Shown here: in pieces, positions 1-64,000 of the stretch | Numbering within the stretch: the stretch's first letter is position 1 | Layout of the letters: each line of letters begins with the position of its first letter | NCBI GenBank assembly: GCA_001600495.1 | Contig: BCKE01000006.1 | Location: 675,790-739,789 of the forward strand | Direction: 5' to 3' | Source: Pilasporangium apinafurcum | Taxonomy: Eukaryota > Oomycota > Peronosporomycetes > Pythiales > Pythiaceae | DNA: 64,000 nucleotides | Program-made: the position numbers and the translations under genes | Notes under the pieces: generated by a model | The model's database searches: none | The model's input: only the letters and a program-made list of their open reading frames with translations | Told to the model about the DNA's origin: nothing

Positions 1-588
1 AGAATAAGTGCGTGTCAATTGACATCTTGACGATGATACAATGCAGCTGTCTTCCCGAACAAAGGTCTGCACGTGATTACAACGTCGTCAGTGTCTGTTG
101 CTGTTCAAAATCGTAATCCGAAAGAAAAAAGAGGACAGAAAGATCCGTCGGTCTCTTATATATTCATGCGCTTATTCGCCACCTTGAAAAAACAAGAAAC
201 AACAGCTGAATAATCATAAATGCCCTTCTGCCAGCATTCATACGACCAGCTATTGAATAGACTTCACCACTCCTTTCTCTTCAATCACTAGAGCACCAGA
301 GTTCCATCATACACATGGTCTGACCACATCAGATTTATCATTGATCCTCTCCTTTTTGGAAGAAAATGATTTCTCAAGCAAGTACAAAAGAATCACTATG
401 TTTATTTCTATTATTCATTTGCTCCTGTTTCATCCGGGATAGTATCAAGGACAAAAATCACCCTCGCTAAGACTCACAGCTTCACTCGCTATGAGGTTAT
501 CTACCAGTACATCTACGCCATCTTGATTGTAAAGACTTCTTTCGTCCTGGCCTTGGTGGTCTTCTTTTATATACTACCTCGAAACTAA
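1..588. other. Region without a recognised gene
   Basis: No open frame here has family-like sequence. The right part lies directly 3' of the minus-strand FYVE-like/GAF gene, so it probably holds its 3' untranslated region. I see no tRNA, repeat or intron-linked exon. A gene whose body lies left of the window edge cannot be excluded. Confidence 0.5.
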
Positions 589-2727
589 TTAGATGTCGTA
601 TTCCACGTCGACTGCTCGCTGCACTAGCTTTGAAGCTGTGTCTGCAAAGTTCTTCATCACTGCATAGTCTGACTGTGTAAAATCCCGAAATTGTTGATCG
701 ACGTAGCACACGGAGCCAATAACAGTGTCGTCTGCCGCCACGAGTGGGAACCCACAATAAAAATTCCAGTCCAGCGCTTTCACGGCTGGGATCTGGCTGA
801 ATCTGATGTCAGCTTGCACATGAGTGGCAATTAGTGGCTTCACATCCATCAATAATTGTGTACAGAAGCCCTGGTTACGCGGGAATGAGCGATGCGCCAA
901 GGGAACGAGCGTCGATGCTATGACGTGAAACGTATCATCACGGACGATCGTGACGAATGCGCCCATGCAATTGAGCTGGTCGGCCACGATGGAACAGACA
1001 GCGTCCAAATCAGGGATTCCGTCGAGTGTACCAAACTCCATCTTCCGTATAACCTCTAATCGATTGGCCTCATGGACTGGAATTGTCGCGAAAATCGGCT
1101 GAGTGGCATCGTCTGGGTACAGGATCGGATAGTTCCGCAGATTATGGCTCCCTAAGACATAGTTGTCCAGTGTTATGTAATAATCTTCGCTTGTCGCCTG
1201 CTGTTGCAGGCGGACACGTGAGCTATTCAGACTCATTGTCGTTGAGATTCGCGTCTTTGCATCACTCTCATCTTCTAAGTACTTCATTACGGTTTTTACG
1301 CTCTCTTGTTTCGCTGTTGGCGTATTTGTCAACGCTTTCTCAAGTAAAAAACGCAGAACGTTGCTAGTGTTTGTCTCCAACATCGAGTCTTCATCTGGTA
1401 TCACCACGACTGGGAGGAGATCAGCATCTGTTGTGCCAGCAAAGTTGCATTCGTCTACACGGACAATGCATCGCTCACAGACCTTCACTTGGTCAATTTG
1501 TGGAGAAATTGAAGTGTCACGACGAATGCGATATTCCAGTTCTCGTGTACGTAGACATTTATCACAGACTAGAACGCCGCAGAGCTGGCATGGGGTTTTC
1601 CTAACATACTTCATGGACCGCTGACAGCACATGCATTGTCGGTTAGTTGGCTGAATGACTGCTATGTCAGCCATGACCTGCATCCCAAGACGTCGTCGCT
1701 GCACAACACGAATAAACTGGCGCGTTGACTCTGCCATCCGAATCAACCGTGTCTTCACTACGCGATCAGAGAGATGCTTGCCTGCCCAGGGTGCTCGTGA
1801 GCGTTGTTGATGATTGCTGCTCCCAGTATATTGTCCGTAAAATATCACGCGTGTGTTTCTACCGCCAGGCTCTCCCTCAAAGGAGTAACTCGCAAGTAGA
1901 CCGTGACCATATTTCACACGCGAGCTGGTGGAGGATGCTGATGAAGAAGGGCTGCTTGAGAAGCCGTCTTTAGGGGAAAGGGTCATTATTGTCTTTGTGA
2001 ACCTTTGTTGATCCATTGTCGAGCGGATAAGGTCGACCAAACGCCACTGTTTCATGGAACTAAAGATGTTGGGCTTGCCAAACATTAGCGCTTGCACGCA
2101 TAGTTCTTCTAATGGAAATCCTGCGCCGGGCTTACGTCGTTCATTGTTATTATCACCGCTGCTACCACTTTGTGTGCTGGCGGTCGACTTCACGGACGTA
2201 TAGGAAGCGTTCGCCCAACTATCTGTTTCAATCGGATTTACATTCACGTGGTGCAGCACCTCGCCGTCGACAAAGTCATTTCGGTAAATCGTCCCCATAA
2301 GCGCGCAAAGGAACTCGCTTGTGGGCGTACGAAATATCTGTCGCAATTCCTGGACATTGCATGGGATTAAACCTTTCGCCAACACTGTAAATGAGTTGGA
2401 TTGCTTCTCTTGTGTGTAAACCTGTAAGACACCATCTCTGGTTCTGGGTTTCCACTGAGCGGCAGTAATACTGGAAGGTTCATGACGTAAGTGCTCCCAT
2501 GGGACAGCTACGGATGCAGTCAATGCCTCACGAAACAACCGCCGATCACTGACAGGAACGTTTTGGAGCACACTGTTGATATCGCTAGGATCTTTCCTGG
2601 TATTGCTATTGCTGTGGATGGCAGACGCATTCAACATAGGCTGTGTGTGTGAAGAGCGTCTGCTTTCATGCTGCTCTTCCTCTGTTATGCAGGAGAGCGC
2701 GTGATGCGTTCGCTGCTGTGGAACCAT
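589..2727 (-). CDS. START-like / FYVE-like zinc finger / GAF protein (copy 1)
   Basis: A single-exon frame of 712 aa. Residues about 60-345 resemble the START-like region that precedes FYVE fingers in many oomycete proteins. Residues 365-420 hold a Cys-rich FYVE/FYVE-related finger: CMCC, then CQLC, a CDKC pair and CERC. The basic R(R/K)HHCR motif of classical PI3P-binding FYVE domains is absent, so PI3P binding is uncertain. Residues about 585-705 form a GAF-like domain with the FYCGFPLVA motif seen in GAF proteins of this type. A role as a membrane-associated or signalling adaptor is inferred from the family; no substrate can be read from the sequence. It lies in tandem with a 673-aa paralogue at 4574-6595, with a relic of a third copy between them. 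The first Met gives the full START-like region. The Ser- and Asn-rich stretch at 175-200 looks like a linker. Confidence 0.85.
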   Translation of the reverse strand: MVPQQRTHHALSCITEEEQHESRRSSHTQPMLNASAIHSNSNTRKDPSDINSVLQNVPVSDRRLFREALTASVAVPWEHLRHEPSSITAAQWKPRTRDGVLQVYTQEKQSNSFTVLAKGLIPCNVQELRQIFRTPTSEFLCALMGTIYRNDFVDGEVLHHVNVNPIETDSWANASYTSVKSTASTQSGSSGDNNNERRKPGAGFPLEELCVQALMFGKPNIFSSMKQWRLVDLIRSTMDQQRFTKTIMTLSPKDGFSSSPSSSASSTSSRVKYGHGLLASYSFEGEPGGRNTRVIFYGQYTGSSNHQQRSRAPWAGKHLSDRVVKTRLIRMAESTRQFIRVVQRRRLGMQVMADIAVIQPTNRQCMCCQRSMKYVRKTPCQLCGVLVCDKCLRTRELEYRIRRDTSISPQIDQVKVCERCIVRVDECNFAGTTDADLLPVVVIPDEDSMLETNTSNVLRFLLEKALTNTPTAKQESVKTVMKYLEDESDAKTRISTTMSLNSSRVRLQQQATSEDYYITLDNYVLGSHNLRNYPILYPDDATQPIFATIPVHEANRLEVIRKMEFGTLDGIPDLDAVCSIVADQLNCMGAFVTIVRDDTFHVIASTLVPLAHRSFPRNQGFCTQLLMDVKPLIATHVQADIRFSQIPAVKALDWNFYCGFPLVAADDTVIGSVCYVDQQFRDFTQSDYAVMKNFADTASKLVQRAVDVEYDI

Positions 2728-4573
2728 TCTTAGCTATGGCAGTGACCAAATTGATAAAGGCCAATGGAAGCCTTTCTGTCGACTGGTACGTGAGCTCAAC
2801 ACGATGAAATCCCGAATACAAGCATGAAATATTCCACTCGGTCTGGATCCCTTGGATCGATGCATTGTAGAGTAACTGAGGAAACTTCTGGATGACAATA
2901 TGAAGCGCAGAGATGTGTCGATTTCTCGCATTGGTATTGTATCTGTCAGTGCATCTGTGACGTGTATATGTGCAACAGTGGGACTTCAAGCACCTTAGTT
3001 GTCGATTTACCCAGCTCTGTGACCCTTTCAGAGCGTGAGTGCTCTGCAAAAAACTAGGCGCGTGGAACAAAGCATAGTATTCGCCTACCGTAAGTGAAGT
3101 GAATGTGCAGTAGTAATGGATCGATTGGGAACTCCATCTCCAGGTTCGGTGGGGTCTGACCACATTTTGGCTCTTTCACAGAGACAGTTACCAGGATCAG
3201 ACTCTGTACAGGCATGTCTTGGGAAGGACTAGCGACTGTCCCACTGACATCTTCACGATAAGAGTAAAAAAGATGGGAAGCAATGCCAGTAAAACTGTGT
3301 TGCGGACTCAACATGCGAGCTAGTGAGCGTGAGAGGATATGATCAAGTCGAGTACCTTAGATATCAATGATGTGTAATTTCTGCCAATTAATTATACCAA
3401 TACAAATATTTTGGCCAATGACCTAGTACAATGTGCTATGTTCAATGGCTCATACATTGGACACATTCTCAGTGAAGCATTCCTTTGGTGCCAAACTCAA
3501 CATGCCTTGGTGAACCTGCAGGAGATCGAGCAAATACCATTGGCCCATTGAGCCAAATATAAGCGCCTTGTCAAATATCAGAGATCGAAGCGTCAGGAGT
3601 AGAAATCGACTCGCTCTAGTTCTCAGTGATGGTAGTGAGTAAGCATAAGCAGAAAAGTGCGGAAATGATTTCTAGCGTTGAGCGCGGATGTGGTACTAAA
3701 AGGTATTGTACACCTGAAACTGCTTCATGCCTCGTCACGCGTTCCAAAACGCTCTGGGAATCGTCGGTAAGAGCAAAACAGTTACACCGAGACTTGTCTG
3801 CTTTTTCTCCAACCACGTCTTATGGGGTGATCTGTCTCATTACAATAAATCGTGAGAATGGCGATGTGCTGACGTTGGGTTTCGTATGAAATAAGATCAA
3901 TGAGGAAATCGAAAACGAAAAGAAATAATTGAATCTGCCGATGCGCCTGGACAAGTGCCTAGCAGCGCGGGTAGTAACAACGGTAGTTCGTTCTTATTTA
4001 TGAAATTCGATCAATTCGCCAGTTTCACTCTCAATTTAATTCTACAGAATGTGCCCGTTTATTAAATATAAAAAGGCATGGAATAGTCACGCAGGGCACC
4101 ATTCTGTCTATCAAACGGAACGAAACACCCCCCCTCCCCACTCACTCATGTGTTCCCGCTGCTCCAAGAAATTTCTCAAAGCGGACAAATTGGCGGTGAA
4201 ACGAGTGGCATAATAGTGCAATTAAATGTATGTGAGTGCTGCTAACGTTACGGGTCGATGGGAGAAAATGTGGACGCCAATCTCATTTCTGAAAGCCTCT
4301 TCGTTCCCGTCGCTGTGGTGTCAGCGTCATATTGGAGCAAATTTCCGTAAGCATGTGAACCGTGACGATTCCATTCATCTGTTAAGCTTAATGTGATCTT
4401 TTCTATGTGAACGCCACTTCAACCAGATGTTCTTCAGAAATGATCAAAAAATCATAAATGGTATTCTCTTATTATGATGCAAAATTCCTTATATACACGT
4501 ATTGTATTCAACTACACAAAAGCCATACAAATGTAATCCTGTCTGCCATTGTACACTACTAATCTTACCAAGC
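2728..4573. other. Intergenic region between the FYVE-like/GAF paralogues
   Basis: About 1.85 kb. Apart from the paralogue relic at 3459-3596, no frame gives convincing protein. The minus frames at 2666-3163 and 3054-3314 have no recognisable domain and overlap each other. The low-complexity C run near 4130 is not otherwise notable. Further unrecognisable debris of a lost third gene copy may be present. Confidence 0.5.
3459..3596 (-). pseudogene. Relic of a third START/FYVE/GAF gene
   Basis: Read on the minus strand, this segment gives 46 codons without a stop. They align with an internal part of the copy at 4574-6595. Shared motifs include FGSM.QWY, LLDLLQ and LAP.ECFTE, with matching order and spacing except for a short deletion after LLDLLQ. 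The copies also share nucleotide-level similarity, for example near 3471-3490 against about 5935-5955. No in-frame continuation of the gene is visible on either side: neither the FYVE-like finger nor the GAF domain is found. It is therefore a fragment of a former tandem copy, not an exon of a live gene. Confidence 0.8.
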
Positions 4574-6595
4574 TCAGATGCCATTTTTATGGCTGTGCAA
4601 CTGAACAACCTTAGACGCGGTCTTAGCGAGTTTCTGCATGACGGCGTACTCCGAGCGCGTCAGATTCCGCGATTGCTGATCGAGGCAGCAGACAGCACCA
4701 ATAACCGTCTCGTCCTCCGCCACCAGTGGAAATCCACAATAAAACTGCAGTCCCATTGTTTGCACACCACCGAGTTTGCTGAAGCGAATGTCTGACTGGA
4801 CGTTCTTGGCAACCAGAGGCTTGTTGCTCATTGCTAGTTGGGTGCAAAAGCTTTCGTCTCGCGGTACCGTTTGGTACGCAAATGGTTCCATGTTGGTGGC
4901 GGCGATGTAGACGGACTCATCATGTAGCACTGTGACTAGCGCGCCTGTACATTTTAATTCACCGGCGGCGATGGAGCAGATGATGTCCAGCTCGGGCACA
5001 GGGCCAAGGTCATCGAGCTTCTTTCGCTGGATAATCTCACGCCGCTTGGCTTCAGTATTATTTTTAGGGGCTTCAATGGGTTTGTTTCGGTCATCCGGGT
5101 ACATAATTGCATAATTTCGGCTCTTGTTATTCGCCAATTCACAAGCTTCGAGTGGTAGATCATCATCCTGGAAGGCAGCTTGCAAAACATCTATATGCTG
5201 TTGATCGGAACTGTCGGCTGTGAGCATCGTCGTGTTCCTGTCTTCTGAGCCTCTTACTTGCTTGGCATCCGCTTCAGCGTCAACCATGTATTTGATGACT
5301 CTCTTGGTCTCGACGCGTCTCGATTCATTGGCTTTCAAAGACAGAAATTTCTTAAGCAAGTTACATAACCGGTTACCGGTCTTGCCAATTTCTTTTTTAT
5401 CAGGCGCAATATACGCTGGTGTAAGGTCATCGTCACTCACACTCGTGAACTTGCATTCATCTACACGTAGAATACACCGCTGGCAGATTCGCACTTGATC
5501 CAACCGCGGACGTGTGGAGCCTAACACCCTGTATTCTCGTTCTTGCATGTGTGAGCACTTGTCACAGACGATATATCCGCATAGCCCACACATGCGCTTG
5601 CGTGCAAAGAGGAACGACCGTTGACAACAAATGCAGTTCGTGTTAGAGGCCAGTTTTCGCGAACGATCGGCTAGAACCTGCATCCCAAGGCGGCGGCGTC
5701 TGATAACAAGAATGAATCGCCGAGTCATTTCGGCCATGCTCACGAGTCGCGCCTTGATAATACGTGCGGAAAGTGACTGCGATATCTCTTGCTTTGTTCG
5801 GCCATGTCGGCGTTTATTTTTCCCGAAGTATTCCCCGTAGAAGGTTACTTTGGTGCGCCTGCCACTGCTATCTCCCTCGAACAAATAGCCCGCGAGTAAA
5901 TCATGTCCGTGCTTGGCACGAGTGGGGATACTTTCGGTGAAGCATTCTTCTGGTGCCAGACTCATCATAGTCTTGATGAAGCCACTGTTGGGATCGTCAT
6001 TTAGCTGCAGCAAATCCAGCATGTACCACTGCTCCATCGATCCAAACACGTGTTCCCGATCAAAGGTAAGTGACTGCAGCGTCAGCTCCTGCGTAAGCGT
6101 GGTGAATGACCCTTTCCATAATTCACTTTCATTATTTTGGGAGTCATCGAAGCTACTCAGTACGGACTTTGAGGATGCACCATCGTTGATTTCGCCAACA
6201 TCCACATGATGTACGATTTGCCCACCAACAAAGTCGTTCCGAGCGATCGTGTCCAAGATTGAGCAGAGCGTATCGCTGCTAGGTGTGTAGAACATGTAGC
6301 GCAGTTCCTGGACGCTGCATGGAATGTAGCACTTGGCTAACACTGCAAAAAACCCCGTGTGTTTCACTGCTTGGGTGTAGAGTTCTAACGCATTATCACG
6401 GACCTTAGGTTTCCATCGTGCTCCACTGTACGAGCAAGGTTCATTGCGTAGCTGATCCCACGGGATCTCTGTGCTAGCACTCATAGACATCCGAAGTAAC
6501 CGTTGATCGCCCATGCGAATCTTTTGGGGACACTCTTCTTCTTCTGGCTGTTGCTGCTTCATTGTCTTCATGTTAATCGATCGCAAGGCACCCAC
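4574..6595 (-). CDS. START-like / FYVE-like zinc finger / GAF protein (copy 2)
   Basis: A single-exon frame of 673 aa, paralogous to the 712-aa protein at 589-2727 along its whole length. The START-like N-terminal half includes LAKCYIPCSVQELR (LAKGLIPCNVQELR in copy 1). It is followed by the Cys-rich FYVE-like finger (CICC, CGLC, CDKC, CQRC) and a C-terminal GAF-like domain with FYCGFPLVAEDETVIGAVC. The HHCR basic motif of true FYVE domains is again missing. The same strand, same architecture and an intervening relic show that this cluster arose by tandem duplication. Two Met codons lie close together at the N-terminus; the first is used here, and Met9 is possible. The role is inferred as membrane-linked signalling. 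The GAF ligand is unknown. Confidence 0.85.
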   Translation of the reverse strand: MGALRSINMKTMKQQQPEEEECPQKIRMGDQRLLRMSMSASTEIPWDQLRNEPCSYSGARWKPKVRDNALELYTQAVKHTGFFAVLAKCYIPCSVQELRYMFYTPSSDTLCSILDTIARNDFVGGQIVHHVDVGEINDGASSKSVLSSFDDSQNNESELWKGSFTTLTQELTLQSLTFDREHVFGSMEQWYMLDLLQLNDDPNSGFIKTMMSLAPEECFTESIPTRAKHGHDLLAGYLFEGDSSGRRTKVTFYGEYFGKNKRRHGRTKQEISQSLSARIIKARLVSMAEMTRRFILVIRRRRLGMQVLADRSRKLASNTNCICCQRSFLFARKRMCGLCGYIVCDKCSHMQEREYRVLGSTRPRLDQVRICQRCILRVDECKFTSVSDDDLTPAYIAPDKKEIGKTGNRLCNLLKKFLSLKANESRRVETKRVIKYMVDAEADAKQVRGSEDRNTTMLTADSSDQQHIDVLQAAFQDDDLPLEACELANNKSRNYAIMYPDDRNKPIEAPKNNTEAKRREIIQRKKLDDLGPVPELDIICSIAAGELKCTGALVTVLHDESVYIAATNMEPFAYQTVPRDESFCTQLAMSNKPLVAKNVQSDIRFSKLGGVQTMGLQFYCGFPLVAEDETVIGAVCCLDQQSRNLTRSEYAVMQKLAKTASKVVQLHSHKNGI

Positions 6596-7895
6596 GTTGC
6601 TCTCCTTCTAGTAAATGGTTGGTGTTCCTTCAATGAATAGTTAAGTGTGGAATCAGAGGAAAACTGGAAAATGACGTAGCAGCATTTATTGACATGCATA
6701 CGCATCGTGACTCTTCGCATTTGGGTCCTGAAACGGTCTCGCGTCTGTTTGATGGTCGAGCAGGGAAAATCATTTTGTAGAAAACTTTGACTCTATTCTT
6801 CTTGAAGCTTGTTTTTTTACCAACCCAGTAACAGGTTGAGCAGCTTTCTCAATACATTACAGTATCCATGGACACTAAACTTTCGCAAACTCATACTATG
6901 TATGACTTTCCAAGCGCTAATTGCGTCTATGGAATATGCGGAGACGAGTTCAATAGGGTTCGCTCATTCATTTATCGTTTCCTTCTGGACCTGTAAACTG
7001 ATTGTCCATTCACATGCGACTCAGTTGTAGGATTTAGGAAGTGCAAGACACAGAAGTTATACCGTAGTCACTGATAACTTTGCATGCTTTTCTCCCCATT
7101 TAATATTGTCTTCGTTGGTAATTATTATCGTAAAAACTATCCTATAAGCGAGTTCGACGTTACTTCACCCAGCAAACGACACTCAACGTCGACACATAGC
7201 CACTTCTTCCACAGTCCTAGAAAAAACTGCATCCACCGGACACGCTACGAATTCCCAATTTCTGATCAGTTCCATTCAATCGAAATAGCCTCAAGAGATC
7301 ATGTGAGATGCCAATAGATACCGGTAACTCAGGGAGGATCTCTTGTTTTTTTCTTTGGGCCCAACATGACTAGCAAAAGCTAGTTAAGACTAAACAGCCG
7401 CAAAGTAAGGATCTCCGCCAAGGTGTATCCTACTGATAGGAGAAATGGTGGATAGAAATGAGTAGTGGTAAGAAATTGTGAAACTGCTAGACTAACTGTA
7501 CAGTGTTCGACAGTTGCAATGCACTAGATGTGACTACCCTCATGAGCAACTTGGAGCGTTTTCTTTTTTCGACAACGAAAGCATGCTTCACGTATTGACT
7601 CGTGCATTGTATGTGTGAAAAGGGAATGGAGTATGGGAAATGATCACTTTTCTGATACAATGCTGCTTCCATTTCTATGAGACAATCTGATAAACCCAAC
7701 CAAGTAAAAAAGCTAATACCGCTGCCAGTGAATCACCCCAGGTCTGCTGCTTCAACATTTGGGTTTCTGTTATGGCACTCAAACGAGGAATTTGAATGAA
7801 TCTTATGTGAAAACATCTAATGTCACTAAAATGAAAGTCCGGTGGCGATCAAAACGAGAATTGGATTGTAAGGGAAACGCGAAAGTCCAGGAAGG
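6596..7895. other. Intergenic region between copy 2 and HBS1
   Basis: About 1.3 kb between divergently transcribed genes, so both promoters should lie here. The only structure I can support is the dispersed-repeat copy at 7289-7456. Short plus-strand frames at 6809-7030 and 7084-7317 do not resemble proteins. Confidence 0.5.
7289..7456 (+). repeat. Dispersed repeat, internally deleted copy
   Basis: It begins CCTCAAGAGATCATGTGAG and continues through CAGGGAGGATCTC, a T-rich run, and GACTAGCAAAAGCT. It then matches the start of the copies at 48556-48988 (direct) and 26456-26945 (inverted). After about 110 bases it jumps to the other end of the element (GTGTATC...GATAGGAGAAATG), so the middle 250-300 bases are missing. 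A short element made of the two ends of a longer one is typical of non-autonomous derivatives of DNA transposons. I could not find clear terminal inverted repeats or target duplications. Confidence 0.7.
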
Positions 7896-10686
7896 ATGTC
7901 TCGCCATCGTGACATCCGGAATCGTGCGTATTCTTACGAAGAAGATGGTATGCGATCGATATTACTGTGGGTAATGAAGTGTGTGGCGTAACTTTGTCTG
8001 TGTATATGTAGATTATGAGGACGACTATGACGATTATGAGCCCAACTCACCCAATTCCAGTGCGTTTATATTGTAGCTACTCATGTGCGAGATTGATTGT
8101 TGAAAGGTAAAGTAATGATGGTGGCGTTTTTTTGTTCTAAATGTTATATAGGAGAGTTTATGTACCGTCGTGATTCACCAAGTCGCCAGCGATCGGTGTT
8201 TTCATTCGTGGATCAGCGAGAGGATCTCTCGAATGCAGACGATTCCGGTATGAACATTATGCTGTATCTTTGTTCAACACGGCATTACAGAGCTCACTCT
8301 CTATGGCGGTCTTTGGTTGACACACATTTTTCTTGCTTAGAGCTACTGGAAGCGCTGATACCGCAGGTGATGGCCACACTTGGCAGCAAGTTCTCCGACT
8401 ATGAGATCACTGAAGAACTGCGTGCGACCAATTACGATATCGACAAAACGGTCATTTCGCTTCTGGAGAAGTCCAAGACGCAACCCGTCGGTACTCGTAA
8501 GTGTATACCTGCACATTGGATTCCATGGATCTGGTGCATTTATTTTTGAATGGCAATATTGTGTTTGTGATTCGCTTTCATAGGCGGTAGTATGCCGTTG
8601 CAAATCCACATTCCGCGTTTGGAAGATGTGGCACTTTCAATTGGCAAGGAGCAAGTAGTGGCAGCAACAGCAGCGGCGATAACGGCTCCACCACCGATTC
8701 TTTTAGCGCCCCCAGCTAAGGCAAAGACTGCAGCTATTGGTGGTGGTGCATCTGCCGCTCCACCTGTGAAAGAGGATGCACCGACTGCGGAAAGTGATGG
8801 AATGGACACAAAGCCGAAGCGACCCACAGAAAGTGTGCCGGTTATTGCCTCCGCACAGACCACATTTACGCCAGCAGAGAAAAGAGCGTTTGAAAAGGCA
8901 GAACTTAAGACGCAAGAAGCAGCATTGAAGCTGAGTGAACAAGAAGCAAATAGTGCCGAGGGCAAAGCAAAAGTCAGTATGGTCGTGATCGGTCATGTCG
9001 ATGCTGGAAAGAGTACGATTACAGGTCATTTGCTGTACCAATTGGGGTATGTCAGCCAGCGAATGATGCACAAGTATGAAAAGGAGTCACGCGAAGCTGG
9101 AAAGGCGTCGTTTGCGTATGCATGGGTGATGGATGCAGACGATGAAGAGGTACGTAGTGTGGCTTTGATCTAGCTGGTCTGTAGTCTCCTGTATGTTAAT
9201 GTAACTTCAATTGCTTTGCAATAGCGCTCTCGTGGTGTGACGATGGATGTCGGTACCAGTTATTTCGAAACGAAGACCAAACATGTAACACTCTTGGATG
9301 CCCCTGGGCATCGCGATTTTATCCCCAAGATGATTGCTGGAGCCACGCAAGCCGACTGTGCAGTGCTGGTCGTTCCATCAGCAACAGGCGAATTTGAATC
9401 GGCATTTGAAAACTCTGGGCAAACGAAGGAGCATACATTGCTTGTTCGTAGCCTTGGTGTGACGCAGATGGTGGTAGCCGTGAACAAGATGGATGCTGTG
9501 AGTGATTGATTATGTCTGCAGCACAAGTCGTTGCTTTCTCTAAAGTATGTATATTAATGTAGGTGGGATGGGACAAGGATCGTTATGATGCAATCGTGCA
9601 GTCATTGACCACGTTTCTGCAAAAGTCGGGCTTTCGTCTGAAGAACTTGTGGTTTGTCCCTCTCAGTGGCATGACCGGGGCGAATCTGGACAAGAAAGTT
9701 GATTCGAATATATGTGCGTGGTACTCGGGGCCAACGTTGGTAGAGGCGATAGGTATGTTGAACTTTGTATGATTTCGTACCCTATGATCGTTTTTGTCTG
9801 AACAATACTCTTGAATGTGCAACAGACCAATTCTCCCCACCGCAGCGACAAATTGCCAAGCCCTTCCGAATGAGCATCTCTGACGTTTCCAAATCGATGA
9901 GTCTGGGTCAGACGATCTCAGGACGCATTTACGCTGGTGCAGCTGCAGTTGGTGACTCCGTAAGTTATCTAAGCTTTTGGGATATTATGGGGCTGTGCTT
10001 TAACAGAGTTATTTATCATTCTGGTATCCATTTATTTGCTCCTAAAGTTTTTACTGATGCCAGTGGGTTTGCCACTGACAATCAAGGGTATGATTTCACG
10101 TTGCCGGTTAATCCATCGTGTTGCAGCTAATTGTTTCTACTGCTGCTTATCACAGGAATGGAACAGCATGGAAAGGCATTGTCGCTTGCGCGTGCAGGTG
10201 ATACAGTTGATTTGGGTATCACTGGCATCGATCCTAGCGCCTTAAGGTTGGGAATTTTCAAAGAGACACTAAATCTCAAGTTTATAGAATTAATCGTATA
10301 TTTTCATGAATGGCAACAGTACTGGAAGCATTCTGTGCTCAATTCCATCGCCTGTGCGTCAAGCGCGTCGATTCGAAGCCAAAATCATGACTATGCCCGC
10401 CGTTGAAGTGCCTCTTGTGAAAGGCACATGTGTGACGATTCACATCCACCATGTTGACGAGCCCGTAAATATCACTCGTCTCATCAGCATTTTCAATGCG
10501 TCAGGCGTAGCTGAGAAGAAACGACCACGATGTATCACGCGCGAGCGCTCTGCAGTCGTGCAGATCACATCTCAGCGCCCCATTTGCATGGAGGAGTTTG
10601 CTAATTACCGTCAACTCGGCCGCTTCACTCTTCGTGATCGAGGTACAACGCTGGCGGCTGGGATTGTCACAGAAATCATTTATTAA
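7896..10686 (+). CDS. HBS1: HBS1-like translational GTPase (ribosome rescue)
   Basis: Eleven exons: 7896-7947, 8012-8059, 8152-8247, 8341-8490, 8584-9149, 9225-9497, 9563-9752, 9826-9959, 10048-10087, 10156-10246 and 10320-10686. They join in frame to 668 aa. The tiny first exon is set by MSRHRD, followed by an acidic Tyr-rich stretch, as in animal HBS1L (MSRHRNV...). Exon 3 (FMYRRDSPS) and exon 4 form the HBS1 N-terminal domain. A low-complexity linker precedes the EF1A-type GTPase. Its motifs are all present: GHVDAGKS (G1), RGVTMDVG (G2), DAPGHRDF (G3) and NKMD (G4). The C-terminal half holds the two beta-barrel domains and ends in [18 protein letters not shown]1 with Dom34/Pelota splits ribosomes stalled in no-go and non-stop decay. 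The N-terminal domain separates it from EF1A and eRF3. The gene is convergent with the glutaredoxin gene, 193 bases away. Confidence 0.93.
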
Positions 10687-10879
10687 CAATGAACGCTCCG
10701 AGAAAACATTTGACTCCACCCAAGCAAAGTTAGACGAATAAAGAGACAAATATGAATTTGGTTTGCTGTATAAAAAGATAGAAGCCAAACGTCTATCCTA
10801 TCATACCAAATCGGACGATAGGATGGCCAACATTTCACATGACAGCCAAGTCTACATGGGTTACCAAAGCAAAAGCATG

Positions 10880-12655
10880 TTATTCCTTGAGAGCCGCCAA
10901 TTCGCCGTCTTCCTGCAATTGTTGAACGATATCGAGCCCGCCAATGAGCTCGCCACGGACGTATAATTGTGGGAACGTGGGCCAGTTGGAGTACTTCTTG
11001 AGTCCTTGACGGATGGCATCGTCGGTAAGAATGTCAAAGTAATCGTATTGGAAGCCTTCGGCATTGAGAATATCAATCAATTGGCGACTGAATCCGCATT
11101 GAGGAGCAGTCGGAGTGCCTTTGATGAAGATCATCACCTTTGCGCGGTTAATTAGCTTTTCGTATTTGTTTTCCTTCTTCTCCTTCTTCGCCACGCCAAG
11201 TTGTTCGCTCAGATCGCCTTCCTCCTATCGATATATGATTATCAATATATAAGCACGTAGGATGACTATAGACCAATGCTTAGACCACAATAACCGTTTC
11301 TTACCGCCATTTCATTGAGAATGTCAAGCCCACCGACCAGCTTACCCTTCACATATAGCTGTGGATACGTTGGCCAGTTCGAGAATTTCTTTAAACCCTG
11401 ACGCACTTGTTCGTCACTAAGGATGTCAAACGAGCTGAATGCAATTTGGTGATCACGGAGTAGCTTGACAGTTTTCTTGCTGAATCCGCATTTGGGTTCC
11501 TGCGGAGTTCCCTTCATAAACAATAGCACAGGTGCCGAGTTTACCAAAGCCTTAAGACTCTCTTGAAATGCAGCCTCAGCTGGGAAGAGAGCAATGAAAA
11601 TGACATAAAGAATGAGTCAGAGTCTTTAAACTAAACTATGACTAGGCAGGGAATACACACACACCTTCTTCCACATTCTTCCGCAAGCCTAATTGCTCCA
11701 CAATCGATCCTTCCTCCTAATTCACATATAAGATTAAATATTAGTGTATGATGCACAGCAGATCATAACAAGGCCATCTACCATTGCCGCTTTATCTATG
11801 GATGCTTGATATCCTTACCTTCATTTCCTTTAAGATATCGAGACCACCGACGAGCTTGCCATTGACGTACAGCTGTGGGTATGTCGGCCAGTTCGAGAAT
11901 TGCTTCAACCCTTGGCGGACCTAACATATTATGTTTATCAGTGAGCAATCTCATGGATATATGGAACCTTAATGTACAAGAATAAACTTATCACCCACCT
12001 CTTCGTCATTCAGGATGTCGAATGTGCCATATTGAATGCTTTCTTCATTCAGAAGCGCCACCGTCTGGCGACTGAATCCACAACGCGGGTCACTCGGATT
12101 GCCCTTCATGAACAGCATCACAGGTGAAGCACTGCGAGCAAAGAACATCATCATCACAAGGTTAAATTTCGCCAAAATCAGTCCAATCCAGCACCGAGAA
12201 CACTGCTATACCGTTACTTACTTAATCAACTTTTTCAACCGATATTCCAACGCATCATCCACCCCCTTTGACGTAGCAGTCGCATCCGCTTCAGCCGCTT
12301 TCTTGGCAACGCTTTTGCTCAGCACATCCACACGCTTGGCCAATTCCGATACGTTGGCGCCTTCGAGTTTCTCCAGTACGCTCTTGCCCTGAGCGACCAC
12401 AAACGTCGGCACCACAGCGATCTGAAACCGTTCCGAGAGTTCAGGTAGCTGTTCTGCGGCGATCTTGAGGAAGCGGATCCGCGGATGCATGGTCGCCAAT
12501 TGACGCACGACGACGTCGATTTGGCCGTTCGGGCGGCAAAGTTCATGGAAATCGGCCCAAAAGAACGAGATCGAGAGTGTTGAGTCACGTGCTGTGATTT
12601 CATCAAACTGCGCGACGTCCTGGATCGTCACGACACTGCCCGGTACTGCTGCCAT
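10880..12655 (-). CDS. Monothiol glutaredoxin with thioredoxin-like domain and three CGFS domains (Grx3/PICOT/GrxS17 type)
   Basis: Six exons on the minus strand: 12655-12222, 12131-11999, 11920-11819, 11716-11665, 11579-11305 and 11224-10880, giving 446 aa. The N-terminal 110 residues are thioredoxin-like, but the CxxC site is reduced to one Cys (HELCRPNG), as is usual in this family. Three glutaredoxin domains follow, each with CGFS (RCGFS, KCGFS, QCGFS) and the glutathione-binding [12 protein letters not shown] / [12 protein letters not shown] and GGLDI motifs. CGFS glutaredoxins bind bridging [2Fe-2S] clusters with glutathione and serve in cytosolic Fe-S trafficking and iron sensing. Trx plus three Grx domains is the arrangement of plant GrxS17; animal and fungal homologues have one or two Grx domains. 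Each domain boundary carries an intron near the same motif, consistent with internal duplication. The start is the Met of MAAVPG; an upstream in-frame Met adds 19 poorly conserved residues. Confidence 0.93.
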
Positions 12656-13225
12656 GGTTGTCCGTTTAGTGCTGCTGGTTTGGTTTAACAAGAGCAAGAG
12701 AAGGAATTGCACAATGCGAGAGTTACGATTGGATTAGCACAGATGGAAGCGACATCGAACCACTAGAATACCGATATTTTTGGATACTTAGCAAAGTAAT
12801 AAAGACTTGAAAAAATATACGATATACGAAAAGAAGTGATTAGTAATCGATCTATATAGCTTCACTATATATCTAACATATACTAAATATGGTAAATAGT
12901 GAAAAAAGATCATGTGAGGTGCCATTTGGCAGCTCAGGGATGATCTTTGTTTGCTTTGAGTTTCTTCCAAGCCATTTTAGCGTCTCTTCTAAGCAATCAA
13001 AGCGTAGATCGTTCTCCATGCTAGCAAGCCAGTGCAAATTACAACACCCCGAGGAAAATCATTGCATATAGAAACCTTATATTGCTTAAATGACGAACTC
13101 GAGAGTGGAATTTTCGAGATAAATATGCGTGCAATAGATCGATGGATATCACAACAACAGGGATAAATAGCGATAGCTCTATATAATTTATCCTACTCCC
13201 TCTCCAATTTCTCTACATTTGATAA
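12656..13225. other. Intergenic region with a repeat fragment
   Basis: About 570 A+T-rich bases between the glutaredoxin gene's 5' end and the 3' end of the next minus-strand gene. Besides the repeat fragment at 12901-12960 I see no coding frame. It should include the glutaredoxin promoter. Confidence 0.5.
12901..12960 (+). repeat. Dispersed repeat, end fragment
   Basis: AAGATCATGTGAGGTGCC, a short gap, then CTCAGGGATGATCTTTGTTT. This matches the first 60 or so bases of the repeats at 7289, 48556 and (inverted) 26945. The rest of the element is not recognisable here. Confidence 0.5.
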
Positions 13226-14323
13226 TTATGAATGATGCCGATCAAGCATGACAAACGATTCCTCTAAGTTACCATTCCCTTGAACTACTTGTTCAAGCTC
13301 ACGCACTTGTCTCGCTTCACTGCGTTCTGTTGACGAGAGGCGCATGGACGCACTCATTTCCTCCGCTTGTAGATGCCATGTGGAAGATAGGAAATACGTT
13401 GATGATGATGCAGCCAACGCGTTTGTGTCACTGTCTGTAATAGCGGCTGCGTCTGTGAGACCAGCGCCGTGTTGCAACTCCAATACTACATAATCATTCG
13501 TGAGCTGTGTCATGTCCGACACTTCGGCCTGTCCAACAACCCGAGCGATTGGAATATCTCCATCAATCGTACTGTCGTCATCTAATTGCTTGGCTGTTGG
13601 CAGTGTCAAATAATTCGTCGCAGCATCATCAACATTTTGCTCTTCTTGTACTTGAACGCTGTTCTGCTTTGATGGAAGTTCTTGACTGAAATCTGTGCTG
13701 TCCGCTTTCCCAGAGAAAGATGTTTGTCGTCGAGTATAATCTCGTTCTTCGATGAAAGACGTTGTATGCGCCAACGCTTGACTTTTCTCTAATCCAAACT
13801 GCTTGCTTTCTTTTCCAAACTCGTACATCGACTGGTTCATTCGATAAGAAGATGCCATTGTGGGTACAGATCCGGACATGTCCAGCAATCCATCGACTGA
13901 TAGTGTAGGGAACACCACCTCCATCGGCGCCACTGGTTCAGGGGAAACATTCGGGTTGATCTCTGGTCGTACGTGGATCGTTTTCAGATCGCGTACTTTG
14001 TGTAAAAAGATAATATGCAGCACCAATACACGATCTGGATGGTCAAACGTTTCCTGCAACGCCTCCTTCAGTACATCATCTGTTCCGACTGATACATAGC
14101 GCTTTATATGTTCACTTTCACCACTTCGCTGCATTAACAAACTGATCTTGGCGTCGTCTCCTAAGCGATCGCGCGCTAATCGACGCAGAAACGTCCGACC
14201 AGCCGCATGTAAATACCAGGCATCTACGGGCACAGGCTCGGCCATAGACTCCTCTGGAAAGGTTAGTAGGCACGATGCACGCACCACATCCGCATTCGCA
14301 GGACCGCCACCCATCCAAACCAC
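13226..14323 (-). CDS. Unrecognised protein, 365 aa
   Basis: A single open frame of 365 aa that I do not recognise. The first 120 residues look folded, with alternating hydrophobic segments ending in VLVLHIIFLHKVRDLKTI. The remainder is Ser-, Thr-, Asp- and Glu-rich and probably disordered, ending in a short hydrophobic/acidic tail. The N-terminal block could be a small protein-interaction domain, but no diagnostic motif supports that. Met27 (MAEPVPVDAW) is a plausible alternative start. It is transcribed divergently from RPS5, with about 555 bases between them. Confidence 0.6.
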   Translation of the reverse strand: MVWMGGGPANADVVRASCLLTFPEESMAEPVPVDAWYLHAAGRTFLRRLARDRLGDDAKISLLMQRSGESEHIKRYVSVGTDDVLKEALQETFDHPDRVLVLHIIFLHKVRDLKTIHVRPEINPNVSPEPVAPMEVVFPTLSVDGLLDMSGSVPTMASSYRMNQSMYEFGKESKQFGLEKSQALAHTTSFIEERDYTRRQTSFSGKADSTDFSQELPSKQNSVQVQEEQNVDDAATNYLTLPTAKQLDDDSTIDGDIPIARVVGQAEVSDMTQLTNDYVVLELQHGAGLTDAAAITDSDTNALAASSSTYFLSSTWHLQAEEMSASMRLSSTERSEARQVRELEQVVQGNGNLEESFVMLDRHHS

Positions 14324-14665
14324 AAGCTAACTCTATTATACACAGAGAACCCAACTCGTCTCTCTTCTCGTTCTTCCGTCGTGCTGGCTCCAGTATGTTA
14401 TGTGAGCATTCTAAGCGCTGACGATTCATGTGACATACTCCCTAAAATAGTATCACATGCGCTAAAATAGATTTTCTAGTATCAATTTATGCAGACTATA
14501 TTTCAATAATAATGGTATATACCGCTGAGAAAAAGATATCAATTTTAAAAGATAAATGAATTTTGAAGTGGTTTTTAGCGCTGGCAGTTTCATGTCTCTA
14601 CCACAAATTTCTGCGAAATGTGGGTGTTATATTCATTTTCAAAGGTGGTACAGTATTTGGTACAT

Positions 14666-14701
14666 ACCGGTTCATTCCGTAACCGCATTTAATGAACCGG
14701 T
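14666..14701. repeat. Perfect 11-bp inverted repeat
   Basis: ACCGGTTCATT at 14666-14676 is repeated in reverse complement (AATGAACCGGT) at 14691-14701, around a 14-base spacer. Each arm ends in the self-complementary hexamer ACCGGT. It lies about 180 bases upstream of the RPS5 start. It could be a dimeric transcription-factor site or the remnant of a small transposon; sequence alone does not decide. Confidence 0.6.
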
Positions 14702-14803
14702 CCCCATTTGTATTTTCTTTGATTCGGGACACGGGACCAGTGGTGGGCATTTAAACTTGGAATTTGTATACTTTACTTGATATTTGTATGCTGTCGTGCT
14801 GCT

Positions 14804-14820
14804 GCCCATTCATTTGGAGG
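14804..14820 (+). promoter_or_regulatory. Candidate oomycete initiator for RPS5
   Basis: The string GCCCATTCATTTGGAGG lies 60-75 bases upstream of the RPS5 ATG. It resembles the oomycete core promoter, where an Inr (YCATTYY) is followed by a flanking CAWTTT element. This is pattern similarity only; no start site is mapped. Confidence 0.35.
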
Positions 14821-14878
14821 CGCTATAGTGAGGCACCTGGTGGCGAATTTTGCTTTCATCCTCGGAAACACTCTCAAC

Positions 14879-15683
14879 ATGGCGGAAGTTGCAACTGAAG
14901 TGAAGCTCTTTAACAAATGGTAAGGCGATATGAGCAAATCATATAAGCAGGAAAAAAAATACTCAACCATCCAGCGCAATGGTGGTAGATATACTCTATC
15001 ATGTCTGCGATGGATACACAGACAGCGAAGAGATCCAAACGAAATTAGCGAAAAGCTGCACTCGATGGATGAAACAGGATTATGTGACTGCAATAGTAGA
15101 GCAAGACTGACAATTGTGGTGATGGTTATGTAGGTCGTATGATGATATCAGCGTGAGCACTGATATCTCCCTTGAAGACTACATTGCCGTCAAGGGCAAG
15201 GCCGCGACCTTCCTCCCGCACACGGCGCAACGCTACCAGAAGAAGCGTTTCCGCAAGGCGCAATGCCCAATCGTGGAACGTCTGGTCAATGCCCTTATGC
15301 GCAAGGGTCGCAACAGCGGCAAGAAGCTCAAGGCTGCTCGTATCGTGCGCCACACGCTCGAGATCATCCACTTGTTGACCGACAAGAACCCCCTCCAGGT
15401 TGTTGTTGAAGCCGTCATCAAGTCTGGCCCTCGTGAAGACTCGACCCGTGTCGGCTCGGCCGGTGTTGTGCGTCGTCAGGGTGTCGATGTTTCGCCTTTC
15501 CGTCGCGTGAACCAGGCGCTCTACCTGATTGCCACTGGTGCGCGTGAAGCTGCTTTCCGCAACGTTAAGACCATTGCGGAATGCTTGGCCGATGAACTCA
15601 TCAACGCCTCCAAGGGCTCGTCCAACAGTTACGCTATTAAGAAGAAGGACGAAATTGAACGTGTCGCCAAGGCCAACAGATAA
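14879..15683 (+). CDS. RPS5: Small-subunit ribosomal protein uS7 (RPS5)
   Basis: Two exons, 14879-14919 and 15134-15683, joined within the Trp codon of LFNKWSYDDI, give 196 aa, the usual length for eukaryotic RPS5. The family core is evident: [50 protein letters not shown] and [19 protein letters not shown]. uS7 binds the 3' major domain of 18S rRNA in the 40S head and lines the mRNA exit. The first intron, 214 bases after a 41-base first exon, is the usual place for an intron in a highly expressed ribosomal gene. Codon use is G+C-richer and more biased than in its neighbours, as expected for high expression. A candidate initiator lies about 60 bases upstream. Confidence 0.97.
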
Positions 15684-15994
15684 ATGCAGTGGTGGATGCA
15701 GGTGGTGCCGCTCGCATCTGTTGTCTCTTGTTTGGGAAAAATGCTACGACTCGGATGAAACACGAAGAGCAGATGCAGCGAAAGCACTTGTTTGTCATTT
15801 CACACGTTTTATTTCTAATGGGAAATTGCTTGCAATTTTAGCATGGGAATAAAATGTCATACGCCGAGTTGTTGAGAGAGCAACCCTTGTGTTTGTGTTT
15901 TATAGTTAGTTGGTGGTGCTGCGGATGAGTCTATCATTCTTTCCTTTCTTCTATTCTCTAGCGCCAATTTCTATGTTGTAATTACGCGTTACAC
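15684..15994. other. Convergent intergenic region
   Basis: About 311 bases between the stop codons of RPS5 (plus) and the kinesin (minus). It should hold both 3' untranslated regions. I see no coding frame. An AATAAA sequence near 15850 could be an RPS5 polyadenylation signal. Confidence 0.4.
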
Positions 15995-18900
15995 TTAGTC
16001 GAGGATACCGTCCAGTTCTATGTCGGTTTTGCCTGCTCGAAGCTGCTTGATGATATTCTTTAGTCGGTTCACAAGCTCGCTTTCGGAATTTTTGTTGGCG
16101 TTGTTCGTGATGAGCTTCACACGCGACGCATAAGACAGCGATGTTTGTGTCTCTTCCTGCAAAAACACAGTAAAGTGTGAGCAATCGTTACTATTAATGC
16201 GATGGCCGTTGCTAGTCAAGAACAGTGTCTATCTGTATGTGTACCTGGTTATAATCCGCTGGGGAGATGTTGACAAACATGAGCTGCATCATCCAGATGG
16301 TCATAAGCAGAGTGAGTATTTATGAAATTCTAAACTTAAGGTGCGCTGTTCGTACCGTTTTGGCGTTCCCGCCAAGTGAGTCTTGCATCAACTGAGTCAA
16401 CTATAGAAGAAACAACAACAAAAAACCAGTGAGTCAACAAGTTCTACCTCAAGAGAGAAATCCTCAATGCACAAGTTTACCTTGTTGTTGCGATAAGGAA
16501 TGAATTTTTCATTATTCGACAGCGCAGCAATCACATCCCCCAATGCTGTACAAACACACACACATAGAAGCAGACAAAGTTAGAGTGATTAGCAAAGAGA
16601 ACACGAGAAAACAATGACAGAACAACATTACCACTCAGGCTTTTATTGATCGCCTGTGCCTCTTTTAACCGCTCCGCTGTGGCACCAGTCTTGCCCGCAC
16701 GTTCCGACCCGGCTAAGTCCACGAGACTCAGCTTTCCTACGGTCGTTGCCTTGGTTGTTTTATTGTAATTTTCGATTAAGATGGAAAACACTGAGTGACT
16801 GCGACTGCTTTCGGCGTTCATCTTGGTTGCACCAACCTGCCGCTTCTTGTTGGCCATATCGAACAGTTTAAGTGTCTGCTGTGGCGATGTGCAGGCCTTC
16901 ATTGTGATGTTCTGCACGAATACCATCCCTTTCTCGTTCTTCTTGATCTCGAGTTTGTCATGTGAAGATCCGTTGCCTCCGCCGTCGACCAAGTGAAAAA
17001 GGTCGATAAGGCTGTCATTGTATAATTCCAACATGAACCCCTGGAACGTGATTGTGTGGTTGTGTTTGGCTTCTTCAGCGAGTGCAAACAAGTGATGGAT
17101 CGTCCGTGGCGTTAACCCTGGCATACTCTCAGTGCCAGTCATCGTGAATGTCTTGCCCGAGCCAGTCTGGCCGTACGCAAAGATGCAGACATTGTAGCCA
17201 TCCACGGCACTCTGTAGTAGGTTTTTCGTGTCCTCAAACACTTGATCCTGTGAACTCGCGGGTGAAAACACCTGATCAAACGTGAACGGCTTTGGCCCAC
17301 GCGAAGTTTCTAGCTCCAGTGAGTAATCGTCGGAAAACTTGATGCACGACAAGCACCCGCGATCGATTTCTGACCCGCTCATAGGACGACATCGTGCATA
17401 TACACGGATCTTCCCCTTCATGTCTTCAATCATATTGTAGTATTTCTTGCGTAGCGCCTGCTCTTCCTTGTAGCTCGTCTCGAGTTTACCGAATTGGCGC
17501 TTCATTTCGGCCAATTCAGTCGTTAACACAGTCGCTTGTGCAGCCTCTTGCCGCAGACCAACCATCTCGTCCTCGAGTTTGCTCAATTGTGTGGCTTTAC
17601 CGCCCATGGTAGTCAATTCTTTCTGGTATTGCGTGACTTGGTCTTGTAAACTTGCCGATTTCTGCTGCGCACCCTGCAATTGCTGCGTGAGGCTCGCGAT
17701 CTCTCGTTTCATGGTTTTTTCCGCTTCTTCGAGCGAGTGTTTGTGCTTCTTTTCTAGCTCTGCCATCTTCCGTTCCATTATCACTGGGTTACCTCCGCCA
17801 GCTCCGCTTCCACTAGCAGCTGGACTGTTCATGAATTGCGTCTCTGCCTTGGCTAGTGCTGCTTCCAGCTGTGTGATCTTGACCTTGTCCGCTTTAGCCT
17901 TTGCCTCTAAAGCCTTGAGCCTCTGCTTGTACTCTTCAACGACTTTTCCACCCATAGGCATATTAGATGTGCTGTTGCTTCCACTATTACCTCCACTGGT
18001 TGTGTTGATGGTAGTATTTCCATCCGCAGGTGCAACACTTTTCTTGTGTGGACTCTTTTGTTGCTTCTCGGCTCGTTTTGATGGGGAGTTGGCTGTGGGT
18101 GTAGATGGTGCAGATGTTGGCTTCTTCGTCTTGGCCAGCTCTTCCTGTCGCCGCTGCTTCTCTTTGAGCTGTTCTTCTTGTCGAGCTTCACGGTCTTTGA
18201 GTGCTTTCTCGCAGGCAGCGAAAAGCGTATCCAGTTGTTTCCGTAGAATCATCGATCCGCGTGCAGGCGGGAGTTTAGCGGCATCACTCATAGCATGTTT
18301 CAAACCCATAATCTGCTCACGATAGTTGCTGTGCATGCCTTTCAACTCGGAAACGCATTTTTCACTGCATCGCACATAGCTCTGATAGCATTTCGCCTTG
18401 TCGCCACGATTAAACTGCGCTTTGCCCTGCTCAACAGCGTCTTTGATGACCGTCTGTAAGCGTGTACATCGAACTGCATCTTCTTGATCTGCCACACTTT
18501 CACCCATCAATCCATCGTCGTCGCCTTTGCCATCCGCCTTCATCATGTCTTCATCAATCTCTTCAGCCTCAACTGTGTCTAGAACCGCGTCAATTTCAAT
18601 TTCGCCGTCTTGCTCCAACTCTTCTTCATTGTCTATCGCCGTTGTATCATCCAATGCTTCTTGCTCCTCTTCCTCGACATGGATATCCTCGTGCTCCTCG
18701 TTGTCATCGTCAACTACTTCCTCCTCATCCCATTCAAATGCGGATTTCTTTCGTTTTGGATTACTACGAGGAAGTAGTTCGGCTTTATTAGCTAGCTGGT
18801 CGTCGTGATGGTCATCATGGGTATCAATGAGCTCCAGGTGAAGATGCAATTGCTCGATTTCTCGTTCTAACTTGGCTTTTTCCTCTCTTCGCATAGCTAA

Positions 18901-21087
18901 TTCTTGCGATAAGGTTGCGATCTCTGTTTGAAGATCAGCACGCTGTTGCCCCATTTCCTGAGAAATACCTGTTTGTTTTGATTGGTGAGGTTCGAGAGTC
19001 TGCTTGATCGATCCGTCACTCTCATTCAGTTGGCTGACTTCGTTATTTTCATCCGTTAGCTTAGTTACTTCAACATCATTGCTCGCTGCTTCCACATCCG
19101 AATTAACGTGGTCGGGAAGTAGGATCGATTGCTCACGTTCCTCAGTGTTCTGTGCCCTTGCTCCCGTTCTCTTGGTCGCTGATGATCCATCTTTATCCGC
19201 TGCATTGACATTTATCTCGGCATTCTTAAGCAGTTGTTCACGTAATTGCTGGACTTCTTGTTCTAGCTCGAAAACTCGTCCAATCGACTCCACAAAACCC
19301 GGTTGCGATCGGGACACTGGGCGAGAGCTGGTGGCTGAACTGATTCTACTACTAGAGCCAAGAGATTCATCATCATCCTTATCATTCATAACATCATCAC
19401 CTGTTTCTTTCACTGAGCATGTTTCTTTCCGTGAAGACAAGCTCAACATGTCCGCAACTGTCTGCCATTGGCTCAAGACATCGATTCCAACAACTTTTTC
19501 ATGGTGGTTTGCTTTTAAAGCCGCGACTCGCTCTTTCATGGCATTGTACGCTTCCTCTGCGTCTTTGAAAGCGATATATAGGTCCTTCACCTGTGCTTTC
19601 TCATCGATCGTTGGTTCCCTATGGTTGACTTCCTGGAATTCGCCGAGCCAGGTCTTAATCTGCATTTTTGCCGCATTCTTTGCTATCAAGAGTGTCTGTA
19701 ATTCCGCTTTCGCAGCTTTCACCTCCTGCTTGGAGCGTATAATTTGTATATTCCGCTCACGCAGGCGTTCGATTTCGCCCTCATACTGCAATTGTGAAAT
19801 CATCAAATCGGGAACAGGCTGTGGAGATGGTGCCACTTCCTTTGCCTCTTCATCGGTCTGGATGCCTCTAGTTGCTGTCACAGGCAAAACTATCGCCACC
19901 GGTAGCTCGTTTACCGGCTCCGGGGTGAGAATAAGCGTTAATTCTACCGCCTCCAGGAGAAATTTCATCGTCTCAGAGACAGCAGCGCGCTCCAGACTCG
20001 CATATTGGTTTCTGGCGTGTTCCAGTCGCTTCTCTAGTGTTTCTTCGCGTTGAATCGACGTTTTGACCTCTTTTTCGAGTCGATGAATCTCTGAAGTCAG
20101 CTTGTTCGTTCGGTTGCGCATCGAGAGTTGCTGTGCCATATCCACTACACGGTTAACGACGGCAGTCAAACATTGTGACGTTTCATATTCAATCTCTAAA
20201 TGCGCTTCAAGTTGCTGAATTCGTTTGGCAAACGTCCGTTCCTGTGCGACCATCGAATCTTGGATGTGCTGAAGCTGCGTCCTCAACCTTCTCGCCTCGG
20301 ACTGTGCATCTTCCCAGCACATGAGCAGCTCATTACGCATATGGGAATGCGTAGATCTCCATTCGCGGTCTTTATTTTGAGCTTCAAGAGCCATTGCTTG
20401 CTCCACAACACGCTGAAAGCGAATCATTTCATCCTCGTGCTTCAGTAAATACCTCTCCAACTGCTCCGACCATTCTGCTCGCTGCTGCAGCTGCAGCTGC
20501 TGGTCTTGCTCCCGTGCGGCAATCATCTCATCCATCGCGCGTTTAGCGTCAGTTTCTTTGACGGCAAAGGCATCGACCAACTCCTCATTCTTCTTCTGTT
20601 CTGCCTGGATCTTGGCTTTGGCTTTCTTCTTCAGTTCCTGCACATAAGTCTCATAATGCTCTTTAGTGTCCTGCTCGATGGCCTTGTACTTGTCGAGGAT
20701 TATCTTGACCGTCCGCGACTGCTCCTCTTTCATGAGGTGCATATCTGTCACGACTCGACTCAGTTGCTGTTTAGCCAAAGCCACAGGAATATACGCTTCT
20801 TCGTGCTCTTGCGTGGCAGGTGTGGGGTCAGTCGTAGCCGCATGGCTAAGGATCTTGCCGACCTGAAAATCCTCAGTGCGAGGCAATGGTACTACCTGAG
20901 CGATGGAATTGCTGGACCTGAACATCGCACTCCATTGTGTATCACTGTTATGATTGTTAGTCGGACAGACATCCTTCTGCGCTTGAGGCTTAAAATTATC
21001 ATTTATCGTGCTGGATTCTTTGATCGTGTCCTCCGTTCGCACCGTCGATTCTAGTGTTGCCTCACTTCCGTCGTCATGAGTTTTCAT
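15995..21087 (-). CDS. C-terminal-motor kinesin (kinesin-14, KCBP-like neck)
   Basis: Five exons: 21087-16632, 16545-16481, 16400-16356, 16283-16245 and 16156-15995, giving 1588 aa. The first 1200 residues are mostly coiled coil, with acidic and Pro/Ser-rich linkers. The motor is C-terminal, from about residue 1220. It has GQTGSGKT (P-loop), NAESSRSHS (switch I), DLAGSERAGKT (switch II) and, across the small exons, AIAxLS-type helix alpha-4 and LTQLMQDSLGGNAKT. The neck (LRKKYYNMIEDMKGKIRVYARCRP region) closely resembles the neck of plant and protist KCBP kinesins, which are minus-end directed. MyTH4 and FERM domains are absent. A basic amphipathic stretch (VNRLKNIIKQLRAGK) sits where KCBP has its calmodulin-binding helix, so calcium control is conceivable but unproven. 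Introns fall only in the 3' end of the gene. Confidence 0.93.
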
Positions 21088-21379
21088 CCTTCTGGATAGA
21101 TTGGATGAAATCGAAGCAATGCTGTCGTCTTGGTAAATCCCGATTGTGAATCATTTTTGTGGCGTGAAGTACGATTCAGCTCAGCCGTGTATGGGATCAT
21201 GCGTGTCAAAATGTGGCCATTGCAGTATCAGGAATAGCTACGTCAATGAAACTCCTATGAGAGAACGACCACATATCAGCCTTGAAACTGCACAAGCAAC
21301 AACAACACATTTGTACTTCCACACGATTTTTTTCTTTTTTTATGTCCACGCACTCTATTACGTCTATAGTAAACAAAAT

Positions 21380-22885
21380 CTATCTCATCTCTCGGCCTTT
21401 CTCATTCTTGAAGAACAGACACGACGTGAAGAACGAGCTGACAATTGTGATGATCCCCATGTACAGCAGCGCATCCTGACGCGTCGCGGTTGCTCGAAAT
21501 ATGATGCCAAAGATGACACCGCCCATGTTACCTCCTGCACCAACGAGCCCTGTGACTGTGCCCGTGTAAGCTTCGTTCAAGTAAGGCACGATGCCAAAGC
21601 TCGAACCGCCTGCAGATTGTGCTGCCACAGCAATCAGCACAAACAGCGCAATGCACGGACCCAACTCCCTCGTGCGGCTCAAACCGATGATTAGCAGTCC
21701 TTCAGTAAGCAATAGCGAAAATTGCACCCACAATCGACCTTTCATGCCAAATTTCTGGTTCACAGCGTCAGAGGTAATACCACCGACAGCTCGTGCCACA
21801 AAGTTCATCAGTCCAAACGCCGACGCCACCGTTGCGGCTTGTGTGGTGGTGAGTATGTGACAACTTTCGTTGTCCTGATCAGTGCACCCTGGATGCAGAA
21901 ACTCTTCGTAAAAGTAGAGCGCACCAATGTTGTTCATCTGGAGCTCAGCACCAAAGGAGACACCGTAGTGCATGATGAGGATATAAGTGTTGACGTCACT
22001 TAGCACGACCTTAAAAGATGTCAGCATGCCCGGTTGTCGCTGGAAGCCCGGAGCTTCTCGTTGTGCCTGCTTGAGAGTTTCAAAATTGCCCATCGGACAG
22101 CTATCGACGCTGTACCGAAGCACAGTGCCCATGATGATCATAATCACTGCCGGTAGTGCGATGGTGACTCGCCATCCTATATCGTCCGAGAGCCAATCGC
22201 CCGAGGTCAACAACAGGTAGAGATAAGGCAGTACGAGAAAGGAGACACCGATACCGGCAAGTCCACAGCCACCGGTGATAGCGTTGGCAGCACCTGCGAC
22301 GTTCTTGGCGAACGTGATAGTTGTCCAGTACTGAGTGGACACAAAGATACATCCAATGAAGCCGATGATGAACCGCACAATTAACAAACTAATGGCTGAA
22401 GTCACAAACGCTGCACACACCACAGGGAGCGCACCCACCCAAAGCAGAACGCTCTGCACCTGCAGAGGACCATAGTGATCAAGCAGTGGCCCCACAACAA
22501 TGCGTGTGATGATAGTGCTGGCCGTACTTGCAATATCCGAATTGAGCACTTCGCCACTTGTGAGTCCGAGTTGTTCCTTGATGATCGGCATCATGGGTGG
22601 AATTGCATACCAGCCGATGAAGCCCGTGATGGCCGACATCCATGAGAGGTGGAAGATGCGCATGTGAGGTCGCGCAAGGCTGCAGGGCTTGATCTGTGTC
22701 GCGCGATCGAATTCTTTTGGGTTGACTGGTAAATCATAGCCATGCACGATCTCCGGTTCGTCGACATGTAGTATGCTGTGGCTACTTTTGCGACTTGCTT
22801 GGGGTGTCGCGAGATCGTGGTAGACGATATGAGGTAGGTCACTGGAGCTAGAATTGACTCGAGGTGTCAATTGAAGCTCAATCAT
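21380..22885 (-). CDS. MFS transporter of the nitrate/nitrite porter (NRT2/NarK-like) type
   Basis: A single-exon frame of 501 aa with about 12 hydrophobic helices after a 75-residue hydrophilic N-terminus. The first helix reads MSAITGFIGWYAIPPMMPII, as in NNP-family porters. MFS motif A-like RIVVGPLLDHYGP follows helix 2. The second-half signature GLVGAGGNMGGVIFG matches the glycine-rich nitrate signature of NRT2/NarK proteins. It should work in the plasma membrane as a proton-coupled nitrate or nitrite importer. In NRT2 proteins, conserved Arg residues in helices 2 and 8 bind the anion; candidate Arg residues are present (ITRIVVG, VARAVGG). No nitrate or nitrite reductase lies beside it in this window, although these genes cluster in some stramenopiles. 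A possible 5'-UTR intron acceptor lies just upstream, near 22910. Confidence 0.85.
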   Translation of the reverse strand: MIELQLTPRVNSSSSDLPHIVYHDLATPQASRKSSHSILHVDEPEIVHGYDLPVNPKEFDRATQIKPCSLARPHMRIFHLSWMSAITGFIGWYAIPPMMPIIKEQLGLTSGEVLNSDIASTASTIITRIVVGPLLDHYGPLQVQSVLLWVGALPVVCAAFVTSAISLLIVRFIIGFIGCIFVSTQYWTTITFAKNVAGAANAITGGCGLAGIGVSFLVLPYLYLLLTSGDWLSDDIGWRVTIALPAVIMIIMGTVLRYSVDSCPMGNFETLKQAQREAPGFQRQPGMLTSFKVVLSDVNTYILIMHYGVSFGAELQMNNIGALYFYEEFLHPGCTDQDNESCHILTTTQAATVASAFGLMNFVARAVGGITSDAVNQKFGMKGRLWVQFSLLLTEGLLIIGLSRTRELGPCIALFVLIAVAAQSAGGSSFGIVPYLNEAYTGTVTGLVGAGGNMGGVIFGIIFRATATRQDALLYMGIITIVSSFFTSCLFFKNEKGREMR

Positions 22886-23781
22886 CTTGTTTTCAGAGAG
22901 GTTCGCTGCCTACAAAGGTGAAAGGAGAGCGAATAAAGAAAAAAGTCGACTGATGGGCTTTGTTGTTTGCTGATGACTCAGCCGTGGGACGGAGCACAAC
23001 GGCTTAGCGGACTGGAAGCAGTCCAACTTGGTTTGAGTGAGTGGGTGGCCGGAAATTGAGGAATGATGGCGTAAATAGTTCGTTACTTTTGGAAGAGGTT
23101 GAACACTTGAATGTGTAAGCTTGAATAATTTCTAAAAAAGACGGGGAAGGAGATGAAACAAACAACAAACAGAGAAGAGGCATTTATGACAGCATGATTG
23201 GCCACAATATCATTGGCTCGTTGCTGCTGGCCAGGGAGATCGACGATTGGCTGCACCGGAATTAAAGATAACTCACTCAGATGAATGGTGGATAACTGTA
23301 TTCGTATTGCAACTGGAAAACAACGTGAGACAATGCGCAGCGGTTGACGACTAGACGCTGATGAAGCATTTTATATGGTAATCACTGGACTTACCCAATA
23401 TCAGATGGGAAAAACTGGAATAGGAAGGCCACAAGAACAATCGGTCACATGAAAACACGCTATAAACGAAGGAGTGTCTTTGGAAACGCAAGGTCATGCA
23501 GAGGGTCGACCATCAATGTTGGAAAGAATTTGACAAATTCGAATACGCTTGTAGGGAGATAATAGATTGTTGGTAGTTTCAGTTTGACATCACAATCAGT
23601 CATGCTGGGTTGTCTCAAAAAAAAAGCGCTACCTTCTTGATATGAGAAGTGAGGATGTGAGTTTGACGTCAATTCCAGCGTGTGAAAAAACTTCAGACGT
23701 TATCTTTCTTATATGTTTGATGTGTTGATTTGGAAGGTGGTTTGCGTGATAAAGTCTATGAATCTTTGTCTCGCCCGTCGA
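22886..23781. other. Divergent intergenic region
   Basis: About 900 bases between the transporter (minus) and the coiled-coil gene (plus). I see no convincing frame, repeat or RNA gene. The minus frames at 23460-23672 and 23629-23823 look random. Confidence 0.45.
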
Positions 23782-26227
23782 ATGTTCAAGAAGCAAGGGG
23801 TTAGTGGAGATGGAGTTGCTCATTTTGGATTCCGGGTGGATTCAGCAATGATTGGGACAACAACCCTAGTTACAGGGGGAGGGTACGCCAATAGTACACC
23901 AATCAATAAGTGGATCCCCATGGGTTTAGGGGAAGCGGACGACGTTTCGTCACAGTGGAGAAGATTGACCAGAAGTTGAACTTAATGGATCGCGCGAGTC
24001 TTGTGCGTCGACGACAACAGATCCGCTCCAAGGAGAACCGTGAAGTTACAGGAAACCAACATAAGAAGACAAAAAAGAAGAGAACAGTAAGAGAGGCGAA
24101 AGGTGCTATTGACGTCTCCGTTGAGGAAAATGTGGCTAAATGTGGCCAATTCTACAAAATATCGAACACCTCCATACCCACAAACCATAACTCTTCAGAG
24201 ACGAGCACTGTTGTTAACGATACGAATACCTTATTGCTTGTGCGGCAATTGCTACAGAGACATCAAGCTGGTGAATTGAAGGATTACGTTGCGAGGGTTT
24301 CCAAAATCGATTTACTGCAGCACATCCTGCAAGTAGCACAATATGCTCACGAGGTAAAGCTCCATACATATCTGATGACGTAATTTGATGTTCGATGCGT
24401 CAATATGAATGGCGCGTGATTGCACAGATGCGACTGAAGCTACAGGAGATGGTTGAGACCCACGACACTGAACTGGCACAGCAGCAATCCCAATATAGCG
24501 CTCTTGCAAGTGATGTGCTCGAGAAGGACCAGTGCTTACAAGAACAACAGGTATGCCACCCACCTGTTACATTTGATGTGAGTGACTACGTGAAAAAGAA
24601 AGATGCGCAAATGATAATATTCGAAGGCAAATTGATGTATCAGAGAGCGAACAAAGAACTCGTTCATCGTCTCGTACTGGCGGAGGAGGAGTACAAAGCA
24701 CTAGTGATGTGGATACGGTATGTTCTTGTGACTACTTCTAGCGAACTTTAAGTATATCTGATTCGTAGCGCCCCCCACAATGTCGATAGCGATAATGAAG
24801 ACAAATGGAAAGCAACAGAAGCAGCGAAACGAGAGCAGGCACAGCGCTTTGACGAAATGGTCGCATCAAGTGAACTGAAAGACGATAAGTTGACCAAAGT
24901 AACCGCAGAATTGGAAACATTGTCAGCTCAACTGAAGGAACTTCAAACTCAGGTATGTGAGTAGTTTATAGAAATTGAGATCTAAGTTGACTTCTAGTCG
25001 GAATAATGCAGTTTGACGACAGAACGTAGAAATACGGGCACAAACGGTATGTTGCTTCACACACTGATTTGATCGAATTGCTGTGACCAAAAGAGCATCA
25101 TAGTACTGTGGTCATGGGGATGTGATTACTCGCAGGAATTACTACAGACTGAATCCGCGCGACTACAGCATGAGCTGAATGACGAACGAACGGCTAACAA
25201 AGAGCTGACGCGGGAACTGCAACAGACCAAAAAAGAGCAAGTGTTTGGTCACTTGATGCTTATACCCATACGTCGGGAGAATTCATGTGCATGTGTTTGA
25301 TCATTCAATACGAGTGTAGTCTGGACGGAATTGTCAGTGAATTAGAAGAGTCTCGAAATAACATCTTGACACTGCAGGGACAAGTGCAGGTACATATTTA
25401 ACCTTTATTTACAGCAAATCAAAGAAGGCACCACATTCATCTGGTTCAATTCGCATGATAACAGCTCGAGACATTGTCTAGGCATTTAATCATACAAGAG
25501 CGTGATACACTTCAGAGTCAATATCGACACGACCGTGAAGAATGGAAAAGAAGCGAGGTATGTTAAAATGTTAATATGATGATTCTTGGTTGTTGATCAA
25601 AGCTGGATTTCCTGTCTTTACAGCAACTGGACGAGGAGCAGACCCAGCGAAAAGCACAACAGTTTCGTAATATGGACCTAGAAATCCGTCAACTGAAGCA
25701 ATCACTTTCACGATTACGAGTTGATTGGGAATCAGAGAAGTCCCATCGGGAACGAGCGGAAAGTCAAGTGCTTAAACTCGGTCAAGTGATTGATGTATGT
25801 GCATTGCATTTAACCTGAAAATCTCTGTTCTAGTTGTCGCCATTCCAAAACAGGAAGCTTGTTCTTGTCAGGAGTGTAAGCTGACAGCGAAGGGGTTAGA
25901 GGCTGACGCCAAGCGTATGAGTGTGGAGTTAGAAGGTAACAGAAAAATGATTTCTTACGGTCGGTTTGGTATGCACTACATAACGCTGTACTTATGTAGA
26001 TGAAAAAACAATGCGTGCGAATAAGGAACAAGCATTGAATGCTGCATACAGGTAGAAGCATGTGAAACATTCTAAGGTATGAAGTCTGTACACTCACTAT
26101 GCATTGTGGTAGAGAACTACAATCGCTGCAGAAACGATTTCGAGAACAAGAAAATTTAAAACTCGAAGCGCAACTCAAAGCCAAATCCTTAAACCATCGG
26201 TACAAATTCGGACCTACTACTTTTTGA
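23782..26227 (+). CDS. Coiled-coil protein, many exons, function unknown
   Basis: A chain of in-frame exons gives a mostly coiled-coil protein of about 600 aa that I do not recognise. Likely exons are 23782-23881, 23931-24353, 24428-24717, 24769-24952 and about ten short ones up to 26227. The last begins at 26113 and ends in KFGPTTF. The N-terminus (MFKKQGVSGDGVAHFGF) is compact and Gly-rich. The small exon with NVEIRAQT near 25024 and the donor after KKEQ near 25240 are uncertain, and a final alternative exon after 26200 is possible. From residue about 140 on, heptads rich in Leu, Glu, Gln and Lys dominate (ELLQTESARLQHELNDERT, LKQSLSRLRVDWESEK). One segment has a Cys cluster (EACSCQECK). 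This architecture suits centrosomal, ciliary or Golgi tethers, but nothing decides which. Confidence 0.6.
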
Positions 26228-26455
26228 AATTCTGCCACTCATAGATTTTCCACATCGTTAGGATGAAGCTGATTCGACAAGATAATCTATCATTTTTCCA
26301 TCGCGTCGACCCACCACCGATGCATCTCGCGAGACAGTGGCAACCGAGTCTCGATGAAGAGTGAAGCCTGATGACTAGCCATTGTAAATATAAGACGTTG
26401 CCATGTGCATTGATCTCACCGGTGGGAATAATGAGCAATAGAGATTAATCTCTAT

Positions 26456-26945
26456 CCTCTATTTCTCCTACCTCTACGATACACTTTGACCTGATTTTTG
26501 AAGCGAAGCAATCCCTATCGATAGAAGCAGAAACTTGCCTCCAATTCTCCGTAATGAGCTCTTTTCAACAACAATGCAAAGCGATGACAGTGCATGTCTA
26601 AAGAGATCAAGTGCATAGAAAATCAAAGTGATTGTCCAGAAAACGTGGCGCGGTAGTATCGGTGCAAAAGAAAGACAAAGATCACGCATACGAGTATGAC
26701 GAAGACTATACAACAAAGACGTTCTCAGTATGGAAAAAACCACGCAATGAAGCGCCAGAAAGTCTAACTGTTCGTACTACAAGTTCATTCTTACAGAGAT
26801 GTCACCGCTGCTAGAAACATCTTTCTCAAGAATGAATACCTACTCTGCGGTTGTCTAGTCTTAGTCAGCTTTTGCTAGTCAAGTCAGATCCAAACAAAAG
26901 AGATCCTCCCTGGGATACTTTGATATCTCATATGATCCCTGAGGT
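26456..26945 (-). repeat. Dispersed repeat, long inverted copy
   Basis: The reverse complement of this 490-base segment matches 48556-48988 from end to end with many substitutions. Shared blocks include CACGTTTTCTGGACAATCACTTTGATTTTCTA-type sequence (in part) and GAGCTCATTACGGAGAATTGG. A perfect 18-base palindrome (ATAGAGATTAATCTCTAT) at 26438-26455 abuts its 3' end. On the plus strand from 26594 a short frame (MSKEIKC.ENQSDCPENV) corresponds to a frame in the other copy but is broken by a TAG at codon 21. This suggests the repeat derives from a coding transposable element. Confidence 0.75.
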
Positions 26946-27196
26946 GACACACCCTCCGTCACTCACTCAAATGCAAACTCAGATCTGATTCGTTGGTTTT
27001 ACCAAACCGCCCTCTATAAAAGTGGTATTGTTCACGTCAATAAAAAATGGTGGCAATACTTCAAGTGGCCTTGTCAGCGCAAACGTGAGCAGCGCTGATC
27101 GCCATAGCGTCAGAATTGCAAGTAGAGCAAAGCAACCAAACGCACACAATCTTCAGAGTAGAGACACTGTACACGTACGCCCTGAACCGACAGAAG

Positions 27197-28541
27197 ATGG
27201 AAGTCAAAGCACCAGTTTCGTTGGACGCCGCCATGAAAGTGGCTTTCAATTTGGAAGGACGCGACAAACTCACCAAGGTGCGTCCATTATTGTTTTTGAT
27301 GGGAGATGTCCGCCAAGGATGACATTGACGCGAAACGGATGGATTGGTATTGTGTAGTTGATGCAATATGGTAGTCGCGCGTTGGCGTTCTATATCCTGT
27401 CCGCAGACCCGAAGAGCGACGTCGGCAAAAAGTAAGTACATCAGCTATAACCGTTTTGATGAGTGGTGGTTGGCAACACCGAAGCTAACAGTCATTTTCC
27501 GTCGTTCTACCCCTATGTACAGACTACACAATCTCTACAAGACCGCACAGACGTCGCGTAAGGCATTCCGCCTCGGTAAAAGTGTCACTTATTACAAGAA
27601 AATTACCGCGTTATTGGACAACAAGGTTGGCTTTCTTCATTTACGTGTGAAATAACTCGATTATGCAGCGATTGATAGACAAGACATTGTTGTGAATTAT
27701 TTCGTGTTTTAGTCCACGGATTCATATCTGAAATATTTGCAACTGGTGCAAAATGTGAACATGGTAAGCACCGCTTCTGCTACATACATGAAGAACTACT
27801 AGTGGAAATATTCATCCACCGTTTGCTTATTCATGCAGTTTGGTTTCTTCCTCTACGATAACATGGCGTTCATGGGCAAAGCCAAGGTGATTAATTTCAA
27901 TGCAGAGGAGGCATCCAAACGTGGTGGCGTCTTGTGGTTCATCGCCAATATTGCAGGTTTCATCGTCGCGATCAACAACCTCAACGCTGTAAGCAGATGA
28001 ATGAACGGCGTCATTGTCTGTCAATGGCCGTGACAACACACTTACTCATACTTTGCTTTTGTGGTTGGATAGGATATCGAAAAGGAAAAGTGCGTGCGTG
28101 ATATTCTTGGGTCTGAAGAAGTACGAGAGCCTTAAATATTCGTATCAAAGTTGCTACGCGATGCTCATTCGAATGACTTGATGCTAATGAATAGGATGAA
28201 ACGCGCATTCAGTCGCTGCAATCGCAGCTGGACGCACTCCAACATGGGCGTTTTAAGAAGTTCTTGGGCGTGGTTAAGGTAAGTTGATGTTGCTGCCCTC
28301 CTTTGTAATAAATAGGAGAAGAGTGTGTATCTGACCATTGTGATGGGTATAGGTCTTGTGTGATCTGATTGTTTCTTCGAACACGAGCGGCATTCGCTTG
28401 GCTGAACGCATCACCGGTAGCAAGTTGCATGACGGTATCATTGGATCCGTCGGCTCCGTGTCTGCGCTGATCGTGCTGTACAACACGTGGCCAATGGCCC
28501 CGAAGCCGAAGGCCATTACTGCCGATGCTGCAGGCAAGTAG
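27197..28541 (+). CDS. PEX11: Peroxin-11 (peroxisome proliferation/division)
   Basis: Eight exons: 27197-27277, 27358-27431, 27523-27625, 27713-27763, 27839-27988, 28073-28093, 28195-28278 and 28353-28541, giving 250 aa, typical for PEX11. Recognisable features are the N-terminal GRDKLTKLMQYGSRAL, which is the conserved PEX11 amphipathic-helix region. The middle has KAFRLGKSVTYYK and FLYDNMAFMGKAKVI. The C-terminus is hydrophobic with a short lysine-containing tail. PEX11 remodels and elongates the peroxisomal membrane before fission. Exon 6 is only 21 bases (DIEKEKC). The start is the Met of MEVKAPVSLD; an in-frame upstream Met adds 27 unconserved residues. The downstream neighbour is a dead Fanzor element. 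Confidence 0.92.
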
Positions 28542-28866
28542 ACTGATAAAATGGAGGGATTCGCTGCTTCTACTGGCAGTAAAATACCCAACCAATTGAA
28601 GAAGTGATGGCCATATGTGTGCATGCAAAGCTCACATGTGGCTGATAGGTTGTGGGATAATGTGTGTCAGAGTCAAAATCAATTTCCAAAGGCTCGTTAA
28701 GCTTTCTACTATCTCATACTCTTATTGCTGATGTTCATCGATTTCAGCAGGCTATCTGTTATTACGGTTGAACTCGTGTTTTTGAGGTTGAAGATTTCAA
28801 ACACCCAAGGGATCAAGCCCCTGGTTGTTGATGTTGACCCTTATATTGTCATATAGCACCAAGGTC

Positions 28867-30317
28867 ATGAAGCGCAAAGCCGAAGACTACAAGCTAGCTG
28901 CTGTCAGGCATTTCCTGAAGGTGTCTCATTCACGTGGAGCGACCTGTAGAGCCCTACATTGCTCTCGGAGGTCTCTGAGTCGGTGGATTGACAGATATCA
29001 GTAGACAGATCGGGTGCAGAGGCACAACAGATCTTCCGTCGAAAATAGAAATCTAACACAGGGATATAATCGGATGGAGTTCGGGAACAAGCCCCCGACC
29101 CCAACCTACCGTACTACAAAACGATCAAGACCAGTCTTGCCTCTGCTCTCAAGACTTCGGAGAAGCAGTCGGTGATCAGTCAGGCAGCGGCGACGGTCGA
29201 CCGCATCGTCATTCGATCGCTTCTGTTCCTCAGGCCGTACTTGATGCACCACAAGGATACACCGCCAGTTGTGAATGCCGAGCTGGTGGGCACGATGTTC
29301 AAGACGGTTTATCAGCGGAAGGCTAGAGGTAGACTACCTTCGGCCATCACCAAAGCCCTGCGGGACAAATTGGCTGCGTTCTACAAGCAGCACTCCGAGC
29401 TCCTGTTGCCGATAGGAGACGAGCCGCTATCCTACACTCACCTGAACACTGTCCTCGACTATGCTTCCGTGTAAGCGGTAACTGTCTTCGAGACCAACAT
29501 CAAGCAGCACTTCGTCGAGTATGTAGAGACATATATCAACACGGTGTAGCAGAAAGACTACCTAGTAGAACGCATCAAGGTTACTAAGAGAACCAAAAGG
29601 GAGCGCAAGGCTGCGATCAGGAAGCTATGCGTCACTCTCCGGCAGTTCAAGAACGACCTGTTGAACGTCGGCTCAGAGCCCTTTCAGTCGCACCCTCTTA
29701 CCACTCGTGGGTGAGGCAACAGAAGAGCCTAGTGCTACCTGCAAAGACCAGGTATGAGAAGGATCTGCTATATTACGACCTGCAATGCAAGTCACAGGAC
29801 TACTGGTCCGGGATGTTGAGGATCACCGAGGTGATCGAGCAGGCTGGTAAGATGATCCGTAATTGTTGTCCTCTGAGGCCCAGCGTCATTTCGAGACACA
29901 TCACACTGGACACGACCACCCTGGGAACAGAAGAAGCATCGCAAGTTCAAGGAGCCCAGCAAGGGAAAGGGATTCAGGACTCTGCTGAGGAAAGCCGGCT
30001 ACTCGGTGTACCTCGTGGATGAGTTCAACACTAGTTGTCAGTGCTCTCACTGCTTAGCCGAGGGTGCCAAATGCGAGAAGTTTCGTGTCAGGCTGGACTC
30101 TAACACCAAAAAGGCTGACGAAGACAGACAACTCCGACTTGTACATGGTATATTGCTGTACCAACAGTGTCATAGGCTGTGGAATCGAGATGTCAACTCT
30201 TCAATCAACATAGCTCGTTTCACAAGGCAGGCTCTGGAGAGAAGAGGGCGACCAGACTATCTAAGTCGTCAGACACGACTGTCACCGGCAGACAGTGCTA
30301 TTACGTCGACAGCATAG
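28867..30317 (+). pseudogene. Decayed Fanzor (eukaryotic TnpB-like RuvC nuclease) with N-terminal helix-turn-helix
   Basis: Pieces of one protein are spread over two frames. From 28867, MKRKAEDYKLAAVRHFLK...SRRSLSRWIDRYQ reads as a helix-turn-helix of the transposase type and then hits TAG. From 29172, a helical region resembles the Fanzor N-terminal part, with in-frame stops at 29472 and about 29547. Near 29700 the frame shifts into YHSWVRQQKSLVLPAKTRYEKDL and RNCCPLRPS, ending ITLDTTTL, which is characteristic Fanzor sequence. At about 29921 it jumps to the C-terminus: a Cys-pair zinc finger (CQCSHC), HGILLYQQC and the RuvC-III motif WNRDVNSSINIARF. The region that should hold the RuvC-I Asp and RuvC-II Glu is deleted at this jump. 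The copy is therefore inactive. Fanzors are RNA-guided DNA nucleases of eukaryotes and their viruses. The 325 bases between PEX11 and this feature show nothing clear. Confidence 0.85.
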
Positions 30318-30491
30318 AACCATAACACACTGGGCTGAGATGCTCGAATGTTGTTTTTTTTAGGACGCCCCTGGGCTTTTAGATCTTCAACGGTATGAAA
30401 GGGCGCGCCCTTGCATTGTTGATAAGAATCGTCGACGTTTCCTCTTGAAATGTGGACATAGAACATTTGAAGCTCGTGCATCTTACAAGGG

Positions 30492-33400
30492 ATGGTGGCA
30501 GTGTCGACAAAAGACGAGCCGAAAACACATTACGATCCTTCGGCGCCGGTGACGACCAGTACACAACAATCCAACGATTCAACAGTAGTTAACGGAAGTC
30601 TGGTGGATGATGCAACCATCGATGATAGTGGCGAAGAAGTGAAGGAAGCTGTCGCGGTCGGTACCGTTTCGCACGTGATTCGTCGCGCCTTCCATTCATT
30701 TTATGTACTTGAAAACGAAAAAGCAATTGTGGATACTGATGGAAATGAACGAGGGCATGAGTTGTCATCTCCAATAGCAGTACCAACGCCGGTGGCATCA
30801 CCTGCAGCTGATTTAGGAGATGGTACACCTCAACACGAAGAAGTTGAAGCGGCACAAATACCGGGAAAGAACCTTTATACCGTGCTTGGAGAAACCAGAA
30901 AGGAGTATATTCAAGAGGAATTGAAGGCAAGGAAAGCCAAGATGAGTGAGCTGCTTGCATTTCTTGAGCAACGCCATCAAGAGGCACGTGCTGCGGACGA
31001 CGCAATTGAAGAGGAACTTCGTCGAAAAGGATTGGTCGTGAAGGCACAGATTCCTATGGGACCATCGAGCTTACGACTGGATGAGAAAGAGATCATACAC
31101 GAATTTGGCGAGGAGATTTCGGCGAACTTGCTGCATCCGAGGCAACTGGTGCGCAAGTATGAGCAGCAACGACTAGAAAGAAGCGGAAATGGCCCAGAAT
31201 ATCAGGCGCGTCGCATCGCAGGGATGAATCCGGAAGCAATTGGGTATTTGGATACGACAGACTCATTTGATATTCGGAAAGAATCCACTCTCAGTCAGCA
31301 TCATTCCCTCATCCAGTCAGTGAAGACCATGCATACACTGGCAAAAACCAAAATGGAAGGTAAGTCGAGCATAATTGCTGGAAAGTCGCAGATTCCTATG
31401 GACGAAGAGTATACAAAAAGTGGCTTGATCGAGGCAAGCCGTCACGATGAAAGAGAAAAGAGCAAGTCAAAAATGATGGAGCCGGCTGAGAAGCGGAAGA
31501 ACATGGACATTCTGCTTCGTATGCAAACAAAACTCGATTATCTTCGTAATCCACGTTATGTAACAAAGGAACCTGAATTAGTTGACAAAGATAATCTGAC
31601 GGAAACGACAGAAATATGCTTTGCAGTAGCCCCAGATCCCATCGAATTTACCGACTACGACATCGGAGGCATTTACGAGCAAACCGTGTATGTGCGAAAT
31701 ACGAGTCGATTGAGTCGACGATTGCGAGTCCTGCCGCCAGCGACGTTTTACTTTTCAATCCACGAAATCGTCTTTCCAGATCCGAGTGGACTCATTGCAC
31801 CCGGAATGCATGTGCAAATCCGATTGCGATTTGCTCCTGACTCACGTGCGAATTACAAAGACAGTATGACAATTCAATATGAAAGTGCGAACGCTGGTCA
31901 AAATGCGCAATTTATAGTCCCATTGACTGCTCATCGACCTCCACCAGAGTTGTCCATCCCACTCTTGTTGAAAGCCCAGAACACTCTTGTGGGAGATCGA
32001 TCAACCACGCATATCCTATGTAAAAATACTGGAGCCAAAGGGCGATTTTGGTTCATAACTGAACAGGATTGGAATCGATACGAAGCAGACGCGAGTTTAC
32101 AAGGATCCAACGCTATCAGCTTGGTGTCGATGCTTCAACAATCTCAGTTAAAAGTTGGACCGTTCGCATTAGCACCAAATCAAATGGAACTTGATCGTGA
32201 TGAAAGTGTCATGCTTCAGCTTCACTATGTACCGTCATGTATTGGTGAACAACGTGAAAAATTTGTGATGGTGTGCGACAATTGCCTCGTTCGTGTCTTT
32301 CAATTGATTGGTCGCGGCTGTCAAGTAGAAATGAGTATCTCAGCTATCAACTCCAAACAGATCGATACAGACATCACAAACATGGGAACACTAGATGAGA
32401 TCTTCTTCGATTCCCTCGTCATTCATTCCCAAGCCCAGCAAAGTGTGATCTTATCGAATGATACACCGATTGATCTAAAGTTCGCGTGGAAAATAGGCTC
32501 AAGCTCCATTGAATCAGAAGTAGCTCCGTTTCGAATTCATCCTTCCAGTGGCGTTTTTCCGCAGAATTCTCGAATGGAATTTACATTATCGTTCTCTCCA
32601 AGTCTGGCTCGGGTATATACTACTAACGCGACACTTAGCATCGAAGACATCCCACAATGCAGCATGCCGGGCCCAAATCAGTTAAATTTACTGACGGATA
32701 TCTTTCGATCCATTACTGAGCACACTTTGTCTCCAATAGTCACGCTGGATGTAGTAGAGTGTTTGTCCATTCAGCTGAATGGTGTCGGTCGCCTAGGTAG
32801 TTTCAGTATTTCGCCATCAATATGCCGTTTTGAGCATCCTACACCAACTGAAAAACACGGGTATTATGATCGCAAACGGTATTGCGCACAAGTCGTATTG
32901 GCGACTGACAATCCCGTACCGGTTAGATTTCGCTGGAATACTTCAAGAATAAAGCACAGACATTTGGGTATACATTGGGACAGTAACTATCCATCATCTG
33001 ATACCTTTGATCTTGTTATCACACCATTAGAAGGAGAGTTGGCAGCGCGTTCCAAGTTATCTGTGGAGATTATGTTTGTACCTGCTTGCTCCGGAGCTTT
33101 TTCGATCAGTGTGCCGTGCGAAATTCCAACTGACGATACAACGGCCGAATCATCCGGTATAAATTTTGAGCGCTGGGTGCTTCTGGAAGGCATTGTGGAC
33201 AGCGGTCGGGTTGAAATTTTATCTCCTGAAGTCGACTTTGGTCTTGTATTAGCTGGTGGGAGTGCTGAAACCACGATTTCATTTCGAAATCCCTCCTCAG
33301 CAAGTGCTAACTGGAGGTTTCTACATACAGAAGCACAAAGTCTTGTTAACAGTGACAATGGAGCAACCCAGAACAACGCTAGCACCAAATCAATTCATCA

Positions 33401-36400
33401 TTCGTCAGGATCCCTTTTCAATCCCAAACAGTTACGTCGAGGCAGTTCTCATGATTCGATCTCGTCTCGACATTCAATCGCATCATCTTCATCTGGGAAT
33501 GACACTAGTCGAAGCAGTAATCTCCTCTTTACGTCAAGAGATATTTTACCCCGCGCGACCATCGCGTTCGTTCCCGACACAGGAACTCTTGCTCCCGGCG
33601 AAATGCAAACAATCAAGGCGATATGCTTTGCCGGTTCGCTTCCTGAACGATTCCGAGGAAGTTTTCGATGTCAATTAATGCCAGAGCGCGAATTTTCGGG
33701 TCGAGTGGTAACAATGTTCGCTTCAGTGAGTGCACGTGCAGAAATTCAGTCCCCAAACGTGTATTTGACACCATCAAAGCTTCAATTGGGGACCACATAC
33801 CTTGGCGTGAGTGTGCGGCGGAAACTTGAGTTAGTGAATGTCTCAAATCTGGAAGCAAATTTTAAGTTTGTGGAGCCTCAAGGCGCCTCAAAGGCTTATG
33901 AGATTGCATTTTCGATGAAGCATGGCACCATTCACTCCAAAGAAACTATCCCAATCGAGGTCATCTATACGCCACGACAGGCAGGAAAATTCACAGTACT
34001 ACTGGCATGTAACGTACGTGGCCTTGTCGCACCATTGGGCTTGGAAGTGACAACGAATCAGAAGGGACTTGTGGTATCCTACGAACTATTACCGCCTGTA
34101 GACGTCTCATCGACAGCGACTACTGATACTCACACGTTGAGGAACATTCCAAAGTCGCCCAAGGAGATTGCACTGGAACGAGGAATGTCAATCTCTGATT
34201 GCGATTTGGAGCCAGAGTCAAATCCCTTGAGCTCTTTACCAAAGTTGCTGTTTGGGGACGAAATTCCGCTTGGCCAACGGCGAATGATCCATCTTCTCAT
34301 CCGAAACTTTAGTGGTATCGAAGCAGAAATCAGCCTCGAGGCCAAGAAGTTTCCCGTTGCGCCGGTTCACGCCAAGAACGTGACTGAAGTATCGCTGACA
34401 AACGGTTCCAACGGCTCCTGTTCATCCAATGGAGCACCATCGGCAGGTAGCCGAAACAGTGCTTCTCAACGGAGCACGATGAGCAAGTTAAAGTCAATCG
34501 AGAGGCAGTCATTACAACAGTCATCCTCCTCGTCGTTCCGTTCGATAGGACGCAGAAAACCGTTGCTGAGCGACAAACATGAACATCACAAGCGTCTTCA
34601 ATCAGATCAAGGACGAGATTATATACGTCACCGTGACGAGGACGCTGAAGATCGTGAAGTTCTTAGTCATGATCATGGAATTGCCTTCCAACTACATCCA
34701 AGTCATCTGCGTATTGCTCCATGGGAGCAGGCTGTGGTGACTGCAACATGTTTCAACAATATGCCTGGCAGCTACTCTGACGATATTGTGAGTCGTGCGT
34801 CCGGGATTCCACCAGTCTTTCTACACACGAACGCGACGGTAGTCGGAACGCCTTTAACGCTCGACCGAAATTGCACCGGGTTATATTTTTTTGGCAAATC
34901 CAATGCGCACAATAGTGTTAAGCAACCGCAGCCGACACTTAACTTCGGCCAGGTCTGCGTCCGTTCTCCGTCAATCACGCGAAAGATTCGGGTCATCAAT
35001 CGCGGTCCAAAGCAAGCACGTCTTAAATGGAAGTTATATGAAAACGGTAAGGAGAATCAGCTCGTCACCCTCACCTTACGCGTCGATTTTGGCGCTAAGA
35101 TCCAGCTACGGATTGTACCCTGCGCGGATAACGAGATGGATTTCCCATTTGCGGTCTCCCCAGAGCAAACCCTGATTCCACCGTTTGGAACTGTACCTTT
35201 TCAGATCACATATTTCCCATCCAAAGATGCGCTAGAATCTCCGCGAGTTCTGATGTTAGCTGATGCACATTGGTATGATACAACCCATGACCATCAGACC
35301 GTGTCGTCTGGAGATACTTCAACCAATACAACTACCTCCATTGCTGGAACAGATCAAGAAGACGACCCTACGATTGATCTACGATGCGAGACGTCACCAC
35401 CAGCAGCTCGAAAGAAATCGATTAAAACAAGCGCTGCGGGGAAAGCATTCACTGCTGTTCGCATGGCGAACGCCCTGTCACGTCCAGTTTCACACGAGAA
35501 AGCCCCTCCTGCATCAGTGAGCTCGAAGTGTCTTCGTATCTTACTATCAGCAGACATTGTTGAACCCCAACTCTATGTAAACAAATCCATTTATTCACCT
35601 TCTGGCGGTCTTCAAAGTAGCCGAAGCAACCCAAATAGTGATGTTATGTCACCTTCTCTCCGTAATTTATACCACATCAAATTCCAGACGTGGTCGACGA
35701 TCGCTGAAAACCCAAGCGATGTCGCACATCCATTCCATCGGAAAGAGCTTTACTTGGTTAATCATTTAAGTACACGTTTCACATTTCGGCTTGAAAGCAC
35801 TGGCCCGTTTGCAGTCTTTCGTGCCGATTCGCTCGCTCCGAAGCACCCGTTATCATCGACCGATCTTCCCTCTGTTCATCGTCGTGCACAAGGCGAATCG
35901 TACATGTTCACGCTGCCACCAGAGATGTCAGTTCGTATAGACCTCCGATTTGATCCATCAAAGGCGAACTTTCAAGATCAGCAGACTTCAGCGACATCTA
36001 CAACCACCGCCTTAAGGTCAGGCTCTCAGCGCCTTCACACACAAATCGAAGGAGAACTACTTGTGAGATTCTCGAACCAGTCAGCGCAAACAATTCGACT
36101 CACAACGGAAATTCTGCGTCCGCTTCTCGTTGTCTCGCCGTCAGTATATTTCTTTGGGCATGTTCATTTGTCCAGTAAGCGCGCTGTTGTGCTTCGCCTC
36201 GCGAATCCAACGGTTGTGCCAGCAACTTTCTCAGTTCAACATATTCCAGTCCCCTTGCCTATATCCAAAGCTCAAAAGCAGGAATTTACACGTCATCACT
36301 CGCAATTCGTGGACGAACCCCAAGTGTTCGAGTTTTCCGCACTGACTGGCGTTGTGAATGGTCCTACGACCTCGTTACAGTCAGCGGGAGGAGCTTTGCC

Positions 36401-36674
36401 CAGAACCAATTCGACGCAAGACTTGGGCGCGAATCATCTGGTACTTGTTCCCATGGAAATCACTGTAGTCTTTCGACCAAAGGCTATCAAGAAGCGATAC
36501 AAGAGTCGATTCCGGTTTGTTATCGCACATGGGAATGATTTTGAGATCATTCTCGAGGGTGAAGGACATCTAGATGAGCAAGATGTGAAGGACCAAGATC
36601 GTGCCATGGTGCATACGAAAGCATTGACACATTCCACTCAAATATTCACAAAACCCACAATGACGAGAAAATGA
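30492..36674 (+). CDS. Giant ASH/MSP-domain protein, probably ciliary
   Basis: A single exon of 2060 aa. An acidic, partly coiled N-terminus (residues 1-370; EELKARKAKMSELLAFLEQR) precedes a series of immunoglobulin-like ASH/MSP domains. The first starts near residue 375 and has the family rhythm of PDPIEFTDYDIGG..YEQTVYVRNTS and RLRFAPDSRANYKDSMTIQ. Further copies include VEILSPEVDFGLVLAGGSAETTISFRNPS and PNVYLTPSKLQLGTTYLG. ASH domains (ASPM, SPD-2, hydin) occur in centrosomal and axonemal proteins. The motif near residue 350 (MQTKLDYLRNPRY) recalls DLEC1, which also has a helical N-terminus and ASH repeats, but I hold that as a guess. A protein of flagellated zoospores fits. It is unusual for its size in having no intron here. 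Ser-rich linkers split the domain blocks near residues 970-1000 and 1310-1380. Confidence 0.8.
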   Translation: MVAVSTKDEPKTHYDPSAPVTTSTQQSNDSTVVNGSLVDDATIDDSGEEVKEAVAVGTVSHVIRRAFHSFYVLENEKAIVDTDGNERGHELSSPIAVPTPVASPAADLGDGTPQHEEVEAAQIPGKNLYTVLGETRKEYIQEELKARKAKMSELLAFLEQRHQEARAADDAIEEELRRKGLVVKAQIPMGPSSLRLDEKEIIHEFGEEISANLLHPRQLVRKYEQQRLERSGNGPEYQARRIAGMNPEAIGYLDTTDSFDIRKESTLSQHHSLIQSVKTMHTLAKTKMEGKSSIIAGKSQIPMDEEYTKSGLIEASRHDEREKSKSKMMEPAEKRKNMDILLRMQTKLDYLRNPRYVTKEPELVDKDNLTETTEICFAVAPDPIEFTDYDIGGIYEQTVYVRNTSRLSRRLRVLPPATFYFSIHEIVFPDPSGLIAPGMHVQIRLRFAPDSRANYKDSMTIQYESANAGQNAQFIVPLTAHRPPPELSIPLLLKAQNTLVGDRSTTHILCKNTGAKGRFWFITEQDWNRYEADASLQGSNAISLVSMLQQSQLKVGPFALAPNQMELDRDESVMLQLHYVPSCIGEQREKFVMVCDNCLVRVFQLIGRGCQVEMSISAINSKQIDTDITNMGTLDEIFFDSLVIHSQAQQSVILSNDTPIDLKFAWKIGSSSIESEVAPFRIHPSSGVFPQNSRMEFTLSFSPSLARVYTTNATLSIEDIPQCSMPGPNQLNLLTDIFRSITEHTLSPIVTLDVVECLSIQLNGVGRLGSFSISPSICRFEHPTPTEKHGYYDRKRYCAQVVLATDNPVPVRFRWNTSRIKHRHLGIHWDSNYPSSDTFDLVITPLEGELAARSKLSVEIMFVPACSGAFSISVPCEIPTDDTTAESSGINFERWVLLEGIVDSGRVEILSPEVDFGLVLAGGSAETTISFRNPSSASANWRFLHTEAQSLVNSDNGATQNNASTKSIHHSSGSLFNPKQLRRGSSHDSISSRHSIASSSSGNDTSRSSNLLFTSRDILPRATIAFVPDTGTLAPGEMQTIKAICFAGSLPERFRGSFRCQLMPEREFSGRVVTMFASVSARAEIQSPNVYLTPSKLQLGTTYLGVSVRRKLELVNVSNLEANFKFVEPQGASKAYEIAFSMKHGTIHSKETIPIEVIYTPRQAGKFTVLLACNVRGLVAPLGLEVTTNQKGLVVSYELLPPVDVSSTATTDTHTLRNIPKSPKEIALERGMSISDCDLEPESNPLSSLPKLLFGDEIPLGQRRMIHLLIRNFSGIEAEISLEAKKFPVAPVHAKNVTEVSLTNGSNGSCSSNGAPSAGSRNSASQRSTMSKLKSIERQSLQQSSSSSFRSIGRRKPLLSDKHEHHKRLQSDQGRDYIRHRDEDAEDREVLSHDHGIAFQLHPSHLRIAPWEQAVVTATCFNNMPGSYSDDIVSRASGIPPVFLHTNATVVGTPLTLDRNCTGLYFFGKSNAHNSVKQPQPTLNFGQVCVRSPSITRKIRVINRGPKQARLKWKLYENGKENQLVTLTLRVDFGAKIQLRIVPCADNEMDFPFAVSPEQTLIPPFGTVPFQITYFPSKDALESPRVLMLADAHWYDTTHDHQTVSSGDTSTNTTTSIAGTDQEDDPTIDLRCETSPPAARKKSIKTSAAGKAFTAVRMANALSRPVSHEKAPPASVSSKCLRILLSADIVEPQLYVNKSIYSPSGGLQSSRSNPNSDVMSPSLRNLYHIKFQTWSTIAENPSDVAHPFHRKELYLVNHLSTRFTFRLESTGPFAVFRADSLAPKHPLSSTDLPSVHRRAQGESYMFTLPPEMSVRIDLRFDPSKANFQDQQTSATSTTTALRSGSQRLHTQIEGELLVRFSNQSAQTIRLTTEILRPLLVVSPSVYFFGHVHLSSKRAVVLRLANPTVVPATFSVQHIPVPLPISKAQKQEFTRHHSQFVDEPQVFEFSALTGVVNGPTTSLQSAGGALPRTNSTQDLGANHLVLVPMEITVVFRPKAIKKRYKSRFRFVIAHGNDFEIILEGEGHLDEQDVKDQDRAMVHTKALTHSTQIFTKPTMTRK

Positions 36675-36816
36675 TTTGTCAAGCGCTAGGTGAACGACTC
36701 AATGAACGTTGATTGGCAACACTGCACAATGCATGGCGAGCCAATCACACACACACGGAGACGCAACAAAGAGCCTACATTTCTTACAGCAAAATAGCGT
36801 GGGATTTGTTTTTTGC

Positions 36817-38611
36817 TTAACTTTCTGCACGCAGATTAAATACAGACTTCGTCCAGCCATCCTGGTTCGGCACAAGCTCAAGGACAGAATGGAACGGGAT
36901 CTCAAGGTCGGGGCAGCTCTCAATTGGCACGCCAAGGAAGTATGAGTAGAGCACCTGAAGCGTCGAGATGTGTGATACCACCAGTACTGGCCCTGTGTGC
37001 TGCTCAATGTCGATGAGAGCAGGCTCCAGCCGCAGCATGAGATCGTAATAGGACTCGCCGCCAGGGAAACGCGTCTTCCATGGATCCTTCATGTATGCAT
37101 AGTAGGCGTCCTGTGCCGTTTCAATGAACAAAGAGCCAAACATGAGCATTGTGAGTTTCCCTAAAGAATAAGATGAAACTGTTGAAAAATTCTGCTCAAA
37201 GAAAACGTACCGGCATCAGCTCCTTCATCTGTTCCATGGTCATGCCGTAGCACTCGCCTTTATCGAGAGGATTCAGCGTCGCAATTTGTTCTAAATAACA
37301 TACCAAAGGACATCGCACATGATCAGTCTACGCAACGATCCGCAATAGTTCATGTCAAGTAGCTGTGTTCTTACCTCGCTTGCCAGGTGGAAGAAACTGG
37401 GCCGTCTCAACTGCTCGAGGTAACGTTGACGTCATGATCAAACACTCGCTCGGGTGGTCTTCCACAGTAAAGTGTTCACTTTCCATCCACATCTCCGTGC
37501 GCTGCCTAACAAACTCAGCGAGACGGCGAGCAAATTCCACACCCAAAGGGCTTAAACGCGCGGAGCGAGACGCGACACACGGATCTCGGTCAATTTCCTT
37601 AAAATTGGCACGCACTTCCGTGCAATGACCCGCTCGCACAAGCCAAATCGGCCGGTGTTCAATGTGGAAACTCATCATGTACGGTAAAATGGACTTGGCG
37701 ATGCGTCCGTAGATACCTTTGGCATGGACTTTAGATTGCAAGTCGAAAAGTTTGATGTAACTGATCTCTTCATCATCCGAAAGCGCCTCATAGGCAGCTT
37801 CATAGTTTTTCATGCGTTGTTTCAGGTCGGCGATGGCATTTTCGATACTCATGTCTTTATAATCCGGACTAGACGTCACTTTCTGCGTCATATTGGCGTT
37901 CAGCACCGCCTCATTCGTGCAGATACTCTCGACAAATACAACGTGTACACTCATCTTGTGCGCTTTGCCAAACTCCTCAAACGTGTCCAGCAACATCTGG
38001 CGACGCATGCGCGTAGTATTCGTGGCATCAAACACTGCAACATCACCACCTTTCGTCATGGGATCGCCCAGAAACCACACCTTGATCTGCTCGAGCACTT
38101 CATGCGCCAAATGTTCACGCTCTTCACGCGCTTTCGAATTCGACGGATCAAAAAATGTATGATCCTGTACACCGGCACACTTGGCTCGTCGCAATTGGCC
38201 AACGTTGAACACATTGCACTTAATGCCTTTCCAACTAACAAACTTCCACACTTTTTTGGCGATGAATGACTTACCACGCGCTGGTAGTCCGACCATGACC
38301 AGCACGAGTTTGTCAGCAGTGGGTGTGAAGATCTTGCGTTCCGAGATGGAGCTCGTGCGCTTGTCGAGCGTGAGCGGTTTCCGCACACCGAACGACGATG
38401 ACGACGTCGCCGACGGCGTGGGTGATGACGCTGTAGAAGACGTTGGTGACGTCGACGTCGCGGCACTGAACGTCACGGATCCCGTAGACATTGGAGAACC
38501 GATAGTGGCAGCTGCGGGCGATACAAGCGATGTGAGTGGTTGCTGTGTAATAGTCGAAGTACCGAAGACCACCGAGGAGGAGGAGAGAACAGCGGCAGTG
38601 CCGTCCGTCAT
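36817..38611 (-). CDS. 6-phosphofructo-2-kinase / fructose-2,6-bisphosphatase with altered phosphatase site
   Basis: Three exons, 38611-37375, 37290-37211 and 37110-36817, give 536 aa. After a Ser/Thr/Ala-rich leader of about 85 residues comes the PFK-2 kinase domain, with Walker A GLPARGKSFIAKK and VFDATNTTRMRRQ, as expected for making fructose-2,6-bisphosphate. The C-terminal half is a histidine-phosphatase fold (TSTLPRAVETAQF, PGGESYYDLMLRLEP, VLVVSHISTLQVLYSYFLG). The catalytic RHGES motif, however, reads RAGHC. Ala327 replaces the His that forms the phospho-intermediate, while the later His in VVSH remains. S. cerevisiae Pfk26 similarly lost this His (to Ser) and is kinase-only. By analogy this enzyme probably makes but does not degrade the regulator of glycolysis. 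The third exon begins at DAYYAYMKDPW, which aligns with family proteins; the earlier acceptors break the frame. Confidence 0.92.
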
Positions 38612-39068
38612 TTGTGTGGTTCTCTTTGTTTTGTGTTTTCTGCTTGGGGTTGTTATGCGATGATGCAGGAGAATCTATTTCTGAAGAGACGGCACTGCTG
38701 TAATCGTAGCTCTTTGGTTTTTTATTTAACGTCAATGGTGAAAAGTTCATGGAATATTATTTTGTTTAAGTATCCAGTCATCTGGGGTGATAGATGCGCA
38801 ATTTATAGAAACGAGGCTGGAAATGACACACAGCGCACCACTCGATTTTTTCTCCAACGAATCCAAGAATGACGGTGCGCTGTTGGTCTTTTATTTTGCG
38901 GGATAGGGGTGAACGAATTTTCTGTGAGGAAGTTGGAGATTCAAGAGCGACGTCATCGCTTTTTTTATTTATGGAAAAACACAACCCAAACAATAGAATA
39001 TATTATAAATAACAACAAAAACATTATTTTGTTATATATGGAATAAAAAGATTTATTCATGGAATTCG
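38612..39068. other. Intergenic region
   Basis: About 457 A+T-rich bases upstream of the PFK-2 gene and downstream of the Utp16-like gene; both are on the minus strand. It should contain the PFK-2 promoter. I see no coding frame or repeat. Confidence 0.4.
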
Positions 39069-39816
39069 TTATTGCACTTGCATGTGTCGTTGTTGCTTTT
39101 GCTTCTTAGTGAAGAGCGATGGATGGCCTTCCAACACGCTCATCCGTGTACGATGTGGCGCCGTTTTCCGCTCTAAAAACGCAGCAGCACTGGCAGATAG
39201 TTGCCGTGTCTCTGTAGTATCCAGAGCATCCAATGTTTGCACTTTGATGTTGCCAAAGTGGCGCACGTGTGTCTTCTTTTTCAGCGCTTCCTCGTGTCGC
39301 TTTCTAGTGCGTGCGCGTGCAGCCTCCAATTTTTGTTCTGCTTCATCTTCCCTGTACATTTAAAGTAAACACAACAACACATGCATCTTTAGCGTTGATC
39401 GTCCACAAGGTTTTGATTCTTGACATACTCAGAACGTACTCGTTGCGAGCAGCCACAGCGGATAAAATATCGTCAGGCAGCTCATCTACTACGCCTTCAT
39501 CTTCTTCTGCTGTGTCTCCTTCTTCACCACTAGCTGAAACATCATTCGATTTGGTGGTGGTCTTCTGTGCACTGCTACGTGACTTTCTCTTCCTATTCCC
39601 ACACGATAACTTCCCAGTCAGTCCCACCAGTCTAACTAAGATGTGATGACGTTACGAGATTGCTCACCTGGTTGTAGCCGCTCGAGCTTTCGCTTCTTCC
39701 TGTTGTCGGATCAATTCCAGTGCCTGTTCCTTCGCGCTTTCTTTGGAGACGATTTCAGGTGCTTCATCGTCGGAACTGTCGTCCTCTGGTCGGTTCTTGT
39801 AAGGAGGAGGTGCCAT
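39069..39816 (-). CDS. Utp16/Bud21-like U3 snoRNP-associated protein
   Basis: Three exons, 39816-39668, 39592-39440 and 39351-39069, give 194 aa. The N-terminus has the SSDDEAPEIVSKESAKEQA motif typical of the U3-snoRNA-associated Utp16 family. An acidic middle (SGEEGDTAEEDEGVVDELPDDIL) and a basic C-terminus (ARARTRKRHEEALKKK, KKQKQQRHMQVQ) follow. Utp16 belongs to the small-subunit processome in the nucleolus and helps 18S rRNA maturation. Length and charge pattern fit. The acceptor of exon 2 is ambiguous: an earlier in-frame acceptor would leave an intron of only about 36 bases, so the later one is chosen. An upstream in-frame Met would add 30 residues. It is divergent from the methyltransferase gene, 185 bases away. 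Confidence 0.75.
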
Positions 39817-40001
39817 GTTGCTTCGTTGTGTGCGTTGAATTTGGATGAGCTGCTTTGCTATTGATGTTTCCCAGTCATCCAACCAAATTTTATCCAATAG
39901 TATCACTCTAAGACTTGAAATAATTATTCATTGGCTTATTAACTTTTCATTTCAACCAATAAAAAATATTCATTGTTAATCCATAACATCATTTTGATCT
40001 C

Positions 40002-40703
40002 ATGACTGATTGCAACGCCAGTCCCTCAGCTCGACGGCGGCATGTGCGCGGACTGGTGCTTGCTGCAGCGAAAGCGCGCGCAGAGCAAGCGCTAACACTT
40101 GAATCAAGTGAAACGACACTATTTGCTCCGTACAGTCCGTCCCCAATCAGCGTCATCACAGCTGTGTGGAATTATCTCGCAAGCAAACAAGTTGAGATTC
40201 AGCCAGACGATCTAGTCATTGATCTTGGCTGTGGCGATGGGCGATGGCTCATTGCTGCAGTGCAACGTCATAACTGCTCAGCACTGGGTATTGAAGTAGA
40301 TAGTGCACTCGTGAATAAAGCGCAGCAAAACGTAGAGTGCCATGCACTTGAGCAAAAGATTCGTGTGGTACAGGGTGATATCATGCAAGCAGACATCTCC
40401 CAGGGACGACTCGTGATCGTGTACGCGTTTGCTGAGTCCTTGCATGGCATCCGGAAATTCCTAGAAACACAATTGAGCAGCCGAGCGAGTGTATTATCGA
40501 TTGGGGTATGTTGTCTCTCTCTCTCTCTTGAATTGATCTGTGCTGATCATTGATGTGGATATGTGGTCATCATCGATCTGAAACATTTATGGGCTCTGTT
40601 GTAGTTTCGCGTGCCTGAGTGGAGGGCCACATGGAGCGACCGGGTCGATGGATTGAGATGGTATTTCTACAACATCCAGGACTGCATTCTTGCTGATCAT
40701 TAG
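40002..40703 (+). CDS. SAM-dependent methyltransferase, FAM173/ATPSCKMT-like
   Basis: Two exons, 40002-40505 and 40605-40703, give 200 aa. The motif FAPYSPSPISVITAVW before the SAM site resembles the (A/V)PYVPTP entry motif of the FAM173 lysine methyltransferases. Motif I is DLGCGDGRWLIAA near residue 75, followed by the acidic GIEVD (motif II region) and VVQGDIMQADIS. The C-terminus (WSDRVDGLRWYFYNI) fits the end of the same small domain. FAM173 members methylate ATP synthase c-subunit or the adenine nucleotide translocase in mitochondria; whether this copy does so is inference. The N-terminus is basic and helical and could be a targeting sequence. The intron starts next to a (TC)n run. Confidence 0.7.
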
Positions 40704-40784
40704 GAGGAGAGCAGGATGTTTATGGTGCTGAAGATGGTGGTGTTTGCAGAATTTCACTGATTCTTGGTTCAAGCTTATTTTCAC

Positions 40785-43700
40785 TTATGTCTCTTCGCTC
40801 ATGAGCTTTGCCATCCTTCGCTTCACCTCTTCTATTTCTGCGAGCACAAGCTGATCAAGCTACAGCAAGAAAGTAATCACGTGTCGGTACCTAGGTATGA
40901 CTGCTTCAGGCTAAACACCACGCTCACACGTACCTTTTTCCGTTTTTCTTCGCCGCGTGCGACTTTGTTAATCAGTTCCTTGGTGCAGGAAGAATTCTTG
41001 CGCAAGGTTGACGGATTTGCAATCTTATTCGCTTTGAGAAGCTCTGTCTGTAGCAAACTGGATAACGATCGAGAAGAGAAGAGCGGTGTAGTTGAAGGGT
41101 GACCACGCTTTTTGTTGTTCTTGGTCAAATTCTTCGTCCTGGCGTTGACTTTTTTGCTTCGATTCGCAGCATTCTGCTTCCTTTGCTCAGCTTCATGAAC
41201 GAGCTCAGTTAATTCGGTGACAATGCTACTCTTTGTCTCAGACTTTAACGCATTACTAGATATAGACGCGCGTCTTCCACTCGATAGCTTTCGTTCAGAA
41301 AACAGTTGCTCAAGAGAAGCTCGATCGAGACTATGCTCACGATGCAAAATGTGCCACTCTGCAGCTTCAAGTTTGCCTAGTATGTTAGCCAGTGCGCCAT
41401 CTTCAAATACCATTTCGGTTCCAGCAGTGGAGCTACGTTCAGTCGTAGCTTCATCATGTTTTGGCCACACTGCCATTTTGCGCACTCTAGTGCGAGGTAC
41501 ATCAGCACGATCCGAAAAAGAATCTGGCTGGCATCCCAAGTTACAATCATTGCCCTCCGTTGCTACTTCCACCAGTTCTTGTGCGTTATCAATCAGAGAA
41601 TAAGCATGATCATGTATCGAAATAGTAGTCACTGTTGGTATCTCTCGGTCTCGATACTGTTCAGAATCAAGCATATCAGAATACTGATAGCATACTGGAA
41701 AGAGACATTGACACTCACCTGCCGCGTGCACGCAACACAGACTCCATCAATAGCATAAAGTTCAGTCTTCCCGTGCCGCAAGCAAAATCCAAAACGTGTT
41801 GGCTCGTCACCGACTGACTCAGTAAAAAACACTTGTTTGGCGTTTAGTGCTGTTTCGGCAATGCTGTAGAATTCTACAGGAACTCAATATAAAAAGGTTA
41901 ATTTTTAAGCACAGCTTATCTTATGGGATATTGTATATGGACCTTCAAACTCCAATTCGGCACACCCCACCCGATCGAAGCGCGATAGTGCCTTTGTTAC
42001 GGTCTCACTCTCCACAAATGAGTGAAGTGTAGCGCTGCACGAGAGATGTTGCTGAAGCTCCAGTACAGCTGAGAGACAACTCGTTTCTTCAGGTGATAGA
42101 TTTTCGCGGATGCATAATGGATCCAGAATAGATGGCATTGAAAACTGACCTACAATTTCATCTTGCGCACGATAACACTGGATATACAGAGGGGTTATAA
42201 TGCATGAAATCACGACCAGAAATATCAATACAAAGTACCATGTTCTTACCTTGTAGAACGATCTTAGTTCTGCTATATCAGCATAACCATTATCAAGAGT
42301 CTCAATCAGCTCAAACAGCTCGCATAGCATTAATGTTTGAATCTTTCGACGAAATCCCATTTGTGAAGACGCTTCGGTGGCGCTTTGTCCATCACAGTCA
42401 CCATTTGTTGGAAGAATTCCAGACCAATTAAAACTTGAGCAGAACGCTGGGTCTAATTGTGCTGCGCTGCATCTTCGAACAGCTCGATTCCACATTGTGC
42501 GCTGCGTGGGAGTGTGCGGAGAGTTATGTGGCAAGGTATCCCAACCATTTGCATCTTCATGAAGCCAAAAACCTGTTATGCAACTTTCCAGTGATTCAAT
42601 ATCTAGTTGGGGTGGAAGGATGCGATTCTTGAGTAGTATCAATAGCAACTCACCCAGCATTACTAGTGCAGGGATAGATACGAGTTTCATATCACCGAAA
42701 ATATGGTCTATGGAGTACTTTCTCGTTAGTTGAAATGTGGCTGGTTGGTTCCATTTCGAGCATACCGCCATCTCTGTATTTGCTAAAAAGCTTGCATATC
42801 GTAATATGACTCCGAGAAGAGTCGCAGAAATCTGGGTGACATCACCAGCAACTCGAAAGATAAGACGCTTCACAACAGACAACGCTGAACTCAGCACCTT
42901 CCCAGTGTCTAAATTCGCTTGTCCCGATTCCTGGGATTTCGATTGCCTTGACCATTGCGATAGCGAACTCGACTCCATTTCACCCTTTATCGAATCCAGT
43001 AAATGCTGATGATCTATAAACGTGAACCTCCGTGGCGAGCTGTGGGGCAGTCGAAGTGCCTTCTTGTTATCAAGACTTCCACGGCGAAAGTTAGATGCTA
43101 GTGCCGGTCCGTCTCGGTGATATTTGTATCCAACTGCACGTGACCGCATTGGCAAAACAGAAATATACTCAGAAGGTGTCAAAGCCCCCACCCAGTCGCT
43201 GGGTACAGCCAAACCACTGAAGCAAAATGATGGAACAGGCCAATATACATCCAGAGGTTCTTCCCTCAAGTATACTTGGTCGCGAATTCCTTCACGAATT
43301 TGACGCAAAGGGACTGGATCCACAAGCAAACCCACGGTGAGCTTCAAGGTCAATAACTGGAAGGAATGCGTGTGTATTTCAAGTAAAAAATCCACTCGGC
43401 ACTCAGAACGAAGAGAGTTGCCGTACGATTTTGCGGCTGTAATCAAATTGCGTAGCGGAAGAACTGTGTGACCGAATAGGGAATCTCCATCAACAGTTTT
43501 CATTTTGATCTGCAAGCGCTTGTCCATGCAATATTCTATAAATGAATCGACGGTCCCGCACATATAATGAACTCTCGCTTCGCATAGTTGCCATCTATTA
43601 GGCGTATGGCATTTGCTTCCCTCTAAGTAAATCCTATTAAAGACTTGGCCAAGTTGATAGACAAGATAAAAATCTGTCGGTGTCAATTCAGGACCACCGT

Positions 43701-45863
43701 CTTGAATTTCATGAAAGAAGAACACAAGCCGCATCTGTGTACTTGTAGGATCAATGTCCATTCCACTCCAATACGAGAACTCATGCATTGTGTGACGTTC
43801 TTCAATTGGCCGTCGAGCTAGCAGCGGTGATGCTTCTGATTGAAACACGCGAATGCGATCTAGCGTTGCCTGTGGAGACTGTTCATTGCAAAGTGACTTC
43901 ATTGTCGTATTTGAGAAGGTCAGATCAAACAAATCTGAAGATATGTTGGGTTCAATAATGGCCGCACCCATGGGCTTATCATTCCCTCGATCTGTGGCAT
44001 CTAACCAGTTCAAACCATTCAAGACGGCGTGGAGCTCTAGGGCAATTTGATGAAGTTTTTGCTGTTGCTTGTAGATCTGATAGCAGATCATACACACTGT
44101 AAATTCGTATGTTCCCTGACCACGTGACTTGAGAAGTCCTTGGACAGCGTTTTCCCAAGATGGAAGGAATACATCCCGCTGGCGCAGTAAATAAATAGTT
44201 CCCAAAGCCATTTTCAACGTCATCCGATACTCCGATATTATTTTCAGCACATCATGACCATCGAACTCTTGTTGACGTTTACAAAGTGCGATAAATTCTT
44301 CATGGAATGTCTGCGACAGCTTGCATAAAGATCCGCAGAGAAAGCATTCTGGGATAGTAGTATTATCGGCTACTCCGAGTGTTACTATACCATTCCATTG
44401 CCGGAAATATGCTGAGCGCATAACCTCAGGAATTTGCACGGCAGACTCTGGTAGTAGTTGAATTTCGCGAGGGATTTCGATACGGTAATACGCGTCGAAG
44501 TTCAGGACGCGGATGAACCACCAAACGCCATCACTATCCTTTACAAAATCAGCAATCATGGCTTGCAGTCGGATTCCAGGAAGTTGAGCATGCACATGAT
44601 CCACGATACGTCCAGCTGCTTGTACTCCCTCGGCAACTGGGTTCCCCAAGATTTTTGGTAACCGGGTCCATGTTTTTGGGTCGCTTGTCGATGTAACACA
44701 GTACAATGTTGAAAGCTTGGAAACTTTGTGGATCGCAATTTCGTATGCAGACCCTTCTGGCGGTGGTGAATGGTTTCTCTCTAGTTCATCTACAATCGTC
44801 ACACAACGATGTGATTTTAAAATATATCACATCGACACGGCATCATCAAATCAGACATGATGCAACGTGTTCCCCGTTCATCCTCTCATAAGTAGACGCA
44901 CCATCCTGTTCATCGGTTGCAATTTTGTGCCTAAGTGCCACCAAATAATTAGTTACGTGAGTTAAGACGAAAACAACACAATATAGATCCGTCAACTAGG
45001 TAATCGTATGACGTACACTTACTCATTGAACATGTTGACAGCGTAGCACTTGTTTGCTTTATCTGACCATATTACCCGATAAATACTAGCACGAGCGCCG
45101 CGGCAACGAACATATCGTTGGATACTAAACGCTCGATCCGCCGGAGCGTTCACAATGGTGTCAAATGTACGTTTCGTGAGCACAACCGATTTGTTACGGT
45201 TCTGTGCGCCTTCTTTCCATTGTGTGACGTTCCGAACGGCGATCACATGATCGTCTGCCTCTACCTGCAACTCCCGGATCGTACCCTTAGTAGGAGAGGG
45301 TTCCTGCTCACGCCCACAACTTTCTAACAGTTCTTGATAGAGTGTCTTCCGCCATAGTGTTGTTTTGTCGACTTTGATTACATTGCCATGTTGATCCGTC
45401 CGGAGCCATAAAATATGTTCCTGACTTGTGTTGGCATTTCGTTCACAAACCAGCGTCATAGGAAGCTGAAGCCGCAAGCGGCGGTCACCTATAGGCTGGA
45501 GGTACTTGTAGAAAAAAACGAGTGGCTACACAAAAACAATGGTCATTGTGAAGAATGAATATTGCATTCATTGTGAAGAAAAGGATTGCCAGCACAAACC
45601 TTGATATGCCTCGGACATGGAAATCCGTCCTAGTGATTTATAGAGAGATAAAATAGCAATTAATTCCAGAAGTACATGAAAGAGGCTAGATTTTGCATTT
45701 CCTGCATCAGCTACAACATGCTCACCGTCACGGATCCTCTTGGTTCTGTTGCGATAGTTCCTGCGTTGGCAGATAAAGGTACATCATTTTTTTCCCATAT
45801 CTGCCCGGACGACTGCACCTCCGTCCGCAACCGTGCGCTCAACGACTCACCCCTTCTGCGCAT
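40785..45863 (-). CDS. Large unrecognised protein (1475 aa, 9 exons)
   Basis: Three frames that look like separate genes join through good splice sites. Exons: 45863-45726, 45629-45600, 45525-45023, 44930-44902, 44789-42250, 42177-41943, 41873-41719, 41656-40934 and 40859-40785. The total is 1476 codons with consistent phases. The middle frame has a Met near its start, but splicing in at DELERNHSPPP continues the upstream exon in frame. The last frame (EFYSIAETALNAKQVFFTES) has no ATG of its own, so it must be a downstream exon. No family is recognised. A stretch near residues 600-760 alternates hydrophobic and charged segments like a C2-type beta sandwich (LQIKMKTVDGDSLFGHTVLPLRN), but this is weak. 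A small Cys pair (VCVACTRQ) occurs late. The C-terminus is basic and helical. The 72 bases at 42178-42249 are an intron without a stop, not a membrane helix. Confidence 0.7.
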
Positions 45864-46200
45864 CAGAATACACGATCATAGAGCGGGAAACACGTCCGCA
45901 ACACCCGCCACCATGCAGCAACCACCATCAACGACCAAACAACTTGCTGTTGCGAGCATTTGGGTATAAATAGAGCAACAAAAGGGAAATGCTTTGACCA
46001 TCATTCTGCATTCACTCTCAATTTGAGAAAGTGGACTCGATTGGCTATTGGCATAATCACCACGTTACTATTGGCTAAAAATCGAATTGCACCAGGTCCT
46101 GATTGTGCCAGCAACAATACAGCGAATTCTTTAGATGCGCATTTCTAGACAAACCATCTCGACGAGGTCAGCTACCTAAGAAGCACAGGAATAAAAGACC
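45864..46200. other. Divergent promoter region
   Basis: About 337 bases between the large unknown gene (minus) and the DUF423 gene (plus). A TATAAATA string at about 45965 is followed, 30 bases on, by CCATCATTCTGC, which looks like an oomycete initiator. Both sit about 200 bases from the DUF423 start, so their use is uncertain. I see no coding frame with support. Confidence 0.35.
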
Positions 46201-46825
46201 ATGTCGCTGAAGCACGCCGTCGTTGCACCCTATGCGTCGATATGGTGGAAAGTTGGCGCTGTTTCAGGCGCTAGTGCAATCTTATTAGGTAAACGCCTCA
46301 TCATCATCCCACTTCTATAGCTGTTTTGTATGTAAAATAAATGGATTCTTTTTGATGGTGGTTTTTTTTCAGGTGCCTTTGGAGCGCATATGCTGCAAAA
46401 CTATGTGAAGGAGCCCAAAATGCTCAAGAACTGGGAGACTGCATCTCATTACCACGTAAGTTCTGCGCATTTTTTCCCCTCGCATCTACAAGGTCTGATA
46501 CTGAGCTCAGTCACTCTGCTTGTATGGTCCAAAATACGGGACGATCGACAGCTCATTAACTCGGTCGCGTTACTGGCTACTCCGTTCGCCAGGCGCCCAA
46601 CGATCGCCGGTGGATTGATTACCACGGGGACACTAATCTTTTCAGGATCGCTTTACGCCATGGTGCTGACAGATCAGCGGAAACTTGGTGCTGTCACAGT
46701 ACGTATTGAATATCTCGAACACAAAGCCGGGAAAAAGTAATGATGTAGTCTAACTATGTGCATTGTGGATGCAGCCAATGGGTGGAATCGCTCTGGTGGC
46801 TGGCTGGTTGGCGTTAATTCTATAA
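46201..46825 (+). CDS. DUF423 / TMEM256-like small membrane protein
   Basis: Three exons, 46201-46288, 46373-46698 and 46775-46825, give 154 aa. The sequence has the family layout: WWKVGAVSGASAILLGAFGAHM as the first helix, then WETASHYH, two further hydrophobic segments, GGLITTGTLIFSGSLYAM, and the C-terminal PMGGIALVAGWLALIL. Family proteins have four helices and unknown function; animal TMEM256 is found in mitochondria. The stretch between SHYH and LILSSV is about ten residues longer than usual. It begins with a donor-like GTAAGT and ends near a CTACAAG acceptor, but removing it breaks the frame, so I read through. Another splice form is possible. Confidence 0.8.
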
Positions 46826-47072
46826 GGAAACGGAGGTTCTGGAGATTATGCTAGCCGTAAATTTCGTTCGAGATCACAATTCAGGCAAAGTCAGTTTTGT
46901 TGTGTGCATCTGCGTTGATATCAATATATGAATGGGAAGGACCTTTGTACAACCTACCAAGGATAAAGCAACACTCCAGCGCTACTACAGAAGCTCCTTC
47001 AAATTCCAATGGCTCCCAGTTTCCAACGGAAGAAATCCCATTCTCCCAATGGGATCTCAGATCAGTTGCTCA

Positions 47073-48248
47073 TTACACCAATGCCTCCTGCTTCTCACAG
47101 GCCAACCCCATGTGACCAGCGAAGCACTTGCAAGTTCCCGTCGTAGAGTCACAATAACCACGTCCTGAGCATTCTGCTGACTCCGAGAGTGGCCGTTCGG
47201 CGGGTCCTGCCGTCTGTACGGTGGTCGCAGGGTATATTTCGTACACAGCGCACGCCACGGTATCGTCAGCCGTATTCCCAGCTGAGACGGGATGTTGACC
47301 AGTAGTGTCATGAGGGTCAAGGTTACATTCCAGCAAGTTCTGGTAGCCAGTGGTTCCCGGTTCCGACGGGAATGTCACTGCACAGACAGAAATATCTAAA
47401 ACAGGTGAAGTTGGGTCGTATCCAGATGGGATCTCGGCGCCTATTGTTCCGCCAGTAGACTTCGGAGAAGTCCGTTCAAACGGGTAAAAACCATACACCT
47501 GTTCGACCGTGACCGTGTTCAGCACGTTGTTAGGCAAGCGTCGCAACGCGGTTTGAATGGCATCGCACGTATCTGCTGCAGAGGCAGGCAAGGCAAACGT
47601 AATAGTGTCTGTGGTGAAGGCATTCCCGTATTGATCAAAATACGTCAAATATCCTTCCACAGCGGCTGAATTCGCCGGACTGATGGCGATTGCCTGCATC
47701 ATGTCGTATTGTCCCTGTGTGAGTGGGTCGTCTCCTTTCGGGCAAATACGCTTGGCACAGTTGTGACCTTCGTATCCTGGATCACACTTGCATCCCATGA
47801 TCTTTTCTTGATCCCATAGGCTATATTTGCGGCCTTGAACCCCGTTGATGCGCTTATCAAATGAGTCCTGGGCCATTTCTTCAATAAATTCACATGTTCC
47901 GTGGCCATTGCATTCATCAGGACAAGTCATGCGACGGCAACCGCTCCCAGTGAAGCCAGCATCGCAATCACATACACCCTTATCGCGATCACAGACACCG
48001 CGATTGCTGCATTCAGCGTAATAGTGGGCATCATCAGTACCTGCGGCGGTATCAACCCACGCTCGGGTGAATGGACACAGGCGATTAGCACAGTCTCCAC
48101 CAATCCAATTTTGCATGCAATCGCACACATCGTTGAGTCCGCATTTTCCATGACCAGAGCATTTGTTAGGGCAAGCTCCGAACGCTCTGGAGACGAGAAG
48201 ACCCGCGACAAGCGTCCAAAGGCACCAACTGCGCATGGTCGCATGCAA
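47073..48248 (-). CDS. Secreted EGF-like protein, mastigoneme type
   Basis: A single exon of 391 aa. The N-terminus has a clear signal peptide (LWTLVAGLLVSRAFG). Four EGF/tenascin-like Cys modules follow: CSGHGKCGLNDVCDC, CSNRGVCDRDKGVCDC, CNGHGTCEF with CDPGYEGHNC, and a C-terminal CSGRGYCDSTTGTCKC. Between modules three and four lies a Cys-poor beta-rich domain of about 170 residues. The order and the motif CPFTRAWVDTA..DAHYYAECSNRGVCD match proteins annotated as mastigoneme (tubular flagellar hair) components in stramenopiles, so a role on the anterior zoospore flagellum is likely. There is no membrane anchor, consistent with assembly after secretion. Met5 could also serve as the start. 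Confidence 0.8.
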   Translation of the reverse strand: MHATMRSWCLWTLVAGLLVSRAFGACPNKCSGHGKCGLNDVCDCMQNWIGGDCANRLCPFTRAWVDTAAGTDDAHYYAECSNRGVCDRDKGVCDCDAGFTGSGCRRMTCPDECNGHGTCEFIEEMAQDSFDKRINGVQGRKYSLWDQEKIMGCKCDPGYEGHNCAKRICPKGDDPLTQGQYDMMQAIAISPANSAAVEGYLTYFDQYGNAFTTDTITFALPASAADTCDAIQTALRRLPNNVLNTVTVEQVYGFYPFERTSPKSTGGTIGAEIPSGYDPTSPVLDISVCAVTFPSEPGTTGYQNLLECNLDPHDTTGQHPVSAGNTADDTVACAVYEIYPATTVQTAGPAERPLSESAECSGRGYCDSTTGTCKCFAGHMGLACEKQEALV

Positions 48249-48383
48249 TGTATGGGTTCAGAAGAAAAAGAAGCACAGGAACGACTTGTCTTGTCCAATC
48301 ACCAGCACTTTGAACACTATGAAGAAACACTGTGGAATCTAGCTATGGGTTGGAACGAACCCCGCAACGAAGAGAAGTCGTAG
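48243..48383 (+). CDS. Possible small ORF, 46 aa
   Basis: A short frame (MQCMGSEEKEAQERL...NEEKS) with a protein-like, acidic, helical composition. It starts at the 5' edge of the divergent EGF gene. After its TAG the same frame continues for 23 more sensible codons (SLVQRVARYKQLLSYKKI...KGV) to a TGA. It could be a genuine small protein, a gene interrupted by a nonsense mutation, or chance. No family is recognised. Confidence 0.25.
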   Translation: MQCMGSEEKEAQERLVLSNHQHFEHYEETLWNLAMGWNEPRNEEKS

Positions 48384-48555
48384 AGCCTCGTGCAAAGAGT
48401 CGCCCGCTACAAGCAGCTGCTGTCATACAAGAAGATTCATGAAAAAGGCGTCTGATGGTGCTTTTCGACCTCCACGGGTCGCACGTTTCGACCTCTAATG
48501 GTGGCTTCGCGCGTGTGACCATTCGTATCCATCTGATCTAAAAGGTTGGATCTCC

Positions 48556-48988
48556 ACCTCAAGAGGTCATGTGAGATACGAAAGTACCTCAGGGAATACC
48601 TCCTGTTTTTTTCTTTGTGTCCGACTCAACTGTAAAAGCTGCTTAAGACTAGACAACCGCAGAGTAGCCATCTCCGACACCTGGAGTCTGAGAGCAAGTC
48701 TTTGTTGTATAGTTATCATCACACTCGTATATGTAATATTTGCTTTCCTTTCGCACCGATACAACCGCCTCACGTTTTCTGGACAATCACTTTGATTTTC
48801 TACGCACTTGATCTCCTCAGACATGCACTGTCATTGCTTCACATCCGTTCTTAAAAAGAAAAATAACGCTGAAAAGAGCTCATTACGGAGAATTGGAGGC
48901 AAGTTTCTGCTTCTATCAATAGGGATTGCTTCGCTTTAAAAGTCAGGTCAAAGTGTATCATAGAGGTAGGAGAAATGGGGCATAGAGG
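48556..48988 (+). repeat. Dispersed repeat, long direct copy
   Basis: It starts ACCTCAAGAGGTCATGTGAG and ends GAGGTAGGAGAAATGGGGC. It aligns over its full length with the reverse complement of 26456-26945, and at both ends with 7289-7456. Its minus strand from 48824 has an 85-codon frame (MSEEIKC.ENQSDCPENV..LYRCERK). The counterpart in the other long copy shares most residues, so this is probably the start of a transposon protein. The region from 48989 to the RAD51C stop shows nothing else. Confidence 0.75.
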
Positions 48989-49175
48989 TTATTGCATTGC
49001 TCATGACTACGCAAAGTTGACTGTGAGGAACACTATACAACAAAGGCTTGTTCGCAGTGTGGGAGAATCAACCACGCGATGAAGCACTTAAACAGCAAAA
49101 TTTCATTCTAGAAACGCTCTAATCACGCTGCTGGGTGTCTCGCAATCCTCTTTCAGAAACTATGTCACGATGAAA

Positions 49176-51131
49176 TTAGCTTCCACTCATTAAAGTTTCA
49201 ATCAACTTCAACGTACGTTCAAAATGTGCGATATCGTGAGGTAATGTAGGAGATTTTACGATTTGTACCACTCTGCAATTTGCCTGAAAGAGATTCGCGA
49301 AACATGCAGACATTTACTCGCCAAGGAATGAGAACAAAAGTATTGTAATAAGACATCGCCAAGGTAACCATATTGACTTACCTCCCAACCCACCACCAAC
49401 CTATTACTAATAGAATGCGACCAACTTTCACCTGTTGCAGGGCGCGACAACAAGAATCTCATCAGCGACGGTGCAATAAGTGCTGCGACAATACTTCTTA
49501 CCTAAGGCAGGTGATTCTGTTGTGATGGCACGGTGGTTCGCTGTAGTGGCGGTGTTCGATGATTTCGTCGTCATATGATTGATCAATATAATCTGTACAG
49601 GGTTTCATATCCGTTATTAATCACAATCATCATCAATGCAGATCGTTTATATGAATGTGGGGCGATCCCGACGTACCGCGATGTTAAAAGTGGACGCCAA
49701 TCTGTGCAGACAGCTGGCCATGTTATCTAATGCTCGCATCCGCTGATTGTACTCTTCAAACCCATGCCGAAAATGAAATGCAACAGTGTCAAGGACAAGC
49801 AGCTTGTACTATATAGCAGAGAAATTGGTATGATGGAATCGATACAATCACATGGAGGTTGTCTTTGCGAGCTGAAAACGCACCTTTGGCTCGGCATGGA
49901 GCACCGAGGGAAGCGATTGGATGACCTCGAGTTGTTCCAAGTAATCGTGAACGCGATAGTAGGTGATCCCACGCAACATATCATCTCGCTCCTGATACAG
50001 ATTACTATTAATTACTGAATCTTACTTCAATTTAAGCAAAGTAGGAAGAAACACCTACTCACCAGTTTTCTGGTTCCGAGTATTCGATAATCATCGATAA
50101 AGTTTGCCGCCAACGTTGCAACACGATCTGCCATAAAGCTACCTTCACTGTCTGGTAAAGACTCCACATGTCAGTGAATTCGGTAAACGTAATTGGATCC
50201 ACAACTCTCCTCGTACGTACCAATGAAAATGGCGCCAGACTGTTTTTCGCCTTCATCAAGGACGTATTGAGCTGCTAAACAGGCGTGGATGCTGTGGATT
50301 AAAAACAGGATAGAATGGTAAAAACAAGATTCTCTCACAAAACTAAACTGTTGGAGCTTGGTCCCAATGTGTATATACCCGAACTGAGTCTTTCCGGTAC
50401 CTGGTCCACCACCTACATCATCGAGTTGCACAACATCATCATCAGCCATAGCACGGCAACAGTCAAGTTCTAAATCAATTTGCAGACAGATTTCTGTGAT
50501 TTCTCCACGTGGCAGTCCTCCATTTAAGATCGCATCCAATGCCTCTAGTTTCGTGGCGATCGGTGGAGTCTTGGCTACTTGCTACCAAAGATGAATAGAT
50601 ATACAACATCATATCACCATACGAAGCACCCAGATGCAGATAGTGCCAACTACAGTATTATCGCTTGGGCTTATTGTAATGCAAAGCGCACCTCCAGAAT
50701 GTCCAATGCTGTTATCCCCACGCTGCAACTTTCTACTCGTTCGTTGGCGTCTGCACGTGACTGTTGTAATGCTATCAGCGCGTCCTTCATGCTGATTTTC
50801 GTCTCTGTAATGCCAACATGAGTCTGGCTATCTCGTGTCACAAAAATTTTCTATACATGTTCGAAGGTATACACGCACCATTGGCGAGTTCTCTTGCAGA
50901 AACACCTGACAAGTCATGTTTGTAGCGAAAACCCGCACGAAAGAGAGCCGCTACGAAACCCAAATCGATTGTGCCTCATTGTCAATCATTTATTATCACG
51001 ATGAGACACCGATAGCAATATCTAATACTATGAATATCCTCAGCAATTAAAGAAACCCCACCTAATAGCGTGGGCGCCAGTCCACAGGCCGCCAGTGGCA
51101 CATCCTCAACGACTCTGTCGATGTCGGGCAT
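49176..51131 (-). CDS. RAD51C: RAD51C-like recombinase paralogue
   Basis: Twelve exons: 51131-51062, 50974-50879, 50804-50692, 50581-50488, 50412-50379, 50291-50221, 50151-50063, 49991-49884, 49808-49677, 49592-49502, 49431-49382 and 49283-49176. They join in frame to 351 aa. An N-terminal helix-hairpin-helix-like region (FRYKHDLSGVSARELAN) precedes the RecA core: LDAILNGGLPRGEITEICGG, Walker A GGPGTGKTQF, FIDSEGSFMADRV, Walker B KLLVLDTVAF with FRHGF, LINHMTTK, and PALGESWSHSISNRL near the end. The FIDxEGSFMxDRV and AFxFRH motifs fit RAD51C better than RAD51 or XRCC3. RAD51C works in homologous recombination within the BCDX2 and CX3 complexes in animals. The C-terminal nuclear-localisation tail of vertebrate RAD51C is absent; the protein ends SPTLPHDIAHFERTL...MSGS. 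Confidence 0.9.
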
Positions 51132-51332
51132 GTTTCCTTTGGTGTTGTTCATATTGTGGATATGGTTACTGTAGCAACCCATCATTGGCTGAAAACATAA
51201 AAAATACTATTGGATAAAAATACTTATAAATAAGTTTTATTGGATAAAATAGTGTTTGATTTGCCGCCGGTCGTTCACCTGTACCCCCAGAACCAGCGAG
51301 AAGAGAGACAAGGAACCTTAAGAAGGAGGAGA

Positions 51333-52944
51333 ATGGCGCTTCGACAGAGTTTGCAGGTGGCGCTGCGCTCCACGCGTCGTGTCGTGGGCAGATCGTTCAG
51401 TGTGGCACCCCATGCCGCTGACAAGTTTGTTGTGGTGCGTTTGATCCCATTTACTCTTCCTTAAGTTAATAGTATCTGCGAATAAAACGGAAACTGATGT
51501 CGTAGCGATTGGATTATTATTTGCTCATAGGAATTTCCGCAAGAACATGACGGTTTGAACATTGAATTTAACTGGTCATTGGCGGACGATGATGTCACTC
51601 CTCATGGGGATGCCTATCGCAACTTGGCTTGGCCAAAGCTGCAAGAGTTTGCCAAGGAACAGCAACCAGGTCTGTCTTTATTGTGGCAACTTACCAAAAG
51701 AAAGTGAATTCTTGCTCAAGGTGGCTGCTTTGTGATACATTTAGCTGGAAAGAAATTTACTGTTCAGGAAGTGGACGTGGACGTGGCTTATGGTGAATTC
51801 GAAAGCGTCTACGAAAAGGTTCACGACAAAAAGATCATTTTTAGCTTTTACTGGAAAAACATTTGTCTCATGTGATGTCTTTATGCTATCTAACACAAAT
51901 AGGTGACGGAACACCTCTCCACTGAAGCGAACATCTTCACCCAAGATGGCGCCGTTGGCTCGTACAAGGATGACCGCACTCGCGTACGTGTCATTTCGGA
52001 CTCGGCTCTTGTGGCTCTTTTTGCTCAAAGCATTTTGGTAAGAATTCTCTTTATGGTTGTATTGGTTTATTTTTTTCTTAATTATGCATACTAACAATCA
52101 TATGCGTAGGTCCGTGTGCCCATTAAAGACCCTCATGCGGCCCGCCCAATTGTTGTGTATGTTGCCACCTCGGGCGAGTTCAAGGATCAGGAACCAAAGG
52201 CGTATCTGCTGGTGGACAAGGATGACGAAGGCGCCATTTTTGCGAAAGTCGTCGTGACGGGTGCAGCTGATCTTTCCTCCATCAAGGACGCCGTGGGTTT
52301 AGCCAAGAAGAAGCTCCTTGAACACACTGAATCGCAGTCGGTTGTTCTTCCTGCCGATGTCATTTTCAAGGCGAACAAAACGGCACTGGTGTTCAACTCG
52401 ACGGGTAAGATCGCCTTAGACGGGATATGATTTAAAACTGTAGCAGCTAGTCACTTAATTTGTGTATATAATGCAGGAGCTGCTCGTGCACATGCCGTGA
52501 ACGCTGGTTCTCTGTACAGCGGACACCTTAATATCTGGAACTCGGTGGGCCTGACGTCGCTGTTCGGTGGTGCTATCGTTGATGGCTCGTTAAAGCTCTC
52601 GAAAAAGCAGGTTGTGGCTACTGAGCAAGGCAATGCGGTCAATGTTCCATGTAACAACTTGGTGGAGCATCCGAAGGCGGCAATTTTCGTGGACAACTCG
52701 AGCAAGGGCGTCAAGTCTATTTCCGCCACCGAAGCAGCTCAGTTGCTTAAGAAGGTGGACGCCGATGTCGATGTCGAGAAGTTCGAAGCGCTTTTGAAGG
52801 TACATGCAGCATGCTGTCATTCTATTTTAGTGGGAATTTCATTTTCTTACTTGTTGTCTTCGTTTTTCTTGTTAGAAATCGGAAACGAAGAGCTTCGTCG
52901 TCGCCAGTGAAGCCGATATTGATGCGACCTTGGCGAAATTGTAA
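51333..52944 (+). CDS. Mitochondrial protein, weakly like the PEPCK N-terminal domain
   Basis: Seven exons: 51333-51434, 51531-51669, 51745-51818, 51903-52037, 52110-52404, 52477-52799 and 52876-52944, giving 378 aa. The N-terminus (MALRQSLQVALRSTRRVVGRSF) is a typical mitochondrial presequence. The segment IFTQDGAVGSYKDDRTRVRVISDSALVALFAQSILVR resembles the stretch of ATP-dependent PEP carboxykinase that reads YVxDGxxGxxPxYRxxVRVITExAWHxLFxxNMxIRP. The PEPCK kinase-1a P-loop and the metal-binding motifs of the C-terminal domain are missing, so it is not a working PEPCK. The C-terminal third (STGAARAHAVNAGSLYSGHLNIWNS) is well structured but unknown to me. Codon use is G+C-rich like RPS5, suggesting strong expression. 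Confidence 0.65.
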
Positions 52945-53317
52945 ACATGATGTGATAACTGAGAAAAAAGAATATATCATGTGGGCAATAAAGGGGAAGG
53001 AAATGAACATGAACCATTTTGCTTGCAACCATAATATCTGTGGCGCTGTTCTCGTGGGTCCAGCTGACTGCCAGTATATTTTATCACTGTATGTTCTGTG
53101 AACCGTTTATCCTACTACACCCTGCAGACTAGCGCACACATAAAGAAATAACCAAAGAAGAATCGAATATTCATTTTTCAATACGATATGCAGAATAAGC
53201 GACGTGACCGCGTTTTCTTTTCTTAACCGCTTGCACTTATTGGATCTCATAAAAATCAAGAAACGTCCAAAGTTTTCTGCGACTCAAATTGAAAGCTTTT
53301 CGCTTGCCTCAAGTCGC
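52945..53317. other. Convergent intergenic region
   Basis: About 373 A+T-rich bases between the stop codons of the PEPCK-like gene and the CHCH-LEA gene. AATAAA at about 52988 could be a polyadenylation signal for the former. I see no coding frame. Confidence 0.4.
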
Positions 53318-54299
53318 TTAATCACGGTCGCGTCGACGTTCGTGGTGCTTGTCATCATCAGGTGTCAACGTATCCGCTAACTTGTCTTTCCACTCACCCA
53401 ATTTGTCGAGCCCACGTGTCAGCATGCCTTCTTCACCTTTATTTCTCAATTCTGCTTCTTCCTGTCGGGAACGTCTTGAGTAGATCCCCGTCTTCTCGCC
53501 AATTTGTCTGGCTTTGTCTCCCATAGAGTAATCGTGCGCGCGATCCTGTCCCTTCAAAGGTTCCTTGTTCTGCCAATCACGGTCCTTCACGCCATCGACG
53601 GTCACAGGTGTCTTGTCGCGCAACTCGCGTGACAGTTCCAGTCCTTTGTTCTTCTTGGTGTAATATGCAGCCTCGCGGTTGCTGCTACTTTCTTCGGCCT
53701 TCTTGCGACTCGTACTCTTCCAGTCGTCCGGAGTGAGGCTAGCCTTCGAGTCCTCGTCTCCCCAACGCTTCTTAGCTCTCTCCGTGTCTTCTTGCACGCG
53801 TTGCTTAGCTTGCTCGGCGCGATTCTTGGTGCGATTCTTGGCCTCTTCGGTACGATCTTGCATATACTCCTTCGCTTCACGGCCAGTGTCCGTCACGTGC
53901 TCCTTGGCCTCTCTGGCGCGATCGCGCGCGCGCTCTTTGGCCTCGTAGGCGCGATTCTTAATATCTTCCTTTACTTCGTGACCCCTGCGCTGCACGCGGT
54001 CCATCCAGTCCAGATCATGTTCATCACGTCCTCCCAAGTCTTCCTTGCGACTTTGCATTACATTCTACATCAGCACGGATAGCATTGTCAATTTGACTGT
54101 CCAGACAAGTTATAAGTAATAGCAGAATAAACTTTCATACCTTAACACATTGACGGAATTCCATCACTTCGGGGTCGCAACTCGCGCGATCAAAGTTTCC
54201 GCCCCAGAGCTTGTGGAACCAGTCGCCGTAGCACGCCTTCACGCGTTCCTTCTGCTCATCACATTCGTGAAAAGTTTCTCCAGAGTGTCTGCTTGACAT
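53318..54299 (-). CDS. Twin CX9C (Mdm35/TRIAP1-like) domain fused to a LEA-like tail
   Basis: Two exons, 54299-54141 and 54064-53318, give 301 aa. Exon 1 encodes a CHCH domain with two exact CX9C motifs (CDEQKERVKAC and CDPEVMEFRQC) around YGDWFHKLWGG. This is the Mdm35/TRIAP1 pattern, in which the protein is oxidised by Mia40 in the intermembrane space and chaperones Ups/PRELI lipid-transfer proteins. Exon 2 adds about 248 very hydrophilic residues. They include 11-residue-like repeats of the form (A/R)xExxxDRxxEAK, as in LEA group 3 or apolipoprotein-like helices. Known Mdm35 proteins are under about 90 residues, and the paralogue at 55288-55651 has the ordinary short form. The fusion rests on a clean splice junction (CVK|NVMQSR) and would need transcript proof. 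The tail may bind membranes or protect against desiccation. Confidence 0.8.
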
Positions 54300-55287
54300 C
54301 GTTGACTTGTTTTGTTGCTCTTAACGTAGTTGTATTCACTCGTAGGTAATTGTGATAATGGCGATGTCTGTAGGGACTACGAGAGCCGACCTCTTCCCCA
54401 CTATCTTCGCCATGCCAAGATACCTTGCATGGATTCCAACTGTCTCATGTGAGCTTGACGTGCACGTTTACTTCAAATATCCTTTATAAATTTATTATCC
54501 AAAATATTTGTTTCCTTAATTTCAGTACTTTTATATCTGCTTTACCTTTTTAATTTTATTTATGTTGAAGTTACGACAGTTGGGTGGATGTGGAGGATTA
54601 ATGGGACGGACGAATAGACAAAACCTACCGTTGCATGCATTGGATTATAGTGGGTTTCTGCTGGCGAAAACCATCGACGTCTTTTGCACATGTCACTGAA
54701 CAATTGACGACCAGCAAGCCACCCATTGTTAGACATAATAACGGCTGTAACAACGGATGAAAAATCTGTTGCAGGTGATTTGTGGGTGTCTCGCATCGGC
54801 GAATGCATGGGCTACATGGAAGCGGTCGACCACTAACCATTGAGCGACCATGAATAATGCATGAATCCACGTTTTACTCTACGTATACAAAATTGGAAAA
54901 CGAGTTAGCCTCGATGACATTGTCGATATAAATAGAGTGCAACATAGTGTGTGCGGCAATTAGTAGTAGAGTTGTAACTCTACTACTTACACAATCCTGT
55001 CCGACGTTTGTGTAGATGAGTAACGTCAATCATATTTTCAAGGGTATATCAGCAGCGCGCTATCGAATGTTTGTCAAATAACGATCGCATTAGGCAATTA
55101 CCATAACGTCGACATGATTGGTTCCTTTACTAATTCTATCGCGACTTGTGTTTGTTGCGTTGCACATCTCTTTCAAGCATATTGCAGTCCAAGCAAGCAT
55201 ACATCCCTTTTCTTTGCAAGTAATACGGATACGAAAAAAGTGGCTACACTACGAACTGACTTCTCTGAGACGATCAGCGATCTGTGG
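54300..55287. other. Intergenic region between the CHCH paralogues
   Basis: About 990 bases. The A+T-rich block at about 54470-54570 resembles the block upstream of the short CHCH gene at about 55735-55850, as expected if the duplication included the promoter. The block contains the hairpin at 54962-54987. I see no convincing coding frame; the minus frames at 54560-54870 look random. Confidence 0.5.
54962..54987. repeat. Perfect 12-bp-arm palindrome (hairpin)
   Basis: AGTAGTAGAGTT, then GT, then AACTCTACTACT. The arms are fully complementary, giving a 26-base near-perfect palindrome with a two-base centre. It lies between the two CHCH genes and is not next to either stop codon. No function can be assigned. 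Confidence 0.7.
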
Positions 55288-55651
55288 CTACTTTTTCAGA
55301 CGATCTTGCGTAGCCTGTTGATGCTTTTCTCGAGATTTATGTGCGGTTTCCTCCCTACGGCGCTGCATTGCTTCCTATTAATGTTCCATACGTCCCCATT
55401 AACAACAAAAATAATTACATGGATGCCAGCCACGTCGTTAACCGTTCTGTTGATACAATCGAGTCTCCTCAATGATAATCATGTACCATGATACAAACAC
55501 ATATACGAACCTCCACACATTGGCGATAGTCCTGGGTTTCCTGATCGCAATTCGCCCGCTCAAAAGATCCACCCCAGAGTTTGTGGAACCAATCGCTATA
55601 GCATGCCTTCACCCGCTCTTTATACTCTTCGCACTCAATAAAACTATCCAT
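55288..55651 (-). CDS. Mdm35/TRIAP1-like twin CX9C protein, short form
   Basis: Two exons, 55651-55511 and 55374-55288, give 75 aa. MDSFIECEEYKERVKAC and CDQETQDYRQC form exact twin CX9C motifs around YSDWFHKLWGG. A short charged helix (EAMQRRREETAHKS...DRLKK) completes the protein, as in Mdm35/TRIAP1. It should be imported by the Mia40 pathway and act with a PRELI/Ups-type phosphatidic-acid transfer protein. It is the tandem paralogue of the CHCH-LEA gene downstream; the two domains agree at most positions (ERVKACYxDWFHKLWGGxFxRAxCD). The gene is too short for simple ORF calling because exon 2 has only 29 codons. Confidence 0.8.
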
Positions 55652-56817
55652 GCTTTTTACGCACGGCACGTATCTCCACTTGCTGGCAATTTAGGCAATT
55701 GATCGTTGGCGGAAGTATCTTTGAGGCTCTAAACTCAAATTTAAATACCCTTTAATAAATGATTTTCAAAAAATGATTTCCTTATACATCTAAAACACTT
55801 ATTTACCTTTACAAATACATAATATTTTTTCTTTGATATTTTCTACTTCGAAGCTCACTGGTGTGGGTAGTCTTTGTTTCCATGTTGATAACAACCTTCT
55901 AAATATAATAGTACAGTTACAGTACTACGTTGGACCATAACACACACATTGCATGTGTAGCTTGAGTGTACAAAGCCCATGCGTCTACGTTCGTGTTTCC
56001 GATTCGTACGGACGCGCATTTATAGTGGATGAGTGGTCTGAAATTACAAGATCGCTACTTCGTCATGATGTCGATGGTGTAGGTATGTTTGTCGCACAAA
56101 GCGATGTAATGTTCATGTGGCCGTAATGGTGGAAAAGAATGTTAATGGATCGATCCTATTTCTTCCGTCCTCGCCTTTTCCATGTTTGGTTTCTTCCACT
56201 TGCACATTGAATGTGTGTGTGGGGTCTACCTTTGTTCTCTTCCCCCCACACTTGTGGTTGTACCTCCTTTCATTACCAAATTTTTCTATGCCATGCGAAT
56301 GGGGGTTATATGGTTACTGGGTCTTTTGTGTGATGTGTGACTGGGTTTGGAGAGTCAGCAACATGAGTTGTTAGGTAAAATGCTTGAGGTTTTTTCATAG
56401 AAACCATAGAAAAAAACCTTCCGATGGTGGTTGAGGGTGTTGGTTAGAGCGAGCAAGCGCTTCTTTCTTTTTTATTCGCAAGAGAGAGTGAACACGGACT
56501 ACCACCAGGCAGGCAGGTGGTGGTTGCAGTCGACGTGTTTGGGTGACACACGCGCGCTTTCTTATTCTTCGGCTCTGTGAGGACGCGTGGGTGTTATTTC
56601 TGTCTCTTTGCGCTGAATTTCCGGTCTGCATTGTGGGTACGTCGTGTGAATTGTGTAGCTCTTTCTCCTAGACGAGTGAGAGAACGTTTCTTTGTTGAAT
56701 TATTGGGTGCACACGCACACGTGATTGAACCTCAGTGCATTACTGATTTTTGGTTTGCTTCTTTTTTGCTTTTCCTTCGATTTGTAATTATTGATCTAGT
56801 ATATATAAGAAGTCAAG
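55652..56817. other. Long divergent intergenic region
   Basis: About 1.17 kb between the short CHCH gene (minus) and the PH gene (plus). The left 200 bases repeat the A+T-rich block found upstream of the CHCH-LEA gene. The stretch at about 56390-56800 is T- and G-rich without stable frames and may be the 5' untranslated region of the PH gene. No RNA gene is recognised. Confidence 0.45.
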
Positions 56818-57627
56818 ATGGCACCCGTCGGTAGCAATAGCTTTCGCAGCATCATGCGCGGTGGCTCCTCGCAGTCGATGTCGAGCGAACCACGCTCCAA
56901 TAATTCCCAATCTAACGACAGCGGTATTCAAATGCAAGGATGGATGCGGAAACAGAAAGAAACGTTGCGGTCATGGGCGCGTCGGTATTTCACGTTGAGT
57001 GGCAAAGTGCTGACATATTATGACAGTGAGGATACCTCGAAACCTCCTCGTGGACACTTGGAGGTGGCCGACGTGACGGCATTGACAACAGAGACGAATG
57101 GCCTTGCGCTGCATCTGGTCGGCGGAAAAGAAGTCCGTCTTATTGCAGACACGCATGTGGCGTACAAAGCGTGGATGGCGGTGCTGTCCGCTGCCGTGAA
57201 GAAACCGCACTTGAGCAGTAACAAGACATACAAAGAAGGTTGGGCACATTGTTTGACAGATGATGACGTGTGGACACGGTTTTACGTCGTCATCCGGAAT
57301 GACAGTTTTAGCTGTTATGAATCGGAAGACGAAGATGCCGAACTTGCATTGTCTGGTCTGGTGCGTGAAGTAAACGAATGGGATGGCAAACGTTTTGGGT
57401 TGATTGCATCGCTCAATCGATCGCGAACGATCAAATTGTGCTTTGACTCTGCGGAAGAAAAAATGTCGTGGTTCTTGACGCTAGAATTTGCGATTTCGTA
57501 TGGTGCCGCACGCATGAAGAAAGAGGCATCCATGAAGCTCAGCGACCACAACCCGGTGCGGAGATCGGATTCAGCGAAATCAGACTCGCAAGCAGCCGCT
57601 GCAGATGATGATGGTGTGTGGATTTAA
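56818..57627 (+). CDS. Double PH-domain protein
   Basis: A single exon of 269 aa. After a Ser-rich leader of about 38 residues comes a first PH domain (GWMRKQKETLRSWARRYFTLSGKVLTYYDSEDT to AYKAWMAVLSAAV). Its basic beta1-beta2 loop (KxxxxxxWxxRYF) often binds phosphoinositides. A second PH domain follows directly (EGWAHCLTDDDVWTRFYVVIRNDSFSCYESE to EKMSWFLTLEFAI); its loop lacks the basic residues, so it may not bind lipid. The C-terminus is short and Ser/Asp-rich. No catalytic domain is present, so it is presumably an adaptor recruited to membranes. The start is the first Met after an A+T-rich leader; the next Met is at residue 14. Confidence 0.88.
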   Translation: MAPVGSNSFRSIMRGGSSQSMSSEPRSNNSQSNDSGIQMQGWMRKQKETLRSWARRYFTLSGKVLTYYDSEDTSKPPRGHLEVADVTALTTETNGLALHLVGGKEVRLIADTHVAYKAWMAVLSAAVKKPHLSSNKTYKEGWAHCLTDDDVWTRFYVVIRNDSFSCYESEDEDAELALSGLVREVNEWDGKRFGLIASLNRSRTIKLCFDSAEEKMSWFLTLEFAISYGAARMKKEASMKLSDHNPVRRSDSAKSDSQAAAADDDGVWI

Positions 57628-58301
57628 CTGAACTCCTTACAGACTACACTAGTTCGGCAAAGATCGAATATACAGTGAAACAAAGAAAGAAAGAAAAAAA
57701 AGCGAAAGGTGAAGAACGGGACGTGCTCGAAGACCATTCTCCATGAGCTTCCTGCACGTAGTTTGATATTGTCTGGTCCGGTTGTTAGCTGTGTGAGTAT
57801 CCAGCTACCATCCTCATTTTGCATTGCTGCTTGCGAGTAATCTCACTCGTTTGATGTAAAGAACGAAAAAGTGAATAAATTTAAGTACCATGATCTGTAC
57901 TACTAAGACGATGTCCGTTCTCATAGCCTTTGTGCGTTAGCATTTTTCGTCCGGTGCATTGAAGAACGCTGGAAGTGGCGGTTGTGATGATGGTCGGAAT
58001 ATTTTATCTAGATTAAAGTATGTCAAGACGCGGTGAACAGGTGCAATTTATGTTGGTGTGTGGTATTCTCTTGTGGGTGATGCGCGCATTGTCAAAATAA
58101 AACCTCACGCTGACATCGCCAATGCCGTTGCGATTACGCTCTTTCGGGTCATCATCATATAAGGTTTTATTTGCTTTGCTACGTTTCTCTTGTACTTAGT
58201 TCGAGTAATTTGGATGATGCAGCTGATCCAGCGCGGGGCTGGTGGCTTCATTCAGACGTGACGATCCGAAGGATTAGCTCAGAATTAAAAGCTACACCAC
58301 G
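57628..58301. other. Intergenic region
   Basis: About 670 bases between two plus-strand genes. A purine run (GAAAGAAAGAAAAAAAAG) near 57685 lies in the 3' flank of the PH gene. AATAAA-like strings occur at 57872 and 58096. I see no coding frame. Confidence 0.4.
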
Positions 58302-61300
58302 ATGACGCGTGACAAGCCGTGCAAGTTCCAGGTACGTGAAAGAAAATAATTGTGATCCCTTTAGGTATGATCGCCTGGAGCTCATTATCGTTTTGTGGTT
58401 GAAAACAGGGATGGACGAAGCGATTGAAGGAGGCGATTCGGAAGGAACCGGCTGCCAAGGCGGAAGAATATAACGAGATGATCGAGACCGTGCAAACTGC
58501 TGCGATCGCCGTGCATGACGAAGATGGACGCATTCAAATGGATATCACTGAAGACGAAGATATTGATCTCTCAGCTCTTGAGCAGCGGCCAGATTCCGAA
58601 GCAACATTACCGGAAGAAGTGGATGAAATCATGGAAAAGGAAAACCAATTGGAGCAGAGTAATCATTCAACGAATGCAAACCATGCATCAGCTTTAACAA
58701 CAGATAATGGGCATGTTGTCGTAAAGGTGAACGGCGTTGTGAAGACCAGTGTGATGGATACTTCTTCACCTCGAAAAGCCCCTCCTGTGATGAATGTATG
58801 CATCATGATCGTCGGAACAAGAGGGGACGTGCAACCGTTTATAGCAATTGCGCATCGATTACAACAGGACAATCATCGCGTACGCTTAGCCACACACGCT
58901 GTCTATCGCGACTTTGTCATGAGCCATGGCGTCGAGTTTTACCCGCTGGGTGGTGATCCAAAAGAGCTGGCGGCGTATATGGTGCGCACAGGCGGCCATT
59001 TGATTCCATACAAGCTAGAACATATTCAAAATGATGTCCCACGCAATATGCAAATGATTGAAGAAATCATCAAATCGACGTGGCCAGCCGTATCTGCTCC
59101 CGATCCAGATGGCGGTGGTGCTCCAGGTGTGCAAGGAAAACCCTTTCAGGCGCACGCAATCATCTCTAATCCAGTTACCTACGGTCATATTCACGTAGCA
59201 GAGCGCTTAGGAGTACCACTGCACATCATGTTTCCTCAGCCATGGGTTCCCACGCGAGCATTTCCGCACCCGTTGGCGAACATGCCATACAAGAACAAAC
59301 CAGAGAAGCGCAATTTTATCTCTTACAAGCTGGTCGATCTACTGATGTGGCAAGGGACAGAAGGCATGGTCAATGAGTTCCGCACGCACGTGTTGGGATT
59401 ACGGAAAATTCGCAAGGGAGATGGTGGTCGTGATATGCTGTTGGATTTACGCATTCCACATGCTTTCATGTGGAGCCCTGCTTTGGTACCCAAGCCAAAA
59501 GATTGGGGGAAGATCTATGATGTAGTTGGCACCGTTACACTAAAAGAAAGAGGATCAGCATACACACCGACCCCAGAATTAGAAGCTTTCCTTGGCAACG
59601 ATGGTGGTCCGATCTTTGTCGGATTTGGGTCGATGATATTGAATGATCCCGTAGCTACGACGAAGATGATCATTGACGCAGCTATTGAGGCGAACGTACG
59701 AGTGTTGATTCAATCAAGTTGGAGTGATATGTCAGGGAATCTGAATGTACCTGATAATGTTTTCTTTATCGGCAACTGTCCACATGACTGGTTGATGCCA
59801 AGAGTGTCTGCTGTCGTTCATCACGGTGGAGCAGGCACAACTGCAGCTGGTCTTTTGGCCGGTAAACCAACTTTTATCGTTCCATTCTTTGGTGATCAAC
59901 CATTTTGGGGTCGAGCAGTAGTGACTGCTGGTGTTGGTGTAGAACCGTGTCCAATTTCAGAATTGACTGTAGAGAAGCTTCGAACAGCATTTGAAGCATT
60001 AAAGTCATCAGCATTGCAAGCAAAGGCGATAGCACTTCGTGACGTATTGCTGAAAGAAGACGGCGCAGATGAAGCTGTGAAAAGTTTTTACCGACATTTG
60101 CCTATTGAAAGTATGTTGTGTGATTTGTGCCACGACAAAATCGCCATCAAATGGAGTGTCGACGACAGGATTAAAATGTGTGAAAGCTGCAATTACATCA
60201 TTGGACTGATACCGGAAAATCACGCGAAGAAAATTGTGGAATACCACTGTGTTGATTACACTGCACGTGGACCGGGATCGGGCTTAGCGGGCGCTTCTTC
60301 AGGTGCAGCTGCGTTCCTACATGAGGTTGGTGGGGCTGTGAAGGACATTATCGTCAAGCCGGCCAGAGGATTTCGTGATGAAGGCGCGAAAGGAGCCGTC
60401 ATTGGGGTCGTCAAAGGTGTCAGCGGACTACTTATTCGGCCAGTGCACGGTGTTGCTCTTTTTGCTGATCATATTGCTGCTGGTCACGCTAACATGTTTC
60501 ACAGCAATGGAAGTAGAAGGCGAGGTAGCGTGTTTGATAAGCAGATTATGTCAGCAATTGGTTTAGAGAATGGCTTAGCCAATTCCTACTCTGCCAATAT
60601 GGATCCCGATGATGTGAAGATCACGAAAAAAGATGACCGTCGAATGGTATCACTGCGACTCACCGATGAGGAAAAAAATATGTACCAGATAAGATTCAAA
60701 GAGATCATGGATCTTCGCAAGGGTCAGACCCAGCTCATGGATTGTATCGAAAAAGATGACACACCGACTAGCTACTATTCGGAGTATTCGAATGATGCTG
60801 ATAAAAGTGAATCCGAAAGTGCACCTATCACGATTGGCTCTGTTCGACTCGATTCAAACGGAAGCGTGGAGATGGATTTTAAGATGTCAAATGTGGGTGA
60901 TGACACACTGGATGATGCCACACTCGAAGAATGGCGGGAATTTTCAAAGGCTCAAGAAGCGAAGGAGGCGCAAAAACTGAAGGAGTTTGCAGGTCGATCA
61001 GTACCACCAATGAACATTTGCATGATTACGTCCGGAACATGGAATAGCAACATCAAGCAATTTGTCGCCGTAGGTTTGCGCTTGAAAGCTGATGGACATC
61101 GTGTGCGTATCGCTACTCATGAGAACTTCCGTCGTGAGATTATGGACCGTGGTCTTGAGTTCTACCCACTCGGAGGATCTTCGGCTGGTCTTGGGGATTT
61201 TATCAAGTACATCCATGACGCCAAGTCCATCAATGTATTTAAAAGGCACTCAGTTGGTAGGCCGGTGATGGCAGACTTACATGATATGATGTTTTCACTT

Positions 61301-62917
61301 TGGCCCGCAGCTGTTGGTGCGGACCCGCACGGTATGGGTGAAAACATTCCTGGAGAGCAGTTTCGAGCAGATCTTCTCTTGGCTAATCCTACAGTATTTG
61401 GACATGTACATGTTGCCCAAAGACTGGGAATTCCGCTCCAGTGCTTGAGCTTACAGCCGCTCTCTCCGACATTTGAATTTCCGCACTTGCTCAGCACGTA
61501 TTTCAAAAACCACACGAGCTGTCTGACAGGGGAATACAAAGAAACAAATTGGCTGTCATACGAGGTGATTAACACGATTGTTTGGCGTGGGATGGTCGAT
61601 ATTATCAATCAATTTCGCGCATCTATTGGACTCTCTGGATCAAGTGATGGCCCAAATCTTCTTGTGGATTGGGAAATTCCTCATGTGTACATGATTAACC
61701 CTGCTTTATTGAGTAAACCATTGGATTGGGGCATGGAGCTTTCCGTATCTGGATATGTGACGCTGGAAGATGAATTAGAGTCGAACAAATCCAAGAATGT
61801 GACTTTGAGTCGTTCGCTTAATGAGTTCACCTTGTCAACGGGGAACCCAGTAATCTACTTTGGCGTGGGTTCGTCCTGTAGTGTGAGCAGAAACATGCAC
61901 GATCTGAGAATATTATTGGGGAAAATCAACACAGCTGCACAGCTTGCGAACCTGCAAGTCATTTTGCAGTTGGAAACAACGAAGGATCGAGAAGAAACGA
62001 CACCATACCACTCAGATAATGTATATGAAGTGGCCAGTGACGTCCCCTTTGCGATGTTGCTTCGAAAGGTTGCTGCAACGATCCATTGGGGGGATCCGAA
62101 TATGTTGAACGAAGCGTTTGCAGCCGGAAAGCCTACCTGCGTTTGCCCACTCATGACATCGCAACGGTTCTGGGCGAATGTCGGTGTGAAGTGTGGTGTT
62201 GCTCTGGAATCCATAGATTTGTCGACCTGCACTGTGAATTCGCTACGAACAACGTTCGAGAAACTCGTACGTGATGATATACAAACGAAAGCAAAAGAAT
62301 TAGCGAAAACGTACTGCTCAAAGGATGCACTCGACAAGGTCACAGAAACCGTATATTCCAATTTACCACTGCCAGCGATGTTGTGCGATCTCAATCCTCA
62401 GAAGATCGCGCGCATCTACGATACTCATAACGAAATGAAGCTTTCGTACGAAGCACAACTCGCCATTCAACCAATTCGAGGACACGATAGCAAGGACGAT
62501 ATCAATTACAAACCACTCTGGTACGACGGACATGAGCCGCCCAAGTATTCTTTGCGTGGCATTCGGGGCGAGGACGTGCATGACATCAAACCAAAACGCC
62601 GCTTAGGCTCCATTGCGAATGCACTTTCATCGTTAGTTACTCGTGATACGCCTCCTCCTCCACCACAACCACCGCGCTCAATGCCCGCTCGTTCCATTAG
62701 TCGAGCAGCGATCGTCGTGGAGCAGCCCTCGTTCTGGCTCACCCCTGAGGCAGAAAATGCAGCACGTGTGGTCATCCACCGAGTATACTCACAGCTTCTC
62801 GAGCAGCAGGAAATGGAACGACGCAACAGTGGCTCCCGACGAAGTAGACGGAATTCTAATCCGCTACCACCGTCGCATCACTCGATGCACCTCCTGGCGC
62901 ATGGAAATACCATGTAA
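58302..62917 (+). CDS. Sterol 3-beta-glucosyltransferase-like protein with two GT domains, the second degenerate
   Basis: Two exons, 58302-58331 (MTRDKPCKFQ) and 58409-62917, give 1512 aa. The first GT-B domain begins near residue 140 with NVCIMIVGTRGDVQPF and GHRVRLATH-type sequence. It ends with the UDP-sugar site VHHGGAGTTAAGLLAGKPTFIVPFFGDQPFWG at about 480-510, as in UGT80/Atg26 sterol glucosyltransferases. A Cys-pair segment (CDLCHDKIAI...CESC) at about 578-610 and a linker follow. The second GT-B domain starts near 876 (MNICMITSGTW). Its GTRGDVQP and HHGGAGTT motifs are destroyed (TIHWGDPNMLNEAFAAGKPT), so it is probably a non-catalytic partner. The N-terminal extension has none of the GRAM/PH domains of fungal Atg26. 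The product would glucosylate sterols or similar lipids on membranes. A second gene of the same type starts 700 bases downstream. Confidence 0.88.
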
Positions 62918-63616
62918 GTGGGGGCTATTCATCCTGATACATGTATCAACTTCATTTACGTATCCGGTACTTGGAATGAATGTTTGCGAACGCAAATAGC
63001 AAGTTTATACTCTAATATTACGCTCGAATGGCATACATTACTCGCACGTCCATCAAATAAACAGATTTGCTTGGTTCATCAAAATGACACGCATGAAGAT
63101 GATTACAACCATAGGAATATGATAATCAATGTGGGATATGAGCACAGCACATATGTTTTCTTCAGTTATTTGGGTTCGTTGTACCTATCTCTTGCATCCG
63201 TTGATTTAGCAATTGTGCTTCTAATGCTCTATTTTACGTTGCGAAAAGCGCTAATTTAACTCTGGAGGAGATATCTGTGCTTGTGTAACGGATTGAAGAA
63301 TCTCGCTTAAATGTATTATATTATAAAAATTATTTAAATTAAAGATTTAAGATTATTATGAATAACATATATTCTTTATAAATCAGAGTACACTAATTGA
63401 AGAGTATATAATTTATAAGAAATGAACCCTCTTACAGTTGAACAACAACTTTATTTTGGGCACTTTTGTGTTCGTTCTTGGCCCAAACGAAAAGAGGGAT
63501 GCGCGCAATGATCAGAGATCAGTCAATGATGGTGGCACACCACAACTCAGTCATTCGCGCATTTGCCGGCTGAGGAGGAGGAGAAAACAAAAGGAAGGTG
63601 AAGAGAAGCACGCATC
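62918..63616. other. Intergenic region between glucosyltransferase paralogues
   Basis: About 700 bases, strongly A+T-rich at 63280-63420. The plus frame at 62918-63259 has no family resemblance. This region should hold the 3' end of the first gene and the promoter of the next. Confidence 0.45.
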
Positions 63617-64000
63617 ATGGAGAATACGGGGCAGAAACCATGGAAGGAGAAGCTCCAGCGCGCCATTGACGTCATCAAGGAAGAAAATCTCAAGAAGAAC
63701 ACACTCACAGGCAAGGTGGAATCGTTCGCTCAAGTGGTGCAAGCCATGGCGGCTTATGATCGCAATGGTCATATTCGACTCGACTTCGAAGACGACGATG
63801 ATGACGTCTATGACGTCACGACACTGAAACAGCAACTCCAGGCGACGCAAGAACAAGTAGAGAAGCTTATCCATCCGGATTCATCAGCCGACTTGGAGAC
63901 AGAGATTGCGAATGTACCATGTATGAGCATTTGCATCATGATTGTTGGTACCCGCGGAGATGTCCAACCGTTCATCGGGATTGCCAAGCGATTGCAGGAG
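63617..64000 (+). CDS. Sterol glucosyltransferase-like protein, N-terminal part (cut by window edge)
   Basis: The open frame runs from the Met of MENTGQKPWKEKLQRAID to the end of the window, 128 codons without a stop. The leader (WKEKLQRAI, then a Gly-His-Ile-Arg-Leu-Asp-Phe patch before acidic residues) parallels the leader of the gene at 58302-62917 (GWTKRLKEAI, GRIQMDITEDED). The GT-B domain opens with MSICIMIVGTRGDVQPFIGIAKRLQE. Here the leader is in the same exon as the Met, and the two-base-changed order PWKEK replaces the small first exon of the neighbour. It is therefore a tandem paralogue with the active-type motif. Whether it has one or two GT domains cannot be seen. Confidence 0.85.
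   Translation, partial: MENTGQKPWKEKLQRAIDVIKEENLKKNTLTGKVESFAQVVQAMAAYDRNGHIRLDFEDDDDDVYDVTTLKQQLQATQEQVEKLIHPDSSADLETEIANVPCMSICIMIVGTRGDVQPFIGIAKRLQE

Follow-up and report, generated by a model that had tools for sequence, protein, structure and literature searches.

How does a helix-turn-helix (HTH) of transposase type come to lie immediately ahead of a Fanzor in an oomycete nuclear genome, and do the two belong to one protein? The question is raised by a degenerate locus in the window, by which we mean the whole stretch of 64,000 nucleotides of Pilasporangium apinafurcum DNA that was analysed. We consider it very probable that the relic found there is what remains of a mariner-type Fanzor1 element of this oomycete, no longer functional and with an internal deletion. 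The sequence-only reading, made without database searches, had already described a dead Fanzor copy in a protist nuclear genome, and comparison with the relative P0001 bears this out, as two stops, a frameshift and an internal deletion are found. The blocks that it named are all present (an HTH at 28867-29004, RNCCPLRPS...ITLDTTTL, CQCSHC and WNRDVNSSINI); the span that it gave, 28867-30317, is too short, since by its ends the element is longer.

Identity and extent of the element

The whole transposon relic covers positions 28779-30399 (+ strand, as do all features of the window copy given here), which are equivalent to TTTA...TAAA of better-kept copies, and family copies from the same genome align with the window by BLAST from 28787 to about 30394-30401. 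Its inverted ends are degenerate, the family form being TTTACACCGTTGAAG.../...CTTCAACGGTGTAAA. The left one (28779-28811) is badly decayed, above all in its outermost 8 bases, and was positioned by alignment with better-kept copies, GTTGAAGATTT at 28787 being aligned with other copies; the right one (30368-30399) was placed by motif search and alignment of copies, the end being found with 3 mismatches at 30381-30399.

Between these ends, the HTH (45 residues, 28867-29001), which we read as the N-terminal stump of a transposase, is translated as MKRKAEDYKLAAVRHFLKVSHSRGATCRALHCSRRSLSRWIDRYQ and followed by a stop at 29002-29004; Pfam recognises it at 28870-29001 as HTH_28 (32.3 bits, cut-off 25) and HTH_23 (31.4 bits, cut-off 24.6). 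A linking stretch (29005-29073), in one frame with both the HTH and the Fanzor start, leads to an ATG (29074-29076) that matches the start of Fanzor relatives (MEFG) and soon after which the frame slips. Using tblastn with P0001, Fanzor1 residues 5-207 were located at 29085-29693 (70%, with two stops within), residues 210-284 in another frame at 29699-29923 (72%, containing RNCCPLRPS...ITLDTTTL) and residues 523-653 at 29922-30314 (82%), up to a stop at 30315-30317; the zinc finger CQCSHC and the NRD motif in WNRDVNSSINI share this last frame. The joint at 29921-29925 marks a 713-bp deletion by which the window copy has lost residues 285-522, i.e. RuvC-I up to the GDW motif, including the RuvC-I aspartate that opens the pattern D-X(125,275)-[TS][TS]-XX-C4-RD. 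The deletion of RuvC proposed earlier is therefore real for this part and does not extend to all of RuvC, as the later conserved E (LVDEF) is kept past the deletion together with the zinc finger and the NRD motif.

As to its surroundings, a 2060-residue ORF with CFAP65-like domains (window 30492-36674) begins 93 bases beyond the relic, and the insertion thus sits immediately upstream of it. The window also contains a kinesin ORF (1518 residues) whose closest named relatives come from Globisporangium ultimum and Phytophthora, as befits an oomycete host, and the gene to the left of the relic reads like what we take to be a PEX11-type gene.

The Fanzor1 reading frame and its past constraint

The Fanzor identity proposed from the sequence holds and can be narrowed to Fanzor1. 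Besides the agreement with P0001, a profile search of the C-terminus returned PF07282 at window 29928-30314 (32.2 bits, cut-off 26.3), where NRDVN is also located, and the family frame matches SpuFz1: the open C-terminal frame of copy L045 found SpuFz1 (PDB 8gkh) with an E-value of 9.3e-37 over 411 residues and, among solved structures up to E=1, only SpuFz1, PpFz1 and GtFz1, i.e. Fanzor1 and not Fanzor2 or TnpB. As L045 carries GIDPN...KTSCQC...NRDVN, the family possesses the RuvC-I aspartate pattern. The same copy carries STDGAACS, in a stretch deleted from the window copy, for the TDG motif of the WED domain, which excerpts of Yoon et al. (PMC10711439) present as a mark of Fanzor1. The open frame of copy L042 has 473 relatives, the best among the 120 listed being 68% identical over 86% of the query, and two named Coccomyxa elongata proteins are among those listed; in most of the 18 relatives examined, the protein starts with the MEFGD methionine or close to it.

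The intact copies that the sequence-only reading expected elsewhere in the genome were not encountered among the at least 81 matches to P0001 in this assembly (68 of 388 candidates scored), and the five matches that cover at least 640 of the 653 residues have 3-5 stops each. In the full-length Fanzor copies (n=12), variants shared by at least two copies are distributed over the codon positions as 119/101/178 (P 1.5e-6, in a test that treats sites as independent), and this third-position excess shows that the Fanzor was formerly under constraint at the protein level. Shortened copies gave, by the same test, 49/43/62 over residues 1-160 (P 0.043) and 26/32/36 over residues 523-653 (P 0.18). Pairwise dN/dS came to 0.64 in the HTH, to 0.61 and 0.56 in two linker stretches and to 0.33-0.57 in eight Fanzor blocks; both in the HTH and over Fanzor residues 561-640, a pairwise count was flat across codon positions. 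The family's Fanzor was presumably once active in RNA-guided DNA cleavage; the window copy is dead.

Copies, inverted ends and insertion sites

By BLAST, the DNA of the relic has at least 79 matches elsewhere and at its own place in the genome (40 of the 67 candidates were scored), with 76-100% and mostly 84-90% identity, and the likeness is therefore not due to chance; among phage records, no DNA match to the element was found. For comparison of the copies, 30 sequences were aligned (L029-L058 minus L055, which overlaps L046, plus L061), 13 of which keep the full Fanzor length.

The ends of the better-kept copies are inverted repeats of the form TTTACACCGTTGAAGATTT. A search of the 36.5-Mb genome that allowed up to 3 mismatches located such ends at 111 places, and the reversed pattern, used as a control, at 17. 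The common insertion site looked for by the sequence-only reading may be TA, which is present at both ends in 12 of the 14 copies with both ends matching the 19-base motif (up to 2 mismatches), a count that is biased by the TA within the motif used for choosing them. Because the outer TT...AA is nearly as conserved as the TA, the TA duplication is putative; the inverted end may be longer, or the element may prefer TTTAAA as its target.

At several places the same inverted ends are paired only 145-730 bp apart (G000:C21:100038-100765, C33:183178-183876, C41:4999-5725, C53:175131-175275 and others), and these pairs are probably minimal derivatives. One such short derivative, L061 (665 bp), retains the HTH and both ends.

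Origin of the helix-turn-helix

The N-terminal block does have genomic relatives, the HTH being found at 28 places including the window. One locus, on contig C8, carries the parts of the element in order on one strand: the HTH (648726-648860, genome search), a second transposase-like segment (648990-649097), an insert of about 8.5 kb (649228-657746), a DDE_3 ORF (657792-658373, the only match in the genome), the Fanzor L048 (658684-660652, protein search) and the right inverted end (660719-660737, end-motif search). The DDE_3 ORF scores 40.1 bits with Pfam and E 4.1e-11 with NCBIfam IS630; a DDE transposase inside the element is seen at this locus only and is absent from the window copy. The second segment is also present in L047 (contig C98) and on C77, and this L047-type segment has no Pfam match; we take it, also by its place, to be a second HTH. 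The insert, which lies in the sole mariner-Fanzor copy with DDE_3 and has two 68% relatives on C27, has inverted ends identical over 590 bp (the right one being L048:1-590) and is hence recent.

At locus L009, elsewhere in the same genome, HTH_23 is followed by a second HTH and then by DDE_3. From the order of parts at these two loci, the HTH is best read as the N-terminal stump of the element's own Tc1/mariner (IS630-type) transposase, the rest of which would have been deleted; on C8 the order from HTH to DDE_3 is known from separate matches rather than from one continuous ORF, and evidence against the stump is that no left inverted end is among the C8 ends listed, which are part of the 111. 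An HTH acquired by the Fanzor as a domain was also considered and is less simple, given the order of parts on C8. Also against the stump, the best NCBIfam match of the HTH is IS3 (E 3.5e-4), with IS630 at only E 0.016, both far below cut-off. A protein search with the HTH part alone gave one candidate and no match, the best hit of a PDB sequence search had an E-value of 1.6, and the single-sequence fold model of 44 residues (two helices, pLDDT 75.7, pTM 0.33) has no fold match in the PDB. No viral relatives of the transposase ORF were confirmed.

The fusion suspected by the sequence-only reading stands in so far as the HTH lies upstream of the Fanzor and in the frame of its start; the HTH is most simply seen as the N-terminus of the mariner-type transposase. 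We regard as unlikely a true fusion, in which the DNA-binding domain of the transposase would function within a Fanzor of some 720 residues, either holding the nuclease at the element ends or bringing the Fanzor under the transposase start codon. In 15 of the 19 HTH-bearing copies, the starts of the HTH and the Fanzor are a multiple of three bases apart, no stop between the two is common to all 19, and L042, L049, L051 and L061 have no stop there at all, L042 being open for 444 residues from the HTH start; moreover, different joints (the main type, the L061 type and the L047 type, the last with one stop) all keep the frame. However, the frame is held from the HTH into the Fanzor body in only six of the 19 copies (L034, L039, L041, L042, L046 and L051), owing to a slip a few codons past the Fanzor start, and the window copy has both this slip and the stop after the HTH. 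Nine copies have no HTH and carry a different, partly truncated 5' segment instead, all 18 of the L042 relatives examined are without an HTH, and variants in the HTH show no third-position excess (10/13/10, P 0.7), in a test of little power, as 44 Fanzor codons used as a yardstick gave 8/13/14 (P 0.25).

A related and likewise improbable alternative is that deletions repeatedly and independently joined the transposase DNA-binding part in frame to the Fanzor and that these fusions were kept by selection; three independent in-frame joints would arise by chance about once in 27, a post hoc figure for which the joints are assumed to be independent. If it were true, an RNA-guided nuclease would also recognise the inverted ends of its own element, in elements without a transposase, and functional fusions would be a means, found in nature, of directing an RNA-guided nuclease to the ends of a transposon. 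In the literature searched, as judged by titles, no title on an HTH-Fanzor fusion protein was found. The terms HTH and helix-turn-helix are absent from the main texts of Saito et al. 2023 and Xu et al. 2024, HTH occurs in Yoon et al. (PMC10711439) only within Pfam and CDD names, and Bao and Jurka 2013 (PMC3627910) state that they could not determine a comparable HTH in Fanzor1.

Shared deletions and movement of the family

The 713-bp gap of the window copy is found in identical form in seven of the 30 aligned sequences, the window included, and also in the truncated L054; an 882-bp gap is common to seven of the 30, and L056 and L061 have separate gaps of their own. The flanks differ between copies, including those with the 713-bp gap, and one identical deletion at unrelated sites implies that the shortened form transposed. 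This means that the shortened form was itself amplified, presumably moved in trans. Recurrent 713-bp deletion at the 4-base overlap that BLAST gives for the window is a less likely alternative; the corresponding overlap at the L061 deletion is 7 bases, and the microhomology result depends on gap placement. Selection on the 882-bp-deleted class, some copies of which are open, was considered and set aside, as a rough hand estimate from stops looked neutral.

The 5' type and the deletion class combine freely, which suggests exchange between copies, chimeric assembly being a possible alternative. A division of the 5' types into clades was rejected: the trees are star-like, and the HTH/non-HTH labels require 8 changes in one region and 7 in another, where shuffled labels average 7.6 and 7.8. 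For L036 and L037, whose interiors are near-identical and whose ends differ, gene conversion was rejected too, since unknown bases occur at the same four positions in both; they are probably one repeat contig used twice, to be counted once.

We hold it highly likely that the stump and movement in trans together explain the family. A Tc1/mariner (IS630) cut-and-paste transposon with a Fanzor1 gene behind its transposase gene would have multiplied in the ancestors of this oomycete, and the transposase would then have been lost from most copies, some keeping its first HTH, left by deletion in frame with the Fanzor start codon, and others nothing of the 5' part but another short segment. Copies in which one and the same further deletion cuts through the Fanzor nuclease would still have multiplied, so that neither protein would be needed in cis, and movement would presumably be due to transposase made elsewhere and acting on the inverted ends. 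While active, the Fanzor would presumably have been guided to the vacated donor site by an RNA extending from the 3' end into the flanking DNA, and its cut there would favour restoration of the element.

That the Fanzor itself moves the element, or that an RNA-guided cut copies it by repair, without mariner transposase, would agree with the lack of a transposase in most copies and the single matching transposase ORF remaining in the genome, but copies without RuvC-I were still amplified, the inverted ends and the TA at the target are consistent with transposition by a DDE enzyme and a DDE_3 ORF is present in one copy, and we consider this very improbable. It is just as hard to believe that the family structure, shared deletions included, is a repeat-assembly artefact, in spite of the probable double use of one contig for L036 and L037 and runs of N in many other Fanzor loci, because the seven sequences with the 713-bp gap differ by 11-21% from the reference L034, have different flanks and, in six of the seven loci, contain no N (L033 has 1340).

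With the stump and movement in trans as the preferred explanation, a single genome shows an unusually readable path of mariner-Fanzor1 decay, in which the transposase was lost nearly everywhere, the Fanzor was constrained for a time and nuclease-deleted copies spread. This path separates what movement needs (the ends, and a transposase presumably acting in trans) from the Fanzor, and explains how an HTH can look fused to it.

The 3' end as a candidate guide RNA

A guide RNA overlapping the 3' flank had been proposed from the sequence; a plausible fold is found there, and covariation is not above shuffles. The 3' ends of six copies fold at z -1.3 to -3.0 and four inner stretches of L034 at z -0.5 to +1.5; from the folds of other copies, the candidate scaffold region of the window copy is 30270-30399. 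In the consensus fold, an internal TTACAC pairs with the terminal GTGTAA, a pairing similar in kind to that of the SfAV Fanzor1 scaffold as described in excerpts of Yoon et al. (PMC10711439). The alignment A2 comprises 24 sequences, from the 26 whose right end has up to 2 mismatches, leaving out L046 (odd right end) and L054 (truncated). Cells are paired at 87.7% against 35-44% in slid controls, the structure being taken from one of the rows. Covariation was 0.087 against 0.092 in shuffles, pair counts were not above shuffles, and the RNAalifold covariation term was only -0.35, with one of 27 pairs changed on both sides. Rfam gave no match in window 28000-31500. On these folding models, a guide RNA at the 3' end is possible.

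Related elements

In excerpts of Bao and Jurka 2013 (PMC3627910), Fanzor1 is described from Mariner elements that carry a transposase and from others that do not, among them six Fanzor1 families of Pythium ultimum; Fanzor1 in Pythium mariner elements is thus already published, and the window element is a further one. It resembles PUl-1 and PUl-4 of P. ultimum, as described there (PMC3627910), in its oomycete host, its Fanzor1 and its inverted ends with TA, and in belonging to a set in which some elements have a Mariner transposase and others Fanzor1 only; it differs, in a comparison by description only, in the copies with an HTH in frame with the Fanzor. With SPu-1/SpuFz1 of Spizellomyces punctatus it shares Fanzor1. 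SPu-1 is given in the same excerpts (PMC3627910) as an element of about 2.1 kb with 33-bp inverted ends and a putative TA duplication, and nine intact ORFs are reported for it, whereas none was found in the present assembly. The SfAV Fanzor1 transposon (Yoon et al. 2023, PMC10711439) is, according to excerpts of that paper, similarly non-autonomous, with inverted ends and Fanzor1 as the only encoded protein; its RNA was seen by sequencing, whereas here we have folds only.

The genome contains other Fanzor-like loci, and PF07282 has at least 150 matches in it (150 of 852 candidates scored). In L009 (G000:C135:12000-20189), an IS630-type transposase lies between two long open TnpB/Fanzor-like ORFs of 691 and 703 residues. 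Among solved structures, the 691-residue ORF is nearest to the mimivirus TnpB-like L79 (E 8e-17), and it looks as if a Fanzor2-type protein were accompanied here by a DDE transposase. L010:2957-4465 (- strand) is an open TnpB/Fanzor2-like frame of 503 residues, which matches HTH_OrfB_IS605 and PF07282 and is also nearest to mimivirus L79 (E 6.2e-25). A further Fanzor-like family (L011-L024, L027 and L028), which may have been recently active, is spread over many contigs in copies that are nearly identical and have numerous runs of N in the assembly.

Outside this genome, a viral IMG/VR contig of 4079 bases (L059) carries a relative of Fanzor1, with 46% identity over the best segment; the adjoining ORF is presumably GIY-YIG-like. 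This contig fits the viral Fanzor1 elements described in excerpts of Bao and Jurka (PMC3627910).
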